Source: Clostridiales bacterium (GTDB lineage: Bacteria; Bacillota; Clostridia; Lachnospirales; Lachnospiraceae). From it: DNA of 64,000 nt. Each line of letters begins with the position of its first letter. Position 1 is the stretch's first letter. The stretch is taken from contig JAJBVD010000034.1 of the NCBI GenBank assembly GCA_020859985.1, positions 1 to 64,000 on the forward strand, written 5' to 3'. The notes under the pieces were generated by a model. That model had not been told where the DNA came from and made no database searches. It saw only the letters and a program-made list of their open reading frames with translations. The translations under genes and the position numbers were made by a program. Of this stretch, positions 1 through 64,000 are shown in pieces.

Positions 1-71
1 TGTGTCATGCCCATGCAGCCAAGGCCCACTGCCGACACTTTCAAATCTCTTCCGATAATTCGTGTGTTCAT
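1..71 (-). CDS. Aldo/keto reductase, N-terminal fragment cut by the window edge
   Basis: Reading the minus strand from position 71 gives MNTRIIGRDLKVSAVGLGCM and then GMTH before the window ends. This matches the N-terminus of aldo/keto reductases (first beta strand and the GLGCMG turn). A strong site, AAAGGAG, lies 8 bases before the ATG. It follows the alcohol dehydrogenase on the same strand, so the two oxidoreductases and the LysR gene may form one regulon. Only 23 codons are visible; the family call is from this motif alone. Confidence 0.7.
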   Translation of the reverse strand, partial: MNTRIIGRDLKVSAVGLGCMGMT

Positions 72-196
72 ATGCAACTCCTTTCAACTCCCCATTACCT
101 GGAAAACAGCCACCCCATTATTTCTTCATCATAAGCAAACAGCATCCCGCCAGCGTGTTCATTCGATACACCCTGATTTGTAAAATAATCATGCTC

Positions 197-1357
197 CTAG
201 TAGCATTCCTGGAAAATATCCAGAATTTCTTCATGGGTCATTTTCTTATAGGCGCCAGGTACGCAGTTGCATGAATCAGCGATTGCTTTCAAATCTGTCT
301 GCTCATCCACACCCAGTTCCCGCAGCGTGGTCGGCAGTCCAATCTCCCGGATGAAATCTGCCAGAGCTTCAATACCTGCCAGAGCAAGCTCTTCAACCGT
401 TTTTCCTTCCTGCGAAATACCCCAGACTTCTTCAGCAAAGCGGTCAAATTTCTCCAAACCACTCTGATAAATATGGTGGTAGTAGACCGGATGCAGCACC
501 GCCAGTCCTGCTCCGTGGTTGCAGTTGGTGTAAGCGCCAAGCTGATGTTCCATCTGATGGCACTCAAAATCTGTGACCTTACCGATTTTCAGGATGCCGT
601 TTTCCGCCATGGAAGATGCCCAGGCAAGTTCGCTCCGCGCCTCCATGTTCTGTGCATCGCTCAGAAGGACCCGGATGTTGCGGATGACCAGGCGCATGAT
701 AGATTCATTGATCTCATCGGACAGGTTGCCGGAGCCCGGCTTTCCGAAATAAGTCTCCATGCAGTGGCTCAGCGTATCGAATGCTCCGGACAGCACCTGC
801 TTCATCGGCAGAGACAGCGCATAGGACGGGTCGATTATCGCGATCTCGGCCTGCGCACCAATCATTCCGGCCTTGATCTTCTTTTCCTCGTTGGTAATCA
901 CTGCGCCATTGTTCATCTCCGCTCCGGTGCCGGAAGCTGTGACAATGGCGATCATGGGAATAAACTCGCTGGGGTACGTATGGCAGCCAAACTCCATGCT
1001 CCAGAGGTCTCGTTCCGTTTTGGCCTGTGCGGATACGATCTTACAACAGTCAATGACGGAGCCTCCGCCCACCGCCAGGATTAAGTCGATTTGATTTTCT
1101 CTGGCCAGTGCCGCGCCTTCCTGCACCTTTGTATAAGTGGGGTTTGACATGATACTGGAAAACTCCGTGACAGTTTTCCCTGCATCGGTCAGATAACCCA
1201 TCATCTCATCATAAACGCCGTTTTTCTTCACGGAACCACTGCCGTAAGCCAGCAGGACATTGTTTCCATAGCCTTTCAGCAGACTGACCAGATATTCCTT
1301 TGCACAGCCCCTGCCAAAATAGACCTTGGTTTTGTTTTCGTAGATAAAGTTGTTCAT
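197..1357 (-). CDS. Iron-containing alcohol dehydrogenase (butanol dehydrogenase/YqhD type)
   Basis: A 386-residue cytoplasmic enzyme that probably reduces aldehydes to alcohols with NAD(P)H. The nucleotide-binding GGGS is near residue 97 and TASGTGAE near 140. The metal ligands fit the family pattern: Asp204 and His208 in FDTLSHCME, a His in the 277-281 segment and His291 in NHGAGLAVLHP. The open frame begins ten codons earlier, but ATG at 1357 follows GGAGGAATC and matches the family start. The LysR gene lies just upstream on the same strand and an aldo/keto reductase starts downstream, which suggests a small aldehyde-handling unit. Substrate cannot be read from sequence. Confidence 0.9.
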   Translation of the reverse strand: MNNFIYENKTKVYFGRGCAKEYLVSLLKGYGNNVLLAYGSGSVKKNGVYDEMMGYLTDAGKTVTEFSSIMSNPTYTKVQEGAALARENQIDLILAVGGGSVIDCCKIVSAQAKTERDLWSMEFGCHTYPSEFIPMIAIVTASGTGAEMNNGAVITNEEKKIKAGMIGAQAEIAIIDPSYALSLPMKQVLSGAFDTLSHCMETYFGKPGSGNLSDEINESIMRLVIRNIRVLLSDAQNMEARSELAWASSMAENGILKIGKVTDFECHQMEHQLGAYTNCNHGAGLAVLHPVYYHHIYQSGLEKFDRFAEEVWGISQEGKTVEELALAGIEALADFIREIGLPTTLRELGVDEQTDLKAIADSCNCVPGAYKKMTHEEILDIFQECY

Positions 1358-1451
1358 AGTTGATTCCTCCGTTTCTGATAAAAGCATAACAAAAACGAGG
1401 CTTCTTAAGAAGTCTCGCTTTGTTCATCAGTATATACCCAAAGGTTATAGC

Positions 1452-2351
1452 TCATCCCATATCTGCCACAGTCCGTTTTGCGGCGGTCAGAAATCGTTCT
1501 ACAGTCTTTGATGGGGCAGGGGAGTGCAGAATTCCATAAGGAATGTCATGTTCCCATTCTACAGGAATCATCTTGACTAATGGATGTACATTTTCCCACC
1601 CCTTGATCGAAAGCAATACATAGTTGCTGTTTTCGCATTGGTTAAAGGCATCCACACTGTAAAAATCAAAATCTATGATCTTAATCTGAGGGTGATTTTT
1701 CCAGATTTCATCCCTCAGCTGATCTACATATTGGCTCCATCCCCGGTGCATCAGCATCAGGTTTTCTCCATATAAATCCTCTATGCGCAGCTTGTCCTTT
1801 GCAGCGAGAGGATGGTGGATGGACACCGCACAGCAGAACGGCTCCCGAAACAGCTCTGTGCCAGCACATTCCCTCAGGTTCAGCATCGTGTCATCGAAAA
1901 TACCCGCTACAACATCAATATTCTTTCCGAGATTCGCCAAAATCTCCTTGGCATTCTCCGGTGTATTTTCAAACGGAACCACCTGAAACTTGATACCTGG
2001 ACAGCGCTTTTGAATTTCAGGCCAGAGCTGCATCAAAATATGTACCGGAGTTGTAGGGGAGGAGCCCAGACGAATGACACACACATCCTCCTGCATGGCA
2101 TTCTTCGCGCGGGTAACGGAATCCTTGCAATACTGGATAATATATTTGCTGTCCTGATATAAAGATTTTCCGGCTTTGGTCAGGACAAGTCCCCGGTGCG
2201 TCCGCTCAAATAATTTGACATCCAGGTTTGCTTCCAGCAGGTTAATCTGTTTGATGACTGCCGTGGGGGTAATATAGGATTCTTCCGCTGCTTTATTAAA
2301 GCTCCCCGCGTCCGCCACACGAATAAAGGTTTCAAGCTGTGGATTGTACAT
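1452..2351 (-). CDS. LysR-family transcriptional regulator
   Basis: A 299-residue regulator. The N-terminal winged helix-turn-helix spans about residues 1-60 (QLETFIRVADAGSFNKAAEE, then the recognition-helix region with VIKQINLLE). A periplasmic-binding-protein-like effector domain follows from about residue 90. Two ATGs are in frame at 2357 and 2351; the second is better spaced from AAAGGAAG. It is co-directional with and 94 bp upstream of the alcohol dehydrogenase, so that gene and the aldo/keto reductase are its likely targets. Unlike many LysR genes it is not divergent from its putative target. The effector is unknown. Confidence 0.9.
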   Translation of the reverse strand: MYNPQLETFIRVADAGSFNKAAEESYITPTAVIKQINLLEANLDVKLFERTHRGLVLTKAGKSLYQDSKYIIQYCKDSVTRAKNAMQEDVCVIRLGSSPTTPVHILMQLWPEIQKRCPGIKFQVVPFENTPENAKEILANLGKNIDVVAGIFDDTMLNLRECAGTELFREPFCCAVSIHHPLAAKDKLRIEDLYGENLMLMHRGWSQYVDQLRDEIWKNHPQIKIIDFDFYSVDAFNQCENSNYVLLSIKGWENVHPLVKMIPVEWEHDIPYGILHSPAPSKTVERFLTAAKRTVADMG

Positions 2352-2365
2352 GGGCATCTTCCTTT

Positions 2366-3400
2366 CTAATTCAGTACCATCCCGAAGAACGAAACAATCT
2401 GTTCTACCGCCTCTGTCACATATGGATCGAGATCGTACAGGTCAAAATGTCCTGCGTCTTCCACGAGATAGAATTCTTTTTCTGACACAGCATTATTATA
2501 AAGAGATTCCGCACCGGATCGGCTCCATGCGTTCTCTCCGGTAATCACAAGATACGGCGCATTCAGCTGACTGATCAGCTGTGTGGGGTGAAAATCCGCA
2601 AACCCAATCTCACTCCACGAAACTGCCTGGTTGCTCCAATTATCTCTTGCGCCCCTCGCAGAATTAAAATAGTATTTTGCGCCATCCAGATAGTAGCGCG
2701 GCATCAGGTTAATATATGTCGGTTCCGCCTCACCATTTTCATAAGCAATCCGATCTTCCTCCACCTGCTCCAACGGTTCCATAATGAAGGAGTCCATTGT
2801 GGTGCCTGGCACAACAGAAGCCACCACTTTTATCCGTTCATCCAGAATTGCCGCATAAGGCATATAACTGCCGGAACCACAAATACCGATCCCACCGATT
2901 CTCTCCGCGTCCACATAGTCCAACGAAGAGAGATACGTCACCGCACTGCTGATGTCGCTTGCCTTTATATCGGGAAGCTCCAGATAACGCGGTTCACCTT
3001 CACTCTCTCCAAAATAAGAATAATCAAACACAATCGTCACATATCCCTGTTCTGCAAGCCGTGCGGCATAAATGCTCTGTGCCTGTTCCTTTACCGAGAG
3101 CATCGGGCCGGTTACCACGATTGCCGGATTTTCCACCGTTTCATCCAGATCCGCCGGCTTAAACAAAATGCCTGCCAGTTGAAGCCCACTGTCTGTATTT
3201 TCAAAAGTCACTTCCTCTGAAATAACTTCCACAGTCCCAAATGTGCTTTCCGCAATCGTCGTTCCAGCCGGAAGTCTGCGCAGAAGAAATTCGTAAATTC
3301 CAATCACAGCAGCAATGATTACAATCAATACAAGAATCACACGAACAAACCTCCTGCCTGCCCGTCCTTTTTGAATTATTCCTTTCATTCTCTTTTTCAT
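2366..3400 (-). CDS. Membrane-anchored alpha/beta hydrolase
   Basis: A 344-residue protein with a basic N-terminus and one membrane segment at about residues 18-40, followed by an alpha/beta-hydrolase domain. The nucleophile elbow reads GGIGICGSGSY, so Cys sits where most esterases have Ser; dienelactone-hydrolase and YcjY-like proteins also carry GxC in this place. The acid lies in the LVITGENAW region and the His in DAGHFDLYD. Its start overlaps the stop of the TetR gene by 4 bp (ATGA), so the two are translated together. The catalytic domain is probably outside the membrane. Substrate unknown. Confidence 0.8.
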   Translation of the reverse strand: MKKRMKGIIQKGRAGRRFVRVILVLIVIIAAVIGIYEFLLRRLPAGTTIAESTFGTVEVISEEVTFENTDSGLQLAGILFKPADLDETVENPAIVVTGPMLSVKEQAQSIYAARLAEQGYVTIVFDYSYFGESEGEPRYLELPDIKASDISSAVTYLSSLDYVDAERIGGIGICGSGSYMPYAAILDERIKVVASVVPGTTMDSFIMEPLEQVEEDRIAYENGEAEPTYINLMPRYYLDGAKYYFNSARGARDNWSNQAVSWSEIGFADFHPTQLISQLNAPYLVITGENAWSRSGAESLYNNAVSEKEFYLVEDAGHFDLYDLDPYVTEAVEQIVSFFGMVLN

Positions 3401-4020
3401 GTTTCTACCGTCTCCGTTCTGGAAACTCCCTGAATTCTGTATGGTATCAATGAATTCTTCAGTTGTCCGTAGCAGTAATTCTCCATTCTGCTGATTGGAT
3501 CAAATGCTCCGTCCAAAAGGCTCCAACAAAATACGATTCCATAATATTGCGCTGCAATGCACTCTGTAAGATTGTCTACAGGCGTTTCTTTTGCAAGCTC
3601 CCCCTGACCCACTGCCTGTTCCAGAATTCCTTTCACAACACTCTGATCATAGAGCAGCTTATTTTTCCCATCTTCATTTTCCGGCTCAACCACATTTTTA
3701 ATCCACTGCTGAGAGATTTTCACGGTGCTTTCTTTAATATATTTCATAGAATCCCGCAGGAAGGAAGCCAGCCGGTCGCACACATCCCCCTCAACTTCCA
3801 TGGACTTTTTCTGCATTTCGATAAACGTGGCTTTGGCAATCTCGCCTACCACATCTTCCTTCCGTTTGAAGTAAGTATAGAAGCTTCCCTTGGCCACTCC
3901 GGCTTCCCCGGCGATCTCGTCAATCGTCACGTTTTCAAATCCTCGTTCCTTAATCAGCTTCTCTGCTGCCGTAATAATCTTTAACCTTGTCTGCATAGCT
4001 GCAATCTGTCGTTTGCCCAT
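3397..4020 (-). CDS. TetR/AcrR-family transcriptional regulator
   Basis: A 207-residue repressor-type protein. The helix-turn-helix covers about residues 10-55 (LIKERGFENVTIDEIAGEAG then VAKGSFYTYFKRKED), typical of TetR. The rest is the ligand-binding dimer domain. ATG at 4020 follows AAAGGAGGTCG and was preferred to the open frame's upstream ATG at 4089, which lies upstream of the promoter. The gene heads a two-gene operon with the hydrolase. A promoter with an overlapping palindrome sits immediately upstream, so autorepression is likely. Confidence 0.93.
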   Translation of the reverse strand: MGKRQIAAMQTRLKIITAAEKLIKERGFENVTIDEIAGEAGVAKGSFYTYFKRKEDVVGEIAKATFIEMQKKSMEVEGDVCDRLASFLRDSMKYIKESTVKISQQWIKNVVEPENEDGKNKLLYDQSVVKGILEQAVGQGELAKETPVDNLTECIAAQYYGIVFCWSLLDGAFDPISRMENYCYGQLKNSLIPYRIQGVSRTETVET

Positions 4021-4044
4021 AATCACGACCTCCTTTATACCGAC

Positions 4045-4077
4045 ATTATATCGGGTCGTTGACTTGAAGTCAATGAC
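4045..4077 (-). promoter_or_regulatory. Promoter and overlapping operator of the tetR-hydrolase operon
   Basis: On the minus strand TTGACT (4068-4073) and TATAAT (4045-4050) are 17 bp apart, a near-consensus sigma-A promoter. An inverted repeat at 4055-4077 has 11-bp arms, a 1-bp spacer and one mismatch; it covers the -35 box and most of the spacer. That geometry suits repression by the TetR protein encoded directly downstream. The binding claim is inference. Confidence 0.75.
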
Positions 4078-4280
4078 CAAAATAGGCATTTTTCAACAGC
4101 TTACCGCACCTAGTCCTCCAGAATTAAGATTTCGCCTTTGTGCGTTATTTCTCCCACTTCACTCGTTTTTCAAAATCAATTGCAAGTAAACCTTTTAATT
4201 TTTTATACTTTTTAATTTTTCTCGGCTAGAGGGTTGCAACCCTGCTCGGCACAATCGCTCAGAAAAAATAACAGGAAACA

Positions 4281-4321
4281 AAAAAACAGCTTCCGGCAGG
4301 TCAGTTACCCTGCTGAAAGCT
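4281..4321 (-). terminator. Intrinsic terminator after the recombinase fragment
   Basis: A hairpin at 4288-4321 with 13-nt arms (two mismatches) is followed on the minus strand by seven T residues. It lies just beyond the stop of the serine-recombinase fragment and is probably the original terminator of that gene. The remaining 4078-4355 stretch is AT-rich with a 14-bp perfect palindrome, AGGGTTGCAACCCT, at 4230-4243; no gene is seen there. Confidence 0.65.
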
Positions 4322-4355
4322 CTTGATTTCACGGTATTTCACAGTATTTTAAGCG

Positions 4356-4523
4356 TTAAATTGTATCCTTTTCGTGTTTACACGTCACAATATTCCCGAC
4401 AATTTCCAGTTCTTTGTATTCCGCAAACTGACGGTTCCGGCTCTGCTGTACCTCAAGGCTGAACCCATCCACCTGGGCTATTGTAGAGACACGGGTATAA
4501 GTGTAACATTTTTTCCTCTTCAA
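4356..4523 (-). pseudogene. Large serine recombinase, N-terminal fragment
   Basis: A TTG at 4523 preceded by AAAGGAAG starts KRKKCYTYTRVSTIAQVDGF followed by SLEVQQSRN, the start of large serine recombinases; the Ser in RVST is the catalytic nucleophile. Similarity ends after about 45 residues and the frame stops at 4356 after unrelated residues. Intact members are roughly 500 residues, so most of the gene is deleted. The following terminator survives. This marks the site of a lost element. Confidence 0.75.
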
Positions 4524-4729
4524 TTTCTCACTTCCTTTGGTTGCCCATCGACATACGGTTGCCTGTCTGATAAATATATCGGGTATTTCCTGATTTGCGA
4601 GCTCGCTAAACTCACAAACTTTCACTTTCCCACTTGTGCGTTACTGACAAAAATAAGGCCAGAGGCACATCTCAAACGAGACAGCCGACAGGCCACGCCA
4701 CTTAGATATCTAATTTAACACATGTTATG

Positions 4730-5365
4730 TTATCTTACCCTTTTCACCGGCTGACGCATCACTGTTTTACAACGCTCCGGCGACACTCTTCTCGGATCAG
4801 ACAGATAAATCTCATGATGAAACCGTTCCCCGGAATAATCATTTTCCAGACCATTCTCCGCCAGATACCGGTTCATCTTTTCAATCGTACCCAGTTCTTC
4901 GTCATAAGACCCGATATGCATACATTGAACGCAAAGGCCTTCTGAATACCGGAAAAATTCCACTTTTGAAAAATCCTCTTTCTTCTTCTCGGAAGCTTCC
5001 CGAACCGCCCATTGAAATACCTCTTCCGTCACAAACTCCGGCAGACGAATCATGGAAATCCACTCAAACGTGTCCTTTCTGGAATAATCGATCCCGTCAT
5101 TTTCCTGCTGCCACCACAACCCCTCAAGAGGCGGCACCACATAAGCAAAATACCCGTCAATGCTGCGGCTGTCCTTATAGCTCATCTTGATTGTATAGGA
5201 AATGCCATACAGCAAGCCAATGGCAACTTTGTATTCTCCACCCTCTGAATTCGGATCTCCTGTTCCCCTGACAGCCACATAATTCATTTCAGGCACCTTT
5301 ACGATACCCGGTGTTTTCGGCGGAAGATAAAATTCCTTATACTCTTTCTTGTAATCAAATGCCAT
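4730..5365 (-). CDS. GyrI-like domain protein
   Basis: A 211-residue cytoplasmic protein resembling the GyrI-like small-molecule-binding domain family: MNYVAVRGTGDP near the start, the GLLYGISYTIKM segment, and the paired-barrel pattern ending in HHEIYLSDPRRV SPERCKT. Such proteins are often stand-alone relatives of the effector domain of AraC- or MerR-type regulators. The start overlaps the previous gene by 11 bp, and it is last in a four-gene run led by a WYL regulator. A ligand-sensing or binding role is inferred; the ligand is unknown. Confidence 0.8.
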   Translation of the reverse strand: MAFDYKKEYKEFYLPPKTPGIVKVPEMNYVAVRGTGDPNSEGGEYKVAIGLLYGISYTIKMSYKDSRSIDGYFAYVVPPLEGLWWQQENDGIDYSRKDTFEWISMIRLPEFVTEEVFQWAVREASEKKKEDFSKVEFFRYSEGLCVQCMHIGSYDEELGTIEKMNRYLAENGLENDYSGERFHHEIYLSDPRRVSPERCKTVMRQPVKRVR

Positions 5366-5732
5366 GATCCGTTTCCCCCAGAATTTCTTTTTGTCTTTTC
5401 CTGCTGAATCCCGACAGTACGAGAAAGTACGACTTATCCAGCATATCCTTTAACAGGTCATCCGGAACATTTCCGTCCGGTTTTACAGAATTCCAATGTG
5501 TTTTATTCATATAGTATCCCGGAATAATGTCCTCGTACTGCTGCCGCAGGAAATCCCCTTCTGACGGCTCCAGCTTCAGCGTTATGTAATATGGTTCATT
5601 GTTTTCACCCAGACAGACCGCCGCAAACATTTTTCCACCAATCTGATACCGAATCCAGTTCCAGTCCTTTTGGATATCTTTTGTCACACCCTGTTTATTC
5701 ATCAAAAATTCGTCAAGCCACAAATATCTCAT
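5355..5732 (-). CDS. MmcQ/YjbR-family protein
   Basis: A 125-residue protein with the YjbR/MmcQ fold pattern: WIRYQIGGKMFAAV near residue 28, then LKLEPSEGDFLRQQY and the conserved NKTHWNSV motif, followed by the DMLDKSYFLV helix. These proteins have a CyaY-like fold and are called DNA-binding, though function is poorly defined. ATG at 5732 follows GGAGAG; the longer open frame up to 5768 has no site. It overlaps the DUF3795 gene by 4 bp (ATGA) and the GyrI-like gene by 11 bp, so translation of the three is coupled. Confidence 0.85.
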   Translation of the reverse strand: MRYLWLDEFLMNKQGVTKDIQKDWNWIRYQIGGKMFAAVCLGENNEPYYITLKLEPSEGDFLRQQYEDIIPGYYMNKTHWNSVKPDGNVPDDLLKDMLDKSYFLVLSGFSRKRQKEILGETDHGI

Positions 5733-6013
5733 AACTCTCCGTCTCTTTTCCCACACCCTTGTCTCCATTTTCTGCAGTGTTCAAGCCTTGTGCCGTTATC
5801 GCCCTGTTTCGCATCATAGGCAAAAGAGTGAAGCAGCGAGCAGACAAATTCTTCACATTCTCCACAATGGCTGTGTTTCTTTGCCTCACAGCATGATTTT
5901 ACAGGACAGCTGTCACCCCAGAACGGCTTTTCCATGACTGTACACCCGGTACATCCCACAGTTTCCCTGTATTCACATTCACTGCACAACAGGCCGCATC
6001 TTGATTCTACCAT
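5729..6013 (-). CDS. Cysteine-rich DUF3795 protein
   Basis: A 94-residue protein of the DUF3795 type: CGLLCSECEYRETVGCTGCT at the start, then SCPVKSCCEAKKHSHCGEC. About a dozen Cys residues in CxxC-like pairs suggest bound zinc or an iron-sulphur centre. ATG at 6013 follows GGAGGTAAAGG. It is the second gene in the WYL-led run and overlaps the YjbR gene by 4 bp. No biochemical role is known for the family. Confidence 0.8.
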   Translation of the reverse strand: MVESRCGLLCSECEYRETVGCTGCTVMEKPFWGDSCPVKSCCEAKKHSHCGECEEFVCSLLHSFAYDAKQGDNGTRLEHCRKWRQGCGKRDGEL

Positions 6014-6096
6014 AACCTTTACCTCCAAATTGTGAATATCGTTTCGTTCACCTGATAATAAATGGAGTATAGCAAAACCAACACGACAACAGTCTG

Positions 6097-7029
6097 TCAT
6101 GTTCCTGCATTTAAATTGTCTGATTCCCCATATTTTTGCGTGATTATCTTCAGCGCCTCCACCAGTTCTGCCCGTAAATCTTCCGGTTCCAACAGCTCCG
6201 CCCGGTCACGGAAGGTTAGAAGCCAGGTCAGGATATCTTCCTTATTCGTGTAGTCAGCAGTAAAAAGCAGCTTTCCATCCGGTCGTGTCTGAAAGCATCC
6301 GGTACCGAATTCCTCTACAAGCCTCCATTTGCACTCCGGCTCAAACAGCGCTTTCACCCGAACACCTCCCGGAAAAATCCGTTCGTTCCGCAGATCCGGC
6401 ATCAGAACCTCCCGTCCGTCAAACCGAACGCCGGACAAACAGACATCTTCCATACGGTTCAGTTTAAACAGCCTGAAATCCTCCCGCTTTGTACACCACG
6501 CCCACACATACCAGCTAGACCATCGGAACAAAAGAAAATACGGCTCCACCTCCCGCTCGCCCTCCCCTGTCGGAGAATAATAATAAAAACGCAGTCTGGT
6601 TTTACTTTCGATCGCCTCCCGGATCATTTCAATTTTGGGTGCAAGGGAATCCTTATACCATGATGAAAGATCAATCAGGACCGACTGGCTTCCCACCATG
6701 AAATCAGAAGACCCCTCTGACAGCTTTTCCATCAGCTGCCCATATCGGTTGGTGCCGTTCACACTGTCCAGGCTCCGCAGCCCCGCAAGAATGTCCTGCA
6801 TTTCCCCATTCGTCAGCAGCGTCCTCTCCATACGGTAATTATCCATGATGGAAATGCCGCCGTTCGCTCCCTGCTTTGTCACAACAGGAATACCGGCTCT
6901 GCACAAATCTTCCACATCGCGGTTGATCGTCCGTCTGGAAACCTCAAACTGTTCCGCCAGTTCAGGAGCCGTCACCGTATCCTTCTGCAGCAATATTGAT
7001 AAAATGCCAATCAGTCTGTCTATCTTCAT
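6097..7029 (-). CDS. WYL-domain HTH transcriptional regulator (YafY type)
   Basis: A 310-residue regulator. Residues 1-60 form a DeoR-like helix-turn-helix (LAEQFEVSRRTINRDVEDLC). The WYL domain lies at about 140-220, with RFYYYSPTGE and WSSWYVWAWC, and a C-terminal extension follows. WYL domains bind nucleic acid or nucleotide ligands in characterised members. The gene starts with ATG after AAAAAGGATT and heads the run of DUF3795, YjbR and GyrI-like genes, which are its probable targets. Confidence 0.92.
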   Translation of the reverse strand: MKIDRLIGILSILLQKDTVTAPELAEQFEVSRRTINRDVEDLCRAGIPVVTKQGANGGISIMDNYRMERTLLTNGEMQDILAGLRSLDSVNGTNRYGQLMEKLSEGSSDFMVGSQSVLIDLSSWYKDSLAPKIEMIREAIESKTRLRFYYYSPTGEGEREVEPYFLLFRWSSWYVWAWCTKREDFRLFKLNRMEDVCLSGVRFDGREVLMPDLRNERIFPGGVRVKALFEPECKWRLVEEFGTGCFQTRPDGKLLFTADYTNKEDILTWLLTFRDRAELLEPEDLRAELVEALKIITQKYGESDNLNAGT

Positions 7030-7155
7030 TTAATTAATCCTTTTTCAATCCATCCCTTCCAGCAGTTAAAAACACGCCACTCACATGTCATGTTTCTATT
7101 CTAGCAAATGATACGCTGTCCTTCAACCCAAAACTGCATCTTTAAAAAGAAATAA

Positions 7156-7203
7156 GCCTGCCAGTAGCTTCTGACAAGGCAAAACTTCACGATACTGACA
7201 GGC
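7156..7203 (-). terminator. Probable terminator after the Crp/Fnr gene
   Basis: The segments GCCTGCCAGTA and TACTGACAGGC form the stem, with one mismatch and a long internal loop. On the minus strand it is followed by a T-rich run (TTATTTCTTTTT). It lies 66 bp beyond the stop of the Crp/Fnr gene. The long loop makes this less certain than a compact hairpin. Confidence 0.5.
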
Positions 7204-7268
7204 CAAAGTAAACCGGATCCGTCATTGATCTTATATAAGATCAGACACAATTTTTATTTATAAAATAA

Positions 7269-7934
7269 TTATCTTCCTTCTGAAATATTTCGCAAGGCAG
7301 CCAAGTCCTGAATATAATATCCCTGCGCTGTTCTCTTTAAAATCCCCCGCTTTACAAAATCAGCGAGAACATAAAGCAGATGACGATATGTTACTCCCAG
7401 AAATTCAGCTGCTTCTGTATGCTTCTCTCTGTATAGTCCATTGCAGGCAGTCAGTAGAATAAAATTCGCCAGCCGCACTTCTAATGGCCAGGATTGATTC
7501 CTGGAATAATTATATGTGTTTCCTATTGCCTTCCTGCTTAGAAACAGGCAGAGGTGACGCAGAAATTTCACGTTGTTTAAAATGCTGTCCCTGCAATCGC
7601 TGATATGCACAGCATAACAGGTACAGGGAGTAATGGCAGTTACACCATTAGCAGCTTCCTGTGCGCCAAGCAGTTCCATTTCCCCTATAAAACAAGGGGC
7701 GTTCAGAAAATTGATCAGAGAAATGCGCCCGTTTTCGTGTGAAAGGAATAGTTTTGCGCGTCCATCTATCAAGTAATACAGATAGTTTGGTTTTTCACCT
7801 TCCTGCAGAATGGCTTCTTCATTATCAAATTTTACAATTGAAGTATACGGGCGTATATCAAAATCAAAGTAGTCTGATAGTGGGAAATGATTGTAGTAAT
7901 CTTCTATTGTCTTCAGGTTATTTATTTTGATCAT
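7269..7934 (-). CDS. Crp/Fnr-family regulator (YeiL-like)
   Basis: A 221-residue regulator with a cyclic-nucleotide-binding-type beta-barrel at about residues 25-130 (ILQEGEKPNYLYYLIDGRAK, FIGEMELLG) and a C-terminal winged helix at about 150-215 (AEFLGVTYRHLLYVLADFVK). No N-terminal cysteine cluster of the FNR kind is present. ATG at 7934 follows AAAGGAGC; the frame's earlier ATG at 7952 overlaps that site. It is divergent from a membrane protein gene, with a Crp-type palindrome between them. Confidence 0.88.
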   Translation of the reverse strand: MIKINNLKTIEDYYNHFPLSDYFDFDIRPYTSIVKFDNEEAILQEGEKPNYLYYLIDGRAKLFLSHENGRISLINFLNAPCFIGEMELLGAQEAANGVTAITPCTCYAVHISDCRDSILNNVKFLRHLCLFLSRKAIGNTYNYSRNQSWPLEVRLANFILLTACNGLYREKHTEAAEFLGVTYRHLLYVLADFVKRGILKRTAQGYYIQDLAALRNISEGR

Positions 7935-7957
7935 CGTATTGCTCCTTTGCATATATG

Positions 7958-7973
7958 TGTGAGATTTCTCATA
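7958..7973. promoter_or_regulatory. Crp/Fnr-type operator in the divergent promoter region
   Basis: TGTGA-N6-TCATA matches the Crp consensus TGTGA-N6-TCACA at nine of ten positions. Rightwards, TAAAAT at 7995-8000 can serve as -10 with no recognisable -35, which places the start near 8007 and the centre of this site at about -41.5, the class II activator position. The Crp/Fnr gene divergent from it is the natural candidate. The start position is estimated from the -10 box only. Confidence 0.6.
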
Positions 7974-8023
7974 TCATTTTATATTATTCTCTGCTAAAAT
8001 TCAACGCATAGGGAGGGAATAAT

Positions 8024-8710
8024 ATGAATCGAATCGGAGATGTTTTCCATCGTTTTCCGATGGGAGAGGTGGCATATATATTTGGTATGCTGTTGAGCGC
8101 TATGGGAATTGCTTTGCAGACAAAAGCGGGTTTAGGTTTATCCATGGTTGCCGCTCCTGCATATCTGTTATCTATGAGAGTGCCATGGCTCTCCTTCGGC
8201 ATGGGAGAATGTATCGTGCAGGGTTCGCTGCTTCTGCTTTGTTGTGTATGGACAGGCCGTTTTCTCAAAAAACAGCTTTGGTCTTTTGTGGTGGCAATTC
8301 CCTATGGATGGATTTTAGATCAGATGCTTCAGGTCTTCGCAGACATCTATCCGATATTTATATGGGAGAAGATGATTATTTATTTACTGGGATCATTGAC
8401 TTTAGCGGCTGGCATTTCTCTGTTCTTCCAGAGTTATTTACCATGCCAGGTATATGAAATGTTTGTAAAATGTATTGCTCAGCACACTGGAAAACAGTTT
8501 AGTAGTGTCAAGCAGATCTATGATTGGAGCAGCCTTGGAGCTTCTTTTGTTCTTTCGCTGCTATTTTTTCACCAAATAGTTGGTATAGGAATCGGAACTG
8601 TTTTATGTACACTGATTAACGCACCTCTGATTCGTATATTTGAGAAAATGTTTTGCCGAATTCTTAATTTTCGGCCAGCATTTCCTGCATTTATAAAAAT
8701 TTTTAACTGA
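8024..8710 (+). CDS. YczE/YitT-like integral membrane protein
   Basis: A 228-residue protein with about five hydrophobic membrane segments (for example VAYIFGMLLSAMGIALQTKA, ECIVQGSLLLLCCVW, MIIYLLGSLTLAAGISLFF). The start, GIALQTKAGLGLSMVAAPAY, is typical of YczE/YitT-related proteins, often encoded beside regulators. GGGAGGG precedes the ATG at 8024. It is the first gene of a rightward pair with a methyltransferase and is divergent from the Crp/Fnr gene. A transport role is presumed in the family but not shown. Confidence 0.82.
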   Translation: MNRIGDVFHRFPMGEVAYIFGMLLSAMGIALQTKAGLGLSMVAAPAYLLSMRVPWLSFGMGECIVQGSLLLLCCVWTGRFLKKQLWSFVVAIPYGWILDQMLQVFADIYPIFIWEKMIIYLLGSLTLAAGISLFFQSYLPCQVYEMFVKCIAQHTGKQFSSVKQIYDWSSLGASFVLSLLFFHQIVGIGIGTVLCTLINAPLIRIFEKMFCRILNFRPAFPAFIKIFN

Positions 8711-8734
8711 ACAGCAGAAAGGAGAATTTCAGCG

Positions 8735-9370
8735 ATGGAACAAAAGGTATATTGGGACAGTGTTTCAGAACAAAAAGAATTTACGACACCGTTTCATGCA
8801 GACAGCTTCTCTAAATATGTGGGTATGGAAGAAAAAGTTCTGGATGTAGGCTGCGGCTATGGAAGAACGCTTGATGAACTTCACCAGAATGGCTATGGTA
8901 ATTTGATTGGCATAGATTTTTCAGAAGGCATGATAGACAGAGGAAAAGAGCAGTTTCCTTATCTTGATCTGCGTGTAAAGGAAACGGATACAATTGATCT
9001 GCCGGATTCGAGTGTTGACGCCGTGATTCTATTCGCGGTTTTAACCTGTATTCGTACAAATGCAGAACAAATGCAGCTACTCCGGGAAATTCAACGTGTA
9101 TTGAAACCGAATGGAATTTTGTATGTAAATGACTTCCTTCTGAATACAGATGAGAGAAATGTTGCCCGTTATAAAAAATATCAGGATGTTTATGGGGTAT
9201 ACGGAGTATTTGAACTGCCAGAAGGAGCGGTATGCCGACACCATGACGAAAAATGGATAAAAGAACTGTTGGACGGTTTTACTGAACAGGAATATCAGCA
9301 TTTAACATTCACAACAATGAATGGGCATAAATCAAACGGTTTTTATTTTATTGGGAAAAAGAAAGATTAA
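8735..9370 (+). CDS. Class I SAM-dependent methyltransferase
   Basis: A 211-residue Rossmann-fold methyltransferase. Motif I is VLDVGCGYGR near residue 34, motif II LIGIDFSEGMID near 57, and LREIQRVLKPNGILYVNDF is the post-core strand. AAAGGAG precedes ATG at 8735, 24 bp after the membrane protein gene, so the two are probably co-transcribed from the Crp-controlled promoter. The closest named relatives cannot be told from sequence; the substrate is unknown. Confidence 0.87.
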   Translation: MEQKVYWDSVSEQKEFTTPFHADSFSKYVGMEEKVLDVGCGYGRTLDELHQNGYGNLIGIDFSEGMIDRGKEQFPYLDLRVKETDTIDLPDSSVDAVILFAVLTCIRTNAEQMQLLREIQRVLKPNGILYVNDFLLNTDERNVARYKKYQDVYGVYGVFELPEGAVCRHHDEKWIKELLDGFTEQEYQHLTFTTMNGHKSNGFYFIGKKKD

Positions 9371-9404
9371 TTTAGAAACCGGAGATTCTCACCAGAGGCA
9401 AGGG

Positions 9405-9439
9405 GAGCGAAGAGGCAAAGTATAGAGGCCCCTTCGCTC
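9405..9439 (+). terminator. Hairpin after the methyltransferase gene
   Basis: GAGCGAAG and CTTCGCTC form a perfect 8-bp stem that can be extended by three pairs on the loop side. It lies 35 bp past the methyltransferase stop and before the decayed element on the other strand. No clear T-run follows, so it may be a processing or boundary hairpin and not an efficient terminator. Confidence 0.45.
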
Positions 9440-9460
9440 GTATAAACCTTCGTATTCTTT

Positions 9461-10008
9461 TCAAATCTTTTCACAGAAATCCAGACTAATCCACCCATTT
9501 CGTCCGCTCTGGTACGCTTTCAGCAGTCCCCATCCGGCAGCCGATCCATTCCCTTCGGAAGTCTCCACAATCGTGAACACGCCCTTCCCGGTATACTTCC
9601 CGGTCTTCGCAAACCCCGTCCCAGGTCCCACCCGGATATTCAGGTTGCTGATGCTCACCTTCACCTGGAAGCTTTCCGTCTCCGCGCTTTCGGAAACATC
9701 TGTCGCTGTCAGTGCGCCGACATACACCACATTTCCATCCGCATCGAATACAGAATAGCCCTCATATTTATCCGCACACTTCTTCGCGTTCGCCAGAATC
9801 TTATAGGCCCCCTTCTGGCTCTTGCTGTCCGTCCAGGTCTTCCGCACCCGGTACAGCACTGTCCCGGATGCTGCCGTGTCCGCCGCCCCGGACGCAAGCG
9901 CCGCCTGGAATGCCTTCCACTGGCTCTCATCCCCGGAATCCGCATTCCATCCGATAATCCCCGGACACAGCTTCCCGGTCACATCGTAATGGCGGATCAC
10001 ATGGTCCG
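9461..10008 (-). pseudogene. Phage-type N-acetylmuramoyl-L-alanine amidase, C-terminal part
   Basis: Reading from the junction gives DHVIRHYDVTGKLCPGIIGW, the end of an amidase_2 domain (the HYDVTGK motif), then WKAFQAAL, a linker, and a C-terminal SH3-like domain with NLNIRVGPGTGFAKTG. The N-terminal catalytic part is gone: upstream sequence at about 10009 switches into a different gene. Such endolysin-type amidases occur in prophages and integrative elements. The longest frame starts at 10000, but its codons continue to the junction, so this is a fusion scar and not a start. Confidence 0.75.
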
Positions 10009-10602
10009 CGTCAATGGAATTTTCCCTTCATTCCAGATGTACATATGATCCTCGTAGACGCTGATCTGAATCAGATTGCAGCTCTCATATGCCTTATGGA
10101 TAACGGCGTTAAGCAAAATTTCCCTGCAGGAATCCGGGTGAAAGAAAAATCTTTCTATACGCTGTATTCCCTGATAAGTAATCAATGCCTTCATGTATTT
10201 TGTATAGATTAGATCCATCGTCTTATCAATCTGCTCAATCAATGGCCCATGAATCTCATCCTGGTATAGCAAATCTGAATCCGATTCTCCCAAAAAAACA
10301 ATCTTAATATAAGCCCCGGTAATCCACCTCTCCGGATCCGGATAAACCGCAAGCGCCGCAGCCCTCGTCAAATATCCGTCATCGTCATACAGGCGCAGGT
10401 TTTCCATCAGCACCTGGTCTGAAACCTTCGTTTCTTCCTCTGTGAGCCGTCCCCGCCCGATTGCCTTCTTTTTGAAAAGCGCAATAGCACTCTGGCTTAA
10501 ATCTTCCACCTTCAGCCTCGGAACAGGCATACCATCCCATGTCCTGCCTTGGGCACGAAGGATTGCCCGATCCAGTTCTTTCGTATCGTTCCTGTTCAGA
10601 AA
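10009..10602 (-). pseudogene. ATP-binding (AlbA_2/RecG-like) protein, internal fragment
   Basis: The frame reads TFLNRNDTKELDRAILRAQG, then TWDGMPVPRLKVEDLSQSAI, and ends with REILLNAVIHKAYESCNLIQ followed by ISVYEDHMYIWNEGKIPL. These are segments of the AlbA_2/HATPase transcriptional-regulator-like proteins. Both ends are missing: the 5' side runs into integrase sequence near 10602 and the 3' side into the amidase near 10009. The in-frame ATG at 10530 is internal to the original protein. Part of the same decayed element. Confidence 0.7.
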
Positions 10603-10604
10603 TG

Positions 10605-10916
10605 TTTGAGTCCAAATTCAACCCGTGCGCGTATGTGTGCATTGCCGAAAATGGTGAATACACTTCCACAGATTCTTTCAAGTATTGCAGCCGGATCATT
10701 CATCACGAATTGAAACTTGCTTTTGACTATCATAGCTTGCGGCACACTCACGCAACCATGTTAATTGAATCCGGTGCAGATGTAAAAGATGTTCAGACGC
10801 GTTTAGGACATTCCAACATTGAAATCACGTTGCAGACTTATGTTCATGATACGGAAGTCATGGCTGCACGCTCTGTTGAAATCTTTGAACAGGCTGCTGC
10901 ACGTAAGACATCATAA
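10605..10916 (+). pseudogene. Tyrosine integrase, C-terminal fragment
   Basis: The fragment carries the catalytic half of a phage-type integrase: HSLRHTHATMLIESGADVKD (the HxxR box), LGHSNIEITL and TYVHDT with the nucleophilic Tyr. The N-terminal arm-binding and core-binding domains and the first catalytic Arg are missing; similarity starts near 10605, where the ATP-binding fragment on the other strand ends. It points towards, and stops 140 bp from, the 3' end of rlmD, the classical arrangement of an integrase next to its attachment site. Confidence 0.8.
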
Positions 10917-10923
10917 ATGACAG

Positions 10924-10972
10924 AAAAGAGAATTGGATCCAGCGAAAGTTCAACGGTTCAATTCTCTTTTTT
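10924..10972 (+). terminator. Intrinsic terminator of the integrase gene
   Basis: A perfect 12-bp stem, AAAAGAGAATTG paired with CAATTCTCTTTT, closes a 23-nt loop and ends in a T6 run. It begins 8 bp after the integrase stop codon. Confidence 0.8.
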
Positions 10973-11004
10973 GGTTAAAAGTTCAATTTCATAATTAGGG
11001 TGGC

Positions 11005-11030
11005 AAATGGGTGGCAAACCACCCATTTTT
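11005..11030 (+). terminator. Second hairpin with T-run near the rlmD boundary
   Basis: AAATGGGTGG-CAAA-CCACCCATTT is a perfect 10-bp stem followed by T residues. GGGTGGCAAA is also directly repeated here (10998-11007 and 11009-11018), so the site might belong to the integration end of the element as well as act as a terminator. Confidence 0.5.
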
Positions 11031-11055
11031 TCATGTTAAAAATCGTTGGAAATCC

Positions 11056-12675
11056 TTATTTTATGCGCCTTAGTGAACAACAGGTTTCTATATTCGCCGT
11101 CTGTGGAAACATATCCACGCAGCAGATCCGCTCCGCCTGATACCCGTTTGCCAACAGCACCTCCAGATCCCGCGCAAGGCTGGTCGGTTTGCAGGAAATG
11201 TAAAGGATACGGGGCGCACCGTAGGCGATAATCTTCTGCAGGGCTTTGGGATGGATACCGTCTCGCGGCGGATCGAGGACGATAAAGTCCGGGCGGTCGG
11301 ATATGGTATCGAGGACTTTCAGGACATCACCTGCAATAAAGGTGCAGTTGTCAAGGCCATTGATCACGGCATTTTCTCGCGCAGCCGCGACGGCTTCTTC
11401 TACGATTTCTACGCCGATGACTTTTTTCGCTATGGGCGCCAGAATCTGGGCGATAGTGCCCGTTCCGCTGTACAAGTCAAATATAACATTTGCTTTCTCG
11501 GGCAAAACATCTTCCTTTTTCTCCATGACAAATTCCCGCGCCACGCTGTAGAGCACTTCCGCTCCCTGCGAGTTGGTCTGGAAGAAAGAAAATGGCGTGA
11601 TTTTAAATCGCAGCCCAAGCAGCGTCTCGTAAAAATAATCCTGCCCATACAGAACCGTCGTCTGTTCGCTCTGAACAACGTCTGCTACGGAGTTGTTCAG
11701 CATGTGCAAAATGCCTGCGATCCGGCCTTCCAGCTGCAGGGACAGAATAGCCTTCGTATATTCGTTCCAAAGTTCTGTCAGGTTCTCCATCTGCGTGGTC
11801 AGGTTTCCCATCTGCGGAAGCTTTGCCGACTCTTCTTCTTTCTTCCTGTTTTCGCTTGTTACCTTTGGCTTATTGCCTGAATATTCTGCACCTGCCCCGG
11901 CCGTCACGAGGCAGACAAGGACTTCCCCTGTGCTCTGGGATCTGCGCAGCAGAAGATGACGCAGGGTTCCCTCGTGCGTCATTTTATGATAGTAGGGAAT
12001 GTCCTTTTCTCGGAAAAAATCGAGTGTGGCTGTCAGAATTGCCGTCATATCCGGGTGAACGAGCTGGCAATCCGAGACGGTCAGAACATCGTAATGACTG
12101 CCGCGTTTGTGCAGGCCGAGGCTGAGCGGGCCGTCTTTATACTCATCACCAAAGGAGAATTCCATCTTATTGCGGTACTGGAATTCCTGCGGGCTTGGGC
12201 GGATTCCATCAAATATACCCGCCATTGCCATTTCCGACTCATGACTGCGCTCTGCCTGTCCGGCCGTACAGGATTCGGATTCTGTGTCAAAGCCTTCCTG
12301 CCCGACCACACAAAGTTCTGATTCCGAATCCCCGTTCTTTCGCCCGGCCGCACATAATACCGGCTCAAGCAGGCGTTTTACCTGCCCGGCTTTCATGGAA
12401 AGCTGATTCTCATAGGACATGCTCTGCCATGTGCAGCCGCCGCAGGCCGGAAATTTCCCGCAGGCGGAAGTTCTTGTCTCCAGTTCTGACGGCTGCAGAA
12501 CTTCCAGCAGGCGTCCTTCCGCGCGGCCGCTCCGCTTTTTGGAAATCGAGAAACGGATGTTCTGACCCGGAATCGTATTTTTCACCGTCACAATGCCCTC
12601 GTCTGTCCGGACAATTCCTTTGTTTGGAAAATCCACGCGTTCTACTTTGCCTTCCATGATCTGCCCTTTTTTCAT
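11056..12675 (-). CDS. rlmD: 23S rRNA (uracil-5-)-methyltransferase, RlmD/RumA family
   Basis: A 539-residue enzyme that methylates U residues of 23S rRNA with SAM. Residues 1-60 form the TRAM domain (VERVDFPNKGIVRTDEG), an iron-sulphur site follows in CGKFPACGGCTW, and the Rossmann core carries FDLYSGTGTIAQILAP. The catalytic Cys is in YISCKPTSLARDL. ATG at 12675 follows GGAGGAAATTTCGC; the frame runs 42 codons further without a site. Two unusual insertions are present, one of about 60 residues with imperfect SESE/CxxGQ repeats. Its 3' end is a known insertion target for mobile elements and here abuts an integrase remnant. Confidence 0.9.
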   Translation of the reverse strand: MKKGQIMEGKVERVDFPNKGIVRTDEGIVTVKNTIPGQNIRFSISKKRSGRAEGRLLEVLQPSELETRTSACGKFPACGGCTWQSMSYENQLSMKAGQVKRLLEPVLCAAGRKNGDSESELCVVGQEGFDTESESCTAGQAERSHESEMAMAGIFDGIRPSPQEFQYRNKMEFSFGDEYKDGPLSLGLHKRGSHYDVLTVSDCQLVHPDMTAILTATLDFFREKDIPYYHKMTHEGTLRHLLLRRSQSTGEVLVCLVTAGAGAEYSGNKPKVTSENRKKEEESAKLPQMGNLTTQMENLTELWNEYTKAILSLQLEGRIAGILHMLNNSVADVVQSEQTTVLYGQDYFYETLLGLRFKITPFSFFQTNSQGAEVLYSVAREFVMEKKEDVLPEKANVIFDLYSGTGTIAQILAPIAKKVIGVEIVEEAVAAARENAVINGLDNCTFIAGDVLKVLDTISDRPDFIVLDPPRDGIHPKALQKIIAYGAPRILYISCKPTSLARDLEVLLANGYQAERICCVDMFPQTANIETCCSLRRIK

Positions 12676-12724
12676 GCGAAATTTCCTCCGTACTGTATTC
12701 CCTGTGGTTTCTGTTGTCCTGCTT

Positions 12725-12817
12725 CGTATCTGTTCAGTACCGCAACTATTCGGTATCGTAATATACTTTTCCATACGTACTTCGCGGCAGGTGCGAAGCA
12801 CTTTCCTGAATAGTTAC
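12725..12817. repeat. Dispersed palindromic repeat, family A, partial copy
   Basis: This copy upstream of rlmD keeps the outer module: ATACTTTTCCATACGTAC, a hairpin CTTCGC-N7-GCGAAG and the end TGAATAGTTAC, matching 16261-16314. The hairpin stem differs from that copy (CCTCGCA/TGCGAGG) at both strands, so pairing is kept. The middle core present at 16170-16251 is absent. The first end is degenerate. Confidence 0.65.
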
Positions 12818-12927
12818 TCCGTACCTCCAAAGTCATATGCGTTCTTCTGTCCGCATCCCTTTACAGTAACAGAGCAGATGCGTCTGCATCTGCCCTGTCT
12901 GTTGTTTTCATCATGTAAAAACGATCA

Positions 12928-13338
12928 TTACTCCTCGTCGTCATCAGCGTCTTCGTCAGCGTCATCTTCCTCAGCTGCCTCAGCTTCGTCTTTCTCCGGC
13001 TCTGCTTCGGATTCTTCTTCTGCGTCCGCTTCTTCAGACTCATCTTCATCCGAACCTTCCTCTTCCGGCTCTTCGGACTCGTCTTCGTCCTCTTCCTCGT
13101 CGTCTTCGTCTTCTTTCTCCGGGAAATCATCGTCATCGAAGAAATCTTCAAAGTCGTCATCAAAATCGTCCTCAAAGTCTTCCAGATAATCCGGAGCAAA
13201 ATAGCGATATACCGCATAGGCGATGGCCGCTACTGCCGCTACCGCACCGATGATGGCAAAAATCCACAGTGCTGTATTCTTTTTCTTTTCTTCATCATGT
13301 TTCTTCAATGCCGCTACCAAATCGTCAACTCTTGTCAT
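12928..13338 (-). CDS. Single-pass membrane protein with a long acidic tail
   Basis: A 136-residue protein of unknown function. Residues 1-20 are basic and helical (TRVDDLVAALKKHDEEKKKN), one membrane helix spans about 22-46 (ALWIFAIIGAVAAVAAIAY), and the last 85 residues are almost wholly Asp, Glu and Ser. The tail is repetitive at DNA level. ATG at 13338 follows AAAGGAC; two earlier ATGs lack a good site. It lies between rlmD and pcrA on the same strand. The strong serine-rich frame on the opposite strand is a shadow of the acidic codons. Confidence 0.7.
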   Translation of the reverse strand: MTRVDDLVAALKKHDEEKKKNTALWIFAIIGAVAAVAAIAYAVYRYFAPDYLEDFEDDFDDDFEDFFDDDDFPEKEDEDDEEEDEDESEEPEEEGSDEDESEEADAEEESEAEPEKDEAEAAEEDDADEDADDDEE

Positions 13339-13609
13339 ACGCTGCACGTCCTTTCTTTTTACGGCCATACGATACATCCTGTATCTCATGTAGCTGTTCA
13401 GCGCCTTCCCGGCTGTTAATAAAGAACAGTAAGCCGCATTTTCTCTGTTTTGGTTAGTATATCACAGGATTCCTTTTTTTACTATACTAATTTTTTCTTC
13501 TCACTTATTTTCTTGAACTATTTTTTCGGTATGGTGTTTCCCGCTTATTACTTATTCTGCCGTCCTGCACATTTGCCTGCCATACAGATATTTGAATAGT
13601 TATTATGCT

Positions 13610-16111
13610 TCAAATCTTCTTAAGCTTCGCAAATGCCGCAAACATTTTCTTCGTCCCGACGCGGTCGAAATCCACCGTGACTTCATAGTCGCGGCCGCCG
13701 TCGACTATCGCGGTGACGGTTCCCTGGCCGAATTTGATGTGGCTGACCCGGTCGCCGACGGTGTAATCCAGGCCATCCGATTTCTGGATCTGTACACCTT
13801 TCTGTACAAACGAACGATTCTGGAAGGCTGCCTTGGCCTGCTGATACGCGCTCTGGTTTACATTCCGTGCGCGGCGTGAGCCGTAAGCCTGCCCCGCAAA
13901 AGAGCGGGTATTGCCCGAAGCGGGATTGTTCTGACCGGAGCCTCCACGTGATCCAAATGCTCCCGCAGCAGAATTTCCCGCAGCGCCAGAGCCATAATGG
14001 GTGCCTGCAGCGCCCATATTCCCGCCTGCGCCATATCCTGCACCGGTGGCTGCGTTCCCGCCTTCACCAAACTGCATTCTCGTTCCTGTTCCTGAACTGC
14101 CGCCTGCACCGAACTGCGCGCCTGCTCCCGCAGCCGATGAATCCGCGCCATACCGCGGTTTTCTCTGATTCGTCTCCAGAAGTTCCTCCGGAATATCCTC
14201 AACGAATCTGGATACGCGGTGGAAATGCATCTCACCGCGCACCATGCGTTCTCTGGCTGCGGTAAGATACAGCTGCTCTTTTGCACGGGTGATTCCGACG
14301 TAGCAGAGGCGGCGTTCTTCCTCCAGTTCGTCCTGATCCTCGGAGTTGATGCTTAAATAGCTCGGGAACATCCCATCCTCCATCCCGGCAAGAAATACTA
14401 CCGGGAACTCGAGGCCCTTCGCGCTGTGCAGCGTCATCATCAGTACGCGGTCCGCGTCGTTCGAAACATCGTCGATGTCCGCCACCAGCGCCACTTCTTC
14501 AAGGAAACCGGCCAGCGACGGCTCGTCTGTGTTTTCATCGTAGGCAGCGGCCTTGTTTACAAGCTCGTCGATATTCCCCAGTCTCTCCTTCGCCTCCTCG
14601 CTGCCGTCAAGCTCCAGTTCTTTTCGATAGCCCGTCACGTCGAGCACATCCTCGATCAGGTCGCGGACAGAATACTCTTCGGCTTTTGCGCGAAAAGCGC
14701 GTATCATACTGACAAAATCTTCCAGCTTGCCTCGGCTGCGCCCCAGTTCTGAAATTTCTCCGTTCCGGCACAGCGCCTCGAAAAAGCTGATCTGTTCCAG
14801 CATCGCATACTGCTGCACACGCGAGATGGTGGTGTTGCCGATGCCGCGCTTTGGCACGTTCAGGATGCGCTGTACAGATAGGTCGTCACGGCCGTTTCCG
14901 ATCGTTTTCAGATAAGCGAGCACATCCTTGATCTCTTTTCTTGAATAGAAATTCACTCCGCCCACAAGCCGGTACGGGATATTCGCGTACAGGAATTTTT
15001 CCTCAAACATACGGGACTGCGCGTTGGTGCGGTAGAGCACTGCGAAATCTTTATAGGACGCTTTTCCCTGAAGCACCAGCGTGCTGATGCGGTCGACCAC
15101 GTAGTCCGCTTCGCCAAAGCCGTTCAGAAACTGACGGAAATGGATCTTCGTGCCTTCGCCGTTTGCCGTCCAGAGTGTTTTGTCCTTGCGGCCGACATTC
15201 TTTTTGATGACCGCGTTCGCGGCGTCCAGAATATTCTGCGTCGAGCGGTAATTCTGCTCCAGCCGGATGACCTTTGCGTCCGGGAAAAAGTGCTCGAAGT
15301 TCAGAATATTGCCGATGTTCGCGCCGCGGAATTTGTAGATGGACTGGTCGTCGTCGCCAACCACGCAGAGGTTTCCGTATTTGGAAGCAAGCTGACTGAC
15401 CAGCTTAAACTGCGCGGTATTCGTGTCCTGGTACTCGTCCACCATGATGAAGCGGAACCTCTCCTGATAGGCTTCCAGCACCTCCGGACAAGCATTAAAC
15501 AACTCCACGGTCTTGCCGATCAGGTCGTCAAAATCCAGCGCGTTGCTCTCTTTCAGACGCTTCTGATACTCCGTATAGACCTTCGCTGCCATCTTTTCCT
15601 TAAAATCGTCCCGCCGATAAGCTTCCTGCTCATATTCCTCCGGTGTCATCAGCTCATTCTTTGCTGAAGAAATGATACTCATAAACATGCGCTCTTTGAA
15701 CTGTTTGGTATCAATGTTCAGATGCTTACAGACGTCGCGCACCACCGTTTTCTGATCGTCCGCGTCATAAATCGTAAAATTCGTGTCGTAGCCGATACGG
15801 TCAATATAGCGCCTCAGAATGCGTACGCACGTACTGTGAAAGGTCGCGACCCACACCGCACCGACACTCCCGGTCTCCTCCCGGTTCAGAATGCGCTCCA
15901 CACGTTCCCGCATCTCGCCCGCGGCCTTGTTTGTGAAGGTAATCGCCAGGATATTCCATGGGCTCACATCCATCTCCTCGATCAGCCACGCCACCCGATG
16001 CGTCAGCACCCGGGTCTTGCCGGAGCCCGCTCCCGCCAGAATTAAAAGCGGCCCTTCATAGTGCCGCACAGCCTCCAGCTGCTCCGGATTCAGCGTATCG
16101 TAAATGCTCAT
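13610..16111 (-). CDS. pcrA: ATP-dependent DNA helicase PcrA (UvrD/Rep family)
   Basis: An 833-residue superfamily 1A helicase acting in excision repair, plasmid replication and displacement of RecA. Motif I is GAGSGKT near residue 27, motif II VDEYQDTN, motif III GDDDQSIYKFRGA, motif IV QNYRSTQNIL, and motif VI YVGITRAKEQLYL. Residues about 650-765 are an expanded Gly/Ala/Ser-rich linker that joins the core to the conserved C-terminal domain (VGDRVSHIKFGQGTV), which in PcrA contacts RNA polymerase. That linker is longer and more repetitive than usual. Start ATG at 16111. Confidence 0.95.
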   Translation of the reverse strand: MSIYDTLNPEQLEAVRHYEGPLLILAGAGSGKTRVLTHRVAWLIEEMDVSPWNILAITFTNKAAGEMRERVERILNREETGSVGAVWVATFHSTCVRILRRYIDRIGYDTNFTIYDADDQKTVVRDVCKHLNIDTKQFKERMFMSIISSAKNELMTPEEYEQEAYRRDDFKEKMAAKVYTEYQKRLKESNALDFDDLIGKTVELFNACPEVLEAYQERFRFIMVDEYQDTNTAQFKLVSQLASKYGNLCVVGDDDQSIYKFRGANIGNILNFEHFFPDAKVIRLEQNYRSTQNILDAANAVIKKNVGRKDKTLWTANGEGTKIHFRQFLNGFGEADYVVDRISTLVLQGKASYKDFAVLYRTNAQSRMFEEKFLYANIPYRLVGGVNFYSRKEIKDVLAYLKTIGNGRDDLSVQRILNVPKRGIGNTTISRVQQYAMLEQISFFEALCRNGEISELGRSRGKLEDFVSMIRAFRAKAEEYSVRDLIEDVLDVTGYRKELELDGSEEAKERLGNIDELVNKAAAYDENTDEPSLAGFLEEVALVADIDDVSNDADRVLMMTLHSAKGLEFPVVFLAGMEDGMFPSYLSINSEDQDELEEERRLCYVGITRAKEQLYLTAARERMVRGEMHFHRVSRFVEDIPEELLETNQRKPRYGADSSAAGAGAQFGAGGSSGTGTRMQFGEGGNAATGAGYGAGGNMGAAGTHYGSGAAGNSAAGAFGSRGGSGQNNPASGNTRSFAGQAYGSRRARNVNQSAYQQAKAAFQNRSFVQKGVQIQKSDGLDYTVGDRVSHIKFGQGTVTAIVDGGRDYEVTVDFDRVGTKKMFAAFAKLKKI

Positions 16112-16141
16112 TTATGTATTCTCTCTTTCTTAATATTAATG

Positions 16142-16314
16142 CAACTGTTCAGTACCTTCACAGTTACGAGGGAAAAGCCCATTTAAAATCGCTTCGCGAT
16201 GGGGATTATCCCGCACGAAGTGTGGGATGCCACCCGGCGAGGGCTTTTCCCCACATAATATACGTTTTCATACGTACCTCGCAGCAAGTGCGAGGTACTG
16301 CCCTGAATAGTTAC
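16142..16314. repeat. Dispersed palindromic repeat, family A, full-length copy
   Basis: The most complete copy, upstream of pcrA. It starts with a 27-bp palindrome (arms AACTGT/ACAGTT around GTACC), then a core closed by GGGAAAAGCCC (16170-16180) and GGGCTTTTCCC (16241-16251). The core holds hairpins at ATCGCTTCGCGAT and CCCGCAC-GAA-GTGTGGG and the segment GATGCCACCCGGCGA. A perfect 10-bp hairpin GTACCTCGCA/TGCGAGGTAC lies at 16274-16298, and the element ends TGAATAGTTAC. It fills most of the 305-bp gap between pcrA and the next gene. Not an insertion sequence: no coding capacity. Confidence 0.75.
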
Positions 16315-16352
16315 ATATTAATGACAATTTTAAACGATTTTTTTACAACTCC

Positions 16353-16379
16353 GTAATTGCTTAACCTCTTCACGATTAC
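16353..16379. repeat. Family A palindrome, diverged solo copy
   Basis: A 27-bp sequence with the spacing of the family A palindrome (GTAATTGC at one end, CGATTAC at the other, ACCTCTTCA in the middle). It lies 39 bp beyond the full copy at 16142-16314 and just past the stop of the 76-residue gene. Confidence 0.45.
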
Positions 16380-16416
16380 GGAAAAAACAATTATAGTAAA
16401 CGACGTAAGTCGAACC

Positions 16417-16647
16417 TTACTCATCAAATACCGCCACAACCGTATAGCCGCTCTCGTCGGTCCGCACCTCTTTTACCACGCCATCTCTTGTTTTGAGGCG
16501 CTCCCGGTTCGTATAATTCGCCGACATGGCCACAGCCGGCTCGATCGTATAATACCAGCTCAACGGAAGCACGCCTTCCGTCACATGGATAGGATCCCCG
16601 GGCTTCACAAGCCCCTCCCTCTCCATCTTAAATTCCATCTCCCTCAT
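16417..16647 (-). CDS. Conserved small protein of unknown function
   Basis: A 76-residue, soluble, mixed-charge protein: short basic start ([18 protein letters not shown]), a central [15 protein letters not shown] segment and a C-terminal beta-rich part ([19 protein letters not shown]) that could form a small barrel. GGGGGAATC precedes ATG at 16647. No domain is recognised. It lies upstream of pcrA on the same strand, separated by the family A repeat. Confidence 0.6.
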
Positions 16648-16742
16648 GACAGATTCCCCCTTTTCTGCAAAACGCAGCGCAGCAATTTCTGTTTATCCGA
16701 CAAACTTTTCCTTGTAATATAGTTTTAAAAACTATATACTAT

Positions 16743-16993
16743 AACCAGTTTCAAACAGCAGCAAAATGAAAAACAGATCGTGCGGTTTTATCCGCTAAGA
16801 GCTGTATTTTCATTTTGGGGTGGGCGGAACGCCCATTAGCCACAGACATATGACGCGTAAGCGGCATATAGCCTGCATGGCAGGCGGTCTGCGGCCTACT
16901 GTTTGAAACTAATAAACAAACAACAACCAGTTTCAAACAGCAGCAAAATGAAAAAACAAGTCGTGCGGTTTTATCCGCTAAGAGCTGTATTTC
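16743..16993. repeat. Direct repeat of about 68 bp flanking a hairpin-rich spacer
   Basis: The segment starting AACCAGTTTCAAACAGCAGC at 16743-16810 recurs at 16925-16993 with only a few changes, including one extra A. Each copy contains the small hairpin GCGG-TTTTAT-CCGC. Between them are GGGCG-GAA-CGCCC (16822-16834) and GCCTGC-ATG-GCAGGC, and CTGTTTGAAACT at 16899-16910 is the inverse of the repeat start AGTTTCAAACAG. The gap 16648-17018 holds nothing else that looks coding; a 61-codon frame on the minus strand is considered spurious. Confidence 0.65.
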
Positions 16994-17018
16994 AGCAAAA
17001 TAAAAAAGAGGTACTCAT

Positions 17019-17666
17019 ATGAACCAGACCAATACAAAGCTTCTCTCTGATATTCTGCGGAATATCGCCAACACACCCCATATTCGTCCGGGCGAGGTGC
17101 CGGACATCGACCTGTACATGGATCAGGTCACCACGTTCATGGACGAACATTTAGGCGCCGCCCGCCGGCACGAGGATGATAAGATCCTGACCAAGACCAT
17201 GATCAACAATTACACAAAGAAAAAGCTTCTGCCTCATCCAACGAAAAAACGTTATTCGAAAGAGCATCTGCTTCTTCTGATTTTTATTTACTATTTAAAA
17301 GACTTTCTGCCGCTGACCGATATCAGCGCGATCCTCACGCCGATCACGGAGCGTTTCTTCGAGCCGAAGGATTCCATCTCCATCGAAACGATTTACGCGG
17401 AAGCCTACGAGCTGAGCGAGGAATGGGTCGGCAGCATCTGCCGCGACATCATGGATTCCTGGCACACCGCTTCGAATTCCTTTGAGGACTGTTCGGATGA
17501 AGATCGCGAATCCCTGCAGATTTTTTCTTTTATCTGCATGCTGAGCTTTGACATCTACCTCAAAAAGCAGGTGATCGAGCAGATGATCGACGGTCTCAAT
17601 CCGTCAGCAAAATCTGAAAAGTCGGAAAAATCGGATATCCCTCCTCAAACGGATCCGGCATCGTAA
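17019..17666 (+). CDS. DUF1836 protein (MerR-like HTH)
   Basis: A 215-residue protein of the DUF1836 family: an N-terminal helical part, LTKTMINNYTKKKLLPHPTK with the following KRYSKEHLLLLIFIYYLK, which is the MerR-type DNA-binding pattern, then LTDISAILTPI. Residues 150-200 are helical and the tail is Lys/Ser/Glu-rich. ATG at 17019 follows AAAGAGG at a suitable distance. A regulatory role is likely from the fold; targets are unknown. Downstream on the same strand, with its own promoter, is the GGDEF/EAL gene. Confidence 0.82.
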   Translation: MNQTNTKLLSDILRNIANTPHIRPGEVPDIDLYMDQVTTFMDEHLGAARRHEDDKILTKTMINNYTKKKLLPHPTKKRYSKEHLLLLIFIYYLKDFLPLTDISAILTPITERFFEPKDSISIETIYAEAYELSEEWVGSICRDIMDSWHTASNSFEDCSDEDRESLQIFSFICMLSFDIYLKKQVIEQMIDGLNPSAKSEKSEKSDIPPQTDPAS

Positions 17667-17708
17667 AGCGAGTTTACCACGCCGTCGATTTGATGTAAAG
17701 AGAATTTA

Positions 17709-17737
17709 TTGACTGTCTGCCCGAAAAAGTGTAGAAT
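17709..17737 (+). promoter_or_regulatory. Sigma-A promoter of the GGDEF/EAL gene
   Basis: TTGACT (17709-17714) and TAGAAT (17732-17737) are separated by exactly 17 bp. The expected start is near 17744, giving an untranslated leader of about 100 nt before the ATG at 17843. Confidence 0.7.
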
Positions 17738-17842
17738 GAAAGCAGTAAAAACGGAGTTATTACAACACAGCAGGAAACAGCGCAGAGTATCGGCAGTATG
17801 CAGACCGTAAGCTCTGCATTTTCAGAATCGAGGTACCACACC

Positions 17843-19162
17843 ATGCCGGATACAGAGAATCGCATCAATATCCAGTCTACAGACCACCAAAAACTATTGT
17901 CCAATACGCGTAAGCTGCGCGAACTCGCAGGACTTCTTTCCAGTCAGGGCATCTCCCTCTTTGAATATTTTCCGGATGAGGATCTGATGCTGATCTATGA
18001 CGGCGATCTGCAGATACGCCGGAAGCTGACCAATTACCTGGCACGGCTGGGTGAGCACACAGGAGTTTCCACGGAGGACAGGCCTGCTCTCATTGATCTG
18101 ATGCACGGCAAAAGCTCTGCTCCTGTTCATGTACGGATGCTGGACGCAAACGGCCGTCTGTCCTACTGTATTCTCACACTCTCTCCGTATCCTGAAGCGG
18201 GTTCCGTGAACCAGTCTCTGATTGGCACCATCACCGATATCACGCTGGAACACGAGCGTGAAGAAATTTTAAATGAAAAGGCACAGCGCGATTCTCTGAC
18301 CATGCTCTACAACCATTCCTATGGCAAGCAAAAGATCAATGATTATCTTCGGCATAAAGACCCTTATACCTCCTGCGGGCTGCTCGTGGTAGATATCGAT
18401 TATTTTAAAACGGTCAACGACGTCTATGGCCACCTTTTCGGCGATGTGGTTTTGACAGAGCTGGCCAGTCTTCTGGCGCGCCTTTGCAACCGGACAGATG
18501 TCATCATGCGGGCCGGCGGCGATGAGTTTGTCATCCTGCTGGAAAACATTTCTCATCCTGCTCTGGTCTCCAAATCCATTGAGATCATAAGAAAAATCCG
18601 TGAACTGAGATTCCGTGAAAACGATTCCCAGATCACCTGCAGCATCGGCGTCTGCTTTCTTCCGGAAAACACTCCCGGTTATACCTACAACCAGCTGTTT
18701 GCAAATGCGGACTGGGCGCTTTATCGTGCGAAAGAGCATGGCCGGAATCGTTACGAGTTCTGTGACAGCCTGAACCGATATGAGGAATCCTCGACCCATG
18801 AGGAACTGATCGGGCATTCCGACATTGATGTCCGTTATCTTCAGAGTGATCTCCTGACAACAGTTCTTGAAATTTTTGAAAAAATGAGCAGCTTTGACGA
18901 AGCTCTGCGTCAGGTGATGGAAATCATCGGCACGCGTTTTGATCTGGATCGAATCACCGTGGTACACACAGACACCGGCAATCGCACCGCTGACCGTAAT
19001 TATCAGTGGCGTGCCGAGGGCGCTCCTGAGGCCTTAAGCACGGAATCCGGATTTGAAAAAAAGATTTTCTTACCCTTTTCAACAGCTATGACCGGAACGG
19101 CACCACCGTGCTTCAGTGGGATGACATGGATATGTATTCGCCGCAGGCCACCGCACTGCTGA
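17843..19162 (+). CDS. PAS-GGDEF-GAF half of a split c-di-GMP signalling protein
   Basis: ATG at 17843 follows CGAGGT and is preferred to 17798, which lacks a site. An N-terminal PAS-like domain covers about residues 20-145, a diguanylate cyclase domain about 160-310 with intact AGGDEF near residue 224, and the start of a GAF domain follows. The inhibitory RxxD site is not canonical (NRTD). After GFEKK the frame leaves the GAF domain and ends in low-complexity residues; the rest of the GAF domain continues in the -1 frame. The switch is at A7 followed by G (19056-19063). If joined, the protein would be 935 residues. Confidence 0.85.
   Translation: MPDTENRINIQSTDHQKLLSNTRKLRELAGLLSSQGISLFEYFPDEDLMLIYDGDLQIRRKLTNYLARLGEHTGVSTEDRPALIDLMHGKSSAPVHVRMLDANGRLSYCILTLSPYPEAGSVNQSLIGTITDITLEHEREEILNEKAQRDSLTMLYNHSYGKQKINDYLRHKDPYTSCGLLVVDIDYFKTVNDVYGHLFGDVVLTELASLLARLCNRTDVIMRAGGDEFVILLENISHPALVSKSIEIIRKIRELRFRENDSQITCSIGVCFLPENTPGYTYNQLFANADWALYRAKEHGRNRYEFCDSLNRYEESSTHEELIGHSDIDVRYLQSDLLTTVLEIFEKMSSFDEALRQVMEIIGTRFDLDRITVVHTDTGNRTADRNYQWRAEGAPEALSTESGFEKKIFLPFSTAMTGTAPPCFSGMTWICIRRRPPHC
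19057..19063 (+). other. A_AAA_AAG heptamer at the frame switch
   Basis: In the upstream frame the codons are GAA-AAA-AAG, so the heptamer sits in the phase used by the dnaX -1 slippery site. Slipping back one base leads directly into GAT TTT CTT and the GAF-GGDEF-EAL frame, which is open from 19057. No Shine-Dalgarno-like stimulator or close downstream hairpin is obvious. One A more in the run would also restore a single frame, so a mutation or a sequencing error remains possible. Confidence 0.6.
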
Positions 19163-20649
19163 TGCAGGGTGAGGCAAAGACCGTTGTTTACGCGTCCCTG
19201 TACTGTGAAGGGAAATATATAGGAGCAATTTCTTACGTAGACTGCCGGAAAAAGCGCCAGTGGACAGACGACCAGAGGCGCCTGTTTGGAATCCTCACCA
19301 AACTCATTTCCGCGCACCTTGCCAAAAGCCAGGCCATCAAGGATTCCCAGAAAGAGCATGAGACGACACCGGGCTTCGATTCTCTGACCGGGCTGCTCTC
19401 TTTCTCCCGTTTCCGTGATGAAGTGTCGCACATCATTCATACCAGAGCCCATGATGATTATGTTATTGTTTACACTGATTTTATGAATTTCAAATATCTG
19501 AACAAAAAATACGGTTACCGCATGGGGGATTGCCTTCTCCGCGAATTTGCGAGCGGTATTATCGACACAATGAAGGACTCGGAAAATACCTTTTTTGCAC
19601 GCATTGTATCGGATCAGTTTGTTCTGTTTATGCCTTATGCGGACCGTGAGAACGCAGTCAGCAAGGTACATAAGATCAACGAGGATTTTGCGAACGCGCA
19701 TGCATCCCTTTTCCCGGAAGTGAACATTCGTCTCCGGTCGGGTATTTATTTTCTCGAGCCGGACTGTACCAGCGCGGCGGCGGCCATCGACGCTGCCAAC
19801 TGCGCCCGCCGCCGTATCAGCGAGACCTCTGAGCTCACCGCATGCATGTTTGACAAACGTTTCCATATTGAGCAGGCAGAGGAAAATGAGATCATCAACA
19901 GCATGGGAGCCGCCATGCGCAACGGGGAATTCAAGATCTACCTGCAGCCCAAATATTCTCTGGAGGATTACTCTGTCATCGGTGCAGAAGCGCTGGTGCG
20001 CTGGGAAAAAGCGGATGGCACTGTGATGCCGCCGGATTCATTTATCCCGATTTACGAGCGTACCGGAAAGATCTCGGAGCTGGATTTCTACGTATTCGAG
20101 AAAGTCGCGGCGTTTCTTGCCAAAAACAATGAACTGGGACGCAAGCAGGTGCCGATCTCGATCAACGCTTCGATCCTGCATGCCTCCGACAGCAATACCG
20201 TCAAGCACTATCTCGATATTCTGAAAAAATACAACGTCGATCCCTCACTCACAGAGATTGAGCTGACTGAGACCGCGACCGTGTCGGACTACGGCAACGT
20301 TGTACAGCTTTTCCAGGATCTCCAGAATGTCAATATGCTGACCTCTCTCGATGACTTCGGTGCAGGCTACTCTGTCCTCAACACCATCACCGAGATTCCG
20401 GTCAACACGGTCAAGCTCGACCGTGTTTTCATCAATCGCTGCGAGTCAAGCGAAAAGGGTATCTACTTCCTGAATCAGATTATTTCCATGGTCAAGGGAC
20501 TTGGCTACCGCGTCATCTGCGAGGGTGTGGAGACTGAGGAGCAGATCAGCATTCTGAAGCAGGCCGGCTGCGAGGAAGCACAGGGCTACTGGTTCTCAAA
20601 ACCGCTGCCGGTAGAAGAATATGAGAAGATGATGTATGAGACGAAGTAA
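19108..20649 (+). CDS. GAF-degenerate GGDEF-EAL half of the split c-di-GMP protein
   Basis: The frame is open from 19057; the first possible start is GTG at 19108, without a ribosome binding site and inside the GAF domain, so separate initiation looks poor. After the GAF remainder comes a second GGDEF-like domain in which the signature is replaced by SDQF, hence not catalytic. The EAL phosphodiesterase domain (about residues 270-510) keeps EALVRW, the Asn of SINAS, the Glu of IELTET, LDDFGAGYS, the Lys of VKLDR and the CEGVET and AQGYWFSKP boxes. It should be able to hydrolyse c-di-GMP. Confidence 0.85.
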   Translation: MLQWDDMDMYSPQATALLMQGEAKTVVYASLYCEGKYIGAISYVDCRKKRQWTDDQRRLFGILTKLISAHLAKSQAIKDSQKEHETTPGFDSLTGLLSFSRFRDEVSHIIHTRAHDDYVIVYTDFMNFKYLNKKYGYRMGDCLLREFASGIIDTMKDSENTFFARIVSDQFVLFMPYADRENAVSKVHKINEDFANAHASLFPEVNIRLRSGIYFLEPDCTSAAAAIDAANCARRRISETSELTACMFDKRFHIEQAEENEIINSMGAAMRNGEFKIYLQPKYSLEDYSVIGAEALVRWEKADGTVMPPDSFIPIYERTGKISELDFYVFEKVAAFLAKNNELGRKQVPISINASILHASDSNTVKHYLDILKKYNVDPSLTEIELTETATVSDYGNVVQLFQDLQNVNMLTSLDDFGAGYSVLNTITEIPVNTVKLDRVFINRCESSEKGIYFLNQIISMVKGLGYRVICEGVETEEQISILKQAGCEEAQGYWFSKPLPVEEYEKMMYETK

Positions 20650-20708
20650 ATCACACCTGTGGATATCGGACTGACATAAATTGGGTCAGGGTGTGACTTG
20701 TAACAGCC

Positions 20709-22112
20709 TCAGTGGTTTTTCATCGGAAATTCCACCGCAAACGTAGTTACTCCATCGCCGCAGTTCACCGAGATTTTCGCCCGGTGCGCCGCGGCGATTG
20801 CTTTTGCGATGGAAAGCCCCAGGCCGTAATGCGGCTGCGCTTCCAAATTCTGATTCTGCACCGTCCGCGAGGAATCCACGCGATAAAAGCGGTCAAATAG
20901 TTTGTCCATGGATTCCGGCGGGATCGGCTCCCCCTCGTTGGCGACCTTAAGAACTGCCGTGCCTTTCACGCCAGTCAGGGAGACCATTATCCGCCCGGAA
21001 GGTTTTGTATGCGCAAACGCATTATCTACAAGGATCGATATCAGCTTTCCTATCTGCGGAGCGTCGCCCATAATCCAGATGTCGTCCGCAGTCTCGCAGG
21101 TCAGTTCCAGCCCTTCTTCGAATGCTTTTCCTTCAAACGGAAGTACTCCGGCGGTGACCGCCCGGCCAAGATCAAGGCGTTCCATCTGTGCCGCATGGGA
21201 ATTATGTACGCCCTGCGCCTGCGACGCCGCATTCTCTGCGCGCAGCAGATCCAGCAGGCTGCGCACGATCTCAGTCATCCGGTCGTTCTCATAGCGTATA
21301 TTTTCCAGCCACCGGTTCTCGCCGATCTCACGCCGAAGCAATTCCGCATTCGTGCTGATCGTGGAAACCGGCGTCTTCAGCTCATGTCCCGCATCAGAAA
21401 TAAACTGGTTCTGCCGCTCGTAATTTTCTTCCAGCGGCCGGATGATCCAACCTGACAACAGAATTGCCAGAATCAGTACCACCAGAATTGCAACAGCGCC
21501 AAAGATAACCGTATAGCGCAGCAGCGTGACGATGCTCTCTCCGACCAAAGTATTGTCCATCATGGAAACCAGCGTGTAATCCTCTCCTGACACCAGATAG
21601 ATCATATTGTGGGAAATACCGTAGGATTTCCCAGAGTCCAGAAAGGCTCTCGCCAGATCCGTCAGTGCCTCATCCGAGAGCTGTGACGGGTCATCGTTGT
21701 TGACAGTCAGCACGCTTCCATCCGCATCAAAAACAACCGAGTAAAATGTGGAGAGATCGAGACGGCGCAGTCTGCCATATTCATCGTCGTCTCCGATTCT
21801 TATCAGATACCGTTTTCCGGAAACAGAATCGCCGGTCGATGGTTCGCTCTCCAACAGCTGACCTTCTTCATCCTCTGGCAGCAACTCGTCATCGTCAACC
21901 GTTTTCGGCGGAAGCTCGTCCCCATCGCCGTCCCCGTCCGGCAGACCGCCATTCTCCAGATATTCCGATGAATACAGCTCCAGCATTTCACGATTCTCCT
22001 GACTCATCTCACGGTAGCTGACTCCATAGATCACTGCAATCGTGCCGAGCAGCGTTAATAACAGAATCGCCATTAAGAGTGCGACAATCCTGATTCTTGA
22101 TTTTCTAAACAT
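20709..22112 (-). CDS. Sensor histidine kinase, OmpR-class partner
   Basis: A 467-residue membrane kinase. Membrane helices lie at about residues 8-30 and 190-215; the external loop between them includes a very acidic stretch around residues 55-85 (DGDGDGDELPP). The H-box is FISDAGHELKTPVST, the N-box SILVDNAFAHT, and the G-box HYGLGLSIAKAIA. ATG at 22112 follows GAGGAAG. It is downstream of its response regulator with 137 bp between, a gap that holds a diverged family A core. The acidic sensor loop could bind cations or a basic peptide; that is inference. Confidence 0.92.
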   Translation of the reverse strand: MFRKSRIRIVALLMAILLLTLLGTIAVIYGVSYREMSQENREMLELYSSEYLENGGLPDGDGDGDELPPKTVDDDELLPEDEEGQLLESEPSTGDSVSGKRYLIRIGDDDEYGRLRRLDLSTFYSVVFDADGSVLTVNNDDPSQLSDEALTDLARAFLDSGKSYGISHNMIYLVSGEDYTLVSMMDNTLVGESIVTLLRYTVIFGAVAILVVLILAILLSGWIIRPLEENYERQNQFISDAGHELKTPVSTISTNAELLRREIGENRWLENIRYENDRMTEIVRSLLDLLRAENAASQAQGVHNSHAAQMERLDLGRAVTAGVLPFEGKAFEEGLELTCETADDIWIMGDAPQIGKLISILVDNAFAHTKPSGRIMVSLTGVKGTAVLKVANEGEPIPPESMDKLFDRFYRVDSSRTVQNQNLEAQPHYGLGLSIAKAIAAAHRAKISVNCGDGVTTFAVEFPMKNH

Positions 22113-22249
22113 TTCACTTCCTCTGTTCCCGTTCCCAATCCATTTCATTCTGCCATGCAGTTCCTCCTGTCACAGCTGCGCGGCCTGTTCCGCACACTGT
22201 GCATGATGCCTTCTGGCGAGAGGAAAGCCCATTAAAAATAATATTAGTT

Positions 22250-22933
22250 TTAGCCGCGCAGCTCATACCCCAGCCCGCGCACCGCCTTTATCTCCATCTT
22301 TGAACCGATAAAGACCAGCTTTTTTCTGGTGAAAGAAATGTACACTTCCACATTATTATACTCCGCGTTGTTCTCGTAGCCCCACACCTTCAAAGCAAGC
22401 TTTTCGCGCGGCACGATCGATCCCTGTTTTTCGATCAGATACTCCATCAGATGAAGCTCTTTCTCGCCGAGGCGAATCTCCTGTCCGGTCGCAGCGCAGG
22501 AGAGCATCGCCGTCGCCAGATCGAGGCTCAGATCACCCGCATGCAGTCTTCCATCTTCTGCGGACATAGCCGGCATATTTCTGCGGCACAGAGCACGCAC
22601 CCGTGCCAGAAGCTCTTCCACCATAAACGGCTTCGTCAGATAATCGTCCGCCCCTGCATCAAGGCCGCTTACCTTATCCGCAAGCTCACTCTTTGCCGTC
22701 AGCATCAGCACCGGTGTCCGCAGTCCCTCCCGCCGAACCTCGCGGATAACGGAAAAGCCGTCGCGCTTCGGCAGCATCACGTCCAGGATCACAGCGTCAT
22801 AGATTCCGCTTAAAATCGCGTCGAGACCGCTCACCCCGTCATAGCAGACATCCACATCGTATTTTTCCTGCCGGAGTACTTCTGCCTCCGCTTCCGCCAT
22901 ACGGCGCTCATCTTCTACTAACAAGATCTTCAT
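22250..22933 (-). CDS. OmpR-family response regulator
   Basis: A 227-residue regulator. The receiver domain has the acidic pair EDE near residue 8, the phosphorylated Asp in VILDVMLP near 51 and the Lys in YLTKPF. The C-terminal winged helix spans about 130-225 (LGEKELHLMEYLIEKQ, YISFTRKKL). ATG at 22933 follows GGGGAG. It heads an operon with the histidine kinase and is divergent from the tannase-like gene, which is the obvious candidate target. Confidence 0.93.
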   Translation of the reverse strand: MKILLVEDERRMAEAEAEVLRQEKYDVDVCYDGVSGLDAILSGIYDAVILDVMLPKRDGFSVIREVRREGLRTPVLMLTAKSELADKVSGLDAGADDYLTKPFMVEELLARVRALCRRNMPAMSAEDGRLHAGDLSLDLATAMLSCAATGQEIRLGEKELHLMEYLIEKQGSIVPREKLALKVWGYENNAEYNNVEVYISFTRKKLVFIGSKMEIKAVRGLGYELRG

Positions 22934-23124
22934 GCAAGTTCTCCCCATAACAGGTCTGTAAAATCCGTTTGTTTCAATTTTTCGACCATATTTCTCCTGT
23001 AATAAATATATGAAGCGACAAAACCCGCCCCTTTCTCAATCATTGTATCATTATTTTTCTGATTTGTAATCCCTTGTTTTATTATTGCCGGGGCATACCC
23101 ATAATCCTCGATTGCGGAGCTATG

Positions 23125-23157
23125 TTCAATTCTTTTTCAATCTTTTCATGGTACAAT
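23125..23157 (+). promoter_or_regulatory. Tandem TTCAAT repeats and -10 box before the tannase-like gene
   Basis: TTCAAT occurs at 23125-23130 and 23136-23141, spaced 11 bp, and TTTTCATGG follows; TACAAT at 23152-23157 can be the -10. There is no good -35. Direct repeats one helical turn apart next to a weak -35 are the usual target layout for OmpR-type regulators, one of which is encoded 0.2 kb upstream in the divergent direction. The rest of the 22934-23299 gap is AT-rich leader with no gene. Confidence 0.45.
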
Positions 23158-23299
23158 AAATTTTGTATTTTTCTGCGCAAACAACACCATAATATATCAA
23201 TAAACTGCTGTATGATGGCGTTCTGCGGTTCGGACAGAAACAAAACCCGCGGGAATCAGCAGTGCGCAGAGCATAACCACATGGAAAGGAGATTCCAAC

Positions 23300-25813
23300 A
23301 TGAAGAAAAAATGGCTGTCAATCTTACTGGCCGGCACCCTCTGTCTCTCAGGACTGTCCGCGCCGATCAGCAGCAGTGCAGAAGAAGCCACGGATGCGGA
23401 AAGTACTTCCGATGCATCCGATGTCACCACAGCGGTTTCCGATCAGGAGTATATCGAAGAAACGCTGAATCTCGCCAACAACGAGGAGCAGACCTGGACT
23501 TATCAGGAAAGCGCAGATGCCTGGGTGCTCTCTATTGTATCAGCAGTAGCCTATCCGGAGCTTCCGGATGAGCAGGGCGTATCGGTCTGCGTACCGGGCG
23601 CGTATGTCACCGGTATTGACACGGATGGCGACGGGGAAGCGGATGTCACAGCTGAGTCGGCAGTGGAATCCGGATCGACTTCGGTAGCCGGTTCTCTGGT
23701 AATAGACTATGAAGCGGAAATCGTCAGCACAAACGGACAGACCTACACAGCCGCCACGGCTCCGGTCATCCTCAATACCGGCGCGGCAGGCTACAGCTCC
23801 TCCAACAACTCTACAGCTGCCACAACTTATGCGGCAGAAGGCTACATCAACGTAGCCTGCGGCAACCGCGGCAAGCAGGACACTGCAACCGACGACGACG
23901 GCAACACCTATTACACCGGCGACGCGCCGTCCTGCCTGGCTGACCAGAAGGCGGCGACCCGTTATGTAAAGTACAACATTCTGCTCGGCAACCTGCCGGG
24001 AAGCGTCGATTACTTTGTATCGACCGGCGGCTCAGGCGGCGGCGCGCATGCGACAATGTTTGCAGCAACCTCGAACAATTCTGACTTCTATGATTATCAG
24101 ATTGAAGCCGGTGCTGTCGGCGTTTACCGTCTGGAGGACGGCAGCTACTCAACCACCGTTACCATCGACGGAACTGACTATGAAATCTCGGACGGTGCGT
24201 GGGGCTGCGTTGCGTACAGTGCAATCACCTCTCTGTACGAGGGCGATATGGCGATGGCCTTTGAGTATTACATGGACACAACCTATGAGTTTGGCTCCTC
24301 GTTTCAGGAACAGCTTGCGGCGTATCTCTCCGAGGCATATATGGAATATATCAACGGGCAGGAACTTTCCGTAGAAGAATCCGCGGTCGGCTTTGATCTG
24401 AATGAGGACGGCGATCAGGATGACACGATCGCGCTGACCATTGAATATGATCTTGACGCTTATCCGGAGACAAACGGCTACTACGGCACGTACCTGGATC
24501 TCTACCTCGCGGAGTTCACCTCCAACCTGCAGTGGTACCTCGACAACCTTGACTACGCGGATGGCTGGACCTGGTTTGACGCAGACGGCAACGCTTTAAG
24601 TGATGAGGAAGTCGCGGCGATGACGACCGAGGATAAAGCAACCGCCTTTATCGAGGGACGCTATGCGGCATCGAGCAGCACCGGCATGGGCGGCGGTATG
24701 GGCGACCTGCCGAGCGGCATGAATGGCGCGGCGGACTTTGCCGACGGCAAGGGAGCTCTGGATCTTTCCGAGATGGGTGACCTTTCTGAAATGGGCGATC
24801 TTTCTGAAATGGGCAATCTGCCGGACGGCGGCAGCACAGACGGTATGCGCGGCGGCATGGGCGGCGAACGCGGAAACCGCACGGATGCAGCTGCGGACGC
24901 GGATTCTTCCTCTGAGCTGACTGGTGATCTGCCCGATGGAGAAGCTCCAACCGATCTTGCAGACGGCGCAGGTACGGATGCTGCCGGTGAAATGGGGGCT
25001 CCTTCGGATGCTGCCAACACAGAGGCTGGTGCCATCGGCGAAGAAAGCAGTGAGGAAGAAACCGAGGCTGCAAATGACAACACCGCGAACCAGCTTGAGG
25101 TCGGCACACCGGATGCGGGAACCACGCAGTCCGCGACCGGTTCGCAGGATTCCGCTAACTACGATTCCTATGAAGATATGGTAGCCGCCTATGAAGAGGA
25201 CATCGCGTCCATTCTGGAAGGCGACAAATACGGCAACAACATTGTTTCCCTGTACAACCCGCTGAACTACATCGGAGCGGACGACACCGAAGACCCGATC
25301 TGGACGCGAATCGTCATGGGCGCTTCTGAGGGCGACATGTCCATGTTCACCTCCCTGAATCTCCAGATTGCGATGCTGAACGCAGGCGTTGACGCGGAGA
25401 TTGAGTGGCAGTGGAACGGCGGCCATGTACCGTCTGAAATCTTCGGTAATTCTCTCGCGCTCTATGTGGATCAGATGTACGGCGAATACGTGGATGGTGC
25501 AGCAACCATCGAAAAAGCCGCAGCGGAAGCACAGACCACCAATGGTACCGCTACCGAGGCGACCGGCACTGATCTCACCTCCTGGGTAAATTACGAGGAT
25601 ATCTCCAACGTATCCTTCTCTCTCGCTGACGCGGTCGCATACCGCACGGCAGGCGCGAGCAAGGCTATCCCGGGCTTCGACGTGATTGACTACGGGCAGG
25701 AGGATTACGTATTCGGCAATACCGAACAGGACGCGCGTCACTGGAACACCATCCTGCTGGAAATCTTCCAGACCCACGCGGATGTGCTTTCCCCGCTGTT
25801 TAACCAGGGGTAA
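23300..25813 (+). CDS. Secreted tannase-like alpha/beta hydrolase with acidic low-complexity insert
   Basis: An 837-residue protein with a signal peptide (KKKWLSILLAGTLCLSGLSA). Residues 178-250 match bacterial tannase/feruloyl-esterase-type hydrolases: AAEGYINVACGNRGKQ, GDAPSCLADQKAATRYVKYN and the nucleophile elbow STGGSGGGAHA with Ser245. GASEGDMSMF and WNGGHVPSEIF near 690-730 can supply Asp and His. Between them is an insert of about 180 residues rich in Gly, Asp, Glu and Met, with SEMGDL repeated three times. GGAGATTCC precedes the ATG. An extracellular ester-cleaving role is likely; tannin as substrate is only inferred. Confidence 0.7.
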   Translation: MKKKWLSILLAGTLCLSGLSAPISSSAEEATDAESTSDASDVTTAVSDQEYIEETLNLANNEEQTWTYQESADAWVLSIVSAVAYPELPDEQGVSVCVPGAYVTGIDTDGDGEADVTAESAVESGSTSVAGSLVIDYEAEIVSTNGQTYTAATAPVILNTGAAGYSSSNNSTAATTYAAEGYINVACGNRGKQDTATDDDGNTYYTGDAPSCLADQKAATRYVKYNILLGNLPGSVDYFVSTGGSGGGAHATMFAATSNNSDFYDYQIEAGAVGVYRLEDGSYSTTVTIDGTDYEISDGAWGCVAYSAITSLYEGDMAMAFEYYMDTTYEFGSSFQEQLAAYLSEAYMEYINGQELSVEESAVGFDLNEDGDQDDTIALTIEYDLDAYPETNGYYGTYLDLYLAEFTSNLQWYLDNLDYADGWTWFDADGNALSDEEVAAMTTEDKATAFIEGRYAASSSTGMGGGMGDLPSGMNGAADFADGKGALDLSEMGDLSEMGDLSEMGNLPDGGSTDGMRGGMGGERGNRTDAAADADSSSELTGDLPDGEAPTDLADGAGTDAAGEMGAPSDAANTEAGAIGEESSEEETEAANDNTANQLEVGTPDAGTTQSATGSQDSANYDSYEDMVAAYEEDIASILEGDKYGNNIVSLYNPLNYIGADDTEDPIWTRIVMGASEGDMSMFTSLNLQIAMLNAGVDAEIEWQWNGGHVPSEIFGNSLALYVDQMYGEYVDGAATIEKAAAEAQTTNGTATEATGTDLTSWVNYEDISNVSFSLADAVAYRTAGASKAIPGFDVIDYGQEDYVFGNTEQDARHWNTILLEIFQTHADVLSPLFNQG

Positions 25814-25821
25814 GCCCTGCG

Positions 25822-25920
25822 ATCGAGTAGGAGGCAGCTTGTCGGCTCCTACTCGCCCGCGCCGGCCACATCTGGCATTAGCCAGAGATATCCTCTGCGC
25901 GGCCGTGCGCATCCAAAAAA
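25822..25920. repeat. Dispersed structured repeat, family B, copy 1
   Basis: It begins ATCGAGTAGG and contains the perfect stem CGAGTAGGAG/CTCCTACTCG, then CGCGCCGGCC, a second stem around TCTGGC-ATTA-GCCAGA, and ends GCGGCCGTGCGCAT followed by six A. The same order, with different stem sequences, occurs at 34958-35029. It lies directly after the tannase-like gene. Confidence 0.6.
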
Positions 25921-25923
25921 GTA

Positions 25924-25957
25924 CTCCCGCCTCCTTATTACAGGAAGCGGGAGCTTT
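25924..25957 (+). terminator. Terminator after the tannase-like gene
   Basis: CTCCCGC at 25924-25930 pairs with GCGGGAG at 25947-25953, with CCT/AGG extending the stem inside; CTTTCT follows. It is the first compact hairpin after the stop and follows the family B repeat. Confidence 0.6.
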
Positions 25958-26086
25958 CTATACCCTGTTATGATACAATTCACATCGCATTCTTTCATGT
26001 ACATTTTCTGCCTGTCCAGCACTGCTACTATATTCTGTAAAATCAGAAAACACCACAGTGGCTGATCCGGTAATAACGCTTTTCTG

Positions 26087-27610
26087 TCAATACCCCGTCA
26101 CGGTGGTCGCATACAGCGTTCCACTCGCCGTAGACTGTGAATAATCAATCGTTGCCGTCACATAAAGTCCCTCTGCAAGTCCGCTCGTGCTCAATGCAGC
26201 ATTCGCGTAATTAACGGAATAAGTCACTCCGTCTTCGCCATAAATCAAAAGCGTATCCGACGTCACTGCCGTGATCGTACCGCTCACTACGCCCGAAGTG
26301 GAAGCCGTATTGTCTGTCGAACCGGAAGCCGTACTGTTCGATGATGAAGAACTGTCATCCGTCGAAGACGAGCTGTCGTCCGTCGAAGAGGAAGTCGGCT
26401 GCGTAGAGGAAACATAGGCCTTGGATATGTAGCCGGTCGTACCATTGATTGAAACGATATACCAGTTGTCCGTCTCACCGGTCACTGTGACCGCCGTACC
26501 GGACGAAGCCGTACTCGCCACACTGCTGCTTGTGCTGGGCTGTGAGCGGACATTAACCGAAGCCGTTGTATAATAAGTATAGGAAGTACCGTAGCTGGTC
26601 GCGGTATTCAGCTCAGCCGAAGCCTCCTCCGAATCCTCAGAGCTGTCTGAATCTGTCTCCGGCTGCGTACTCACCAGATAAGCCTTGCTGACATATCCGA
26701 CCGTACTGCCTACACTGACCCGGAACCATCCGGATGTCTCACCGGTCACTGTGACCGAGCTGCCAAGAGTCAGCGAGCCAACCCGTTCCGCGTCCGTACT
26801 CGGATATTCACGGATATTGACATTCGAAGAAGCATACAATGTGACACTCGTTCCGTATTCAGTCAGAGTAGCCAGTTCTTCACTGCCGACAGATTCTTCC
26901 TCATCCGAATCCGATTCCTTCTCCGTCTCATTGTTCTCAACAGTCCCCGGCAATACACTGAATATGCTGTCCGAATCCAACACGGTAAAGCTTTCCACGG
27001 ACTTCTGCACAGCTTCGAGCAGCTCCTCATCGTCCTCTGTCACGGTTCCGCTGATCACATATGCCGCGTCCCCTTTCACAGACAAAATCCCATAGGTCAC
27101 CGAATAAGCCCACATACTCGTGGTATCCGTATATTTTACCACGTATTCATACGTCTCGATTGTAGAAGAGCTCCGCTCCTCGAACGATATAATCTCAAAT
27201 GCATCGTCTCCGGAATACTGGCCGGCAAGCGTCTCTTTCAGATCATCCTCTGATTCCATGACAGAAATATTGCTCATAGAATCCTCACCCGAAACATGCA
27301 CAATATTGATCATCGCTCCGGAATCTGAAGAAAACACACGCATCTCATCCACATCCTGTGTCACCTTCCATGTGCTGTCCGGCAATACAATGCGAATGGA
27401 TTCATCCTCGGAAATGTATACAACATCTGTCTGGAATTCTGTCTCGGTCTCCGATTCCGTCTCCGTCTCGCTCATGGTCTCGGACTCGGTCTCGGTTTCT
27501 GATTCCGTCTCATTATTTTTACTTAAAAGCTGGCAGCCGGACACAGAGAACATGATCGTCAGGGCCATAGCCGCAGTTATCAAAGCTGCTTTCTTTCCTC
27601 TGCTCAACAT
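26087..27610 (-). CDS. Lipoprotein with two bacterial SH3 domains
   Basis: A 507-residue surface lipoprotein. The signal peptide ends in the lipobox VSGC near residue 26. Next is a Glu/Ser/Thr-rich spacer (ETESETETESETM and similar), a globular domain at about 60-210, then two SH3b domains (SSNVNIREYPSTDAERVGSL and ASVNVRSQPSTSSSV, each ending GYVSKAY or GYISKAY), a Ser-rich linker and a C-terminal beta domain. ATG at 27610 follows GGAGGAATT; the frame runs 37 codons further upstream without a site. SH3b domains suggest cell-wall binding. No enzyme motif is seen. Confidence 0.8.
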   Translation of the reverse strand: MLSRGKKAALITAAMALTIMFSVSGCQLLSKNNETESETETESETMSETETESETETEFQTDVVYISEDESIRIVLPDSTWKVTQDVDEMRVFSSDSGAMINIVHVSGEDSMSNISVMESEDDLKETLAGQYSGDDAFEIISFEERSSSTIETYEYVVKYTDTTSMWAYSVTYGILSVKGDAAYVISGTVTEDDEELLEAVQKSVESFTVLDSDSIFSVLPGTVENNETEKESDSDEEESVGSEELATLTEYGTSVTLYASSNVNIREYPSTDAERVGSLTLGSSVTVTGETSGWFRVSVGSTVGYVSKAYLVSTQPETDSDSSEDSEEASAELNTATSYGTSYTYYTTASVNVRSQPSTSSSVASTASSGTAVTVTGETDNWYIVSINGTTGYISKAYVSSTQPTSSSTDDSSSSTDDSSSSSNSTASGSTDNTASTSGVVSGTITAVTSDTLLIYGEDGVTYSVNYANAALSTSGLAEGLYVTATIDYSQSTASGTLYATTVTGY

Positions 27611-27772
27611 AATTCCTCCAAACGAAAAAAGGTATTGAATCAATACCATAGATACACGTATCATACCACGAACCGCCAACTTCTGCAAGCCACCCACACA
27701 CGATTTGGGCAATGTTATCATATTGTTAATATTTTCGAAACATTTTCGTAGCTGTCGAAAGGAACCGCTTCC

Positions 27773-27799
27773 GCAGCTGTGAAAGCACTAAACAGCTCC
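27773..27799. repeat. Family A palindrome with altered arms
   Basis: A 27-bp copy directly after the amidohydrolase stop. The arms read AGCTGT/ACAGCT where other copies read AACTGT/ACAGTT, so both strands changed together. A partial second copy starts near 27748. Confidence 0.5.
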
Positions 27800-28678
27800 T
27801 TACTTTCTGACAAATCGCAGCCGTAATTCTTCTGCTGCCCGCGTCATCTCTCTCTCAAACTCTTCCTTCGTCATTCTGTCCGCGCAGAGCGCGTACAATT
27901 CCCGGTATTCATCCCGTATCCCCTGCGCGTGCGGCACCCGATAAGCACCGGCATCGCTTCCCGGAGCAATTCTCACACCGAGGGCGAAACCTTTTCGGAT
28001 CCTCCCTCCCTGCTCTCTCTTTAATCGCGTCAAGGACTCATCGTCATACCGGCCGCTGCCGATCAGATTTGTGATCGTCACAAAGGTCGGCACCCAGATG
28101 CAGTTACTTTCGCTCAACGCCAGCAAACAGTCCTCATCCATGAAATTGCCATGCTCAATGGAATCAATCCCTGCATCAATCACCGCCCGGACCGCGTCCG
28201 CCCCGTTCGTGTGCGCCATCACCGCAAAGCCCTCTTCATGGGCAATGTGAATCATTTCCCGGATCTCATCCCGGTCAAGTGAAGCCTCGGTCAGAGCGCC
28301 GCCTCTGGTGAAATCCAGGATACCCGACACCATAATCTTGATAAAATCCGCCCCGGCCGCCGCCGCTTCCTTTACCAGCGCATGATACTCCTTCATCGTA
28401 TCAAAGCCCCGGCCGACAATCCCGCCGTAATGACCGTTTTTGTGGATTGCGAAAATTGGCGTGCGATACTCGATTCCGTATTCCGGGGCAATATGAACCG
28501 TTCGCGCGGATACGCCCAGATTGTCGCCCCCGTCGCGAAGGTACAGCACCTCCGCGCGGGCGTAAGCTTCAAGATGATTTCGGATATCTTCTTCATTCAC
28601 ACCATCTCTGTGCAGCGCGACCGCTTCCCGGTAGTTGCGGCCATTCATGAATATGTGCATGTGGCACTCATAGTACAC
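27800..28678 (-). CDS. Amidohydrolase-family metal-dependent hydrolase
   Basis: A 292-residue TIM-barrel hydrolase. The first metal motif is CHMH at residues 5-8, the bridging Lys is in FIKIMVSG, the His ligands are in MAHTNG and IEHGNF, and the last Asp in PGSDAG. It resembles imidazolonepropionase-like amidohydrolases but lacks the usual N-terminal beta sandwich, as the metal motif comes at once. The start is GTG at 28678 after AAGGGATTCTC; no ATG upstream is suitable. A cyclic amide or dipeptide could be the substrate; it cannot be assigned. Confidence 0.85.
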   Translation of the reverse strand: MYYECHMHIFMNGRNYREAVALHRDGVNEEDIRNHLEAYARAEVLYLRDGGDNLGVSARTVHIAPEYGIEYRTPIFAIHKNGHYGGIVGRGFDTMKEYHALVKEAAAAGADFIKIMVSGILDFTRGGALTEASLDRDEIREMIHIAHEEGFAVMAHTNGADAVRAVIDAGIDSIEHGNFMDEDCLLALSESNCIWVPTFVTITNLIGSGRYDDESLTRLKREQGGRIRKGFALGVRIAPGSDAGAYRVPHAQGIRDEYRELYALCADRMTKEEFEREMTRAAEELRLRFVRK

Positions 28679-28832
28679 GAGAATCCCTTCTTTCCTGCAG
28701 GCAAAAGCCCCAACCTGTATTTCTCAACCCAGACAGATGCGGCGGACAGGCCTTCCATCCACATACATCGCAGCAGATATCCGTGCCGTTAGTCAGCCGC
28801 ATAATTTATCACCATATTTTATTTTACAGCAA

Positions 28833-30266
28833 TCAGGCCAGCAGCTCCCGCAGCATTGCGTTTACCGCTGCCGGATTTGCCTTTCCTTTCATTGCCTTCA
28901 TAGTCTGCCCCACAAGGAAACCGAGCGCTTTTTCCTTGCCGCCCTTATAATCAGACACGGACTGCGGATTTGCGGCAATGACACCTTCCACAACTGTACG
29001 CAGCTCGCCCTCGTCATTGACCGTCTTCAGACCATGCTCTTCGACATACGCTTCCGGATCAACATCATGATAAAAAATCTGTTCAAAGACTTCCTTCGCC
29101 ACTGTCTGATTGATCGTTCCGGCTTCCGCCAGGTCAATCAGCTTTGCCAGATGCTTCGGAGAAAAATCAATCGTCTCCGGTTCACGGTTCTCTTCCTTCA
29201 GAAGACGCAGCGTCTCGCCCATCAGCCAGTTGGACACCTTTTTCGGCTTGCCGCAGAGCGCGGTCGCCTCCTCAAAAATGTCCGCCATGTGCTTGGATTC
29301 TGTGATGATCCCCGCATCATATTCCGGAATGTCAAATTCTTTTTTGTAACGCGCCAGCTTCTCCGTGCGAAGCTCCGGCTGGCGGTCTTTTACCGCCTGC
29401 AGCCACTCATCACTGATGAGCACAGGCACAAGATCCGGATCCGGGAAATAGCGGTAATCGTGTGCATCCTCCTTGGAGCGCATCGGATAGGAGTATTCTT
29501 TGTTGTCATCCCAGCGGCGTGTCTCCTGAATGATCGGCTTGCCCTCCTCAAGGAGCTCGATCTGACGCTGGCGTTCACCGTCAATCGCGCGCCCGATCGC
29601 CTTGAACGAGTTCAGGTTCTTCATCTCGGTACGGGTACCAAACTTTTCTGTGCCGACCTCCCGCACGGAAAGGTTGACATCCGCACGCATGGAACCTTCC
29701 TGCAGCTTGCAGTCCGACGCCCCCAGATACTGAATAATCAGGCGCAGCTTTTCCAGATAAGCAATGACCTCCTCGGCGCTTCGCATATCCGGCTCGGACA
29801 CGATCTCGATCAGCGGCACGCCGCTGCGGTTGTAATCCACCAGAGAACAGTCCTCCCACTCATCGTGAACCAGCTTTCCGGCATCCTCCTCCATATGAAT
29901 CTCATGAATACCAATTTTCCGCGTACCCGCGGACGTCTCGACCTCGACAAAGCCATCGTGGCAGATGGGCAGATACAGCTGCGAAATCTGATAATTCTGC
30001 GGATTATCCGGATAAAAATAATTTTTGCGGTCAAATTTGCAGAACTGGTGAATCTGGCAGTTGGTCGCCAGCCCCACTGCCATCGCGTACTCCACGACCT
30101 GCTTATTTAAAACAGGAAGCGAACCCGGCATACCGGTGCAGACCGGGCAGGTGTGCGCGTTCGGAGCCGCGCCGAACGCGGTCGAGCATCCGCAGAAGAT
30201 CTTGGTCTTCGTCGCCAGCTCTACATGAACCTCCAGTCCAATGACTGTCTCATACTGCTTCGCCAT
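28833..30266 (-). CDS. gatB: Asp-tRNA(Asn)/Glu-tRNA(Gln) amidotransferase subunit B
   Basis: A 478-residue subunit that binds the misacylated tRNA and phosphorylates the Asp or Glu. The start MAKQYETVIGLEVHVELATK, the Cys/His zinc-type cluster in FCGCSTAFGAAPNAHTCPVC and VDYNRSGVPLIEIVSEPD are diagnostic. The C-terminal YqeY-like tail ends in PAAVNAMLRELL. ATG at 30266 follows AGGAGGG and lies one base after the gatA stop, so translation is coupled. Order in the operon is gatC-gatA-gatB. Confidence 0.96.
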   Translation of the reverse strand: MAKQYETVIGLEVHVELATKTKIFCGCSTAFGAAPNAHTCPVCTGMPGSLPVLNKQVVEYAMAVGLATNCQIHQFCKFDRKNYFYPDNPQNYQISQLYLPICHDGFVEVETSAGTRKIGIHEIHMEEDAGKLVHDEWEDCSLVDYNRSGVPLIEIVSEPDMRSAEEVIAYLEKLRLIIQYLGASDCKLQEGSMRADVNLSVREVGTEKFGTRTEMKNLNSFKAIGRAIDGERQRQIELLEEGKPIIQETRRWDDNKEYSYPMRSKEDAHDYRYFPDPDLVPVLISDEWLQAVKDRQPELRTEKLARYKKEFDIPEYDAGIITESKHMADIFEEATALCGKPKKVSNWLMGETLRLLKEENREPETIDFSPKHLAKLIDLAEAGTINQTVAKEVFEQIFYHDVDPEAYVEEHGLKTVNDEGELRTVVEGVIAANPQSVSDYKGGKEKALGFLVGQTMKAMKGKANPAAVNAMLRELLA

Positions 30267-30267
30267 A

Positions 30268-31842
30268 TCATTCACCCTCCTGTTCCGCTGCTGCCGCTGT
30301 ATTTTGTGTGCTGTCTGCCACCGAAGCGGTCGGGCAAGCTTTGATATTGCGCGTTGCTGCCGCCGAAGCGGTCGGACACGCATCAGTGATTACCGGCATC
30401 GGGAATCTGCCCCGCGCCTGCTCATAAGCGTAGGCCGCGCGGAGAATCGATTTTTCCTTAAAACAATCCCCGATCATCTGCACGCCGATCGGCAGCCCTT
30501 TGCTGTCAAGGCAGCACGGCACAGAAATGCCCGGAAGCCCAGCCAGATTCACGGAAATCGTGTAAATGTCGCCCAGATACATCTTCAGCGGGTCGCTTAA
30601 GCTCTTACCCAGCTCCGGCGCGGTCGTCGGCGATGCCGGTGCAAGGATCACGTCATATTTTTCAAACGCGCGATCAAAGGACTGCTTGATCAGCGCCTTC
30701 GTGCGCAACGCTTTCAGATAGTAAGCATCATAATAGCCGGAGCTCAAAACAAAGGAGCCAAGCATAATGCGGCGCTTTACTTCCTCGCCGAAGCCCTCGG
30801 AACGGCTCTTTTTGTACATATTGTGCAGGCCCTCGTACTGCTCCGAACGGTAGCCATATTTCACGCCGTCAAAGCGCGCAAGGTTCGAACTGGCTTCTGC
30901 CGATGCAATCACATAGTAAGCCGGAATCGCATACTCCACAAGGCTTAAGTCAAATTCTTCCACGAGCGCGCCCTTCTGCCGCAGTACATCTGCCGCATCG
31001 AGCACCGCCCTGCGCACCTCGTCATCCAACCCCTCACCCAGATAATCCGAAGGGATGCCGACACGCAGCCCTTTCACATCATCCACCAGTGCGGAGGTAA
31101 AATCATAATCAGAACGCGCCACCGACGTACTGTCCTTGTTATCGTGGGAGGCAATCATCTCCAGAATCGCCGCGCAGTCTGATACATCCTTTGCGATCGG
31201 CCCGATCTGATCCAGAGAGGAGCCGTAGGCGATCAGCCCATAGCGGGAAACGGTGCCGTAGGTCGGCTTCATCCCGACCACGCCGCAGAACGAACTCGGC
31301 TGACGGATGGAGCCGCCGGTATCTGATCCCAACGCGTAAGGCGCCTCACCCGCCGCCACGGCCACACAAGAGCCGCCCGAAGAACCGCCCGGCACATGAT
31401 TCGTGTTCCACGGGTTTTTCGTCGCTCCGAACGCGGAAGTCTCAGTCGTACTGCCCATCGCGAATTCGTCCATATTCGTCTTTCCTAAAATCACCGCCCC
31501 GGCCTTTTCCATATTGCGGATTGCTTCTGCCTGATAAGTCGGCACGAAATTATACAGAATCTTTGAGCTGCAAGTTGTCCGCAGTCCTTCCGTACAGATG
31601 TTATCCTTAATCGCTGTCGGCACACCTGCCAGCGGTCCGGCGATGCTGCCGTCCGCGATGCCCGCCTGCACTTTCTCTGCCCGCGCGTAGGCCGCCTCTT
31701 GGTCCAGCGTCACAAAACTGTTCAGTTCGCCGTCTGCCGCCTCGATTTTCTGATAGGAAGCATCCAGCGCTTCGCGCACGGAAATTTCTTTTCCTTTAAT
31801 CTTTTTGCCCAGCTCCAGGGCAGTCAGTTCCGTAATCTGCAT
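30268..31842 (-). CDS. gatA: Asp-tRNA(Asn)/Glu-tRNA(Gln) amidotransferase subunit A
   Basis: A 524-residue amidase-signature subunit that frees ammonia from glutamine for GatB. The Ser-cisSer-Lys triad is visible: Lys in PTAIKDNIC, cis-Ser in GGSSGGS, and the nucleophile Ser in GSDTGGSIRQP. The usual protein ends near YAYEQARGRF; here about 35 extra residues follow, containing two copies of ACPTAS, from a tandem duplication in the DNA. GGAGGAACTAG precedes ATG at 31842. The gene follows gatC by 14 bp. Confidence 0.96.
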   Translation of the reverse strand: MQITELTALELGKKIKGKEISVREALDASYQKIEAADGELNSFVTLDQEAAYARAEKVQAGIADGSIAGPLAGVPTAIKDNICTEGLRTTCSSKILYNFVPTYQAEAIRNMEKAGAVILGKTNMDEFAMGSTTETSAFGATKNPWNTNHVPGGSSGGSCVAVAAGEAPYALGSDTGGSIRQPSSFCGVVGMKPTYGTVSRYGLIAYGSSLDQIGPIAKDVSDCAAILEMIASHDNKDSTSVARSDYDFTSALVDDVKGLRVGIPSDYLGEGLDDEVRRAVLDAADVLRQKGALVEEFDLSLVEYAIPAYYVIASAEASSNLARFDGVKYGYRSEQYEGLHNMYKKSRSEGFGEEVKRRIMLGSFVLSSGYYDAYYLKALRTKALIKQSFDRAFEKYDVILAPASPTTAPELGKSLSDPLKMYLGDIYTISVNLAGLPGISVPCCLDSKGLPIGVQMIGDCFKEKSILRAAYAYEQARGRFPMPVITDACPTASAAATRNIKACPTASVADSTQNTAAAAEQEGE

Positions 31843-31856
31843 ATCGCTAGTTCCTC

Positions 31857-32150
31857 CTACTCCACCGTCTTCGGCACCATAAACGACTGTTCCTTGGCCG
31901 CCGGGGCATTTTTCAGTATCGCCTCATGCTCGTCGCCGTTCGTCACAACGTCCTCACGGAACACGTTGTTCACCGGAAATACGTGGGACATCGGCTCCAC
32001 GCCTGAAGTGTCCAGCTCGTTCAGCTTGTCAACATAGTCGAGCATCCGGCCGATGTCCTTTTTCGCCTGCTCTTTCTCCTCATCAGACAGCTCCAGCTTT
32101 GCCAGAATGCCGACATATTCGATTGTCTCATCGCTGATAATATTTGCCAT
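31857..32150 (-). CDS. gatC: Asp-tRNA(Asn)/Glu-tRNA(Gln) amidotransferase subunit C
   Basis: A 97-residue subunit that wraps around GatA and stabilises the complex. [20 protein letters not shown], followed by [20 protein letters not shown], is the family signature, and the C-terminal FMVPKTVE is typical. GAAGGAGG precedes ATG at 32150. It is first of the three gat genes. With the aspartyl-tRNA synthetase 1.4 kb upstream it supports the indirect route to Asn-tRNA. Confidence 0.94.
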
Positions 32151-32196
32151 CGTTTTCCTCCTTCATCCAGTCTTTCTTTTCGCTATTCTGATTCCA

Positions 32197-32580
32197 TCAC
32201 CAGCTCGGCACCAGCATAATCTCCGCATCCGTGCCGTACGTCGTTACCGTAACCGTATCTCCCTCGTCAAGAGGATACCGCAGGTATTCCTCCATATTCT
32301 CATAGGTAGAAAAAGAAATCCCGTCGGTCATGCCGTCCTCTTTTTCCACATCCACCCAGGCATAGGTGTCTCCGTCCACAACGACACAGATATCGTATAC
32401 ACCAGTTTCAAAATCCTCACCGGCTGTCATTGTCATATCATCGCTCAGATAAATACTCTCGGTCGCAGACTGCGGTTCATGGTCTTTAAGAGAACCCATT
32501 CCCTCTCCCACACCGGTCAGCAGCAAACCGGAGGACGCATTATCCAGATTCAAAACCATACCCTCGTTAAGCTCAAACAC
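32197..32580 (-). pseudogene. Zinc-ribbon membrane protein, C-terminal part after a frameshift
   Basis: The frame is open back through GEEEECPWYELSPVFELNEG, which joins the preceding gene if one base of the G7 run at 32616-32622 is removed. The first possible start, GTG at 32580, has no ribosome site. The 127 residues hold a second copy of the beta domain found at the end of the preceding frame (FETGVYDICVVVDGDTYAWV against VGYDIPAGEYQLECLEG). It is best read as the end of one 448-residue protein. Confidence 0.7.
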
Positions 32581-32590
32581 CGGAGAAAGC

Positions 32591-33544
32591 TCATACCAGG
32601 GGCACTCTTCCTCTTCCCCCCCAATACGTGTTGTAATCCTCCTGCTTTTCTTCGGAATACAAAATCACAAAGCCATAGGCTCCGCCTTCCTCATCCAATG
32701 ATTCCCAGGTCGCATAGGCAGACCCTTCCAGACATTCCAGCTGGTATTCCCCGGCAGGAATGTCATATCCGACATAATAATTTCCCTGTGTGAGCTCCGT
32801 GGTCAGATACCCGTCCGCCGCCTCATCCCACTGCTGCAATTCAGGTTTCCCCGAATCGGAATCCTCCCAGCCGTCGTCATTCCATTCGTCGTTGTTCCCG
32901 TCGTCGTCGACATCGTCTATCATATCTCCGATCGTATCCGACACTTCTGTCAGAAATCCCGGAAAAAACTCATCCAGAAGTTCTCCCAATGCATTCAGGA
33001 GGAACAGAAACGCGACCAGTGTGACAATCACGCGCCACAGCTTCCCGCCCGGCCGGGTGGATTTTGTATTCGTTTTATTTCCCTTCGCGGAACCGGCCGG
33101 AACCGAATTCGCCGTTTTCGGTTTGGAAGAAGACTTTTTTGTTGCATCGGCCGAAGAAAACTGCTTTGTCGTCTCCTCCGATCTGACCGCCTGCTTTCTG
33201 ATAGCACGGTTTTTCGTCGTCTGCGCTTTGCGCTTTTCCCGGTTCAGATTCACACGCGCCCAGTTGCTGCTTTTTTTAACGGTTTTTGTCTGGCTGCCTC
33301 CGCTTTGCGTCTGAGCGGCATTTTTCGTCTTCCCGCGATTGATGTTGAGCCGCACAGGAGTGCCGTCGTTGTCGCGGTTCAGATTGTCCTCACAGTCATC
33401 CGCATGCAGATGCACCGTATTTTCATTGTGTGCATTCAGCCGGTATTTTATATCCTTCTTTGAATTATCCCAGCCGCACCCGGCACACTTACCCGAAGAA
33501 AGTATGCGGCCGCCGCAAAGCACGCATCTGTTTTCTTTTGCCAT
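32591..33544 (-). CDS. Zinc-ribbon, single-pass membrane protein (frameshifted near its end)
   Basis: A 317-residue frame. Residues 7-25 form a zinc ribbon (CVLCGGRILSSGKCAGCGW). A long basic, Lys/Thr/Asn-rich region follows, then a membrane helix at about 170-190 (VIVTLVAFLFLLNALGELL), an acidic stretch (DDVDDDGNNDEWNDDGW), and an external beta domain with VGYDIPAGEYQLECLEG. The frame breaks at YNTYWGG in a G7 run; with six G it would continue into 32197-32580. GGGGTGGG precedes ATG at 33544. Cytoplasmic zinc end, membrane helix and two external repeats suggest a surface or signalling role, not known. Confidence 0.75.
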   Translation of the reverse strand: MAKENRCVLCGGRILSSGKCAGCGWDNSKKDIKYRLNAHNENTVHLHADDCEDNLNRDNDGTPVRLNINRGKTKNAAQTQSGGSQTKTVKKSSNWARVNLNREKRKAQTTKNRAIRKQAVRSEETTKQFSSADATKKSSSKPKTANSVPAGSAKGNKTNTKSTRPGGKLWRVIVTLVAFLFLLNALGELLDEFFPGFLTEVSDTIGDMIDDVDDDGNNDEWNDDGWEDSDSGKPELQQWDEAADGYLTTELTQGNYYVGYDIPAGEYQLECLEGSAYATWESLDEEGGAYGFVILYSEEKQEDYNTYWGGRGRVPLV

Positions 33545-33564
33545 AACCCACCCCTTGTTTTTCC

Positions 33565-34896
33565 TTACGGCTCCAGTCTCGACAGGTCGCGCGGGAACAA
33601 TGTCGTCTCGCGGACATTTTCTTCGCCGAGCAGTTTCATTGTCAAACGCTCCAGGCCGATACCAAGGCCCCCATGCTTCGGCATGCCGTATTTAAAGGTG
33701 TCGAGATACGCGTCCATGCCTTCCTCCGTCATACCGCGCGCCGCGATCTTCTCCCGCAGCATCTGATAATCATGGATGCGCTGTCCTCCCGTCGTAATCT
33801 CCAGACCGCCAAACAGCAGGTCAAAGCTCAGGGTAAACTTCGGATCCTGCGGATCGTCCATCGCATAAAACGGACGCTTTTTCGACGGATAATGCGTTAC
33901 AAACACGAAATCCGCGCCGCATTCTTCCTTGAAATAACGGCCGATCAGGCTTTCCTCCTCCGGCTCCAGATCGTACGGATTGCGGATTCGACGGTTGTAT
34001 TTTTCTGAAACCAGCTCCTTGGCCTTATCAAAACGCACCATTGGAATCTTCTCTACATCCGGCAGCGTCACATTCAGAATGCGCAGTTCTTCCGCGTAGT
34101 CTTTTTCCAGAAGCTTCATCGTGTACTGCAAAAAGCCGGTCTCCATCTCCATGATGTCCACGTAGCTGTCGATGTAGCCCATCTCAAAATCCAGACTCGT
34201 ATATTCATTCAGGTGACGTTTCGTATTGTGCTTCTCCGCACGGAACACCGGCCCGGTCTCAAAAACACGGTCAAACACGCCCACCATCATCTGCTTGTAA
34301 AACTGCGGGCTCTGCGCCAGCACGGCCGGACGGTGGAAATAGTCCAGCTTGAAAATGTTCGCGCCGCCTTCCGCGCCTCTCGCTCCAAGCTTCGGCGTGT
34401 GAATTTCCGTAAACTGCTGCGAGGTCAGGTACTCGCGGAAGCCTCTTACCAGCCCCTCCTGAACGCGGAATTTCGCCCGCTCGCGCACGTTGCGAAGCGA
34501 AATGCTGCGGTTGTCCAGCTTCGCCTCCAGCGAAGTATTCAATTTCCATTTACCGATAGCCAACGGCAGCGGCGCATAAGTCTCCGTCAAAATCTCACCA
34601 TCCGTCACCCGCAGCTCGATGCCGCGCGGCGCACGCTCGTCCTCTTTCAGCGTACCAGTCAGCTCCACCGTCTGCGATTCCTTCAGTTTCTTCGCGGACA
34701 GCTGCGATACATTTTCCTCAAACACACACTGCAGCAGTCCCTCTCTCTTGCGCAGTACGACGAAGCACACTTCGCCCATATCGCGGATGGAATGCACAAA
34801 TCCGTTCACTTTCACTTCTGTGCCGATGCGCTCCGGCGCAAGAAGCTCGGAAATCTCCAACGTCTCCTTTTTTGTCTGTCCAGATAAAAACTCCAT
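33565..34896 (-). CDS. aspS: Aspartyl-tRNA synthetase, archaeal-type (probably non-discriminating)
   Basis: A 443-residue class IIb synthetase. An OB-fold anticodon domain covers residues 15-115 (VKVNGFVHSIRDMGEVCFVV). Motif 2 is FETGPVFRAEKHNTKRHLNE and motif 3 GGLGIGLERLTMKLLG. The short length without the bacterial GAD insertion is the archaeal/AspS2 form, which in organisms with GatCAB makes Asp-tRNA(Asn) as well. gatCAB lies downstream on the same strand. ATG at 34896 follows AGGAGGAG; the frame continues upstream through the T-box leader, which is not coding. Confidence 0.9.
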   Translation of the reverse strand: MEFLSGQTKKETLEISELLAPERIGTEVKVNGFVHSIRDMGEVCFVVLRKREGLLQCVFEENVSQLSAKKLKESQTVELTGTLKEDERAPRGIELRVTDGEILTETYAPLPLAIGKWKLNTSLEAKLDNRSISLRNVRERAKFRVQEGLVRGFREYLTSQQFTEIHTPKLGARGAEGGANIFKLDYFHRPAVLAQSPQFYKQMMVGVFDRVFETGPVFRAEKHNTKRHLNEYTSLDFEMGYIDSYVDIMEMETGFLQYTMKLLEKDYAEELRILNVTLPDVEKIPMVRFDKAKELVSEKYNRRIRNPYDLEPEEESLIGRYFKEECGADFVFVTHYPSKKRPFYAMDDPQDPKFTLSFDLLFGGLEITTGGQRIHDYQMLREKIAARGMTEEGMDAYLDTFKYGMPKHGGLGIGLERLTMKLLGEENVRETTLFPRDLSRLEP

Positions 34897-34957
34897 AATT
34901 GTTCTCCTCCTGATAAGATACTCCGTTCCATAAGCAACAGGCAACAGGCCTGTTTCA

Positions 34958-35029
34958 ATCGAGTAGGGTGATTTTCCCTGCTCGCCGCGTCGGCCGCGAG
35001 CTTCCTTTCGCGGCCATGCGCATAAAAAA
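34958..35029. repeat. Dispersed structured repeat, family B, copy 2
   Basis: Same order as 25822-25920: ATCGAGTAGG, stem CGAGTAGGG/CCCTGCTCG, CGCGTCGGCC, stem GGCCGCG/CGCGGCC, then ATGCGCAT and six A. The A run is at the same time the T-run of the aspS leader terminator on the minus strand, so the repeat is joined exactly to the end of the T-box. It occupies most of the space between terminator and aspS start. Confidence 0.6.
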
Positions 35030-35235
35030 TCCCGGAATATCTGAATTGATATTCCGGGACGGATAATCTTTACCCGCGGTACCACCCGCATTGCAGAATC
35101 TACATAAGCACTTATGTTCCAAAACGCCGTCATATTATTTCCGGCATCAGCGCAATACAGTAAATAAAATTCTGCCTCTCGTATGCACTTAACGCGTGCG
35201 ACGTACTGTCCTACTTTGTCCATTTCCTGACTGAT
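35024..35235 (-). ncRNA. T-box riboswitch upstream of aspS
   Basis: The minus strand carries the T-box sequence CGGGTGGTACCGCG (35076-35089) within AATGCGGGTGGTACCGCGGG, and then a perfect 11-bp terminator hairpin CCCGGAATATC/GATATTCCGGG (35031-35058) with a T6 run. Upstream are AAAGTAGG and ACGAGAGGCAGAA, resembling the AGTA and AGAGAG parts of stem I, and the helix ACAGTA/TACTGT. Uncharged tRNA pairing with the T-box should favour antitermination. Asp or Asn is implied by aspS and gatCAB; the specifier codon was not assigned. The 5' boundary is approximate. 35236-35454 is leader and promoter sequence without a gene. Confidence 0.88.
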
Positions 35236-35454
35236 TTATCAAAAATGGATTCTTTTTCAAACAGTCGGCTCCGGAGTGTTCCCTATTGTATTCTTCCCCT
35301 GATCGGCGCTCTCAGTCGGTGACACCAAATTCCTGTCAGGTTTCAAACACAGAGTCTCTTTCACAGCCTTTCACTTCAGCCATCCTAACACATTTTGAGA
35401 ATAGTGGCAAGGGGCTAATAATCAAAAAATTAATTTCTTCATTATTCTCAGAAG

Positions 35455-36807
35455 TTAATTGCAGCCAAAAAACTTCCGAATCTCCCCTTCTTCGCTGTGC
35501 ACGGATCCCTGCGCGAAAAACGGCTTGCCTCCGCCACGTCCGTCAAGTGTCTGGTTCATTTCCTTCACCAGTGCACGCAGGTCACCATCCTTTTCACCGA
35601 GCGCGTATTTATAAGTGCCGTCTCCGTTATCCGAAAAAACCGCACAGCGGCCGCCGCAGGTCTCCATGACCGCCACGGCAAGCTTTCGCACACTGTCTGC
35701 TTCCATATCTTTTTCAAATAACAGCACATCGCCAACACCGGCAAGCCGCTCCGCTTCCTGCGCGAACAGCTTTTCTTCCAGAGCAAGGATGCGGCCTTTC
35801 AGCCGGAAGCTCTCCTCCATGTTTCGCTTTACAGCCTCTGCGGTTCGATCCGGTTTTGCGGAGAGCAGCACAGAAATCTGATGGTTCTGCGCGTTAACCA
35901 TATTCAGGTAAAAAAGCACCCGTTTGCCGCTGAGCATCTCGATCCGGACGCCGTCGCGGAATTTTACCACGGACAGCAGCTTGATCATTCCGATCTCACC
36001 GGCACGTGCCACATGCAGCCCGCAGCAGGCGCACATATCCGCATATGGAAAATCCGCAGTGGCAGTCTCCGGCTGGTTCTCCTTTCCAGACTCCCTGCCC
36101 TCGGCTGATTTGTCTCCTTCAGATAACTTTTTTCCGAAAATAGAATCCTCGCTTGATCGACAGTTTCTTTTTTTCGGGAATTCTACGATCCGCACCTCGC
36201 CGGTCAGCTCTTTTTTGCTGCGGTACGGAAGCTTCTTCAATTCTTCCGCCGACGGATAGAAAATCCTCGTCTCCTGATTCTGCCAGATGACCTCATTTGC
36301 TTTCGCCTCAATTTCCTGCAGGGCTGCCTCATCCAGACTGCCGTTAAAATCAATCGTAATCACGTCGCTGCCCATGTGAAAGCCTACATTGTCGTAACCG
36401 TAGGCGGCATGTACCAACCCGCTCACGATATGCTCTCCGGAATGCTGCTGCATCAGGTCGAAACGGCGCTCCCAGTCAATCTTTCCATAAACCTGCGCGC
36501 CAACAGGCAGTGCGGCGTCCGTGTAATGGATCAGTTCGCCACCCTTTTCGTGCACTTCGAGGACATAAACTGTCTCGGCTGCGTTCAGGTCTATGCGTTC
36601 TGCCGCACCTTGAGCCGTCTCGGCAGCATTTCCGGTTTCTGTTACCCGCAGGATTCCCGTATCATACGGCTGTCCGCCGCCCTCCGGATAAAAAGCCGTA
36701 GCTGACAAAAGCACCTCGCAGCCTTTTTTCCCTTCGCGGCAATCCAGAACCGTCGCCGTGAATTCTTTTATATATGCGTCCTTATAAAACAATCGTTCCG
36801 TTTTCAT
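35455..36807 (-). CDS. AlaX-like alanyl-tRNA editing protein with DHHA1 domain
   Basis: A 450-residue protein built like the back half of AlaRS without the synthetase core. Residues 1-100 form the second-domain barrel (ATAFYPEGGGQPYDTG). The editing site has HSGEHIV near residue 127 and CACCGLHVARAGEIG near 260, giving the usual His, His, Cys, His zinc ligands. The C-terminal DHHA1 domain ends GGKPFFAQGSV. It hydrolyses Ser- or Gly-tRNA(Ala) in trans in relatives. ATG at 36807 follows AAGGATG; the frame's earlier ATG at 36831 is weaker. Confidence 0.87.
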   Translation of the reverse strand: MKTERLFYKDAYIKEFTATVLDCREGKKGCEVLLSATAFYPEGGGQPYDTGILRVTETGNAAETAQGAAERIDLNAAETVYVLEVHEKGGELIHYTDAALPVGAQVYGKIDWERRFDLMQQHSGEHIVSGLVHAAYGYDNVGFHMGSDVITIDFNGSLDEAALQEIEAKANEVIWQNQETRIFYPSAEELKKLPYRSKKELTGEVRIVEFPKKRNCRSSEDSIFGKKLSEGDKSAEGRESGKENQPETATADFPYADMCACCGLHVARAGEIGMIKLLSVVKFRDGVRIEMLSGKRVLFYLNMVNAQNHQISVLLSAKPDRTAEAVKRNMEESFRLKGRILALEEKLFAQEAERLAGVGDVLLFEKDMEADSVRKLAVAVMETCGGRCAVFSDNGDGTYKYALGEKDGDLRALVKEMNQTLDGRGGGKPFFAQGSVHSEEGEIRKFFGCN

Positions 36808-36980
36808 GTGTTCATCCTTCTTTACAGCCATATCTTACCATTAATAATTCATCGTGTATTCCCATGTGTCCAGATTTACCTGTGCTTCATGTTCTCCCTC
36901 ATTCAGCGTCACAATGCCCGTATTATAAACTATGTGAACTACCCATTGCTTAAAACCAATGGAATTGCGACCGAACTATT

Positions 36981-37709
36981 TCAATCCAGCCGCTCGCCCT
37001 CATTCTCATAGCATTCGCTGAACCGCGCCGAAAATGCCGGCGGTTCGTCTTTCACATAAAGATGGGAAACGTCCCCAAACGTACTTGCACGAAAGCTTAC
37101 GATGCCTTTCCTGCGCTCCTCTGTCACCACTGTAGTTACCGATGTCGGCGCTGAACAGAGTCCGTGCCAGAGCACCATCGGTGATGCGCCGATCAGATGT
37201 CCCAGCAGAACGCATGTAACGCCGAAATGACAGAAAAACACCAGCGTATCGTTGTTGCCCTGCTCTGTGCGGTAAAGGTGTCCGTCGCGGACATAGCCAT
37301 ATCCGGCCAGAAGTGTATCCATGCCTTCTGCGACCCACTCATACTCTTCTTTGACTTTGCCTGCCTTCATGATCGGCGGTTCATACCACTGATCCGGCAT
37401 ATAAAAACGCTCGTCGGCCGTCCAGTCCTGCGGCAGCCAGTCCCAGCAGACCGGCGAATCCTTACGATCCGGCCGGTCGATCCGCGGCGCAAATTCACGC
37501 AGCCATTCACACTGTGTGGCTGTACGGTTCATCTTTTTTAACGTCAGCGAAGCCGTATCCCTCGCACGTCCGCGCGGAGATACATAAAAATCCCGGACAT
37601 CCAGCTTTGCAATGCGCTCCGCAAGATACTCCGCCTCTTTCCAGCCTTTCTCAGTCAGAGAGTCGATGGAGTAATCCGGATCGCCGTGGCGTATAAACAG
37701 TAGTTTCAT
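36981..37709 (-). CDS. Histidine phosphatase family protein
   Basis: A 242-residue phosphoglycerate-mutase-like phosphatase. The phospho-His motif is FIRHGDP at residues 5-11, the Arg in SPRGRARDTA near 46, and the second His in FFCHFGVTCVLLGH near 165. This matches broad-specificity phosphatases and not true mutases. GAAAGGGAATG precedes ATG at 37709. It stands alone between alaX and dapL. The substrate is unknown. Confidence 0.88.
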   Translation of the reverse strand: MKLLFIRHGDPDYSIDSLTEKGWKEAEYLAERIAKLDVRDFYVSPRGRARDTASLTLKKMNRTATQCEWLREFAPRIDRPDRKDSPVCWDWLPQDWTADERFYMPDQWYEPPIMKAGKVKEEYEWVAEGMDTLLAGYGYVRDGHLYRTEQGNNDTLVFFCHFGVTCVLLGHLIGASPMVLWHGLCSAPTSVTTVVTEERRKGIVSFRASTFGDVSHLYVKDEPPAFSARFSECYENEGERLD

Positions 37710-37792
37710 ACTTCATTCCCTTTCAGCAAAGCAGGGACCCGTGAGTCCCTGCAGATTTGATTTATCCGTGGCATATTTATCTTTTTGGGGGA

Positions 37793-39007
37793 TCACATCT
37801 TCTTAATCCGCTCCAACGCGGCTACCGTGTTTTCATAAGTACCAAACGCGGTCAGGCGGAAGTAGCCTTCACCGCTCGGTCCGAAGCCGGAACCCGGCGT
37901 ACCAACCACATTTGCGTTTGCAAGCAGGTAATCAAAGAATTCCCAGGAGGTCATCGTTCCCGGCGTCTTAAGCCAGATATACGGAGCATTCACGCCGCCG
38001 GAAACAGTGTAACCGGCCTCCTGCAGGCCTTCTTTGATGACCTTTGCATTATTCATATAGTAAGCCACCTGCTTTGCGAGCTGCTCCTTGCCTTCCGGCG
38101 AATAAACTGCCTCGCCCGCGCGCTGCTGAATGTACGGAGCACCATTGTACTTGGTGCCATGACGTCTCGCCCAGAGAGAATGCAGCATCACATCGCCGCA
38201 CTTTAAATCCTTCGGGATCACCGTGTAGCCCAGACGGGTTCCGGTGAAACCTGCGTTCTTGGAGAAGGATTTGAGCTCGATCGCACAGGTACGCGCGCCC
38301 TCGCACTCAAAAATCGTGTGCGGCACATCCGGTTCGGAAATATATGCCTCATAGGCGGCGTCGTAGATGATGACCGCTCCGACTTTATTTGCGTAATCTA
38401 CCCACACCTGAAGCTGATCCTTTGTGATGGTTGCTCCGGTTGGGTTGTTCGGGAAGCAAAGATAGATCATATCCGGTGTTTCCTTCGGAAGCTCTGGTGC
38501 AAAATTGTTCTCCGCCGTGCAGGGCATATAGATCACATCGCTCCACATCTCCGTCTTCGAGTCATAGGTGCCGGTGCGGCCTGCCATAACATTGGTATCC
38601 ACATAGACCGGATATACCGGATCGCATACCGCAATCTTATTATCCACACTGAAGATCTCCTGAATGTTACCAGAATCACACTTCGCACCATCTGACACAA
38701 AGATCTCATCCGCTGCGATGTCACAGCCGCGGTCCGCATAGTCATTTTTCGCAATCGCCGTGCGCAGAAACTCATAGCCGAGATCCGGCGCATATCCATG
38801 GAAGGTCTCCGCTTTTCCCATCTCATCCACCGCACCGTGCAGCGCGTCGATAATCACCGGAGCAAGCGGCTGTGTCACGTCGCCGATGCCGAGGCGGATC
38901 ACGGATTTCTCCGGGTTCGCTGCCTGAAATTCATTTACCTTCTTCGCAATCGTGGAAAAAAGGTAGCTTCCCGGCAGTTTCAAGTAGTTTTCATTGATCT
39001 TAAACAT
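37793..39007 (-). CDS. dapL: LL-diaminopimelate aminotransferase
   Basis: A 404-residue fold-type I PLP enzyme that converts tetrahydrodipicolinate directly to LL-diaminopimelate with glutamate as donor. The start [20 protein letters not shown] with [11 protein letters not shown] is typical of DapL, and the PLP Lys is in [30 protein letters not shown] precedes the ATG. dapF lies directly upstream in the other spacing (39119-39967) on the same strand, so two consecutive lysine and peptidoglycan steps are side by side. Confidence 0.95.
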
Positions 39008-39118
39008 AATGGCCTCCTTGGTTGTTCTAATATATAATTATACAGGAAACGACGTTCGTCGTTTCTCATTACTATCCATCTTCTTCCGGCTTAAACGCAA
39101 TTTAAACTATCTTCTGTT

Positions 39119-39967
39119 TTATAAAATTATTTCCCCTTCAAATACGGTCGTAGCCGGACCAGTCATAAACACGGTGTTCTTCCCACGATCCCACTCAATC
39201 TGCAGATCGCCGCCGCGCAGCTTCACCGTCACCTTATTTCCGGTCCATCCGTTTAGCGCGCTTGCAACAGCAACCGCACAGGCACCTGTACCGCAGGCGA
39301 GCGTCTCGCCGGATCCGCGCTCCCAGACACGCATCTGCACCGTGTCGTGATCGAGGACTCTCACAAATTCCGTATTGACCCGATCCGGAAACATCGGATG
39401 GTTCTCAAATCGAGGACCGATTTTTTCAATTTCCAGCCCATCCACATCCTTTACCGGTACGATGCAGTGCGGGTTGCCCATGGAAACGCAGGTGATGGAA
39501 AAATTATCCTCTCCAACAGAAACCCCTTCTCCGATGATCGGCTTCTCCGCTAAAGATACACCCCCGATCCGCACCGGAATCCGCTCCGGCTCCAGAATCG
39601 GCGCTCCCATGTCCACGCGGACCAGAGCAACCTTTCCGTCTTCAACCGTCAGATCCAGATATTTGATGCCGCTCTTCGTCTCTACACTGATCTGTGTCCT
39701 GCCGGTCAATCCGTAATCGTAAACATATTTTGCCACGCAGCGGATACCGTTGCCGCACATCGCGCCCAATGAGCCGTCCGCGTTGTACATCTCCATCTGA
39801 AAATCGGCCTTGTCTGAAGGCCTGATCAGGATCAGGCCGTCTGAGCCAATACCGAAGTGGCGGTCGCTCACACGGATCGCGGTTTCGGATGGATTCTCGA
39901 CCTGTTCCTTAAAACAGTTCACATAGACATAATCATTCCCCAGACCATGCATTTTGGTGAATTTCAT
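39119..39967 (-). CDS. dapF: Diaminopimelate epimerase
   Basis: A 282-residue cofactor-independent epimerase turning LL- into meso-diaminopimelate. The start is [14 protein letters not shown] and the two catalytic Cys are in [10 protein letters not shown] and [22 protein letters not shown] precedes ATG at 39967. It is followed on the same strand by dapL, so product and substrate of the two enzymes connect directly. Confidence 0.96.
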
Positions 39968-40004
39968 TTGCAGCCTCCCATGTCTTATTTTCCCAGAAAT
40001 TTAA

Positions 40005-40077
40005 TTGTTCCGTATCTGCATAACTGCAGGGAATATCCCATGCGAAGCGTGGGATGCCGCCCGGCGAGGGAATATCC
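40005..40077. repeat. Family A core copy between dapF and the ANTAR gene
   Basis: A degenerate palindrome (AATTGTTCCGTATCTGCATA) is followed by GGGAATATCCC, the hairpin CCCATGCGAAGCGTGGG, and ATGCCGCCCGGCGAGGG then AATATCC. Compared with 16170-16251 the hairpin stem differs on both sides but still pairs, while GATGCC.CCCGGCGAGGG is conserved. Confidence 0.6.
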
Positions 40078-40101
40078 TTTATACAGCCTTTGTGACACAA
40101 A

Positions 40102-40659
40102 TTACGCATCTCGCATCAGCGCAAACAGCATCTGCGCGGTCTCCACCATGTTCGTACCGCTGTCCATGCTGGTCTTCTGCAGGTAATGATGCGCCTCCTC
40201 CTCGGTCATGCCGTTTCGCTCCATCAAAAGAGATTTCGCCTCCGCGATCAGCTTTTTCTCTTCCTCGCTCCGCTGCGGCGCCATCATGCGCTTCTGGCGC
40301 CTGCGTCGCTGCTGCTGGCTAATCACCATTTCCAAAGAATCCAGCAAATCATTTACATGAAATGGCATCGTCACACAGAGAACGCCTTCCGCAATCCCTT
40401 CATTTACTGCCCGAGGGGACGCGACCAGCAGCATCCCAAAGGACTTCGGCATATCCTCAAAAAGCTCCGAATACACCATGTCCGCGAACTTATATCCGCA
40501 TACGATCACGCCTGACCCGAGCCGGTCGGCTGCTGAAAGCGCCTGCGCACCGCTCGTACAGACTGCCCGGACTCCGTATCCGCTGCGGATCAGGAGATTC
40601 CGGACATTTTTCGCGTCTTCCGGTTTCGGAAACACGACTATTATATTAGTATTGATCAT
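40102..40659 (-). CDS. ANTAR-domain response regulator (antiterminator type)
   Basis: A 185-residue protein with an N-terminal receiver-like domain (NTNIIVVFPKPEDAKNVRNL) and a C-terminal ANTAR domain at about 120-180 (AEAKSLLMERNGMTEEEAHH, followed by LQKTSMDSGTNMVETAQML), which binds RNA hairpins to prevent termination. The canonical phospho-Asp is not evident: the beta-3 strand reads SGVIVCGYKFADM. GGCAGGAGG precedes ATG at 40659. It follows glnA on the same strand by 54 bp. Related clostridial loci use such a protein to control glnA, and a leader terminator is present upstream of glnA here. Confidence 0.88.
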   Translation of the reverse strand: MINTNIIVVFPKPEDAKNVRNLLIRSGYGVRAVCTSGAQALSAADRLGSGVIVCGYKFADMVYSELFEDMPKSFGMLLVASPRAVNEGIAEGVLCVTMPFHVNDLLDSLEMVISQQQRRRRQKRMMAPQRSEEEKKLIAEAKSLLMERNGMTEEEAHHYLQKTSMDSGTNMVETAQMLFALMRDA

Positions 40660-40713
40660 CCGTATCCTCCTGCCAATGTAACTGTTCAGTGAATGATACA
40701 GCCCGCCTGCAGG

Positions 40714-42045
40714 TCAGACTCTGGCAAGATAGCGGTCAAGCTCCCATTTGCTCACGCTCGCCTGATACTCTTCCCACTCCTCTTTTTTTGCCTTGATATA
40801 GCGTCTGCAAACATGCTCACCGAGCACATTGCAGATAAATGTATCCTCTTCCAACGCCTCCACTGCTTCAAGCAGCGTGACTGGCAGACGTTCCACGCCT
40901 TTCGCTTTCAAATCCTCGGGGGCCAGTGCGTGCAGGTTCTCATCCATACTCTCCGGCGGCGTGATCTGGTTGCGGATGCCGTCGAGTCCAGCCGCCATGC
41001 AGACAGCCAGTGCCAGATACGGATTCGCCGCATTATCAGGACTCCGAAGTTCGATACGCTTCGTTCCGTTCCCCATGATCGGGATACGGATCAGCGGAAT
41101 CCGGTTCTTTGCGGACCACGCAACATGCACCGGCGCCTCAAAACCGGGTACCAGACGCTTGTAGGAATTGACGATTGGGTTCGTCACCGCCGTCACTGCA
41201 CGGATATGCTTCAGCAGACCGCCGATGAACCAGCGTCCTTCCTTACTTAAGTGAATGGGGTCGGCAGCGTCGTAAAACGCATTTTTCCCATCCTTTGTCA
41301 GGGAAAGATTGAGATGCATACCGGAGCCGTTCACACCCGCGACCGGCTTTGGCATAAAGGACGCATGCAGTCCATGACGCTTGGCGACCGTCTTTGCCGC
41401 AAGCCGGAACGTCATAATGCCGTCCGCGCTCTGCAGCGCCTCATCGTAGCGCAGGTCAATCTCATGCTGTGCCGGAGCCGCCTCGTGATGAGAGGATTCC
41501 ACAACATAACCCATCTCTTCCATCGTCAGGATCATATCCCGCCGCGCATTCTCGCCAAGATCGATTGGCGCAACATCAAAATATCCGGCCTGTTCGTGCG
41601 TCACTGTGGTCGGCCGGCCTTCATCATCGGTATGGAAGAGGAAAAATTCACATTCCGGTCCCGCCTCCAGACAATACCCCATCTCTTCCGCTTCCGCGAT
41701 CACGTTTTTCAGCACATATCGCGGATCTCCGCCGAACGGGGTGCCGTCCGCGTAATAAATATCACAGATGAAGCGGGCCACCTTGCCGTTCTGTGGCCGC
41801 CACGGGAAGATCAGGAAGGTATCCAGATCCGGATGCAGGCACAGATCGGATCGCTCGATCCGGGCAAAGCCCTCGATGGACGCGCCATCGAACGTAACCT
41901 TATTGTCCAGCACGCGATCCAGTTGATTGACCGTCACGGCAAGATTTTTCAGATTGCCGAACATATCCGTGAACTGCAGCCGGATAAACTGCACATCCTC
42001 TTCCTCAATAATTTTGTATATATCCGCTCTCGTATACCTGCTCAT
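40714..42045 (-). CDS. glnA: Glutamine synthetase, type I
   Basis: A 443-residue enzyme that makes glutamine from glutamate, ammonia and ATP. Visible motifs: FDGASIEGFARIERSDL with DLCLHPDL, the glutamate-site segment NGSGMHLNLSL, VNSYKRLVPGFEAPVHVAWS, and the C-terminal LLEAVEALEEDTFI. It lacks the adenylylation-site insertion of GSI-beta, so it is the Gram-positive alpha form. ATG at 42045 follows GAGGAGGAAC. The leader contains a strong terminator, and an ANTAR protein gene follows; antitermination control is likely. Confidence 0.96.
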   Translation of the reverse strand: MSRYTRADIYKIIEEEDVQFIRLQFTDMFGNLKNLAVTVNQLDRVLDNKVTFDGASIEGFARIERSDLCLHPDLDTFLIFPWRPQNGKVARFICDIYYADGTPFGGDPRYVLKNVIAEAEEMGYCLEAGPECEFFLFHTDDEGRPTTVTHEQAGYFDVAPIDLGENARRDMILTMEEMGYVVESSHHEAAPAQHEIDLRYDEALQSADGIMTFRLAAKTVAKRHGLHASFMPKPVAGVNGSGMHLNLSLTKDGKNAFYDAADPIHLSKEGRWFIGGLLKHIRAVTAVTNPIVNSYKRLVPGFEAPVHVAWSAKNRIPLIRIPIMGNGTKRIELRSPDNAANPYLALAVCMAAGLDGIRNQITPPESMDENLHALAPEDLKAKGVERLPVTLLEAVEALEEDTFICNVLGEHVCRRYIKAKKEEWEEYQASVSKWELDRYLARV

Positions 42046-42070
42046 ATTGTTCCTCCTCATTGCTGTTCCC

Positions 42071-42097
42071 GTAACTGTTCCGTACCTTCACAGTCAC
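42071..42097. repeat. Family A palindrome in the glnA leader
   Basis: A solo 27-bp copy starting GTAACTGT and ending CAGTCAC, only 26 bp before the glnA start codon and just upstream of its ribosome binding site. Its position within the leader RNA means it would be transcribed with glnA. Confidence 0.6.
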
Positions 42098-42200
42098 CTG
42101 CTTTCATAGCCTTTCTGTTTCTGCGATGTTGTTTTCACCTATCTGTCCATCTCATCTTGCATATTTCATTTTCAAAGGCCTTGATGAATTTTCATGCCAG

Positions 42201-42247
42201 AAAAAGCGCTCTTCCCCTATCGGGCAGAGCAATTAACTGACCTGCCC
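42201..42247 (-). promoter_or_regulatory. Attenuator in the glnA leader
   Basis: On the minus strand GCTCTGCCC and GGGGAAGAGC form a stem (42208-42230) followed by GCTTTTT, a good intrinsic terminator about 155 nt before glnA. GGGCAG at 42242-42247 can pair with CTGCCC (42222-42227), which is part of the terminator's 5' arm, so the two structures exclude each other. Further upstream is CCGGCAAAAGCCGG. This is the layout expected for ANTAR-type antitermination. 42248-42445 otherwise holds leader and promoter sequence, no gene. Confidence 0.65.
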
Positions 42248-42445
42248 GCCAGCAAGGACCGCTCCCGGCTTTTGCCGGAAAACTCTTGCACTGTCCTGCG
42301 TACAATAAAGGGAAGAACGCCTTTGTTCGCCCATACCGAATGATAGCAGTATGGATTTTTTTTGTCAACCGTTTTGTCGGATTTCATCCGCCCGCTTCTG
42401 TCCTGCAGCCACTCACCGCATCCACTATACATCAGGAGCGCCGGT

Positions 42446-44092
42446 TCAATTATTCTCCGTTTTCAGCATCCCGTTCAGCATTTCGGAGCCGCTCTCCTCA
42501 GCGATATTGACGGAATGGTTCGCGATACGCACAAAGCTGTCCAGGATCTCGACAAAGGTCAGACCCTTCTCAAACGAACACTGCCCGTCCTTCAGGCGCT
42601 CCATATGTCTTGCCTGTGCCTTGGAAGCTTTCTTTGTAATCCGGTGCTCACGCTTGCGGATGTCCACCCAGACCTCCGGCGTGAAGCTGTGCTTGCTGAA
42701 GAGCTCCATTGTTTTCTCAAACAGCTGCAGATCCAGTTCAAAGATTTCCAGCAGATCCGCTTTTGCCTCATCAGAATACGGTTCTCCGGCCTCCAGGCTT
42801 GTCTCATTTTGACCGGAGATCACGACCGCGTGGTCGCCGATGCGTTCCAAGTCATTGACTGCATTGAATGCACAGGTCATATAGCGGGAAACGCTCGCCG
42901 GCATCTCGGCCGCATTAATTGTCGTCAGATATTCGGTAATCTCGGAAGCCAGATAATCGATGACATCCTCCGTATCACGCAGCTGCTGTACACCCGCCAT
43001 GCTCTGCGTCCGCACGATGGTTTCCGCCCGCTCCAGATTTTCACGGACGAGTCTGCCCATCCGCTCGACCTCGCGGCCAACCTGCAGCGTCACTACAGCC
43101 GGAGAAGCCACCTGCATGTTTTTATCAATGTATTCCAGACGGAACGCGTTCTCATGCGCCTGCTTCGGAATGATGCGATAGGTCCAGGTCACGACCACAT
43201 TTGTCAGCGGCAGAAGGATCAGGCCAGTCACCACCTTAAACAGGATGTGGTACACAGAAATCTGGAACATTGCGCTCGGCACCAGTTTTTCGATGATCTG
43301 TGTGATTGGTGTAAGGATCGTGAGCGGCATAAAGATAATCGCGCCGACCACGTTAAAAATCAAATAAATCAGCGCCGCTCGCTTTGCGTTGTTTCTTGCA
43401 TTAAACGCGGAGAGAATCGGCGGTGTTGAAGAACCGACGTTAATGCCGCAGATGATAAACGCAGCAAAATGGAGAGGCATCAGTCCCTGCAGTGCGAGCG
43501 CCTGCACAACACCGACCGCAGCCGATGAGCTCTGGATAACCGCGCAGAGAATCACGCCGACCAAAAATCCAAGCGCCGGGTTCGTCGCATGTGTAATGAA
43601 ATTCAGAAAAGCCGGAGAATCCTTCAGAGGGGACATCGCTGTGCTCATCGAATGAAGTCCCTGAAACAGAAGGCCAAAGCCTAAAATGACCTGTCCTATG
43701 TAGCCGGTGCGCTTCTTTTTCGTATAAAGCATCAGTACCGCACCAACGCAGATACAGACCGGGGCAATGCCGGATACATCCAGCGCGATGAGGACACTGG
43801 TAATGGTGGTACCGATGTTTGCGCCAAAGATCACGCCGGTCGCCTGCGCCAGATCCATGATACCGGCGTTGATAAAGCCCATGACCATCACGGTCGTGGC
43901 GGACGACGACTGGATAACAATCGTAACAAGTGCTCCTAACAGGAAGCCCATCACCCGGTTGCGGGTCAGTGTCTCCAAAAGGTCTTTCATCTTCGGACCT
44001 GCCGCAAGCTCAAGAGCATCTCCCATGTATTTCATACCAAACAGGAACAGTCCCAGGCTTCCGAACAATGAAATGATATTACCTATACCCAT
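42446..44092 (-). CDS. Na/Pi cotransporter family protein with PhoU-like C-terminus
   Basis: A 548-residue membrane transporter. Two inverted-repeat Na/Pi modules are seen: GALVTIVIQSSSATTVMVMG near residue 55 and GVILCAVIQSSSAAVGVVQA near 180, with the paired QSSSA motifs that bind sodium and phosphate. About eight to nine membrane helices end near residue 310, followed by a cytoplasmic PhoU-like helical domain (about 340-530). It imports phosphate driven by sodium. The start ATG at 44092 has its GGAGG 33 bases upstream, separated by a hairpin. Confidence 0.92.
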   Translation of the reverse strand: MGIGNIISLFGSLGLFLFGMKYMGDALELAAGPKMKDLLETLTRNRVMGFLLGALVTIVIQSSSATTVMVMGFINAGIMDLAQATGVIFGANIGTTITSVLIALDVSGIAPVCICVGAVLMLYTKKKRTGYIGQVILGFGLLFQGLHSMSTAMSPLKDSPAFLNFITHATNPALGFLVGVILCAVIQSSSAAVGVVQALALQGLMPLHFAAFIICGINVGSSTPPILSAFNARNNAKRAALIYLIFNVVGAIIFMPLTILTPITQIIEKLVPSAMFQISVYHILFKVVTGLILLPLTNVVVTWTYRIIPKQAHENAFRLEYIDKNMQVASPAVVTLQVGREVERMGRLVRENLERAETIVRTQSMAGVQQLRDTEDVIDYLASEITEYLTTINAAEMPASVSRYMTCAFNAVNDLERIGDHAVVISGQNETSLEAGEPYSDEAKADLLEIFELDLQLFEKTMELFSKHSFTPEVWVDIRKREHRITKKASKAQARHMERLKDGQCSFEKGLTFVEILDSFVRIANHSVNIAEESGSEMLNGMLKTENN

Positions 44093-44104
44093 CTGTCTTT
44101 TTCA

Positions 44105-44130
44105 GGGAGACGCCTTTGTCTCCCTCCTCC
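44105..44130 (-). promoter_or_regulatory. Hairpin between ribosome binding site and start of the Na/Pi gene
   Basis: GGGAGAC-N6-GTCTCCC is a perfect 7-bp stem directly 3' of GGAGG on the minus strand and 12 nt before the ATG. If formed, it could shorten the effective distance between GGAGG and start; if GGAGG is drawn into the stem it could block it. Either way start selection may depend on structure. Confidence 0.4.
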
Positions 44131-44389
44131 TTGTGTGCATCGTAAACGGTAGCTCTTTTATATTTACACCGCGCGTCTCATAGCAAAACGCGGCCTTCCG
44201 TTTCCTGAAACAATATTCTGATCTATCCGCAGGAAATACGGTTCACAGACGAATTTTTTACAGATATACCATACCACAAGTGAAAAGGAATTGCAAAAGA
44301 AATGTAAGAAGAAAGTAAATGTTGTGTAAAACGTTAGAGTGAAGTACATTTTGCGAAGAAAGGATTGTCGAAATGTGCCGAAATTGAAG

Positions 44390-44431
44390 GCCGCACCAAT
44401 GCCACGTAAATACATGGCATAAGCGCAGCCT
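44390..44431 (-). terminator. Long hairpin after the sugar ABC operon
   Basis: ATGCCA-C-GTA-AA-TAC-A-TGGCAT (44399-44420) is nearly a perfect palindrome and can be extended outward with GGC/GCC pairs. It lies 22 bp past the last permease stop. No T-run follows on the minus strand, so it may protect the mRNA end or not act as a classical terminator. The rest of 44093-44452 shows no gene. Confidence 0.4.
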
Positions 44432-44452
44432 ACAACTAAATTTTATTGAATT

Positions 44453-45466
44453 TTATTTCTTCTTCGTCCGGCTCATAACCACACTCTGTATGATCAGGAA
44501 CAGGCAGAGCATCGCTGCAATCGTGATGCCGGTCCACCAGGCGTCGTCCAGCCCGATCGAGGAGACGATGTTCTGAATCGTATTAAGAGAGAGTACGCCA
44601 AAGAAAGTACCTATGACGTTCCCCACGCCGCCGGTCAGCAGCGTACCTCCGATGATGGATGAAGCAATGGCGTTCATCTCCATGCCGTTCGCGTTCGATG
44701 TCGCCGCACTGCCGATATGCATGAAGTAGACAAATCCGCCAAATCCGGCCAGCAGGCTGCAGATGAGGTGCGACATGAATTTGGTGCGCTTCACGTTGAT
44801 ACCGAGCATCAGAGCGCTCTGCTTATTGCCGCCGACCGCGTAGAAATTACGGCCGAATTTTGTATAGCGGAGCATCAGGAACATCAGGATGACTACGATG
44901 ATCGCGAGCACAGATCCCAGCTCGATCGTCGTATTGATGTAAGTTCCTTTTTTGTTGTAATAGCCAAGCCCCGGAAGGATGAACTCGATCTTGCTTAAAG
45001 CCTTAAACGCCTCGTTCGTCACGCTGATCGGGTTCGTGTGGATGATCGTCGTCAGACCTTTGGCGAAGTACATACCCGCCAGGGATACGATGAACGGCTG
45101 GATCTCCAGATACGCCACCAGGAAGCCCTGTACTACGCCAAAAGCAAGGCCGATGCCCATTGCGATCAGAAACGCAGTGAACGGATTGCCGTTCTGCAGC
45201 TCCAGATTGACCGCGCAGCTCATGCAGATCAGACGCACAACGCCGCCGATGGAGATATCAATGCCCTGTGTGATCATAACAAGGCTCATACCGCAGGCCG
45301 TGATCACCAGACCGGCATTCGCATCCAGAATGTTAAAGAACATCTGGGCTTTCCGGAAGCCTCCGCCCAGGAAGATCACTGCACAGGCATACATCACAAC
45401 AAATACTACTATCGTGATCAAAAGCAAAAGGTTCGCGTCCGATAATGTCCTCTTTTTCTTATCCAT
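44453..45466 (-). CDS. Sugar ABC transporter permease (YjfF-like)
   Basis: A 337-residue inner-membrane permease of the ribose/galactofuranose class with about nine membrane helices (LLLLITIVVFVVMYACAVIF at the start, MISSIGLDD-free C-terminus ending MLCLFLIIQSVVMSRTKKK). The coupling loop region contains GGNKQSALMLGINVKRTKF. It lies 1 bp after the previous permease and is last of four genes in the E. coli ytfQ-ytfR-ytfT-yjfF order. The two permeases probably form a heterodimer. Confidence 0.88.
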   Translation of the reverse strand: MDKKKRTLSDANLLLLITIVVFVVMYACAVIFLGGGFRKAQMFFNILDANAGLVITACGMSLVMITQGIDISIGGVVRLICMSCAVNLELQNGNPFTAFLIAMGIGLAFGVVQGFLVAYLEIQPFIVSLAGMYFAKGLTTIIHTNPISVTNEAFKALSKIEFILPGLGYYNKKGTYINTTIELGSVLAIIVVILMFLMLRYTKFGRNFYAVGGNKQSALMLGINVKRTKFMSHLICSLLAGFGGFVYFMHIGSAATSNANGMEMNAIASSIIGGTLLTGGVGNVIGTFFGVLSLNTIQNIVSSIGLDDAWWTGITIAAMLCLFLIIQSVVMSRTKKK

Positions 45467-45467
45467 A

Positions 45468-46556
45468 TCAGCCCACCTCCTTTGCTGCCGCTTTCCTGCT
45501 CTTGCTGATCTGGGAGAGTTTTTCCTTCACGACTGGAGAGCTGAACACGATCAGCAGGATTACGACGACTGCCTTGTACGCCGGAAGGGCGTCCGAAGAT
45601 ACCTTGAACTTGTAAAGGGTCGTTGTCAGAAGCTGGATGACATAGGCCGCTACGATGGAAGCCCAGATATTGAACTTACCGCCGCCCAGGCTGTTGCCGC
45701 CCAACGCTACCGCGAGGATAGCGTCCATCTCGATATTCTGCGCCACTACAGAATAGTTGATCGTCGAAGTCCGGCTGCACTTAATCAGAGCCGCGACCGC
45801 AACACATACGCCCAGAATCACGAAGGACAAAATCTTGATAAACGCCGGCTTTAAGCCGTTCAGCTTTGCCGCGTTCTCATTGATACCAACAGACTGAATA
45901 TAAAGGCTCAGATTTGTAAATTTCATCACCAGTGCGATCACGATGATGCACAGGATCGCGATCAGGAACGGAGTCGGAACCGGGCAGCCCGGGATAAATC
46001 CGCCAAAGTATGTAAATACTTTACCCGGCACGATCGGAAGCTGGTTGTTATTGATCCAGGCTGCGATCGAGCGCCCTGCCGTATAGAGGATCAGGGTTGC
46101 GATCATCGGCTGAATGCGGAACGTAGCGACCAGAATGCCGTTAAAAGCGCCGCAGAGCATGCCCACCAGAACCGCTACGAGGAAACCGAGAATGATCGGC
46201 GCCGCAAGCGAGGACGGGCTGGATTCCGTACCGCAGAGGATGCGCAGCATCGCACTGCCGCTGATGGCGATCGTCGCGCCAACAGAGATATCCTGTCCGC
46301 CGGTAGCCGCCGTTACCAGCGTCATGCCGATTGCCAGAATGGCCAGCTCAGAGCCATTGTTCAGCGCGGAGATCAGGTTGCCGGAAAGCACCGGATTGCC
46401 GTCACTGTTTGTACCCAGCGTGATTCGGAAAAATGTCGGGTCCATAATAAGGTTAAATACCAGAAGCAGCGCCAGAGCAACCAGTGGAATCATCATCTGT
46501 GAGTGCAGAAGGCTGCTTAAAGGGTTTTGTTTTTTTGCAGTAGCATTCTTTGCCAT
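45468..46556 (-). CDS. Sugar ABC transporter permease (YtfT-like)
   Basis: A 362-residue permease with about nine membrane helices; MIPLVALALLLVFNLIMDPT opens the membrane part, and the coupling segment reads SVGINENAAKLNGLKPAFIK. TAATG joins it to the ATPase gene (one-base overlap), so translation is coupled. The next permease begins 1 bp after its stop. Part of the presumed galactofuranose-type importer; the sugar is inferred from gene order and binding-protein similarity. Confidence 0.88.
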   Translation of the reverse strand: MAKNATAKKQNPLSSLLHSQMMIPLVALALLLVFNLIMDPTFFRITLGTNSDGNPVLSGNLISALNNGSELAILAIGMTLVTAATGGQDISVGATIAISGSAMLRILCGTESSPSSLAAPIILGFLVAVLVGMLCGAFNGILVATFRIQPMIATLILYTAGRSIAAWINNNQLPIVPGKVFTYFGGFIPGCPVPTPFLIAILCIIVIALVMKFTNLSLYIQSVGINENAAKLNGLKPAFIKILSFVILGVCVAVAALIKCSRTSTINYSVVAQNIEMDAILAVALGGNSLGGGKFNIWASIVAAYVIQLLTTTLYKFKVSSDALPAYKAVVVILLIVFSSPVVKEKLSQISKSRKAAAKEVG

Positions 46557-48073
46557 TATGCCTCGTCACCTCCCGCAATCGTACTCATGATCTTGTTCTG
46601 ATTCAGATCATCGCCTGTCAGCTCGCCGACCATCTTGCGGTCACGCATCACGACAAGTCTGGAACAGGTACGCAGCATCTCGTCCGTCTCCGAGGAAATG
46701 AACGTGATGCTCATGCCCTCCGAAGCAAGCTTCAGCACCAGCTTCTGAATCTCTGTCTTGGTACCGATGTCAATGCCTCGCGTCGGCTCATCCAGGATCA
46801 GATACTCCGGATGCGCGAACAGCCAGCGCGCCACGATTACTTTCTGCTGGTTGCCGCCGGACAGCGATTTGATCGGCGTATCCTGCGAAGCCGTCTTGAT
46901 CTCAAGCAGCTTGATATATTCGTCCGCAGCCTTCTCCGCCTCCGCCCTGGAGAACGGTCTGCAGAACCCGCGAAGCACCTGTGCCGCGAGGATCAGATTC
47001 TCCCTCACAGAAAGATCACCGATGATACCGTCGCCCTTGCGGTCCTCCGGAAGATAGGCGATACCATTCTTCATCGCTTCAAGCGGATTGGTGATCTTCA
47101 CATCCTTGCCCTTGATCTTCACCTTTCCATTGGTCACATGATCCGCACCGAATATCGCACGCACACACTCGCTTCGGCCGGAACCGAGAAGTCCGGTAAA
47201 GCCGTTGACTTCGCCCTTCTTGATATAAAAATCAAACGGCTGGATACCCGCATTGCTCTGCAGGCCTTCCGCCTCATAAAATACGGTGCCGGCGCCTTCG
47301 CCTGTGTACTCCTGTCCCTCGCCCTTAATCTCGGCCATGTCGTCCAGATCCTTGCCAAGCATTTTAGAAACAAGCTCTACACGCGGAAGATCTTCGATCA
47401 CGTACTCTCCGACCAGCTTGCCGTCTCTTAAGACCGTGATCTTATCACAAACCTCATAAACCTGATCCAGGAAATGCGTAACAAAAATAATTCCCACGCC
47501 TTTCGCTTTCAGATCACGCATCAGGCCAAACAGTTTTTCCACTTCCTGCTCATCCAGAGAGGAAGTCGGCTCATCCAGAATCAGCACTTTACAGTCCATG
47601 TCAACCGCGCGCGCGATCGCTACCATCTGCTGGATCGCTATTGAACAGCTGGAAAGCTGCTGTGTCGCTTTGGCCGGAATCCCCAGAGATTCCAGAATAC
47701 GGTTCGTATCCGCATTGATCTTTCTCCAGTTCTGTCTCCAGCCCTTTTCACGACCAATGTACATATTTTCTGCAACCGTCAGATTGGGGCAGAGCGTGAT
47801 CTCCTGATATACCGTGCTGATTCCCAGGTCCTGCGCATCCTGCGGAGAACGAATGGAAACAGCGCCGTCCCTGCCCTTCAAATAGACATCGCCGCCGTCT
47901 TTGTTATAGACGCCGGTCAGCACCTTGATCAGAGTCGATTTTCCGGCTCCATTCTCTCCCATCAACGCATGAATCTCACCCTCGCAGAGTGTAAAGTCCA
48001 CATTCTGCAGGGCGAGCACACCGGGAAAGCTTTTGGTGATGTTTTTCATTTCCAGTACAGCGTTTTCTTTCAC
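46556..48073 (-). CDS. Sugar ABC transporter ATP-binding protein (YtfR-like)
   Basis: A 505-residue double-ATPase typical of monosaccharide importers. The first domain has GENGAGKST near residue 40, SCSIAIQQMVAIARAVDM as a weak signature and LILDEPTSSLD. The second has a degenerate Walker A (GLLGSGRSE) and LSGGNQQKVIVARWL with LILDEPTRGID. Usually only the first P-loop is fully active. It is separated from the binding protein gene by a 173-bp structured element that begins at the binding-protein stop codon. Confidence 0.92.
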   Translation of the reverse strand: MKENAVLEMKNITKSFPGVLALQNVDFTLCEGEIHALMGENGAGKSTLIKVLTGVYNKDGGDVYLKGRDGAVSIRSPQDAQDLGISTVYQEITLCPNLTVAENMYIGREKGWRQNWRKINADTNRILESLGIPAKATQQLSSCSIAIQQMVAIARAVDMDCKVLILDEPTSSLDEQEVEKLFGLMRDLKAKGVGIIFVTHFLDQVYEVCDKITVLRDGKLVGEYVIEDLPRVELVSKMLGKDLDDMAEIKGEGQEYTGEGAGTVFYEAEGLQSNAGIQPFDFYIKKGEVNGFTGLLGSGRSECVRAIFGADHVTNGKVKIKGKDVKITNPLEAMKNGIAYLPEDRKGDGIIGDLSVRENLILAAQVLRGFCRPFSRAEAEKAADEYIKLLEIKTASQDTPIKSLSGGNQQKVIVARWLFAHPEYLILDEPTRGIDIGTKTEIQKLVLKLASEGMSITFISSETDEMLRTCSRLVVMRDRKMVGELTGDDLNQNKIMSTIAGGDEA

Positions 48074-48157
48074 CCGTGTATCACCTCTTTCTTAAGAAAA
48101 CGCGGTGCAGGCCCGCTGCACCGCGCGAATTTCTGTTACATATTTTGTTTCTTTTTA

Positions 48158-48330
48158 TGATAATACTACGGATTGCTACGTGCTTACGCACTCTCGCAAT
48201 CCTAAAAGCATTCGGAATCCGCTCATTTTTCTTCGAAAAATGGCTACTTCCTCATGTTTTTGGCGGTCCCAAAGTTCATAAATACGAATGCCAGCATTCG
48301 ATTTATGAACTTTTGTCCCTTGTATTATCA
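48158..48330 (-). ncRNA. Structured intergenic element, copy 1 (between binding protein and ATPase genes)
   Basis: On the minus strand it runs from TGATAATAC, which includes the stop codon of the binding-protein gene, to GTATTATCA; these ends pair over 9 bp. Inside are three hairpins: GTTCATAAAT/ATTTATGAAC with CGAATGC/GCATTCG (48274-48310), CATTTTTC/GAAAAATG (48224-48242), and GGATTGC...GCAATCC enclosing GTGC-GUAA-GCAC (48170-48202). Linkers AAGGGACAAAAG, GGGACCGC, ATGAGGAAGTAGC and GAGCGGATTCCGAAT match the copy at 49813-49992. No protein is encoded. RNA or mobile element is not settled. Confidence 0.65.
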
Positions 48331-49302
48331 GATACCGTAGTTGTCTACGTCTTCCTGTGTGATGGTCGTAGCGTCAAAGCCAACCTCTACAGAATAGATA
48401 ACCTTCTCCTCAAGCTCTTCGCCAGCCTCAAGCTGCTGGATGATCTCGTTGATCGTATCTGCCTGGAACGGGTTGCACTGTCCATCATAGTTCCAGTTGC
48501 CTGCAAGCAGCTCTTCCAGAGCCCACTGGTTGCAGTCAAAGCCCATAACGATAACATCGCCGTCAACACCATGTGTGATACCAGCTGCGTCAAGAGCTGC
48601 AACAGCGCCCTTCGCCATATCGTCGTTCTCTGCATAGATTACGTTGAAAGAATCACCGGAGTCGATCACAGACTGAACAATCTCCTGAGCGGTCTCTGCA
48701 CTCCAGTCAGCAGACTGCTGTACTACATAGTTCCATGTATCATTCGCTTCTACTGCCTCGTCAAGAGCGGTCGTACGGCCGATCTGTGGGTCAGAACCCA
48801 TAACGCCCTGAATGTGGATAATGTTGTACTCATCAAGGCCCTGCTCGGTCATCCAGTTCACTGCTGTCACGCCTTCTTCTGACATATCAGATACAACAGC
48901 TGCTGCGTAAAGCTCTTCGTCTGCATCCAGCATACGGTCGAACAGGATAACGGTGATGCCCATCTCCTGTGCGGACTCCAGAACGTCGTCCCAGCCAGTG
49001 GTATCTGCTGCAGAGATCAGAAGGTAGTCAACCTCATCCGTGATGAAGCCCTCTGCTGCCTGGATCTGCTCTTCATTCTCAAGGCTGTAGAAGAAAGAGG
49101 TCTCATATCCGTTCTCATTATCCTCGCCGAAAACTTTCTCGAAGTCTGCAACGTTCGCGGTACGATAACCGGACTCGTTCGGGTCGTTGTTGATGATACC
49201 AACGGTAATCACGTCTTCCTCTGCGGAAGCAATCGTTGCGCCGCTCATCAGGCCCATCGTCATAGCGGATACACAAAGAACTGCCATAAGTTTACGTTTC
49301 AT
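48328..49302 (-). CDS. Sugar ABC transporter substrate-binding protein (YtfQ-like)
   Basis: A 324-residue secreted periplasmic-type binding protein with signal peptide KRKLMAVLCVSAMTMGLMSG. LISAADTTGWDDVLESAQEM, followed by ITVILFDRMLD, parallels the E. coli galactofuranose-binding YtfQ, and VYAENDD-type VIYAENDDMAKGAVAALDAA is present. It lacks a lipobox cysteine at the cleavage site, unusual for a Gram-positive binding protein; it may be held by other means. GCGAGGAATT precedes ATG at 49302. First gene of the importer operon, with a promoter at 49397-49424. Confidence 0.9.
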   Translation of the reverse strand: MKRKLMAVLCVSAMTMGLMSGATIASAEEDVITVGIINNDPNESGYRTANVADFEKVFGEDNENGYETSFFYSLENEEQIQAAEGFITDEVDYLLISAADTTGWDDVLESAQEMGITVILFDRMLDADEELYAAAVVSDMSEEGVTAVNWMTEQGLDEYNIIHIQGVMGSDPQIGRTTALDEAVEANDTWNYVVQQSADWSAETAQEIVQSVIDSGDSFNVIYAENDDMAKGAVAALDAAGITHGVDGDVIVMGFDCNQWALEELLAGNWNYDGQCNPFQADTINEIIQQLEAGEELEEKVIYSVEVGFDATTITQEDVDNYGI

Positions 49303-49396
49303 AATAAATAATTCCTCGCTTTCTTTAAATATGCTCTGCGGCCGCGAACAAACTCCGATTATCTGGCACAGCCGCGTTTCGTTGTTTCTATCTGTA

Positions 49397-49424
49397 ATTT
49401 TAACAAATATGAAATAAAAGTCAA
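49397..49424 (-). promoter_or_regulatory. Promoter of the sugar ABC operon
   Basis: TTGACT (49419-49424) and TAAAAT (49397-49402) are 16 bp apart on the minus strand, about 95 bp before the binding-protein start. The surrounding sequence is AT-rich. Confidence 0.6.
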
Positions 49425-49697
49425 CCGTATTTTTATCTTTTTATACAGTTTCAGCTTTTCAAACAATACAAATTATTTTGGATTTCTTATAAATTCAATA
49501 CAATTTAATCCTGATTCTTTTTTTCTTTCAAAAAATGGGGAAAATTTTTTGTATGATAAAAAAATCGGTTGATTTTCTTTTGCTTTTCCTAAAACGTTCC
49601 GGGACAAATCCGACCGTTTCGTTGTGGTGATTTTTTCTAAATTGAAATCCAGACCGGCATTTTCATAAATTCCGGAAGAGAAAATTTTTATCCCATC

Positions 49698-49770
49698 GAA
49701 ACTGTTCTATACTTTCATAGTTACGACAGAAAAAGCTTTATTCGTAACTGTGAAGGTACTGAACAGTTAC
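49698..49770. repeat. Two family A palindromes in inverted orientation
   Basis: AACTGTTCTATACTTTCATAG (first 20 bases of interest at 49702) and GTAACTGTGAAGGTACTGAA with its end at 49770 are two 27-bp family A copies facing each other across an 18-bp spacer. They can pair with each other as one long stem. This stretch lies between the two divergent promoters of the sugar locus. Confidence 0.6.
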
Positions 49771-49784
49771 ACGGGTTTTAAAGC

Positions 49785-49814
49785 TTGACATTTTACCTGA
49801 ATTCCGGCTATATA
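49785..49814 (+). promoter_or_regulatory. Promoter of the GntR/LacI-type regulator gene
   Basis: TTGACA at 49785-49790 and TATATA at 49809-49814 are 18 bp apart; TATAAT at 49811-49816 is an alternative with 20 bp. The start would fall near 49822, so the 5' strand of the structured element's terminal helix overlaps the -10 and would not be in this transcript. Confidence 0.6.
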
Positions 49815-49992
49815 ATGATACAAGGGACAAAAGGTCAGGAATGGAACGCTCGCGTTCCTATTCATGACCTTGGGGACCGCAACAATATGAGGAAGTAGCC
49901 ATTTTGGCTAATATGTTAGCCAAAATGAGCGGATTCCGAATATTGTTAGGATTGCGAGAGTGCGGAGCACGGAGCAATCCGTGGTATCATTA
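49813..49992 (+). ncRNA. Structured intergenic element, copy 2 (leader of the regulator gene)
   Basis: Same architecture as 48158-48330 but on the plus strand: ends TAATGATAC/GTATCATTA; hairpin GGTCA.GAAT/ATTC.TGACC with GAACGC/GCGTTC; hairpin CATTTTGGCT/AGCCAAAATG (49910-49926); hairpin GGATTGC...GCAATCC enclosing GTGC-GGA-GCAC. Stems differ from copy 1 on both strands while linkers are kept. TAATGATAC recurs at 50015-50023, right before AGGAG. It lies in the 5' untranslated region of the regulator, sense orientation. Confidence 0.65.
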
Positions 49993-50076
49993 CCCTTTTG
50001 CTGCTCGAATCATATAATGATACAGGAGATGCAAAAGCCAAACATTTATGAAAGTGATATTAAACCAGAGAACACT

Positions 50077-51234
50077 ATGGAAGTCAAATACAAGGCTCTC
50101 GCCGAATCACTGAAAAAAGAAGTCACCCGCAGGGGACCGCTTGGAGATCAAAAGCTTCCGACCGAAGCGGAGCTTATGCGCGCCTATGGTGTCAGCCGCC
50201 AGACCGTGCGGCAGGCGCTCTCCCTCCTGCATAAGGAAGGATGGATTGAAAAACGGCAGGGCAGCGGTACTTATATCGCGCCCGGACTGTTTCCGAGCGC
50301 TCTTTCTTCCCATGATATCGCCATACTTGTGCCGGACGTCGCCGGATACCTTTCCCGCTACCACATTGGTGAGACAGAAACCGTCCTGAACGAAGCAGGA
50401 TATTCTACAGCAATCTACAACACAGAGAATCACACATTCAGAGAAAGAGAAATCCTGCGAATCCTGCTGGACCGGCCTGTCCGCGGGGTACTCGTGCGGG
50501 GTGTGCGCACTGCGTTTCCGAACCCGAATATTTGTCTCTATCGGGAACTGATCTCGCGCGGTACCGTTATTGTTTTTCTCGGTGAAGCATATCCCGAACT
50601 GCAAAATAACAGTAAAACAGATTTCCAGACACGGAGCCTGTCAGATAACAATCATAACACGCACACACAGAATTCATTCAGCAAAAATTCCGTGCTTCAG
50701 ATATCCTCCGATGATTTCGGGGGCGGCGAGCTGCTGGCCCGACACCTGATTGAACTGGGGCATAAAAAAATTGCCGGGATCTTTCGTCTCGACGATCACA
50801 GCGGTCCGGCCCGCTACGCAGGTGTGCTGCACGCACTCTGTGAAAGCGGTCTCAGCTTTGACGACCGGGATTTCCTGTGGTACGACCCTCTCAACGTACG
50901 GATGCCCGATTCCAGAGTACTGCTCTCCTTTATCCGCATACAACTCGCCGGGTGCACCGCAGCCGTCTGTCAGGATGACACGATAGCAGCAGCGCTGATC
51001 CGGGAACTGCAGCGCCTCGGAATGCCGACCCCGCAGCGTTTCTCTGTGACCGCTTTTGCCTCTGCCAGGGAGACCAGACCATCAGACCGCATCACCAGCG
51101 TTTTCCGTTCGAGCCAGGATCCATGGCATATTGCAGCAGATCTGCTTCTGAACAGGCTTGCCGGTAAAACAGTCTCTTCCGTATCCTGCCCATGGATGCT
51201 TTTGCCTGGAGAAAGCACCGGAACGGTAAATTAA
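50077..51234 (+). CDS. GntR-type HTH with LacI-like sugar-binding domain (AraR-like)
   Basis: A regulator with a winged helix at about residues 1-70 (QKLPTEAELMRAYGVSRQTV then GSGTYIAPG) and a periplasmic-binding-like effector domain from about 80 on (DIAILVPDVAGYLSRYHIGE, DDFGGGELLARHLIELGHKK). This is the AraR type of sugar repressor. The frame extends back to 49960; ATG at 50077 (386 residues) fits the family best, but its ribosome site is weak, and ATGs at 50017 and 50029 are possible. It is divergent from the sugar ABC operon, the probable target. Confidence 0.85.
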   Translation: MEVKYKALAESLKKEVTRRGPLGDQKLPTEAELMRAYGVSRQTVRQALSLLHKEGWIEKRQGSGTYIAPGLFPSALSSHDIAILVPDVAGYLSRYHIGETETVLNEAGYSTAIYNTENHTFREREILRILLDRPVRGVLVRGVRTAFPNPNICLYRELISRGTVIVFLGEAYPELQNNSKTDFQTRSLSDNNHNTHTQNSFSKNSVLQISSDDFGGGELLARHLIELGHKKIAGIFRLDDHSGPARYAGVLHALCESGLSFDDRDFLWYDPLNVRMPDSRVLLSFIRIQLAGCTAAVCQDDTIAAALIRELQRLGMPTPQRFSVTAFASARETRPSDRITSVFRSSQDPWHIAADLLLNRLAGKTVSSVSCPWMLLPGESTGTVN

Positions 51235-51280
51235 GATCTTGTTTTCGGTTACAGGGAAAACGGAGAAATTATTTCCATTA

Positions 51281-52324
51281 TCAATACCCCCGCGACTCAA
51301 TCAGTTCTTCTGTAAGCATATCCGGGGTAAAATATGTCTCCTCCACATAAGCCAGCTTTTCCGGAGTCTCGCCCGCCTCAAGCTGCAGGATGATCTCCTC
51401 CACCAGAGGTCCGTGCAGCGGATTGCATTCCACATCCAGATTGATGCTCCCCTCCATGCAGGCCTCCAGCCCGACAGCAGTCGCGTCAAACGAAATGATA
51501 ATCACATCTTTATCCGCTCCATAGCTGATTCCGGCCTCGTCCAGCGCCTGAATTGCTCCGAGTGCGGAGTTATCATTTTCACAGTAGATCACGTCAATAT
51601 CCTGTGTCTCCTTAAGGAGCTCTGAAACCACCTCATATGTCTTCGCCTGAGTATACTCGCCCTGTACCTGCGCGATAATCTCCCAGTTTTCATGTGCCGC
51701 AACTCCATCCTCAAGTCCTGCGGTCCGGCCAATCTGGGAAGTCGCGCCCAGCGTTCCCACCACATGCAAAATCTTTATCTCATCATCGGCACGCCCCTGT
51801 TCTTCCAGATAGTCTTCCAGCCATTCCATGGCTGTCTCACCCTCTTTCTGGAAATCCGAGCCAACCCAGGCCGTATACAGGTCTTCGTCCTCAACATCGA
51901 TCATCCGGTCTACGACAATGACCGGAATACCCGCATCCTTTGCCTCCTCCAGAACCTCATCCCATCCGGTCTCGATCACCGGATCCAATACAATGTAATC
52001 CACGCCCTGCAGAATGTAGTTGCGCAGAGTCGTGATCTGGTTCTCCTGCTTTCCCTTGGCATCCTCAAAATAAAACTCATAGCCGTTTTCCGTGGTAAAG
52101 GTCGTGCGCATGGATTCCGAGTTCGCCACACGCCAGTCGGATTCTGCGCCAACCTCCGAGAAGGCGACTGAGATCAGGCCATCCGAAGCCTCCGTCTCTG
52201 TCTGCACCATGGTGCTGCTTCCGCATCCCGAAAGAAACACCGATATTGATAGTATAGCAAGCCCTGCTGCGGTTCGGATTCTGTTTTTGATTCTGTTCTT
52301 ATTCGTGCTTTCGGTGGGAATCAT
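51281..52324 (-). CDS. YtfQ-like sugar-binding lipoprotein
   Basis: A 347-residue lipoprotein; the lipobox is SVFLSGC near residue 34. It is a paralog of the ABC binding protein 2 kb away and is closer to E. coli YtfQ: SEVGAESDWRVANSESMRTT, KGKQENQITTLRNYILQGVD, and LDPVIETGWDEVLEEAKDAG with VDRMIDVEDEDLY. No ATPase or permease is next to it. It is convergent with the regulator gene and precedes, on the same strand, the YesM-type kinase cluster, so it may either feed the importer or present sugar to that kinase. That is inference. Confidence 0.88.
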   Translation of the reverse strand: MIPTESTNKNRIKNRIRTAAGLAILSISVFLSGCGSSTMVQTETEASDGLISVAFSEVGAESDWRVANSESMRTTFTTENGYEFYFEDAKGKQENQITTLRNYILQGVDYIVLDPVIETGWDEVLEEAKDAGIPVIVVDRMIDVEDEDLYTAWVGSDFQKEGETAMEWLEDYLEEQGRADDEIKILHVVGTLGATSQIGRTAGLEDGVAAHENWEIIAQVQGEYTQAKTYEVVSELLKETQDIDVIYCENDNSALGAIQALDEAGISYGADKDVIIISFDATAVGLEACMEGSINLDVECNPLHGPLVEEIILQLEAGETPEKLAYVEETYFTPDMLTEELIESRGY

Positions 52325-52420
52325 TGAAAAGCTCTCTTTCTTTTATCCATCATGTTTTCCACAATTTCATGGAGTAAGCTCAGTGAACTACCCCATTGTC
52401 TAAAGCCAATGGGATTGCGG

Positions 52421-52882
52421 TCAACCTGTTTCAACCCGTGCAACTTTTTGAAAACGGATCTGTAAAGTCAGCCCCATGCATTCGGCCAGCCGTTGAAGAG
52501 TCTCCACAGATGGATTGCTCAATCCACGTTCCAGCTTACTGATTTCCGCCTGATACATCCCAGCGCGCTCTGCCAGCTGTTTCTGTGTCAATCCCGCCTT
52601 TTCCCGCTCCACTGTCAGTTCAAAAGCCAACTCCGATATAGGATCTGTCAAAGCTTTTCCGGTTTCTACGCCATCTTCCCATATGGTCTCTGCTTCCAAA
52701 TCCAAAGAGTCGTTCCACGAAATACCATATCCGCCCACATCTATCTGCACGGAACGAAATAAGCTCTGATCCTCCAGTTTTTTCATCTGGGGATATATGG
52801 GAAACAATGCCGCTACATTATATTCTTTCACTGTTCCGTCAAAAAACAAAGCTTCTATGATAAATGGATTTTTTCCTGACAT
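52421..52882 (-). CDS. DUF2442 plus XRE helix-turn-helix protein
   Basis: A 153-residue two-domain protein. Residues 5-75 resemble DUF2442 (IIEALFFDGTVKEYNVAALF, GGYGISWNDSLDLEAETIWE) and residues 90-150 a Cro/CI helix-turn-helix (AGLTQKQLAERAGMYQAEIS). Similar proteins act as antitoxins next to DUF4160 toxins. No toxin gene is present on either side here, so it is an orphan. CAGGATAAAAA precedes ATG at 52882. It probably regulates itself or neighbours. Confidence 0.82.
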   Translation of the reverse strand: MSGKNPFIIEALFFDGTVKEYNVAALFPIYPQMKKLEDQSLFRSVQIDVGGYGISWNDSLDLEAETIWEDGVETGKALTDPISELAFELTVEREKAGLTQKQLAERAGMYQAEISKLERGLSNPSVETLQRLAECMGLTLQIRFQKVARVETG

Positions 52883-53031
52883 TTTTTATCCTGTGCGTCA
52901 TAATACATCACCTCTCGTTATTCGATTGGATTAAGATACTTTGAATGCTTTGTCTTGCTTGAAAATAGTATATATCCTATATTCTGTGAAGTCAACAACA
53001 TTTTCAGTCAATCTTTTTCCCGGCATCAATT

Positions 53032-54453
53032 TCAGTCTTCCTGCGGCGGAATGCGCACAGTCACACGCGTTCCCTCTCCCGCTTTGCTCTCTATTTCCAG
53101 ACCATATTCCGCTCCAAACATCAGCTGCAGCCGCTCCTGCACAGTTGACATGCCAAATCCAACGCTTGTATCATGATTCAGCATGGCGCGCAGCTGTTTC
53201 AGGCGTTCTTCGTCCATGCCCGCTCCGTTATCTTCCACAGTAAGGATAATCACATTTTCTTCCATCCATCCGCTCACACGGATCTGCCCCTGCCCGCGCT
53301 TCAGCTTGATTCCGTGATAAAGCGCGTTTTCTACCAGCGGCTGCAGCGTCAGCTTGGGAATCCGGTACGCCGCCAGCTCCGGCGCGATGTCAATCTCATA
53401 CTCCAGAATATCCTTGTATCGTACATGCTGGATCTCCAGATAGCTGCGCACATGCTGCTCTTCCTCACGCAGTGTGATGACATCCTGCCCGTTGCTTAAG
53501 GAGGAGCGGAAAAAGGAGGACAGGCTGGTCACCATCTCCACGGCCTGCTCGTTTTTTTCCATCTCGATCAGCCAGACGATGGCGTCAAGAGTATTATATA
53601 AGAAATGCGGATTGATCTGCGCCTGCAGAAGAGCCAGCTCGGCACTGCGCAGCCGCACCTGTTCCTGCCGGTTCTGCTCGATCTGCTGATCCAGACGGCC
53701 GACCATATCTTCAAATCCGTCACTTAAGGTCTGAATCTCGTATTCCTGCGCCTGTATCGGAGTCCGCACGGTCAGATCGCCGTCACCGATGGAGCGCACG
53801 CGAGCGCAGAGGTCGCTGATCGGCTGTGTGATGGAATGAGCGAAACGCAGGGAGCGCCGCAGCACCACAATCAGAAGGATCGCTGCCGCCACTACGACCA
53901 GCCCGATCTCCATCCACAGATTTCTCACCATCTCATTCTGCAGCGTATCCAGAAGGGACGCTTCATGGTAGAGATATGTATACATATATTCCTGAATCAG
54001 CTCCGTCAAGACATAGATATTGTTCTCCAGCTGCGTCTGCCGGTCATCGTAGTTGTCTGTCTCCTCGATCAGATAAATCTTTTCCTCCAGATTCTCACAC
54101 AGCTCCAGGACGCCGCTGATCGCCTTATAGCTGTCCTCCTGCGTCGTCGTCTTAAGCAGTCCTCTCGCCAGCTCCTGCGCGGCTTCCACTTCCTCGATCG
54201 GCAGGCCTTCCGAATAGTGGCTGCCGACGACATAATAATACATTTTCAGATCGATATTCTCTTTGAAATCCTGATTGAACTCGGAAGCCGTGGTGACATT
54301 GTGCAGAATGGAGGTGTACTGGCTGACATAGCTGACCATCACGGCAAGCATCACGCACATCATCACCAGTATGGGAATAAAAAAAGCCATAAGAAGCGTG
54401 CGCATCCGCTGATTCAATGATACTGGCTTCGCGGCAGAGCGTGCTCTTTTCAT
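53032..54453 (-). CDS. YesM-type sensor histidine kinase
   Basis: A 473-residue membrane kinase. Helices at about 18-42 and 185-205 enclose an external four-helix-like sensor; a HAMP region follows (about 205-265). The phosphorylated His is in INPHFLYNTLDAIVWLIEME, and PLVENALYHGI and GFGMSTVQERLQLMFG are the N and G boxes. This is the His_kinase/YesM class that pairs with YesN regulators. GGGGGAGGAA precedes the ATG. It follows its regulator by 86 bp. The kinase is usually linked to carbohydrate import. Confidence 0.92.
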   Translation of the reverse strand: MKRARSAAKPVSLNQRMRTLLMAFFIPILVMMCVMLAVMVSYVSQYTSILHNVTTASEFNQDFKENIDLKMYYYVVGSHYSEGLPIEEVEAAQELARGLLKTTTQEDSYKAISGVLELCENLEEKIYLIEETDNYDDRQTQLENNIYVLTELIQEYMYTYLYHEASLLDTLQNEMVRNLWMEIGLVVVAAAILLIVVLRRSLRFAHSITQPISDLCARVRSIGDGDLTVRTPIQAQEYEIQTLSDGFEDMVGRLDQQIEQNRQEQVRLRSAELALLQAQINPHFLYNTLDAIVWLIEMEKNEQAVEMVTSLSSFFRSSLSNGQDVITLREEEQHVRSYLEIQHVRYKDILEYEIDIAPELAAYRIPKLTLQPLVENALYHGIKLKRGQGQIRVSGWMEENVIILTVEDNGAGMDEERLKQLRAMLNHDTSVGFGMSTVQERLQLMFGAEYGLEIESKAGEGTRVTVRIPPQED

Positions 54454-54539
54454 CCTGTTATTCCTCCCCCGTAGCTTCCTTCCGGCCGTTCATGAAACAT
54501 CCTACAATTGACATAAATGCGAAGTGCTGACCCGGATTT

Positions 54540-56168
54540 TTAATGCGGCTTCGCATGTCTTGCCCGGTAATCCCGCGGCGTACACCCCTGCGTCTTGCGG
54601 AACACAAAGCTAAAATAATGCGGATCCTTATATCCCACCTTTGCGGCCACCTCCGCTGAGCGCAGGCCAGAGTCCCGCAAAAGCTCTTTCGCGTACTCCA
54701 TACGTTTCTGGGTCAGATATTCCACAAAGGTCTGCCGCATTTCCTGACTGAATACCGCGCTGAAATAGTTCGCGCTGACATTCACCTGACCGGCGACTTC
54801 CTTCAGTGAAATCGTTTCCTTCGTAAAATTGTGATCAATATATTCCAGAGCGTTACGGATCACCGTCTTGCTCTGACTTTTGGATTCCTTTTCCTTCAGT
54901 TCAAACACGCAGGCCAGAATGGTACGAACATAATCCCGAAGCTCCCCGGCATCCAGGCTTCTGCCCGTAAGCTGCGCAGCAGGAAAATCGTCGATAAAGT
55001 CCTTCTGCTCATATCCCAGCGACTCCAGATACGCGATCGCGGTAAAACGCACATTCAGCATCAGATACTGGCAGAAAAGGCGGGACGTGGCCGCATCATG
55101 AAGCCCGCCGGTATACTCATCCGCGAAGTTGTCGATCTCCTCCGGCGATCCATTTTCCAGAAAACCCCGCAGGATAGACTGATCCAGCCTCGTCATATCG
55201 ACATTTTTAAGGCTGCCTTCCTCCTCCGTTTCCATCAAAGCACACGTATTTTCTTTCGTCAGCACATGGCATTCGCCGAGCAGATGCCGATAGGAATAAA
55301 TGCGGCTCACCTCGTCAAAGCAACCCGGAAGTGCAGAGAGCCGTGAGGTCTCCTCCCCGATGGCCACGTGCCATTCTACTTTATTCTCAATCGGCAGGAC
55401 ATGCATCCGAATCGTATCCAGACATCTGGCTGTTAGCTCCCCCATCTGTTCCGGTCCGGCCTTGATCAACACCGCATAGGTCTGAACATTCCAGCGAAAC
55501 ACCAGATATTCCGGATACATCTGGAAAAAGTGAGTCAGCCCCTCGTGGGCTTCCTGCTGTGCCTCATTGGCCTCATCGTCGTTCGTCTGGGTGCTCCGGA
55601 CCAGAATGCTGTACATCAGAAGCTTATAGCTCTGCGCCTGAATGGCGATCCCCAGCTGCTCCGCCTTCTCGTAAATCTCTCCCACAGAAAGCTGCCCGGT
55701 CACAAGCTCCTCAAAAAAGCGCCGTCTGGAAAACTGCTCATACTCCTGCACTTCGCTGCGGAACTGTTCCAAGTAATTCTCCTGCTCCCGCTCACTGCTG
55801 ATCTTCTCAGACACTTCGTTCAGGGTTTTGATCAGCATCGCCTTAGTCACCGGCTTCAGCAGGTACTGCTCCACACCAATGCGGATAGCCTGCCTCGCAT
55901 ACTCAAAATCATCATAACCGCTGATGATAATGATCTTGGTATTCGGAAATTCTCTGCTGACCAGATTGCTTAAGGCCAGCCCGTCCATAAACGGCATTTT
56001 GATATCTGTGATCAGCACGTCCGGCCGTGTCTGACGGATCATGGGGAGCGCTTCTTCCCCGTCGCCCGCGTCGCCCACCAGCGTGTACCCGTACTGCTGC
56101 CAGGGGATGATGTCGCGCAGCCCCTCGCGGATAATTGTCTCATCTTCTACCAGAAATACTTTCAGCAT
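54540..56168 (-). CDS. YesN-type response regulator with AraC DNA-binding domain
   Basis: A 542-residue regulator. The receiver domain has VEDE near residue 6, the Asp in VLITDIKMPFMDG and the Lys in YLLKPVTKA. A long linker domain lies between about 130 and 420, and two AraC helix-turn-helix motifs end the protein (VNVSANYFSAVFSQEMRQTF, AAKVGYKDPHYFSFVFRKTQ). GAACGGAGAGC precedes ATG. It heads the operon with the YesM-type kinase. The nearby sugar-binding lipoprotein and ABC operon are plausible targets. Confidence 0.93.
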   Translation of the reverse strand: MLKVFLVEDETIIREGLRDIIPWQQYGYTLVGDAGDGEEALPMIRQTRPDVLITDIKMPFMDGLALSNLVSREFPNTKIIIISGYDDFEYARQAIRIGVEQYLLKPVTKAMLIKTLNEVSEKISSEREQENYLEQFRSEVQEYEQFSRRRFFEELVTGQLSVGEIYEKAEQLGIAIQAQSYKLLMYSILVRSTQTNDDEANEAQQEAHEGLTHFFQMYPEYLVFRWNVQTYAVLIKAGPEQMGELTARCLDTIRMHVLPIENKVEWHVAIGEETSRLSALPGCFDEVSRIYSYRHLLGECHVLTKENTCALMETEEEGSLKNVDMTRLDQSILRGFLENGSPEEIDNFADEYTGGLHDAATSRLFCQYLMLNVRFTAIAYLESLGYEQKDFIDDFPAAQLTGRSLDAGELRDYVRTILACVFELKEKESKSQSKTVIRNALEYIDHNFTKETISLKEVAGQVNVSANYFSAVFSQEMRQTFVEYLTQKRMEYAKELLRDSGLRSAEVAAKVGYKDPHYFSFVFRKTQGCTPRDYRARHAKPH

Positions 56169-56253
56169 GCTCTCCGTTCTCCAACCTTTTATTCAGAACA
56201 GGCCGGCGACACCGCGCCGGCCATATGCACCCATATATTTACTTTGTCGGATT

Positions 56254-56280
56254 ATAACTGTTCAGTACCTTCGCAGTTAC
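56254..56280. repeat. Family A palindrome, solo copy
   Basis: TAACTGTTCAGTACCTTCGC followed by AGTTAC, between the YesN gene and the LTA-synthase-like gene. The arms are AACTGT and GCAGTT, with one changed pair. Confidence 0.55.
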
Positions 56281-56348
56281 GTCGAATTTTGCTTTGCCAG
56301 GCACAGAATTTCTTATCTTTCGTCCCGTCATTTTTTTCGTTCCCTGTC

Positions 56349-58787
56349 TTACTCTGTCGAGGCGTTCGTCTCCTCCTCACTCACCACAAGTTCCATCGTG
56401 TTCGAGCTTCGGAAGATCGTGCTCGACGATCCGACCTGATTGACTACGATCGTGTTCGTACCTTCCGGCACCTTACTCTTTTTGATCCGCAACATCCGCG
56501 AGGTGTAATACGTCGTGCTGATCTTTTCATCATTCACGTACACTTTGCTCCATTTGGTGAAATTTTCTCCGATCAGATAGTAATAATCTCCGACGTCCAG
56601 GATCTGATCAATGACCACTTCTTCCGTCCCCATCACCAGATCCGAGGCCGGATAAGGATTTTCCCCGCCATAGACATAATGCTCTCCATAGAGGATATCG
56701 TACTGCAAAAGCTCCATGGCGTCAATATATTCTTCTTCCGTATCATATGCGTCGCGATTCTGATGGAACGTGAACATCGTGCCGACGCCGCCGAGTCCCA
56801 GCTCCTCCAGCGTATCCGCCAGCAGCTGGTAGGACGTCATGTCGCTGTCATTTTTCTCCAGACCAATATTATTCCAGGTCGCGTACGGGGTCAGGAACAG
56901 GCTTCCGGTAGACATGTCTTCTTCCGTCAGATCCATCGTCGGCAGGTGATCGCCGAACATCACGACATAGGTCGGCTCACCGCGCTCCTCCAGCATCTCA
57001 ATCAGTTCACCGATAAACTCATCGACCTCATGCAGCATATTCACATAATATTCCCACGCGTACGCCATCCCCTCGTCTTCCACGCCGGAGATCGTGATCT
57101 CAGGATCCTCCAGCACTCCATACTGCGGATAATCCCCATGGCTGCCCACTGTGATCACATAGACAAAATCCTCCTGATCCGGCGTATAGTCCAGAGACTT
57201 CTCCACCTCTCCGACCAGAATATGATCGGTCGGCCAGGTCCCAAGCGGCGTGTACTCGCGGATATCCATCAGCTCCTTGCTGGTGAACGTGTCAAATCCC
57301 ATCTGGGAAAACGCGTTCGCACGGCTGTAAAAATTGCCGCCGTTGTTGTGCACGACATGCGTACCATAGCCGAGCGTGGCAAGGTCAGAGGCAATACTCT
57401 CGCAGTTCGTCTCTTTTAAGATCGTCTTGTACGGGTATTCACCCAGACCGAAGAACTGCATCCCCATCCCGGTCAGGATCTCAAACTCCGTGTTTGCGGT
57501 ACCCGCGCCGACCACCGGCACCTCCACATAGCCCGAGGTATAGTTTTCAAACAGATATTCAAAATTCGGCACTGCCTCCTCGCTGGTCGTGAGGAAGTTC
57601 AGCATATCCGGATTAATAAAAGATTCCAGAAGGATGACGATGATGTTCGGGTTATCCAAATCCACCGAAGCTGTCGCTGTCACCGTTTCTGAAATCCCGG
57701 TCTCATCTGATGCTTCTGACTCGCTCTCATCTGAAGCTTCCGTCTCATAAGTGCTCTCTGTCTCTTCTGCTGTCTCTGTATTTTCTGAAAACGCATCCTC
57801 CTCTGAGGACAACGTTTTTGTTGCAGCAGCACGCACCAGCGAAGCACTGTCTGCCGTCTCTTCTGCGCTCACGCTCTCCGCGCTGTCCGCCGTCTCATCC
57901 GCGCTCACACTCTCCGCGCTGTCCGCCGTCCCATCCGAAGCCATTCCCATATTGTCGAGCACCGCCTGCACCGCTTCCTCGGAATATCCGTCCGGCGTGC
58001 TCATTCCCTGATTCAGAGCGCTGGATGTAAAACTATAGACAAAACCGTAGTCCTTATAGCCCTGCGCCAGATTTTCAAAGTAGGAAGCAAGGACATTGCT
58101 GCTCTTCGCGGCATCCGTCACCCGCGGCACCATCATGACCACCAGAAGAACCAGACATACTCCCGCGATGCGGTGCGTCTTTCCCTGAAATTTCGGTCCC
58201 TTCACCCACAGGATCAGCAGCAGCACACACACTGCCGCAACCGCGGCGATCACTATCATGGCCTCCTGATCCGTAAAATAATTGCTCTGCATAGTAAACA
58301 AATCGCCCACCATCTTCAGATCTGTCCAGCCAAACGGCGACACCCGCTTCGCCAGAATACAGCCATTGATCGTGCCCAAAAACAGCCAGAATGCGCAGAT
58401 CAGCACACGAGCCGCCGTCCGGCGCTTTACTATGTACACGAGTGTCAGCGTCACCCATACCAGAAACGAGTTGTACAGAAAGACCAGATTCCGGTCCACC
58501 ACAAACTCACACGCTTCCACAAACGAATGCCGCGAAATCCACTCAATCGCAAAGCAGACGCCGCACGCCAGAACCATGTGGAACAGGATCGAATAGCGGT
58601 TCAGCACCGCGATCCCGCGCTCCACTCTCGAGCTGCGCGTTTTCATCTGCTTTTCCGCCTTTTTGAGTTCTGGCATCTTATTGAGCTTTAATTTTTTCCC
58701 TTGCTCTGCTTTCTCTATGGTTTCCGCTTTCTCCTCTACTCCCGCAGTATTCAGATTCTCCTCTGTCTTTTTTTTCTTATCAAACAA
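56349..58787 (-). CDS. LTA synthase family (sulfatase-fold) membrane protein
   Basis: An 812-residue protein. After a charged start, four to five membrane helices lie at about 65-235. The external catalytic domain (about 370-690) has IIVILLESFINPD, the nucleophile Thr in VGAGTANTEFEILTG, and VVMFGDHLPTMD for the metal. A Ser/Glu/Thr-rich spacer (about 275-365) contains a 12-residue tandem repeat (ADSAESVS units). The C-terminus is an added beta domain. It may transfer phosphoglycerol to a wall polymer. The start is TTG at 58787 after GGGAGGATG; no ATG is in a suitable place. Confidence 0.88.
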   Translation of the reverse strand: MFDKKKKTEENLNTAGVEEKAETIEKAEQGKKLKLNKMPELKKAEKQMKTRSSRVERGIAVLNRYSILFHMVLACGVCFAIEWISRHSFVEACEFVVDRNLVFLYNSFLVWVTLTLVYIVKRRTAARVLICAFWLFLGTINGCILAKRVSPFGWTDLKMVGDLFTMQSNYFTDQEAMIVIAAVAAVCVLLLILWVKGPKFQGKTHRIAGVCLVLLVVMMVPRVTDAAKSSNVLASYFENLAQGYKDYGFVYSFTSSALNQGMSTPDGYSEEAVQAVLDNMGMASDGTADSAESVSADETADSAESVSAEETADSASLVRAAATKTLSSEEDAFSENTETAEETESTYETEASDESESEASDETGISETVTATASVDLDNPNIIVILLESFINPDMLNFLTTSEEAVPNFEYLFENYTSGYVEVPVVGAGTANTEFEILTGMGMQFFGLGEYPYKTILKETNCESIASDLATLGYGTHVVHNNGGNFYSRANAFSQMGFDTFTSKELMDIREYTPLGTWPTDHILVGEVEKSLDYTPDQEDFVYVITVGSHGDYPQYGVLEDPEITISGVEDEGMAYAWEYYVNMLHEVDEFIGELIEMLEERGEPTYVVMFGDHLPTMDLTEEDMSTGSLFLTPYATWNNIGLEKNDSDMTSYQLLADTLEELGLGGVGTMFTFHQNRDAYDTEEEYIDAMELLQYDILYGEHYVYGGENPYPASDLVMGTEEVVIDQILDVGDYYYLIGENFTKWSKVYVNDEKISTTYYTSRMLRIKKSKVPEGTNTIVVNQVGSSSTIFRSSNTMELVVSEEETNASTE

Positions 58788-58825
58788 CCTGCAACATCCT
58801 CCCAGGTAATATTTTAAAAAACAAG

Positions 58826-58959
58826 GTAACTATTCATGATAGTACCTCGCACTCGCTGCGAGGTACGTATGAAAACATACATTCTGCAGGAAAAAGTCCC
58901 ATCGCGCAGCGATTTTAAATGGACTTTTTCCAGTAACTGTGAAGGTACTGAACAGTTAC
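58826..58959. repeat. Dispersed palindromic repeat, family A, inverted full copy without inner core
   Basis: In reverse orientation to 16142-16314: ends GTAACTATTC, the hairpin GTACCTCGCA-N5-TGCGAGGTAC (58842-58866), then GGAAAAAGTCC (58889-58899) paired with GGACTTTTTCC (58921-58931) around ATCGCTGCGCGAT, then the 27-bp palindrome (58933-58959). The paired arms differ from GGGAAAAGCCC/GGGCTTTTCCC in the other copy on both strands. It sits between the LTA-synthase-like gene and the lipoprotein gene. Confidence 0.72.
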
Positions 58960-59078
58960 AAATCAGGGCAAAATATTGTGAAATTTTAGACCACTGTGAA
59001 AGATAAAGCAAATCGCGGAAAATGTCAACCGCGATTACTGAAATTTAAGGTTTTGTTCACTTTCTTTTCATAAGATTC

Positions 59079-59106
59079 ATAACTGTCCCATACCTTCATA
59101 GTTATG
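59079..59106. repeat. Family A palindrome, AT-shifted solo copy
   Basis: TAACTGTCCCATACCTTCATAGTTA: the family spacing is kept, with AT-richer arms and flanks. It precedes the lipoprotein gene by about 95 bp. The rest of 58960-59200 is AT-rich with no gene. Confidence 0.5.
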
Positions 59107-59200
59107 AAAAATCTTTCTCGTAAAAATTTTAAATAATTCTGGATTCTTTACCAATATTGTGCTACTTTATATGGTAAGAATAAAAAAGGACTTTTCCTAT

Positions 59201-59704
59201 ATGAATATTAAAAAAAGCTTCTCATTTTTGCTTTTATCCGTTCTTCTTCTGACCGGCTGTGAAAAAGAGGAACAGCAGGTCGCCTCTGCCGAGTTGTTTG
59301 AAATTACAGACGGCGTTACTTTCAATGGCGTGCAGGTTGGCGACGGAAAAACAGAATTCATTGAAGCATACAGCGATTACATCATTCAGGCCGCCTACAC
59401 AGACACCGATTCCAGCTACATGGTCATGTCCATCAATGAAATTCCTTATGACGAGAACATTTCCACACTGATCGCGAATTTTTTTATCGATGAGGAACCC
59501 ATATCCGAGGAAAAAATCTGTGAAGATAATAACATTGAATACACGGAGCTCTATGATTTGCTAAGTTCTACCGACTATCTGCATGCGCATGAGGTTATTT
59601 ATCGGTATCTTCGGTTTCTCTGGGAAGACAGTGTGATCACGGACATTGATTCCGGCGAGTTTAATTACAATGAAACTTATGAAGTGCCAAAGCAGGAGAC
59701 ATGA
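59201..59704 (+). CDS. Small lipoprotein of unknown function
   Basis: A 167-residue lipoprotein: signal peptide NIKKSFSFLLLSVLLLTGC with the lipobox LTGC, then an acidic, mainly helical-plus-strand domain with SSYMVMSINEIPYDENIST. No domain is recognised. ATG at 59201 follows AAAGGAC at a longish 10-base distance; an upstream in-frame ATG at 59159 has no site. Convergent with the methyltransferase gene. Its terminator overlaps the stop codon. Confidence 0.72.
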   Translation: MNIKKSFSFLLLSVLLLTGCEKEEQQVASAELFEITDGVTFNGVQVGDGKTEFIEAYSDYIIQAAYTDTDSSYMVMSINEIPYDENISTLIANFFIDEEPISEEKICEDNNIEYTELYDLLSSTDYLHAHEVIYRYLRFLWEDSVITDIDSGEFNYNETYEVPKQET

Positions 59705-59719
59705 CGCGTCTCCTGTTTT
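59693..59719 (+). terminator. Terminator overlapping the lipoprotein stop codon
   Basis: CAGGAGAC (59693-59700) pairs with GTCTCCTG (59708-59715) and TTTTCTTTT follows. The TGA stop at 59702-59704 is in the loop. Confidence 0.75.
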
Positions 59720-59751
59720 CTTTTATGTGCAGAACTGCTTATAAGATATTT

Positions 59752-60549
59752 TTATGTTTGTGTCTTCCCGGTTTCCCGCGCGACAAAATACACACGCTCA
59801 CTCTCCGGGCGGGGCTCATCTTCCGTAAAAGCATCATAGACTGCCTCCAGATGCAGACCGGCCTGCGCCAGAAGATTACACACGCAGTCAATCGTCCACG
59901 CCCGCTGGATATGCGTTTCCTCATACCGCTCGTAGCATTCGTCCGATAAATGATTCCTTATATAAAGGGTCAGGTCATACTCATTGATCCCTGTCTCTTC
60001 CTCATACCAGTTTTCCCAGATAAAGCTTCCCTCGTCACGGTTCTCCGCAAAGACATTATCCGAGAGCAGTTCTCTGTATTTGTATTCCGTATTCAAGTCG
60101 AAAATAAAGATACCGCCCGGATCCAGATAATTGTTGACCAGCCGGAACACCTGCAGCAGATCGTCTTCTTCCGTGATGTAATTCATCGAATCACAGACGC
60201 TCACCACGGCACGCACCGTGCCATAAAGTTCGAATTCACGCATATCCTGAAGAAGGTAGAGGATGTCCGGCATATCCGCATCGGAAAGATCATTCTGAAT
60301 GTCCGGCTGTTTTTCACGGGCGATCTCCAGCATATCAATGGAATTGTCAACGCCGATCATATCATATCCAAGCCGCGCCAGCCGCTGTGTCATGGCGCCG
60401 GTTCCGCAGCCCAGCTCCAGCACAAGACCGTCCGCCACGCCGTATTTCAAAAGCAGGCCATGCAGGTATTCGCACCAGTCATCATAAGGCGTGTCCGACA
60501 TAAATAAGTCGTAGACGCGGGCGAAGCTTTCGTAGGATGCCATACGCAT
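59752..60549 (-). CDS. Class I SAM-dependent methyltransferase
   Basis: A 265-residue methyltransferase with motif I LVLELGCGTGAMTQRLARLG near residue 40, YDMIGVDNSIDMLEIAREK, VSVCDSMNYI and FIFDLNTEYKYREL. This pattern is common in Firmicutes as a small-molecule or protein methyltransferase of unknown target. ATG at 60549 follows GAGGGATTG; a further ATG two codons later is possible, and the frame starts at 60564. It is downstream of hisC and a large inverted repeat on the same strand. Confidence 0.85.
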   Translation of the reverse strand: MRMASYESFARVYDLFMSDTPYDDWCEYLHGLLLKYGVADGLVLELGCGTGAMTQRLARLGYDMIGVDNSIDMLEIAREKQPDIQNDLSDADMPDILYLLQDMREFELYGTVRAVVSVCDSMNYITEEDDLLQVFRLVNNYLDPGGIFIFDLNTEYKYRELLSDNVFAENRDEGSFIWENWYEEETGINEYDLTLYIRNHLSDECYERYEETHIQRAWTIDCVCNLLAQAGLHLEAVYDAFTEDEPRPESERVYFVARETGKTQT

Positions 60550-60611
60550 CAATCCCTCTTTCACGTTCGTTATTATTCATCAAATTATTGTTACCATGTT
60601 TATTTGAAAAT

Positions 60612-60783
60612 TGAGCATCTATTTCCGCAAGCAGACGGTAGGCAGATTTTTGCAAGTCTCACGAGCATAGTTTTCACTGCTTCGCCATTGTTTGAGCGAA
60701 GCGAGTTCCAGCGAAGCAGTGAATAACAGACGGCGCAGGTGAGACGCAAAAATCAACGTGTCTGCGGCGGAAATCAGATGTTC
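60612..60783. repeat. Large imperfect inverted repeat after hisC
   Basis: Arms of about 50 bp run from GAGCATCTATTTCCGCAAGC inward and from the hisC stop region inward on the other side: TTTCCGC, GCAGAC, GATTTTTGC and GTCTCAC are shared in the same order. The centre is a second stem, TTCACTGCTTCGC/GCGAAGCAGTGAA (13 bp perfect), around CATTGTTTGAGCGAAGCGAG. The last codons of hisC are within the outer arm. No coding capacity. It may end hisC transcripts or be a miniature element. Confidence 0.6.
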
Positions 60784-61841
60784 AATTTTCTTAAATATTC
60801 TTTCAAGAACGTGTACAGCCGCTCCATCTGCTCATCCGTCCCGATCGTGATGCGCAGGTAGTTGTCAATCCGGGGCTTTTTAAAGTAGCGCACGTAAATA
60901 CCCTGCTCTTTGAGTGCCGTAAACAGTTCTTCTGCAGGTACGCTCTCATGTGTAGCGAACAGGAAATTCGCCTGAGAGTCCGCAAACGAAAATCCAAGCG
61001 CAGCGAGTTCTTTTTTCGCTTGTTCGCGCGTCGCGATGATCTTCCGGCGTGTCTCTTCAAAGTAAGCGTGGTCTTCCACGGCTGCTGTCCCAAGCTGGAT
61101 CGCAGTCTGATTCATCGTGTAGGAATTGAACGAATATTTTACATCATTCAGATAACGAATCAGTTCATCACTGGCAATCGCGTATCCGATGCGCATGCCG
61201 GCCAATGAGCGCGATTTGGAAAAGGTCTTTACGACAATCAGGTTCTCGTATCTGTCAAGCAGCCCGGTACAGGTCGTACCGCCAAAGTCAATATAAGCCT
61301 CGTCTACCACAACGATGACATCCGGATTGTGCGTCAGAATATCCTCAATGGCAGACAGACCCAGAAGGGCGCCGGTCGGTGCATTCGGATTCGGAAAGAT
61401 CACACCGCCGTTTTCTTTATAATAATCTCTGCTCTCAATTTCAAAGGCATCGTTCAATGGCTGCTGCTCGTACGGAATGCGGAGCATATCAGCCCACACA
61501 TCATAAAACGAATACGTGATGTCCGGGAACAGAATCGGCTTGTCCGAATTGAAAAAGGTCAGAAAAATCATCGCCAGCACATCGTCTGAGCCAACGCCAA
61601 CGAAAACCTGCTCCGGACGGACATTCTCCTCCCGCGCAACCGCCTCCACCAGCTGCCGCGCTTCCGGATCCGGATATTTGCGCATCGGTTCCGTGGACAT
61701 CTCCCGCAGCGCCTCTGTCACTTTCGGTGACGGCGGATATGGATTTTCATTAGTGTTCAGCTTGATGACATCTGTTCGCTTTGGCTGTTCTCCCGGCACA
61801 TAGGGGGTCACCTTGCGGATGTTGGCTTCCCAGTTCTTCAT
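60774..61841 (-). CDS. hisC: Histidinol-phosphate aminotransferase
   Basis: A 355-residue fold-type I PLP aminotransferase. KLNTNENPYPPSPKVTEALR is the substrate-loop start; FPDITYSFYDVWADMLRI and VVVDEAYIDFGG precede the PLP Lys in VVKTFSKSRSLAGMRIGYAI. It acts in histidine synthesis; related enzymes also use aromatic amino acids. No other his gene is in the window. The ribosome site AAAGGAAC lies 13 bases before ATG at 61841, somewhat far. Confidence 0.9.
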   Translation of the reverse strand: MKNWEANIRKVTPYVPGEQPKRTDVIKLNTNENPYPPSPKVTEALREMSTEPMRKYPDPEARQLVEAVAREENVRPEQVFVGVGSDDVLAMIFLTFFNSDKPILFPDITYSFYDVWADMLRIPYEQQPLNDAFEIESRDYYKENGGVIFPNPNAPTGALLGLSAIEDILTHNPDVIVVVDEAYIDFGGTTCTGLLDRYENLIVVKTFSKSRSLAGMRIGYAIASDELIRYLNDVKYSFNSYTMNQTAIQLGTAAVEDHAYFEETRRKIIATREQAKKELAALGFSFADSQANFLFATHESVPAEELFTALKEQGIYVRYFKKPRIDNYLRITIGTDEQMERLYTFLKEYLRKLNI

Positions 61842-61894
61842 AGTATGTATCGTTCCTTTCCTAAGCTTTGGGTCTTCGCTTCGCTACGATCTGC

Positions 61895-61935
61895 GAATAT
61901 CCCGCGCATAGCGTGGGATGCCACCCGGCGAGGGC
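61895..61935. repeat. Family A core, solo copy
   Basis: GAATATCCCGCGCATAGCGT then GGGATGCCACCCGGCGAGGGC. It keeps the hairpin CCCGCGC.TAGCGTGGG and the conserved GATGCCACCCGGCGAGGG of the copies at 16142 and 40005, without the 27-bp palindromes. Between the Uma2 gene and hisC. Confidence 0.55.
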
Positions 61936-61974
61936 TAAACGGACATCCACCGGATGTCCAGCGCCCTTGTATTA

Positions 61975-62718
61975 TCACATCGTTTCATACAGCGGACGCA
62001 CCCGTTCATATATCTGTGAAAAATCCACCTTGCAGTCTCCATCATAGATGCCGACAGGCACAGTCTCTTCAAACTCATATTCTCTGGGCGTATCCGATTT
62101 TTCAAATTCGTACACCCGGATCTGTCTCCAGTCCGGATCGACGATCCAATATTCTCTCACACCGGCCCGTTTGTATTTTGCCAGCTTCAGCCCCCGATCC
62201 TTTTTGGACGTGGACTTTGAGAGAATCTCCACGATCAGATCCGGCGCGCCAAATATCCTGCCCTTCTTTAGCTTCGACGGATCACAGATGATCACCACAT
62301 CCGGCTGCACCATTGTCCTGTCGTCGCAGTCCAGCTGCACGTCTATCGGGGAAACAAAGGTATAACAGGAGCCGTGCTTTCTGTCTATGTAATCCCTAAA
62401 GGACTGACAAATCCGGGATCCGATATCCTGGTGGATGTAGGTTGGTGCATACATAACAAAAAACACACCGTCGATCAGTTCCACCCGCTGGTCGTCCGGC
62501 AGAGCCATATAGTCCTCCACCGTATACTCTCCCTGCCGTTTGCGCACCTGATATTCCGCCAGTGCCTCTGAGACTATGGACGGCGTCTCCGGATCATTCC
62601 ACGGCCAGGAATATCCATATTCCGTATTTTCCCATTCGTTTTTCTTTTGTAAAGGTTCTTTTTCTTCATTCATCTTTTGTACTGAGATTCTTTCCTTAAA
62701 TTCTTTCCTCTCAGTCAT
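61975..62718 (-). CDS. Uma2-family (DUF820) restriction-endonuclease-like protein
   Basis: A 247-residue protein. After a charged start of about 70 residues the Uma2 domain is clear: YMALPDDQRVELIDGVFFVM, VQPDVVIICDPSKLKKGRIF, GAPDLIVEILSKSTSKKDRG and KLAKYKRAGVREYWIVDPDW. The PD-(D/E)xK core residues are Glu of ELIDG, Asp of QPDVV and Glu-Ile-Leu of VEILS. Such proteins are often numerous and near mobile DNA; activity is unproven. ATG at 62718 has AGGAGG 13 bases upstream; the open frame extends to 62751. Confidence 0.85.
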   Translation of the reverse strand: MTERKEFKERISVQKMNEEKEPLQKKNEWENTEYGYSWPWNDPETPSIVSEALAEYQVRKRQGEYTVEDYMALPDDQRVELIDGVFFVMYAPTYIHQDIGSRICQSFRDYIDRKHGSCYTFVSPIDVQLDCDDRTMVQPDVVIICDPSKLKKGRIFGAPDLIVEILSKSTSKKDRGLKLAKYKRAGVREYWIVDPDWRQIRVYEFEKSDTPREYEFEETVPVGIYDGDCKVDFSQIYERVRPLYETM

Positions 62719-62934
62719 TCTTAAAACTTTTCCTCCTTTTCCACGTCTCATTCCCTGAATCAGGCTGAAGATGAACCCTCACCGTGCAGACGCTGTTTTT
62801 TTGTTTGCGTCTCATCATAACACGAAGTTCTCATATTTGCAACTGTTTTTCTCTTTTTATTTAAAATTATTTTTGTAACATTTCAATATTAACAGAATAC
62901 CTTTTTCTGGTGTTTCATTGCCAATTCCGGCGCA

Positions 62935-64000
62935 TCACCGATTCTCATACAGCCTGGTATAGACGCCGTTCTTCGCTAACAGTTCCTCGTGCGTTCCCTG
63001 CTCCTCGATACCATTCGGGGTGAGGACAAGAATCTTCTGCGCGTTGCGGATGGTGGAAAGACGATGCGCGATCACGAAGGTCGTGCGGCCCTTTGCCAGT
63101 TTTTCCAAAGACTGCTGTACGATGCGCTCGCTCTCATTGTCGAGGGCGGATGTCGCCTCGTCAAAGATCAGGATCGGCGGGTTTTTCAGGAAAACGCGCG
63201 CGATGGAAAGGCGCTGCTTCTGGCCGCCGGAGAGCTTCACGCCGCGCTGGCCGATGTCCGTGTAATAGCCGTTCGGCAGCTGGGAAATAAATTCATGGGC
63301 GTTTGCCAGCTTTGCCGCCTCGATGACTTCCTCATCAGTCGCGTCCGGCCGGCCGTAGCGGATGTTCTCCATGATGTTTTCTGTAAACAGGTAAACGTCC
63401 TGCTGCACGATGCCGATCTGTCTGCGCAGATCCGCGAGCTTGATTTTGCGGATATCCGTGCCGTCCAGCAGAATCTCACCACTGTCCACATCGTAGAAGC
63501 GGGGAATCAGGCTGCACAGGGTCGTTTTTCCTCCGCCAGACGCCCCGACGATCGCCAGGTAATCCCCGGCCTTCACATTCAGGTCGATGTGGCTTAAGAC
63601 AGTCTCCTGTCCCTCTTCATATTTAAAAGAGACATTTCGAAATGCGATATCGCCCTTTGCCGTATCCATACCAACAGCATCCGGCGCATCCTGAATGTCC
63701 GGCTCGATGTCCATCACTTCAAGGAAGCGCTCGTATCCGGAAAATCCGTTCTGAAACTGCTCGGTCAGGGTGATCAGCTTCTTGATCGGATCGGTAAAAT
63801 TATTAATATAAAGAAGAAACGTCACCAGATCCGCGATCGCCATCAGCCCGGCTGTGATGAGGCCGGTGCCGACCAGCAGGACAACGATAGTCACAAGAGT
63901 CGTCATCGCGCCAAGCCCCGAATTGTACATCGCCATGAATTTGTAGCTCAGCTTTTTCGCCTCGACAAAGCGCTCGTTGCCGCCGTGAAATTTTTTCTCC
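62935..64000 (-). CDS. ABC transporter ATP-binding/permease protein, cut by the window edge
   Basis: The frame is open to the window end; the ATG at 63936 is internal, since FHGGNERFVEAKKLSYKF reads through upstream of it. The last part of an exporter-type membrane domain (VVLLVGTGLITAGLMAIADL) is followed by a full ATPase domain: GASGGGKTT as P-loop, QQDVYLFTENIMENIRYG as Q-loop, LSGGQKQRLSIARVFL, LIFDEATSALD and IAHRLSTIRNA. It is a half-size lipid, drug or peptide exporter of the MsbA/LmrA type; the substrate is unknown. Confidence 0.92.
   Translation of the reverse strand, partial: EKKFHGGNERFVEAKKLSYKFMAMYNSGLGAMTTLVTIVVLLVGTGLITAGLMAIADLVTFLLYINNFTDPIKKLITLTEQFQNGFSGYERFLEVMDIEPDIQDAPDAVGMDTAKGDIAFRNVSFKYEEGQETVLSHIDLNVKAGDYLAIVGASGGGKTTLCSLIPRFYDVDSGEILLDGTDIRKIKLADLRRQIGIVQQDVYLFTENIMENIRYGRPDATDEEVIEAAKLANAHEFISQLPNGYYTDIGQRGVKLSGGQKQRLSIARVFLKNPPILIFDEATSALDNESERIVQQSLEKLAKGRTTFVIAHRLSTIRNAQKILVLTPNGIEEQGTHEELLAKNGVYTRLYENR

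Follow-up and report, generated by a model that had tools for sequence, protein, structure and literature searches.

Short non-autonomous mobile repeats such as BOX, RUP, ERIC and NEMIS fold in RNA and sit in untranslated regions (UTRs), and the element described here is like them in this general description. In the Bacillus cereus group, the intergenic repeats bcr1 to bcr3 are described as MITE-like, variable in copy number and often placed in UTRs or between the genes of an operon, and conserved secondary structures are described for bcr10 and bcr18 (PMC3446304, PMC6542083). By the same descriptions, the mobility of the bcr repeats is tied to a TTTAT motif, whereas the type I elements reported below lack such a bcr1-type end motif and have 7-bp duplications of the form ATNNNAT; the hosts differ as well.

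Clostridiales-1 RNA (RF01699) is typed by Rfam as 'Gene; sRNA'. Weinberg et al. 2010 (PMC2864571) listed the motif as probably an RNA and probably not cis-regulatory, and gave Clostridiales and the human gut as its taxa. The main text of that paper uses 'mobile' 0 times, 'repeat' three times and 'transpos' once, and these uses do not appear to concern the Clostridiales-1 motif. Listings from a literature search of openly accessible main texts showed no paper that treats RF01699 as mobile. The family is thus a known one, but it has no assigned function. What is new here is its mobility; the RNA's role we infer.

We analysed a stretch of 64,000 nucleotides of a Lachnospiraceae genome (contig JAJBVD010000034.1), hereafter called the window. 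The initial annotation, made from the sequence alone, had noticed two copies of a structured element at a sugar-import locus and knew no named RNA class that fitted. The two copies are indeed present, share the quoted linkers and keep their helices paired despite differing sequences, but the claim that no named class exists was wrong. Comparison with Rfam identifies both as RF01699, each covering model positions 1-166 of 166 and scoring above the cut-off of 48 bits (cmscan, Table 1). They agree in 139 of 178 positions (columns 73-250 of alignment A1, roughly the element), and the genome of the window has eight RF01699 matches over the cut-off and one weak match. The Rfam model stops inside the element: around copy B, a right inverted repeat and flanking ATATAAT duplications, which the initial annotation had not reported, lie outside it.

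Table 1. Features of the window at the two RF01699 copies and their neighbouring genes.
Feature	Position	Strand	Remark
ABC-transporter ATPase gene, downstream of copy A	46556..48073	-	
GC-rich hairpin then T-run between copy A and ATPase gene, terminator-like	48100..48126	-	consensus match only
Copy A including the extension of P1 into the flank, TGATAATAC / GTATTATCA	48158..48330	-	stop codon of the binding-protein gene makes up its first three bases
Copy A, RF01699 Clostridiales-1 RNA	48161..48327	-	116.8 bits
Sugar-binding protein gene (Peripla_BP_4), ends ATC TGA at copy A	48328..49302	-	
Promoter-like site: TTGACA 49785-49790, TATATA 49809-49814 (spacer 18)	49785..49816	+	by eye, alignment of relatives
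Left target-site duplication ATATAAT, overlaps -10 region	49810..49816	+	
RF01699 Clostridiales-1 RNA of copy B	49816..49989	+	123.2 bits
Copy B, complete 195-bp element	49817..50011	+	
Left terminal inverted repeat GATACAAGGGACAAAAG	49817..49833	+	12/17 agree with right repeat
Right terminal inverted repeat CTTTTGCTGCTCGAATC	49995..50011	+	
Right target-site duplication ATATAAT	50012..50018	+	
GntR / periplasmic-binding-domain regulator gene, downstream of copy B	50077..51234	+	

To characterise the element we oriented 137 copies of the genus with their flanks, which are the best-scoring listed matches and not a random draw, and added the top scorers of 30 genomes that represent 29 other genera. 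Copies were sorted into classes I, A and II by regular expressions defined in this analysis. In the largest class, 80 of the 167 copies surveyed, the RNA lies inside an element of 182-263 bp with terminal inverted repeats (GATRCCAGGGTCAAAAG...CTTTTGACCCCAACATC, or the variant left end seen in copy B) and a target-site duplication of 7 bp, sometimes 8, with the consensus ATNNNAT. No right end was recognisable in 37 of the 167 copies, copy A included. The interior folds into a closing stem and the hairpin domains P2, P3 and P4. In many copies (e.g. L299 and L306) a hairpin, GGGGTCAAAA/TTTTGACCCC, lies immediately inward of the right end and gives the right repeat a local pairing partner in addition to the left repeat.

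The duplications were tested in two ways. In 40 of 133 genus copies (four of the 137 had too short flanks), the hexamer that precedes the RNA is found again in the 80 bases that follow it, against 5.4 when the pairing of flanks was shuffled (maximum 14 in 1000 shuffles), and the offsets of these recurrences are constant within lineages. In an independent test the right inverted repeat was located before the flanks were compared. It was found (at least 11 of 17 bases) in 58 of 86 type I genus copies, whose flanks agree exactly over 7 bases in 26 cases and over 8 in four. Exact agreement over 3, 4, 5 and 6 bases occurred in 0, 2, 0 and 1 cases, that over 1 and 2 bases being trivial (12 and 38). 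At least six of seven bases agree in 34 of the 58, against a shuffled mean of 6.5 (maximum 16 in 2000), a high mean that results from the AT-rich target; in the other 24, five or fewer of seven agree in the 7-bp register. With the copies of the other genera included, the right repeat was present in 80 of 117 copies, of which 34 have exact 7-bp and seven exact 8-bp duplications. The exact 7-bp duplications have T at position 2 in 34 of 34 and A at position 6 in 33 of 34.

The ends were also found in named sequence records, picked by the right end alone, which gave at least 80 right ends. Among the 80 listed, a left end lies within 260 bp in 31 cases, only about 3-3.5 kb away in two and not in reach in 47; 16 of the 31 paired ends are flanked by an exact duplication, of 7 bp in 15 cases and 8 bp in one. 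The titles of the listed records include Coprococcus comes, Enterocloster bolteae, Faecalicatena orotica and many Lachnospiraceae metagenome-assembled genomes. In nine genomes the 17-base end occurs 153 times, against one occurrence of the reversed pattern.

Copy number varies widely between relatives. In the genus, 40 of 47 genomes have matches over the cut-off, and the number of scored matches ranges from 0 to 44 (at most 47 candidates were scored per genome). RF01699 is found patchily across the family, in 177 of 397 sampled genomes (at most seven candidates scored per genome). In a sample of the phylum, four of 398 genomes pass; all four belong to this family, and the window's genome is among them. 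The 14 control genomes have no RF01699. We found no match in 72,556 plasmid records and partial matches in eight of 50,697 phage records, while viral contigs gave 6, 3 and 1 matching stretches, among them one (L269) that by eye is a full copy.

These observations make it likely that the largest class of RF01699 is the body of a non-autonomous DNA transposon (MITE) of Lachnospiraceae with a selected fold. As in a MITE, copy B has inverted repeats and the duplication ATATAAT, and copies are many and differ in number between relatives. A transposase supplied in trans would act on the element ends. Of the three possibilities raised in the initial annotation (a cis-regulatory RNA, an mRNA-stability element between cistrons or a miniature mobile element under structural selection), the last is best supported, by the repeats, the duplications, the copy number and the covariation described below. 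Duplications, a match to a known RNA family and a lack of covariation beyond background had all been named there as outcomes that would speak against its description. The former two were observed, and the covariation check gave the opposite of the latter.

Comparisons at single loci are less clear. Four relatives (G019, G020, G018 and G008) are without the element at locus L152, but about 100 bases of adjoining host DNA differ there too. At locus L154 the empty-site alignment is blurred, and at locus L006 we saw a remnant in G010 and none in G016. Locus L154 also contains, at about 1922-2104, a repeat of about 180 bp with many copies, mostly 85-98% identical, in 12 of 13 genomes among the matches listed.

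Shortened elements help to delimit what movement needs. We fetched 20 regions in which only part of the element is matched. Nine of them hold a derivative that is always exactly 93 bp long and has an identical deletion; they represent seven sites, since three are orthologous, and one of the nine comes from the window's genome (L321). This derivative keeps the ends and the first hairpin and is without the middle and 3' domains. Exact 7-bp duplications flank five of the seven sites, and the remaining two agree in six of seven bases. Two more derivatives, of 122 and 56 bp, have exact duplications, and the other regions have single ends or could not be resolved. Repeated deletion after insertion is conceivable, but one junction shared by seven sites would more simply be explained by a mobile derivative. 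Since the 93-bp derivatives have their own duplications, transposition probably does not require P3 and P4 in cis, and these domains would then be conserved for another reason. At one locus (L457), where 3.5 kb separate the two ends and a mini-element occupies one of them, inspection of the interval by eye recognised no transposase. A short hairpin repeat (GGTGCTGAACG...CGTTTAGCACCGACCG.AGCGGAGCG.AGAC) was seen nested in four Clostridiales-1 copies (L200, L201, L218 and L333).

We searched for an autonomous partner. The loci examined had no inverted end pairs more than 330 bp apart and 44 lone left ends; the other left ends examined were mostly truncated copies. No end pair (at most four mismatches) surrounds the gene in 30 of 54 DDE_Tnp_1 matches examined, where our script recovered the ends of other insertion sequences with 6-9 bp duplications; L341 has two four-mismatch hits, the left one inside the gene. 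At Transposase_mut genes there was no end pair (at most four mismatches) in 24 of 24 matches, and the scattered five-mismatch hits at these loci were taken as chance.

The 47 of the 167 copies without type I ends form class II, a remainder of the regular expressions that also holds some type I-like copies (L144, L164). It includes three copies of the window's genome (L003, L006 and L008). The motif TTTAC occurs within 14 nt upstream of 23 of the 47, a looser parallel to the TTTAT of the bcr repeats as these are described, and class II copies (L003, L006, L189, L193 and others) are often followed by GGTGCCTGC...GCAGGCATGAAAGTTTA. They may use another mobiliser.

The position of copies relative to genes was analysed with our own script for calling open reading frames; 15 of the 167 copies lie at edges. 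None of the 152 with neighbours called on both sides lies inside a called ORF. After three copies were dropped from the count by class and orientation, 74 complete copies have genes on both sides: 25 have both genes in sense, 25 both in antisense, 15 are divergent and nine convergent. Hence, there is no orientation bias in complete copies, and a sense-only role is not general. The initial annotation had each copy in the sense direction of the following gene, which is true of the two window copies and fails as a general rule; the constant orientation expected of a cis-regulatory leader or riboswitch was not observed. Type I copies, with or without a right end, do have a preferred place: where a sense gene lies upstream within 300 bp, 34 of 54 are at its stop codon, whereas this is far rarer for control ATNNNAT sites of the same loci within the same distance (106 of 1016). 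In six of the 34 the stop codon overlaps the element, and the insertion itself may have created it. The placement is most pronounced where the right end is missing (18 of 22, against 15 of 34 complete copies and five of 23 in class II).

Copy B lies in the -10 region of the regulator promoter and would be a 5' leader, so that this promoter should now read into the RNA. An alternative -10 box, TATAAT at 49811-49816, would have a spacer of 20; the promoter-like site is absent from the listing of the consensus scan. The TTGAC...TA promoter is conserved in seven relatives (G009, G010, G007, G015, G016, G017 and G012), none of which has a full element at this site. G010 has a long 5' remnant, and the sequences just after the promoter in G007 and G015 (GATACAAG) and in G012 (GATACAAGGG) may be further remnants; the alignment gave no convincing trace of the element in G009. 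Given these remnants, the insertion dates back at least to the split between G000 and G010 and is perhaps much older. No clean empty site for copy B was found among the aligned relatives. Upstream of the promoter, the window has an imperfect palindrome (49691-49776) that is absent in G010, G009, G007, G015 and G016 and is perhaps another small mobile repeat. Matches to miRNA families at 49685-49782 are far under the cut-off and were rejected, this region being the palindrome.

At copy A we saw neither a right terminal inverted repeat nor a target-site duplication. In the alignment of relatives, the whole element is present at this site in G015, eight relatives have 5' or end fragments (G007, G016, G009, G010, G020, G021, G008 and G014), G035 and G044 have 3' parts only, and no element was seen in G037, G038, G039 and G042. 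The aligned relatives gave no clean empty site, fragments being kept. We read copy A as an old insertion that appears to be decaying in most lineages. Between G000 and G015, six paired positions differ, which make three compensatory pairs and no broken one, while 12 of 69 unpaired columns, flanks counted in, differ as well; replacement by another copy could mimic such compensation. Copy A would have lost its right end and, lying directly 3' of the stop codon, would be co-transcribed with the transporter genes. This location between cistrons makes a role at the mRNA level possible, most likely as a structural shield or stability element in the transporter transcript. A hairpin similar to the terminator-like one that follows copy A was found in aligned relatives. 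Pieces of the form CGTAACTGTGA...CAGTTAC, like the palindrome upstream of copy B, occur at site A of G015 and G016.

Both window copies are predicted to fold strongly. The minimum free energy is -69.5 kcal/mol for copy A with extended P1 (z = -9.1) and -81.3 kcal/mol for the whole of element B (z = -7.9), with none of 200 shuffles as good in either case. For the structure test, 163 of the 167 copies passed the length filter and 38 of less than 80% identity were used. RNAalifold gave 28 pairs, for which 96.5% of 1056 cells are paired, against 75.1% in shuffles, and 25 of the 28 tested pairs have two-sided changes (242 such cells against 67 in shuffles, which ignore relatedness). Slid versions of the fold are far below this, with 26 to 40% of cells paired. 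P1 and lower P2 remain out of register in the sequence alignment and were therefore left outside the test. By the comparison of these copies, the pairing of the fold is under selection, with covariation for the tested pairs. G-U pairs are 11 of about 1019 paired cells (about 1%). This is low for an RNA, and it does not favour a constraint purely at the RNA level. Copies that share a site, copy A and its orthologue in G015 among them, add to the picture. One orthologous pair without a right end (L005 and L025) keeps its stems fully, with compensatory differences, a second old group (L017, L018 and L148) has one compensatory, two one-sided and three broken or gapped pairs, and the copies of four other orthologous groups are too alike to tell.

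Several explanations compete with the reading of RF01699 as a mobile element, or bear on what its fold is for. Because the fold and covariation are strong, and because Rfam types the family as an sRNA and the 2010 listing considers it probably RNA and probably not cis-regulatory, one could see Clostridiales-1 as a stand-alone regulatory sRNA gene, occasionally duplicated, whose inverted repeats are its terminal stem. We regard this as highly unlikely: the precise 7-bp duplications lie outside a second inverted repeat that is beyond the Rfam model, a genome may have up to 44 scored copies, and no common promoter was apparent by eye in the 45-base flanks of 137 copies. A sugar-responsive riboswitch or leader specific to the transport locus was suggested by the position of both window copies next to sugar-transport genes, and L006 also precedes a gene similar to the ATPase gene of the window. 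The family-wide range of the RNA is hard to reconcile with a special link to sugar transport, as are relatives in which the same transport genes have fragments or nothing at site A and no full element at site B. We reject this explanation as extremely unlikely.

If RF01699 is mobile, the selected structure might be a feature of DNA, with single-stranded or extruded hairpins used in transposition, and not of RNA. The scarcity of G-U pairs and the unbiased orientation of complete copies are in its favour, but the shortened derivatives move, it seems, without P3 and P4, and compensatory differences persist between the orthologues L005 and L025, which have no right end; we hold it to be unlikely. 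The element could also be a pure parasite whose fold only limits the harm of insertion (e.g. polar effects), without a role for the host and with copy A decaying, and this is a reasonable candidate to which we give less than even weight. It would agree with the eight relatives that keep only fragments at site A and with the location of all 152 scored copies outside called ORFs, but less so with the stems fully kept in L005 and L025, the L017, L018 and L148 group being mixed. We tentatively propose, as a possible though doubtful extension of the mobile-element reading, that the MITE carries a structured RNA cargo, most of whose fold would be unnecessary for moving, and that copies at stop codons were taken over as 3'-UTR modules, losing the right end and remaining next to the gene while compensation kept the stems.

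Were this extension true, RF01699 would be a mobile source of ready-made transcript-end elements. The contrast between the full element, the 93-bp derivative and the right-end-less copy at a stop codon offers a way to tell the needs of the transposon from a role of the RNA. A family filed since 2010 as an RNA gene without an assigned function would gain a concrete biology, namely that it moves, and RF01699 counts and the sRNA annotation of these gut bacteria would have to be read accordingly.
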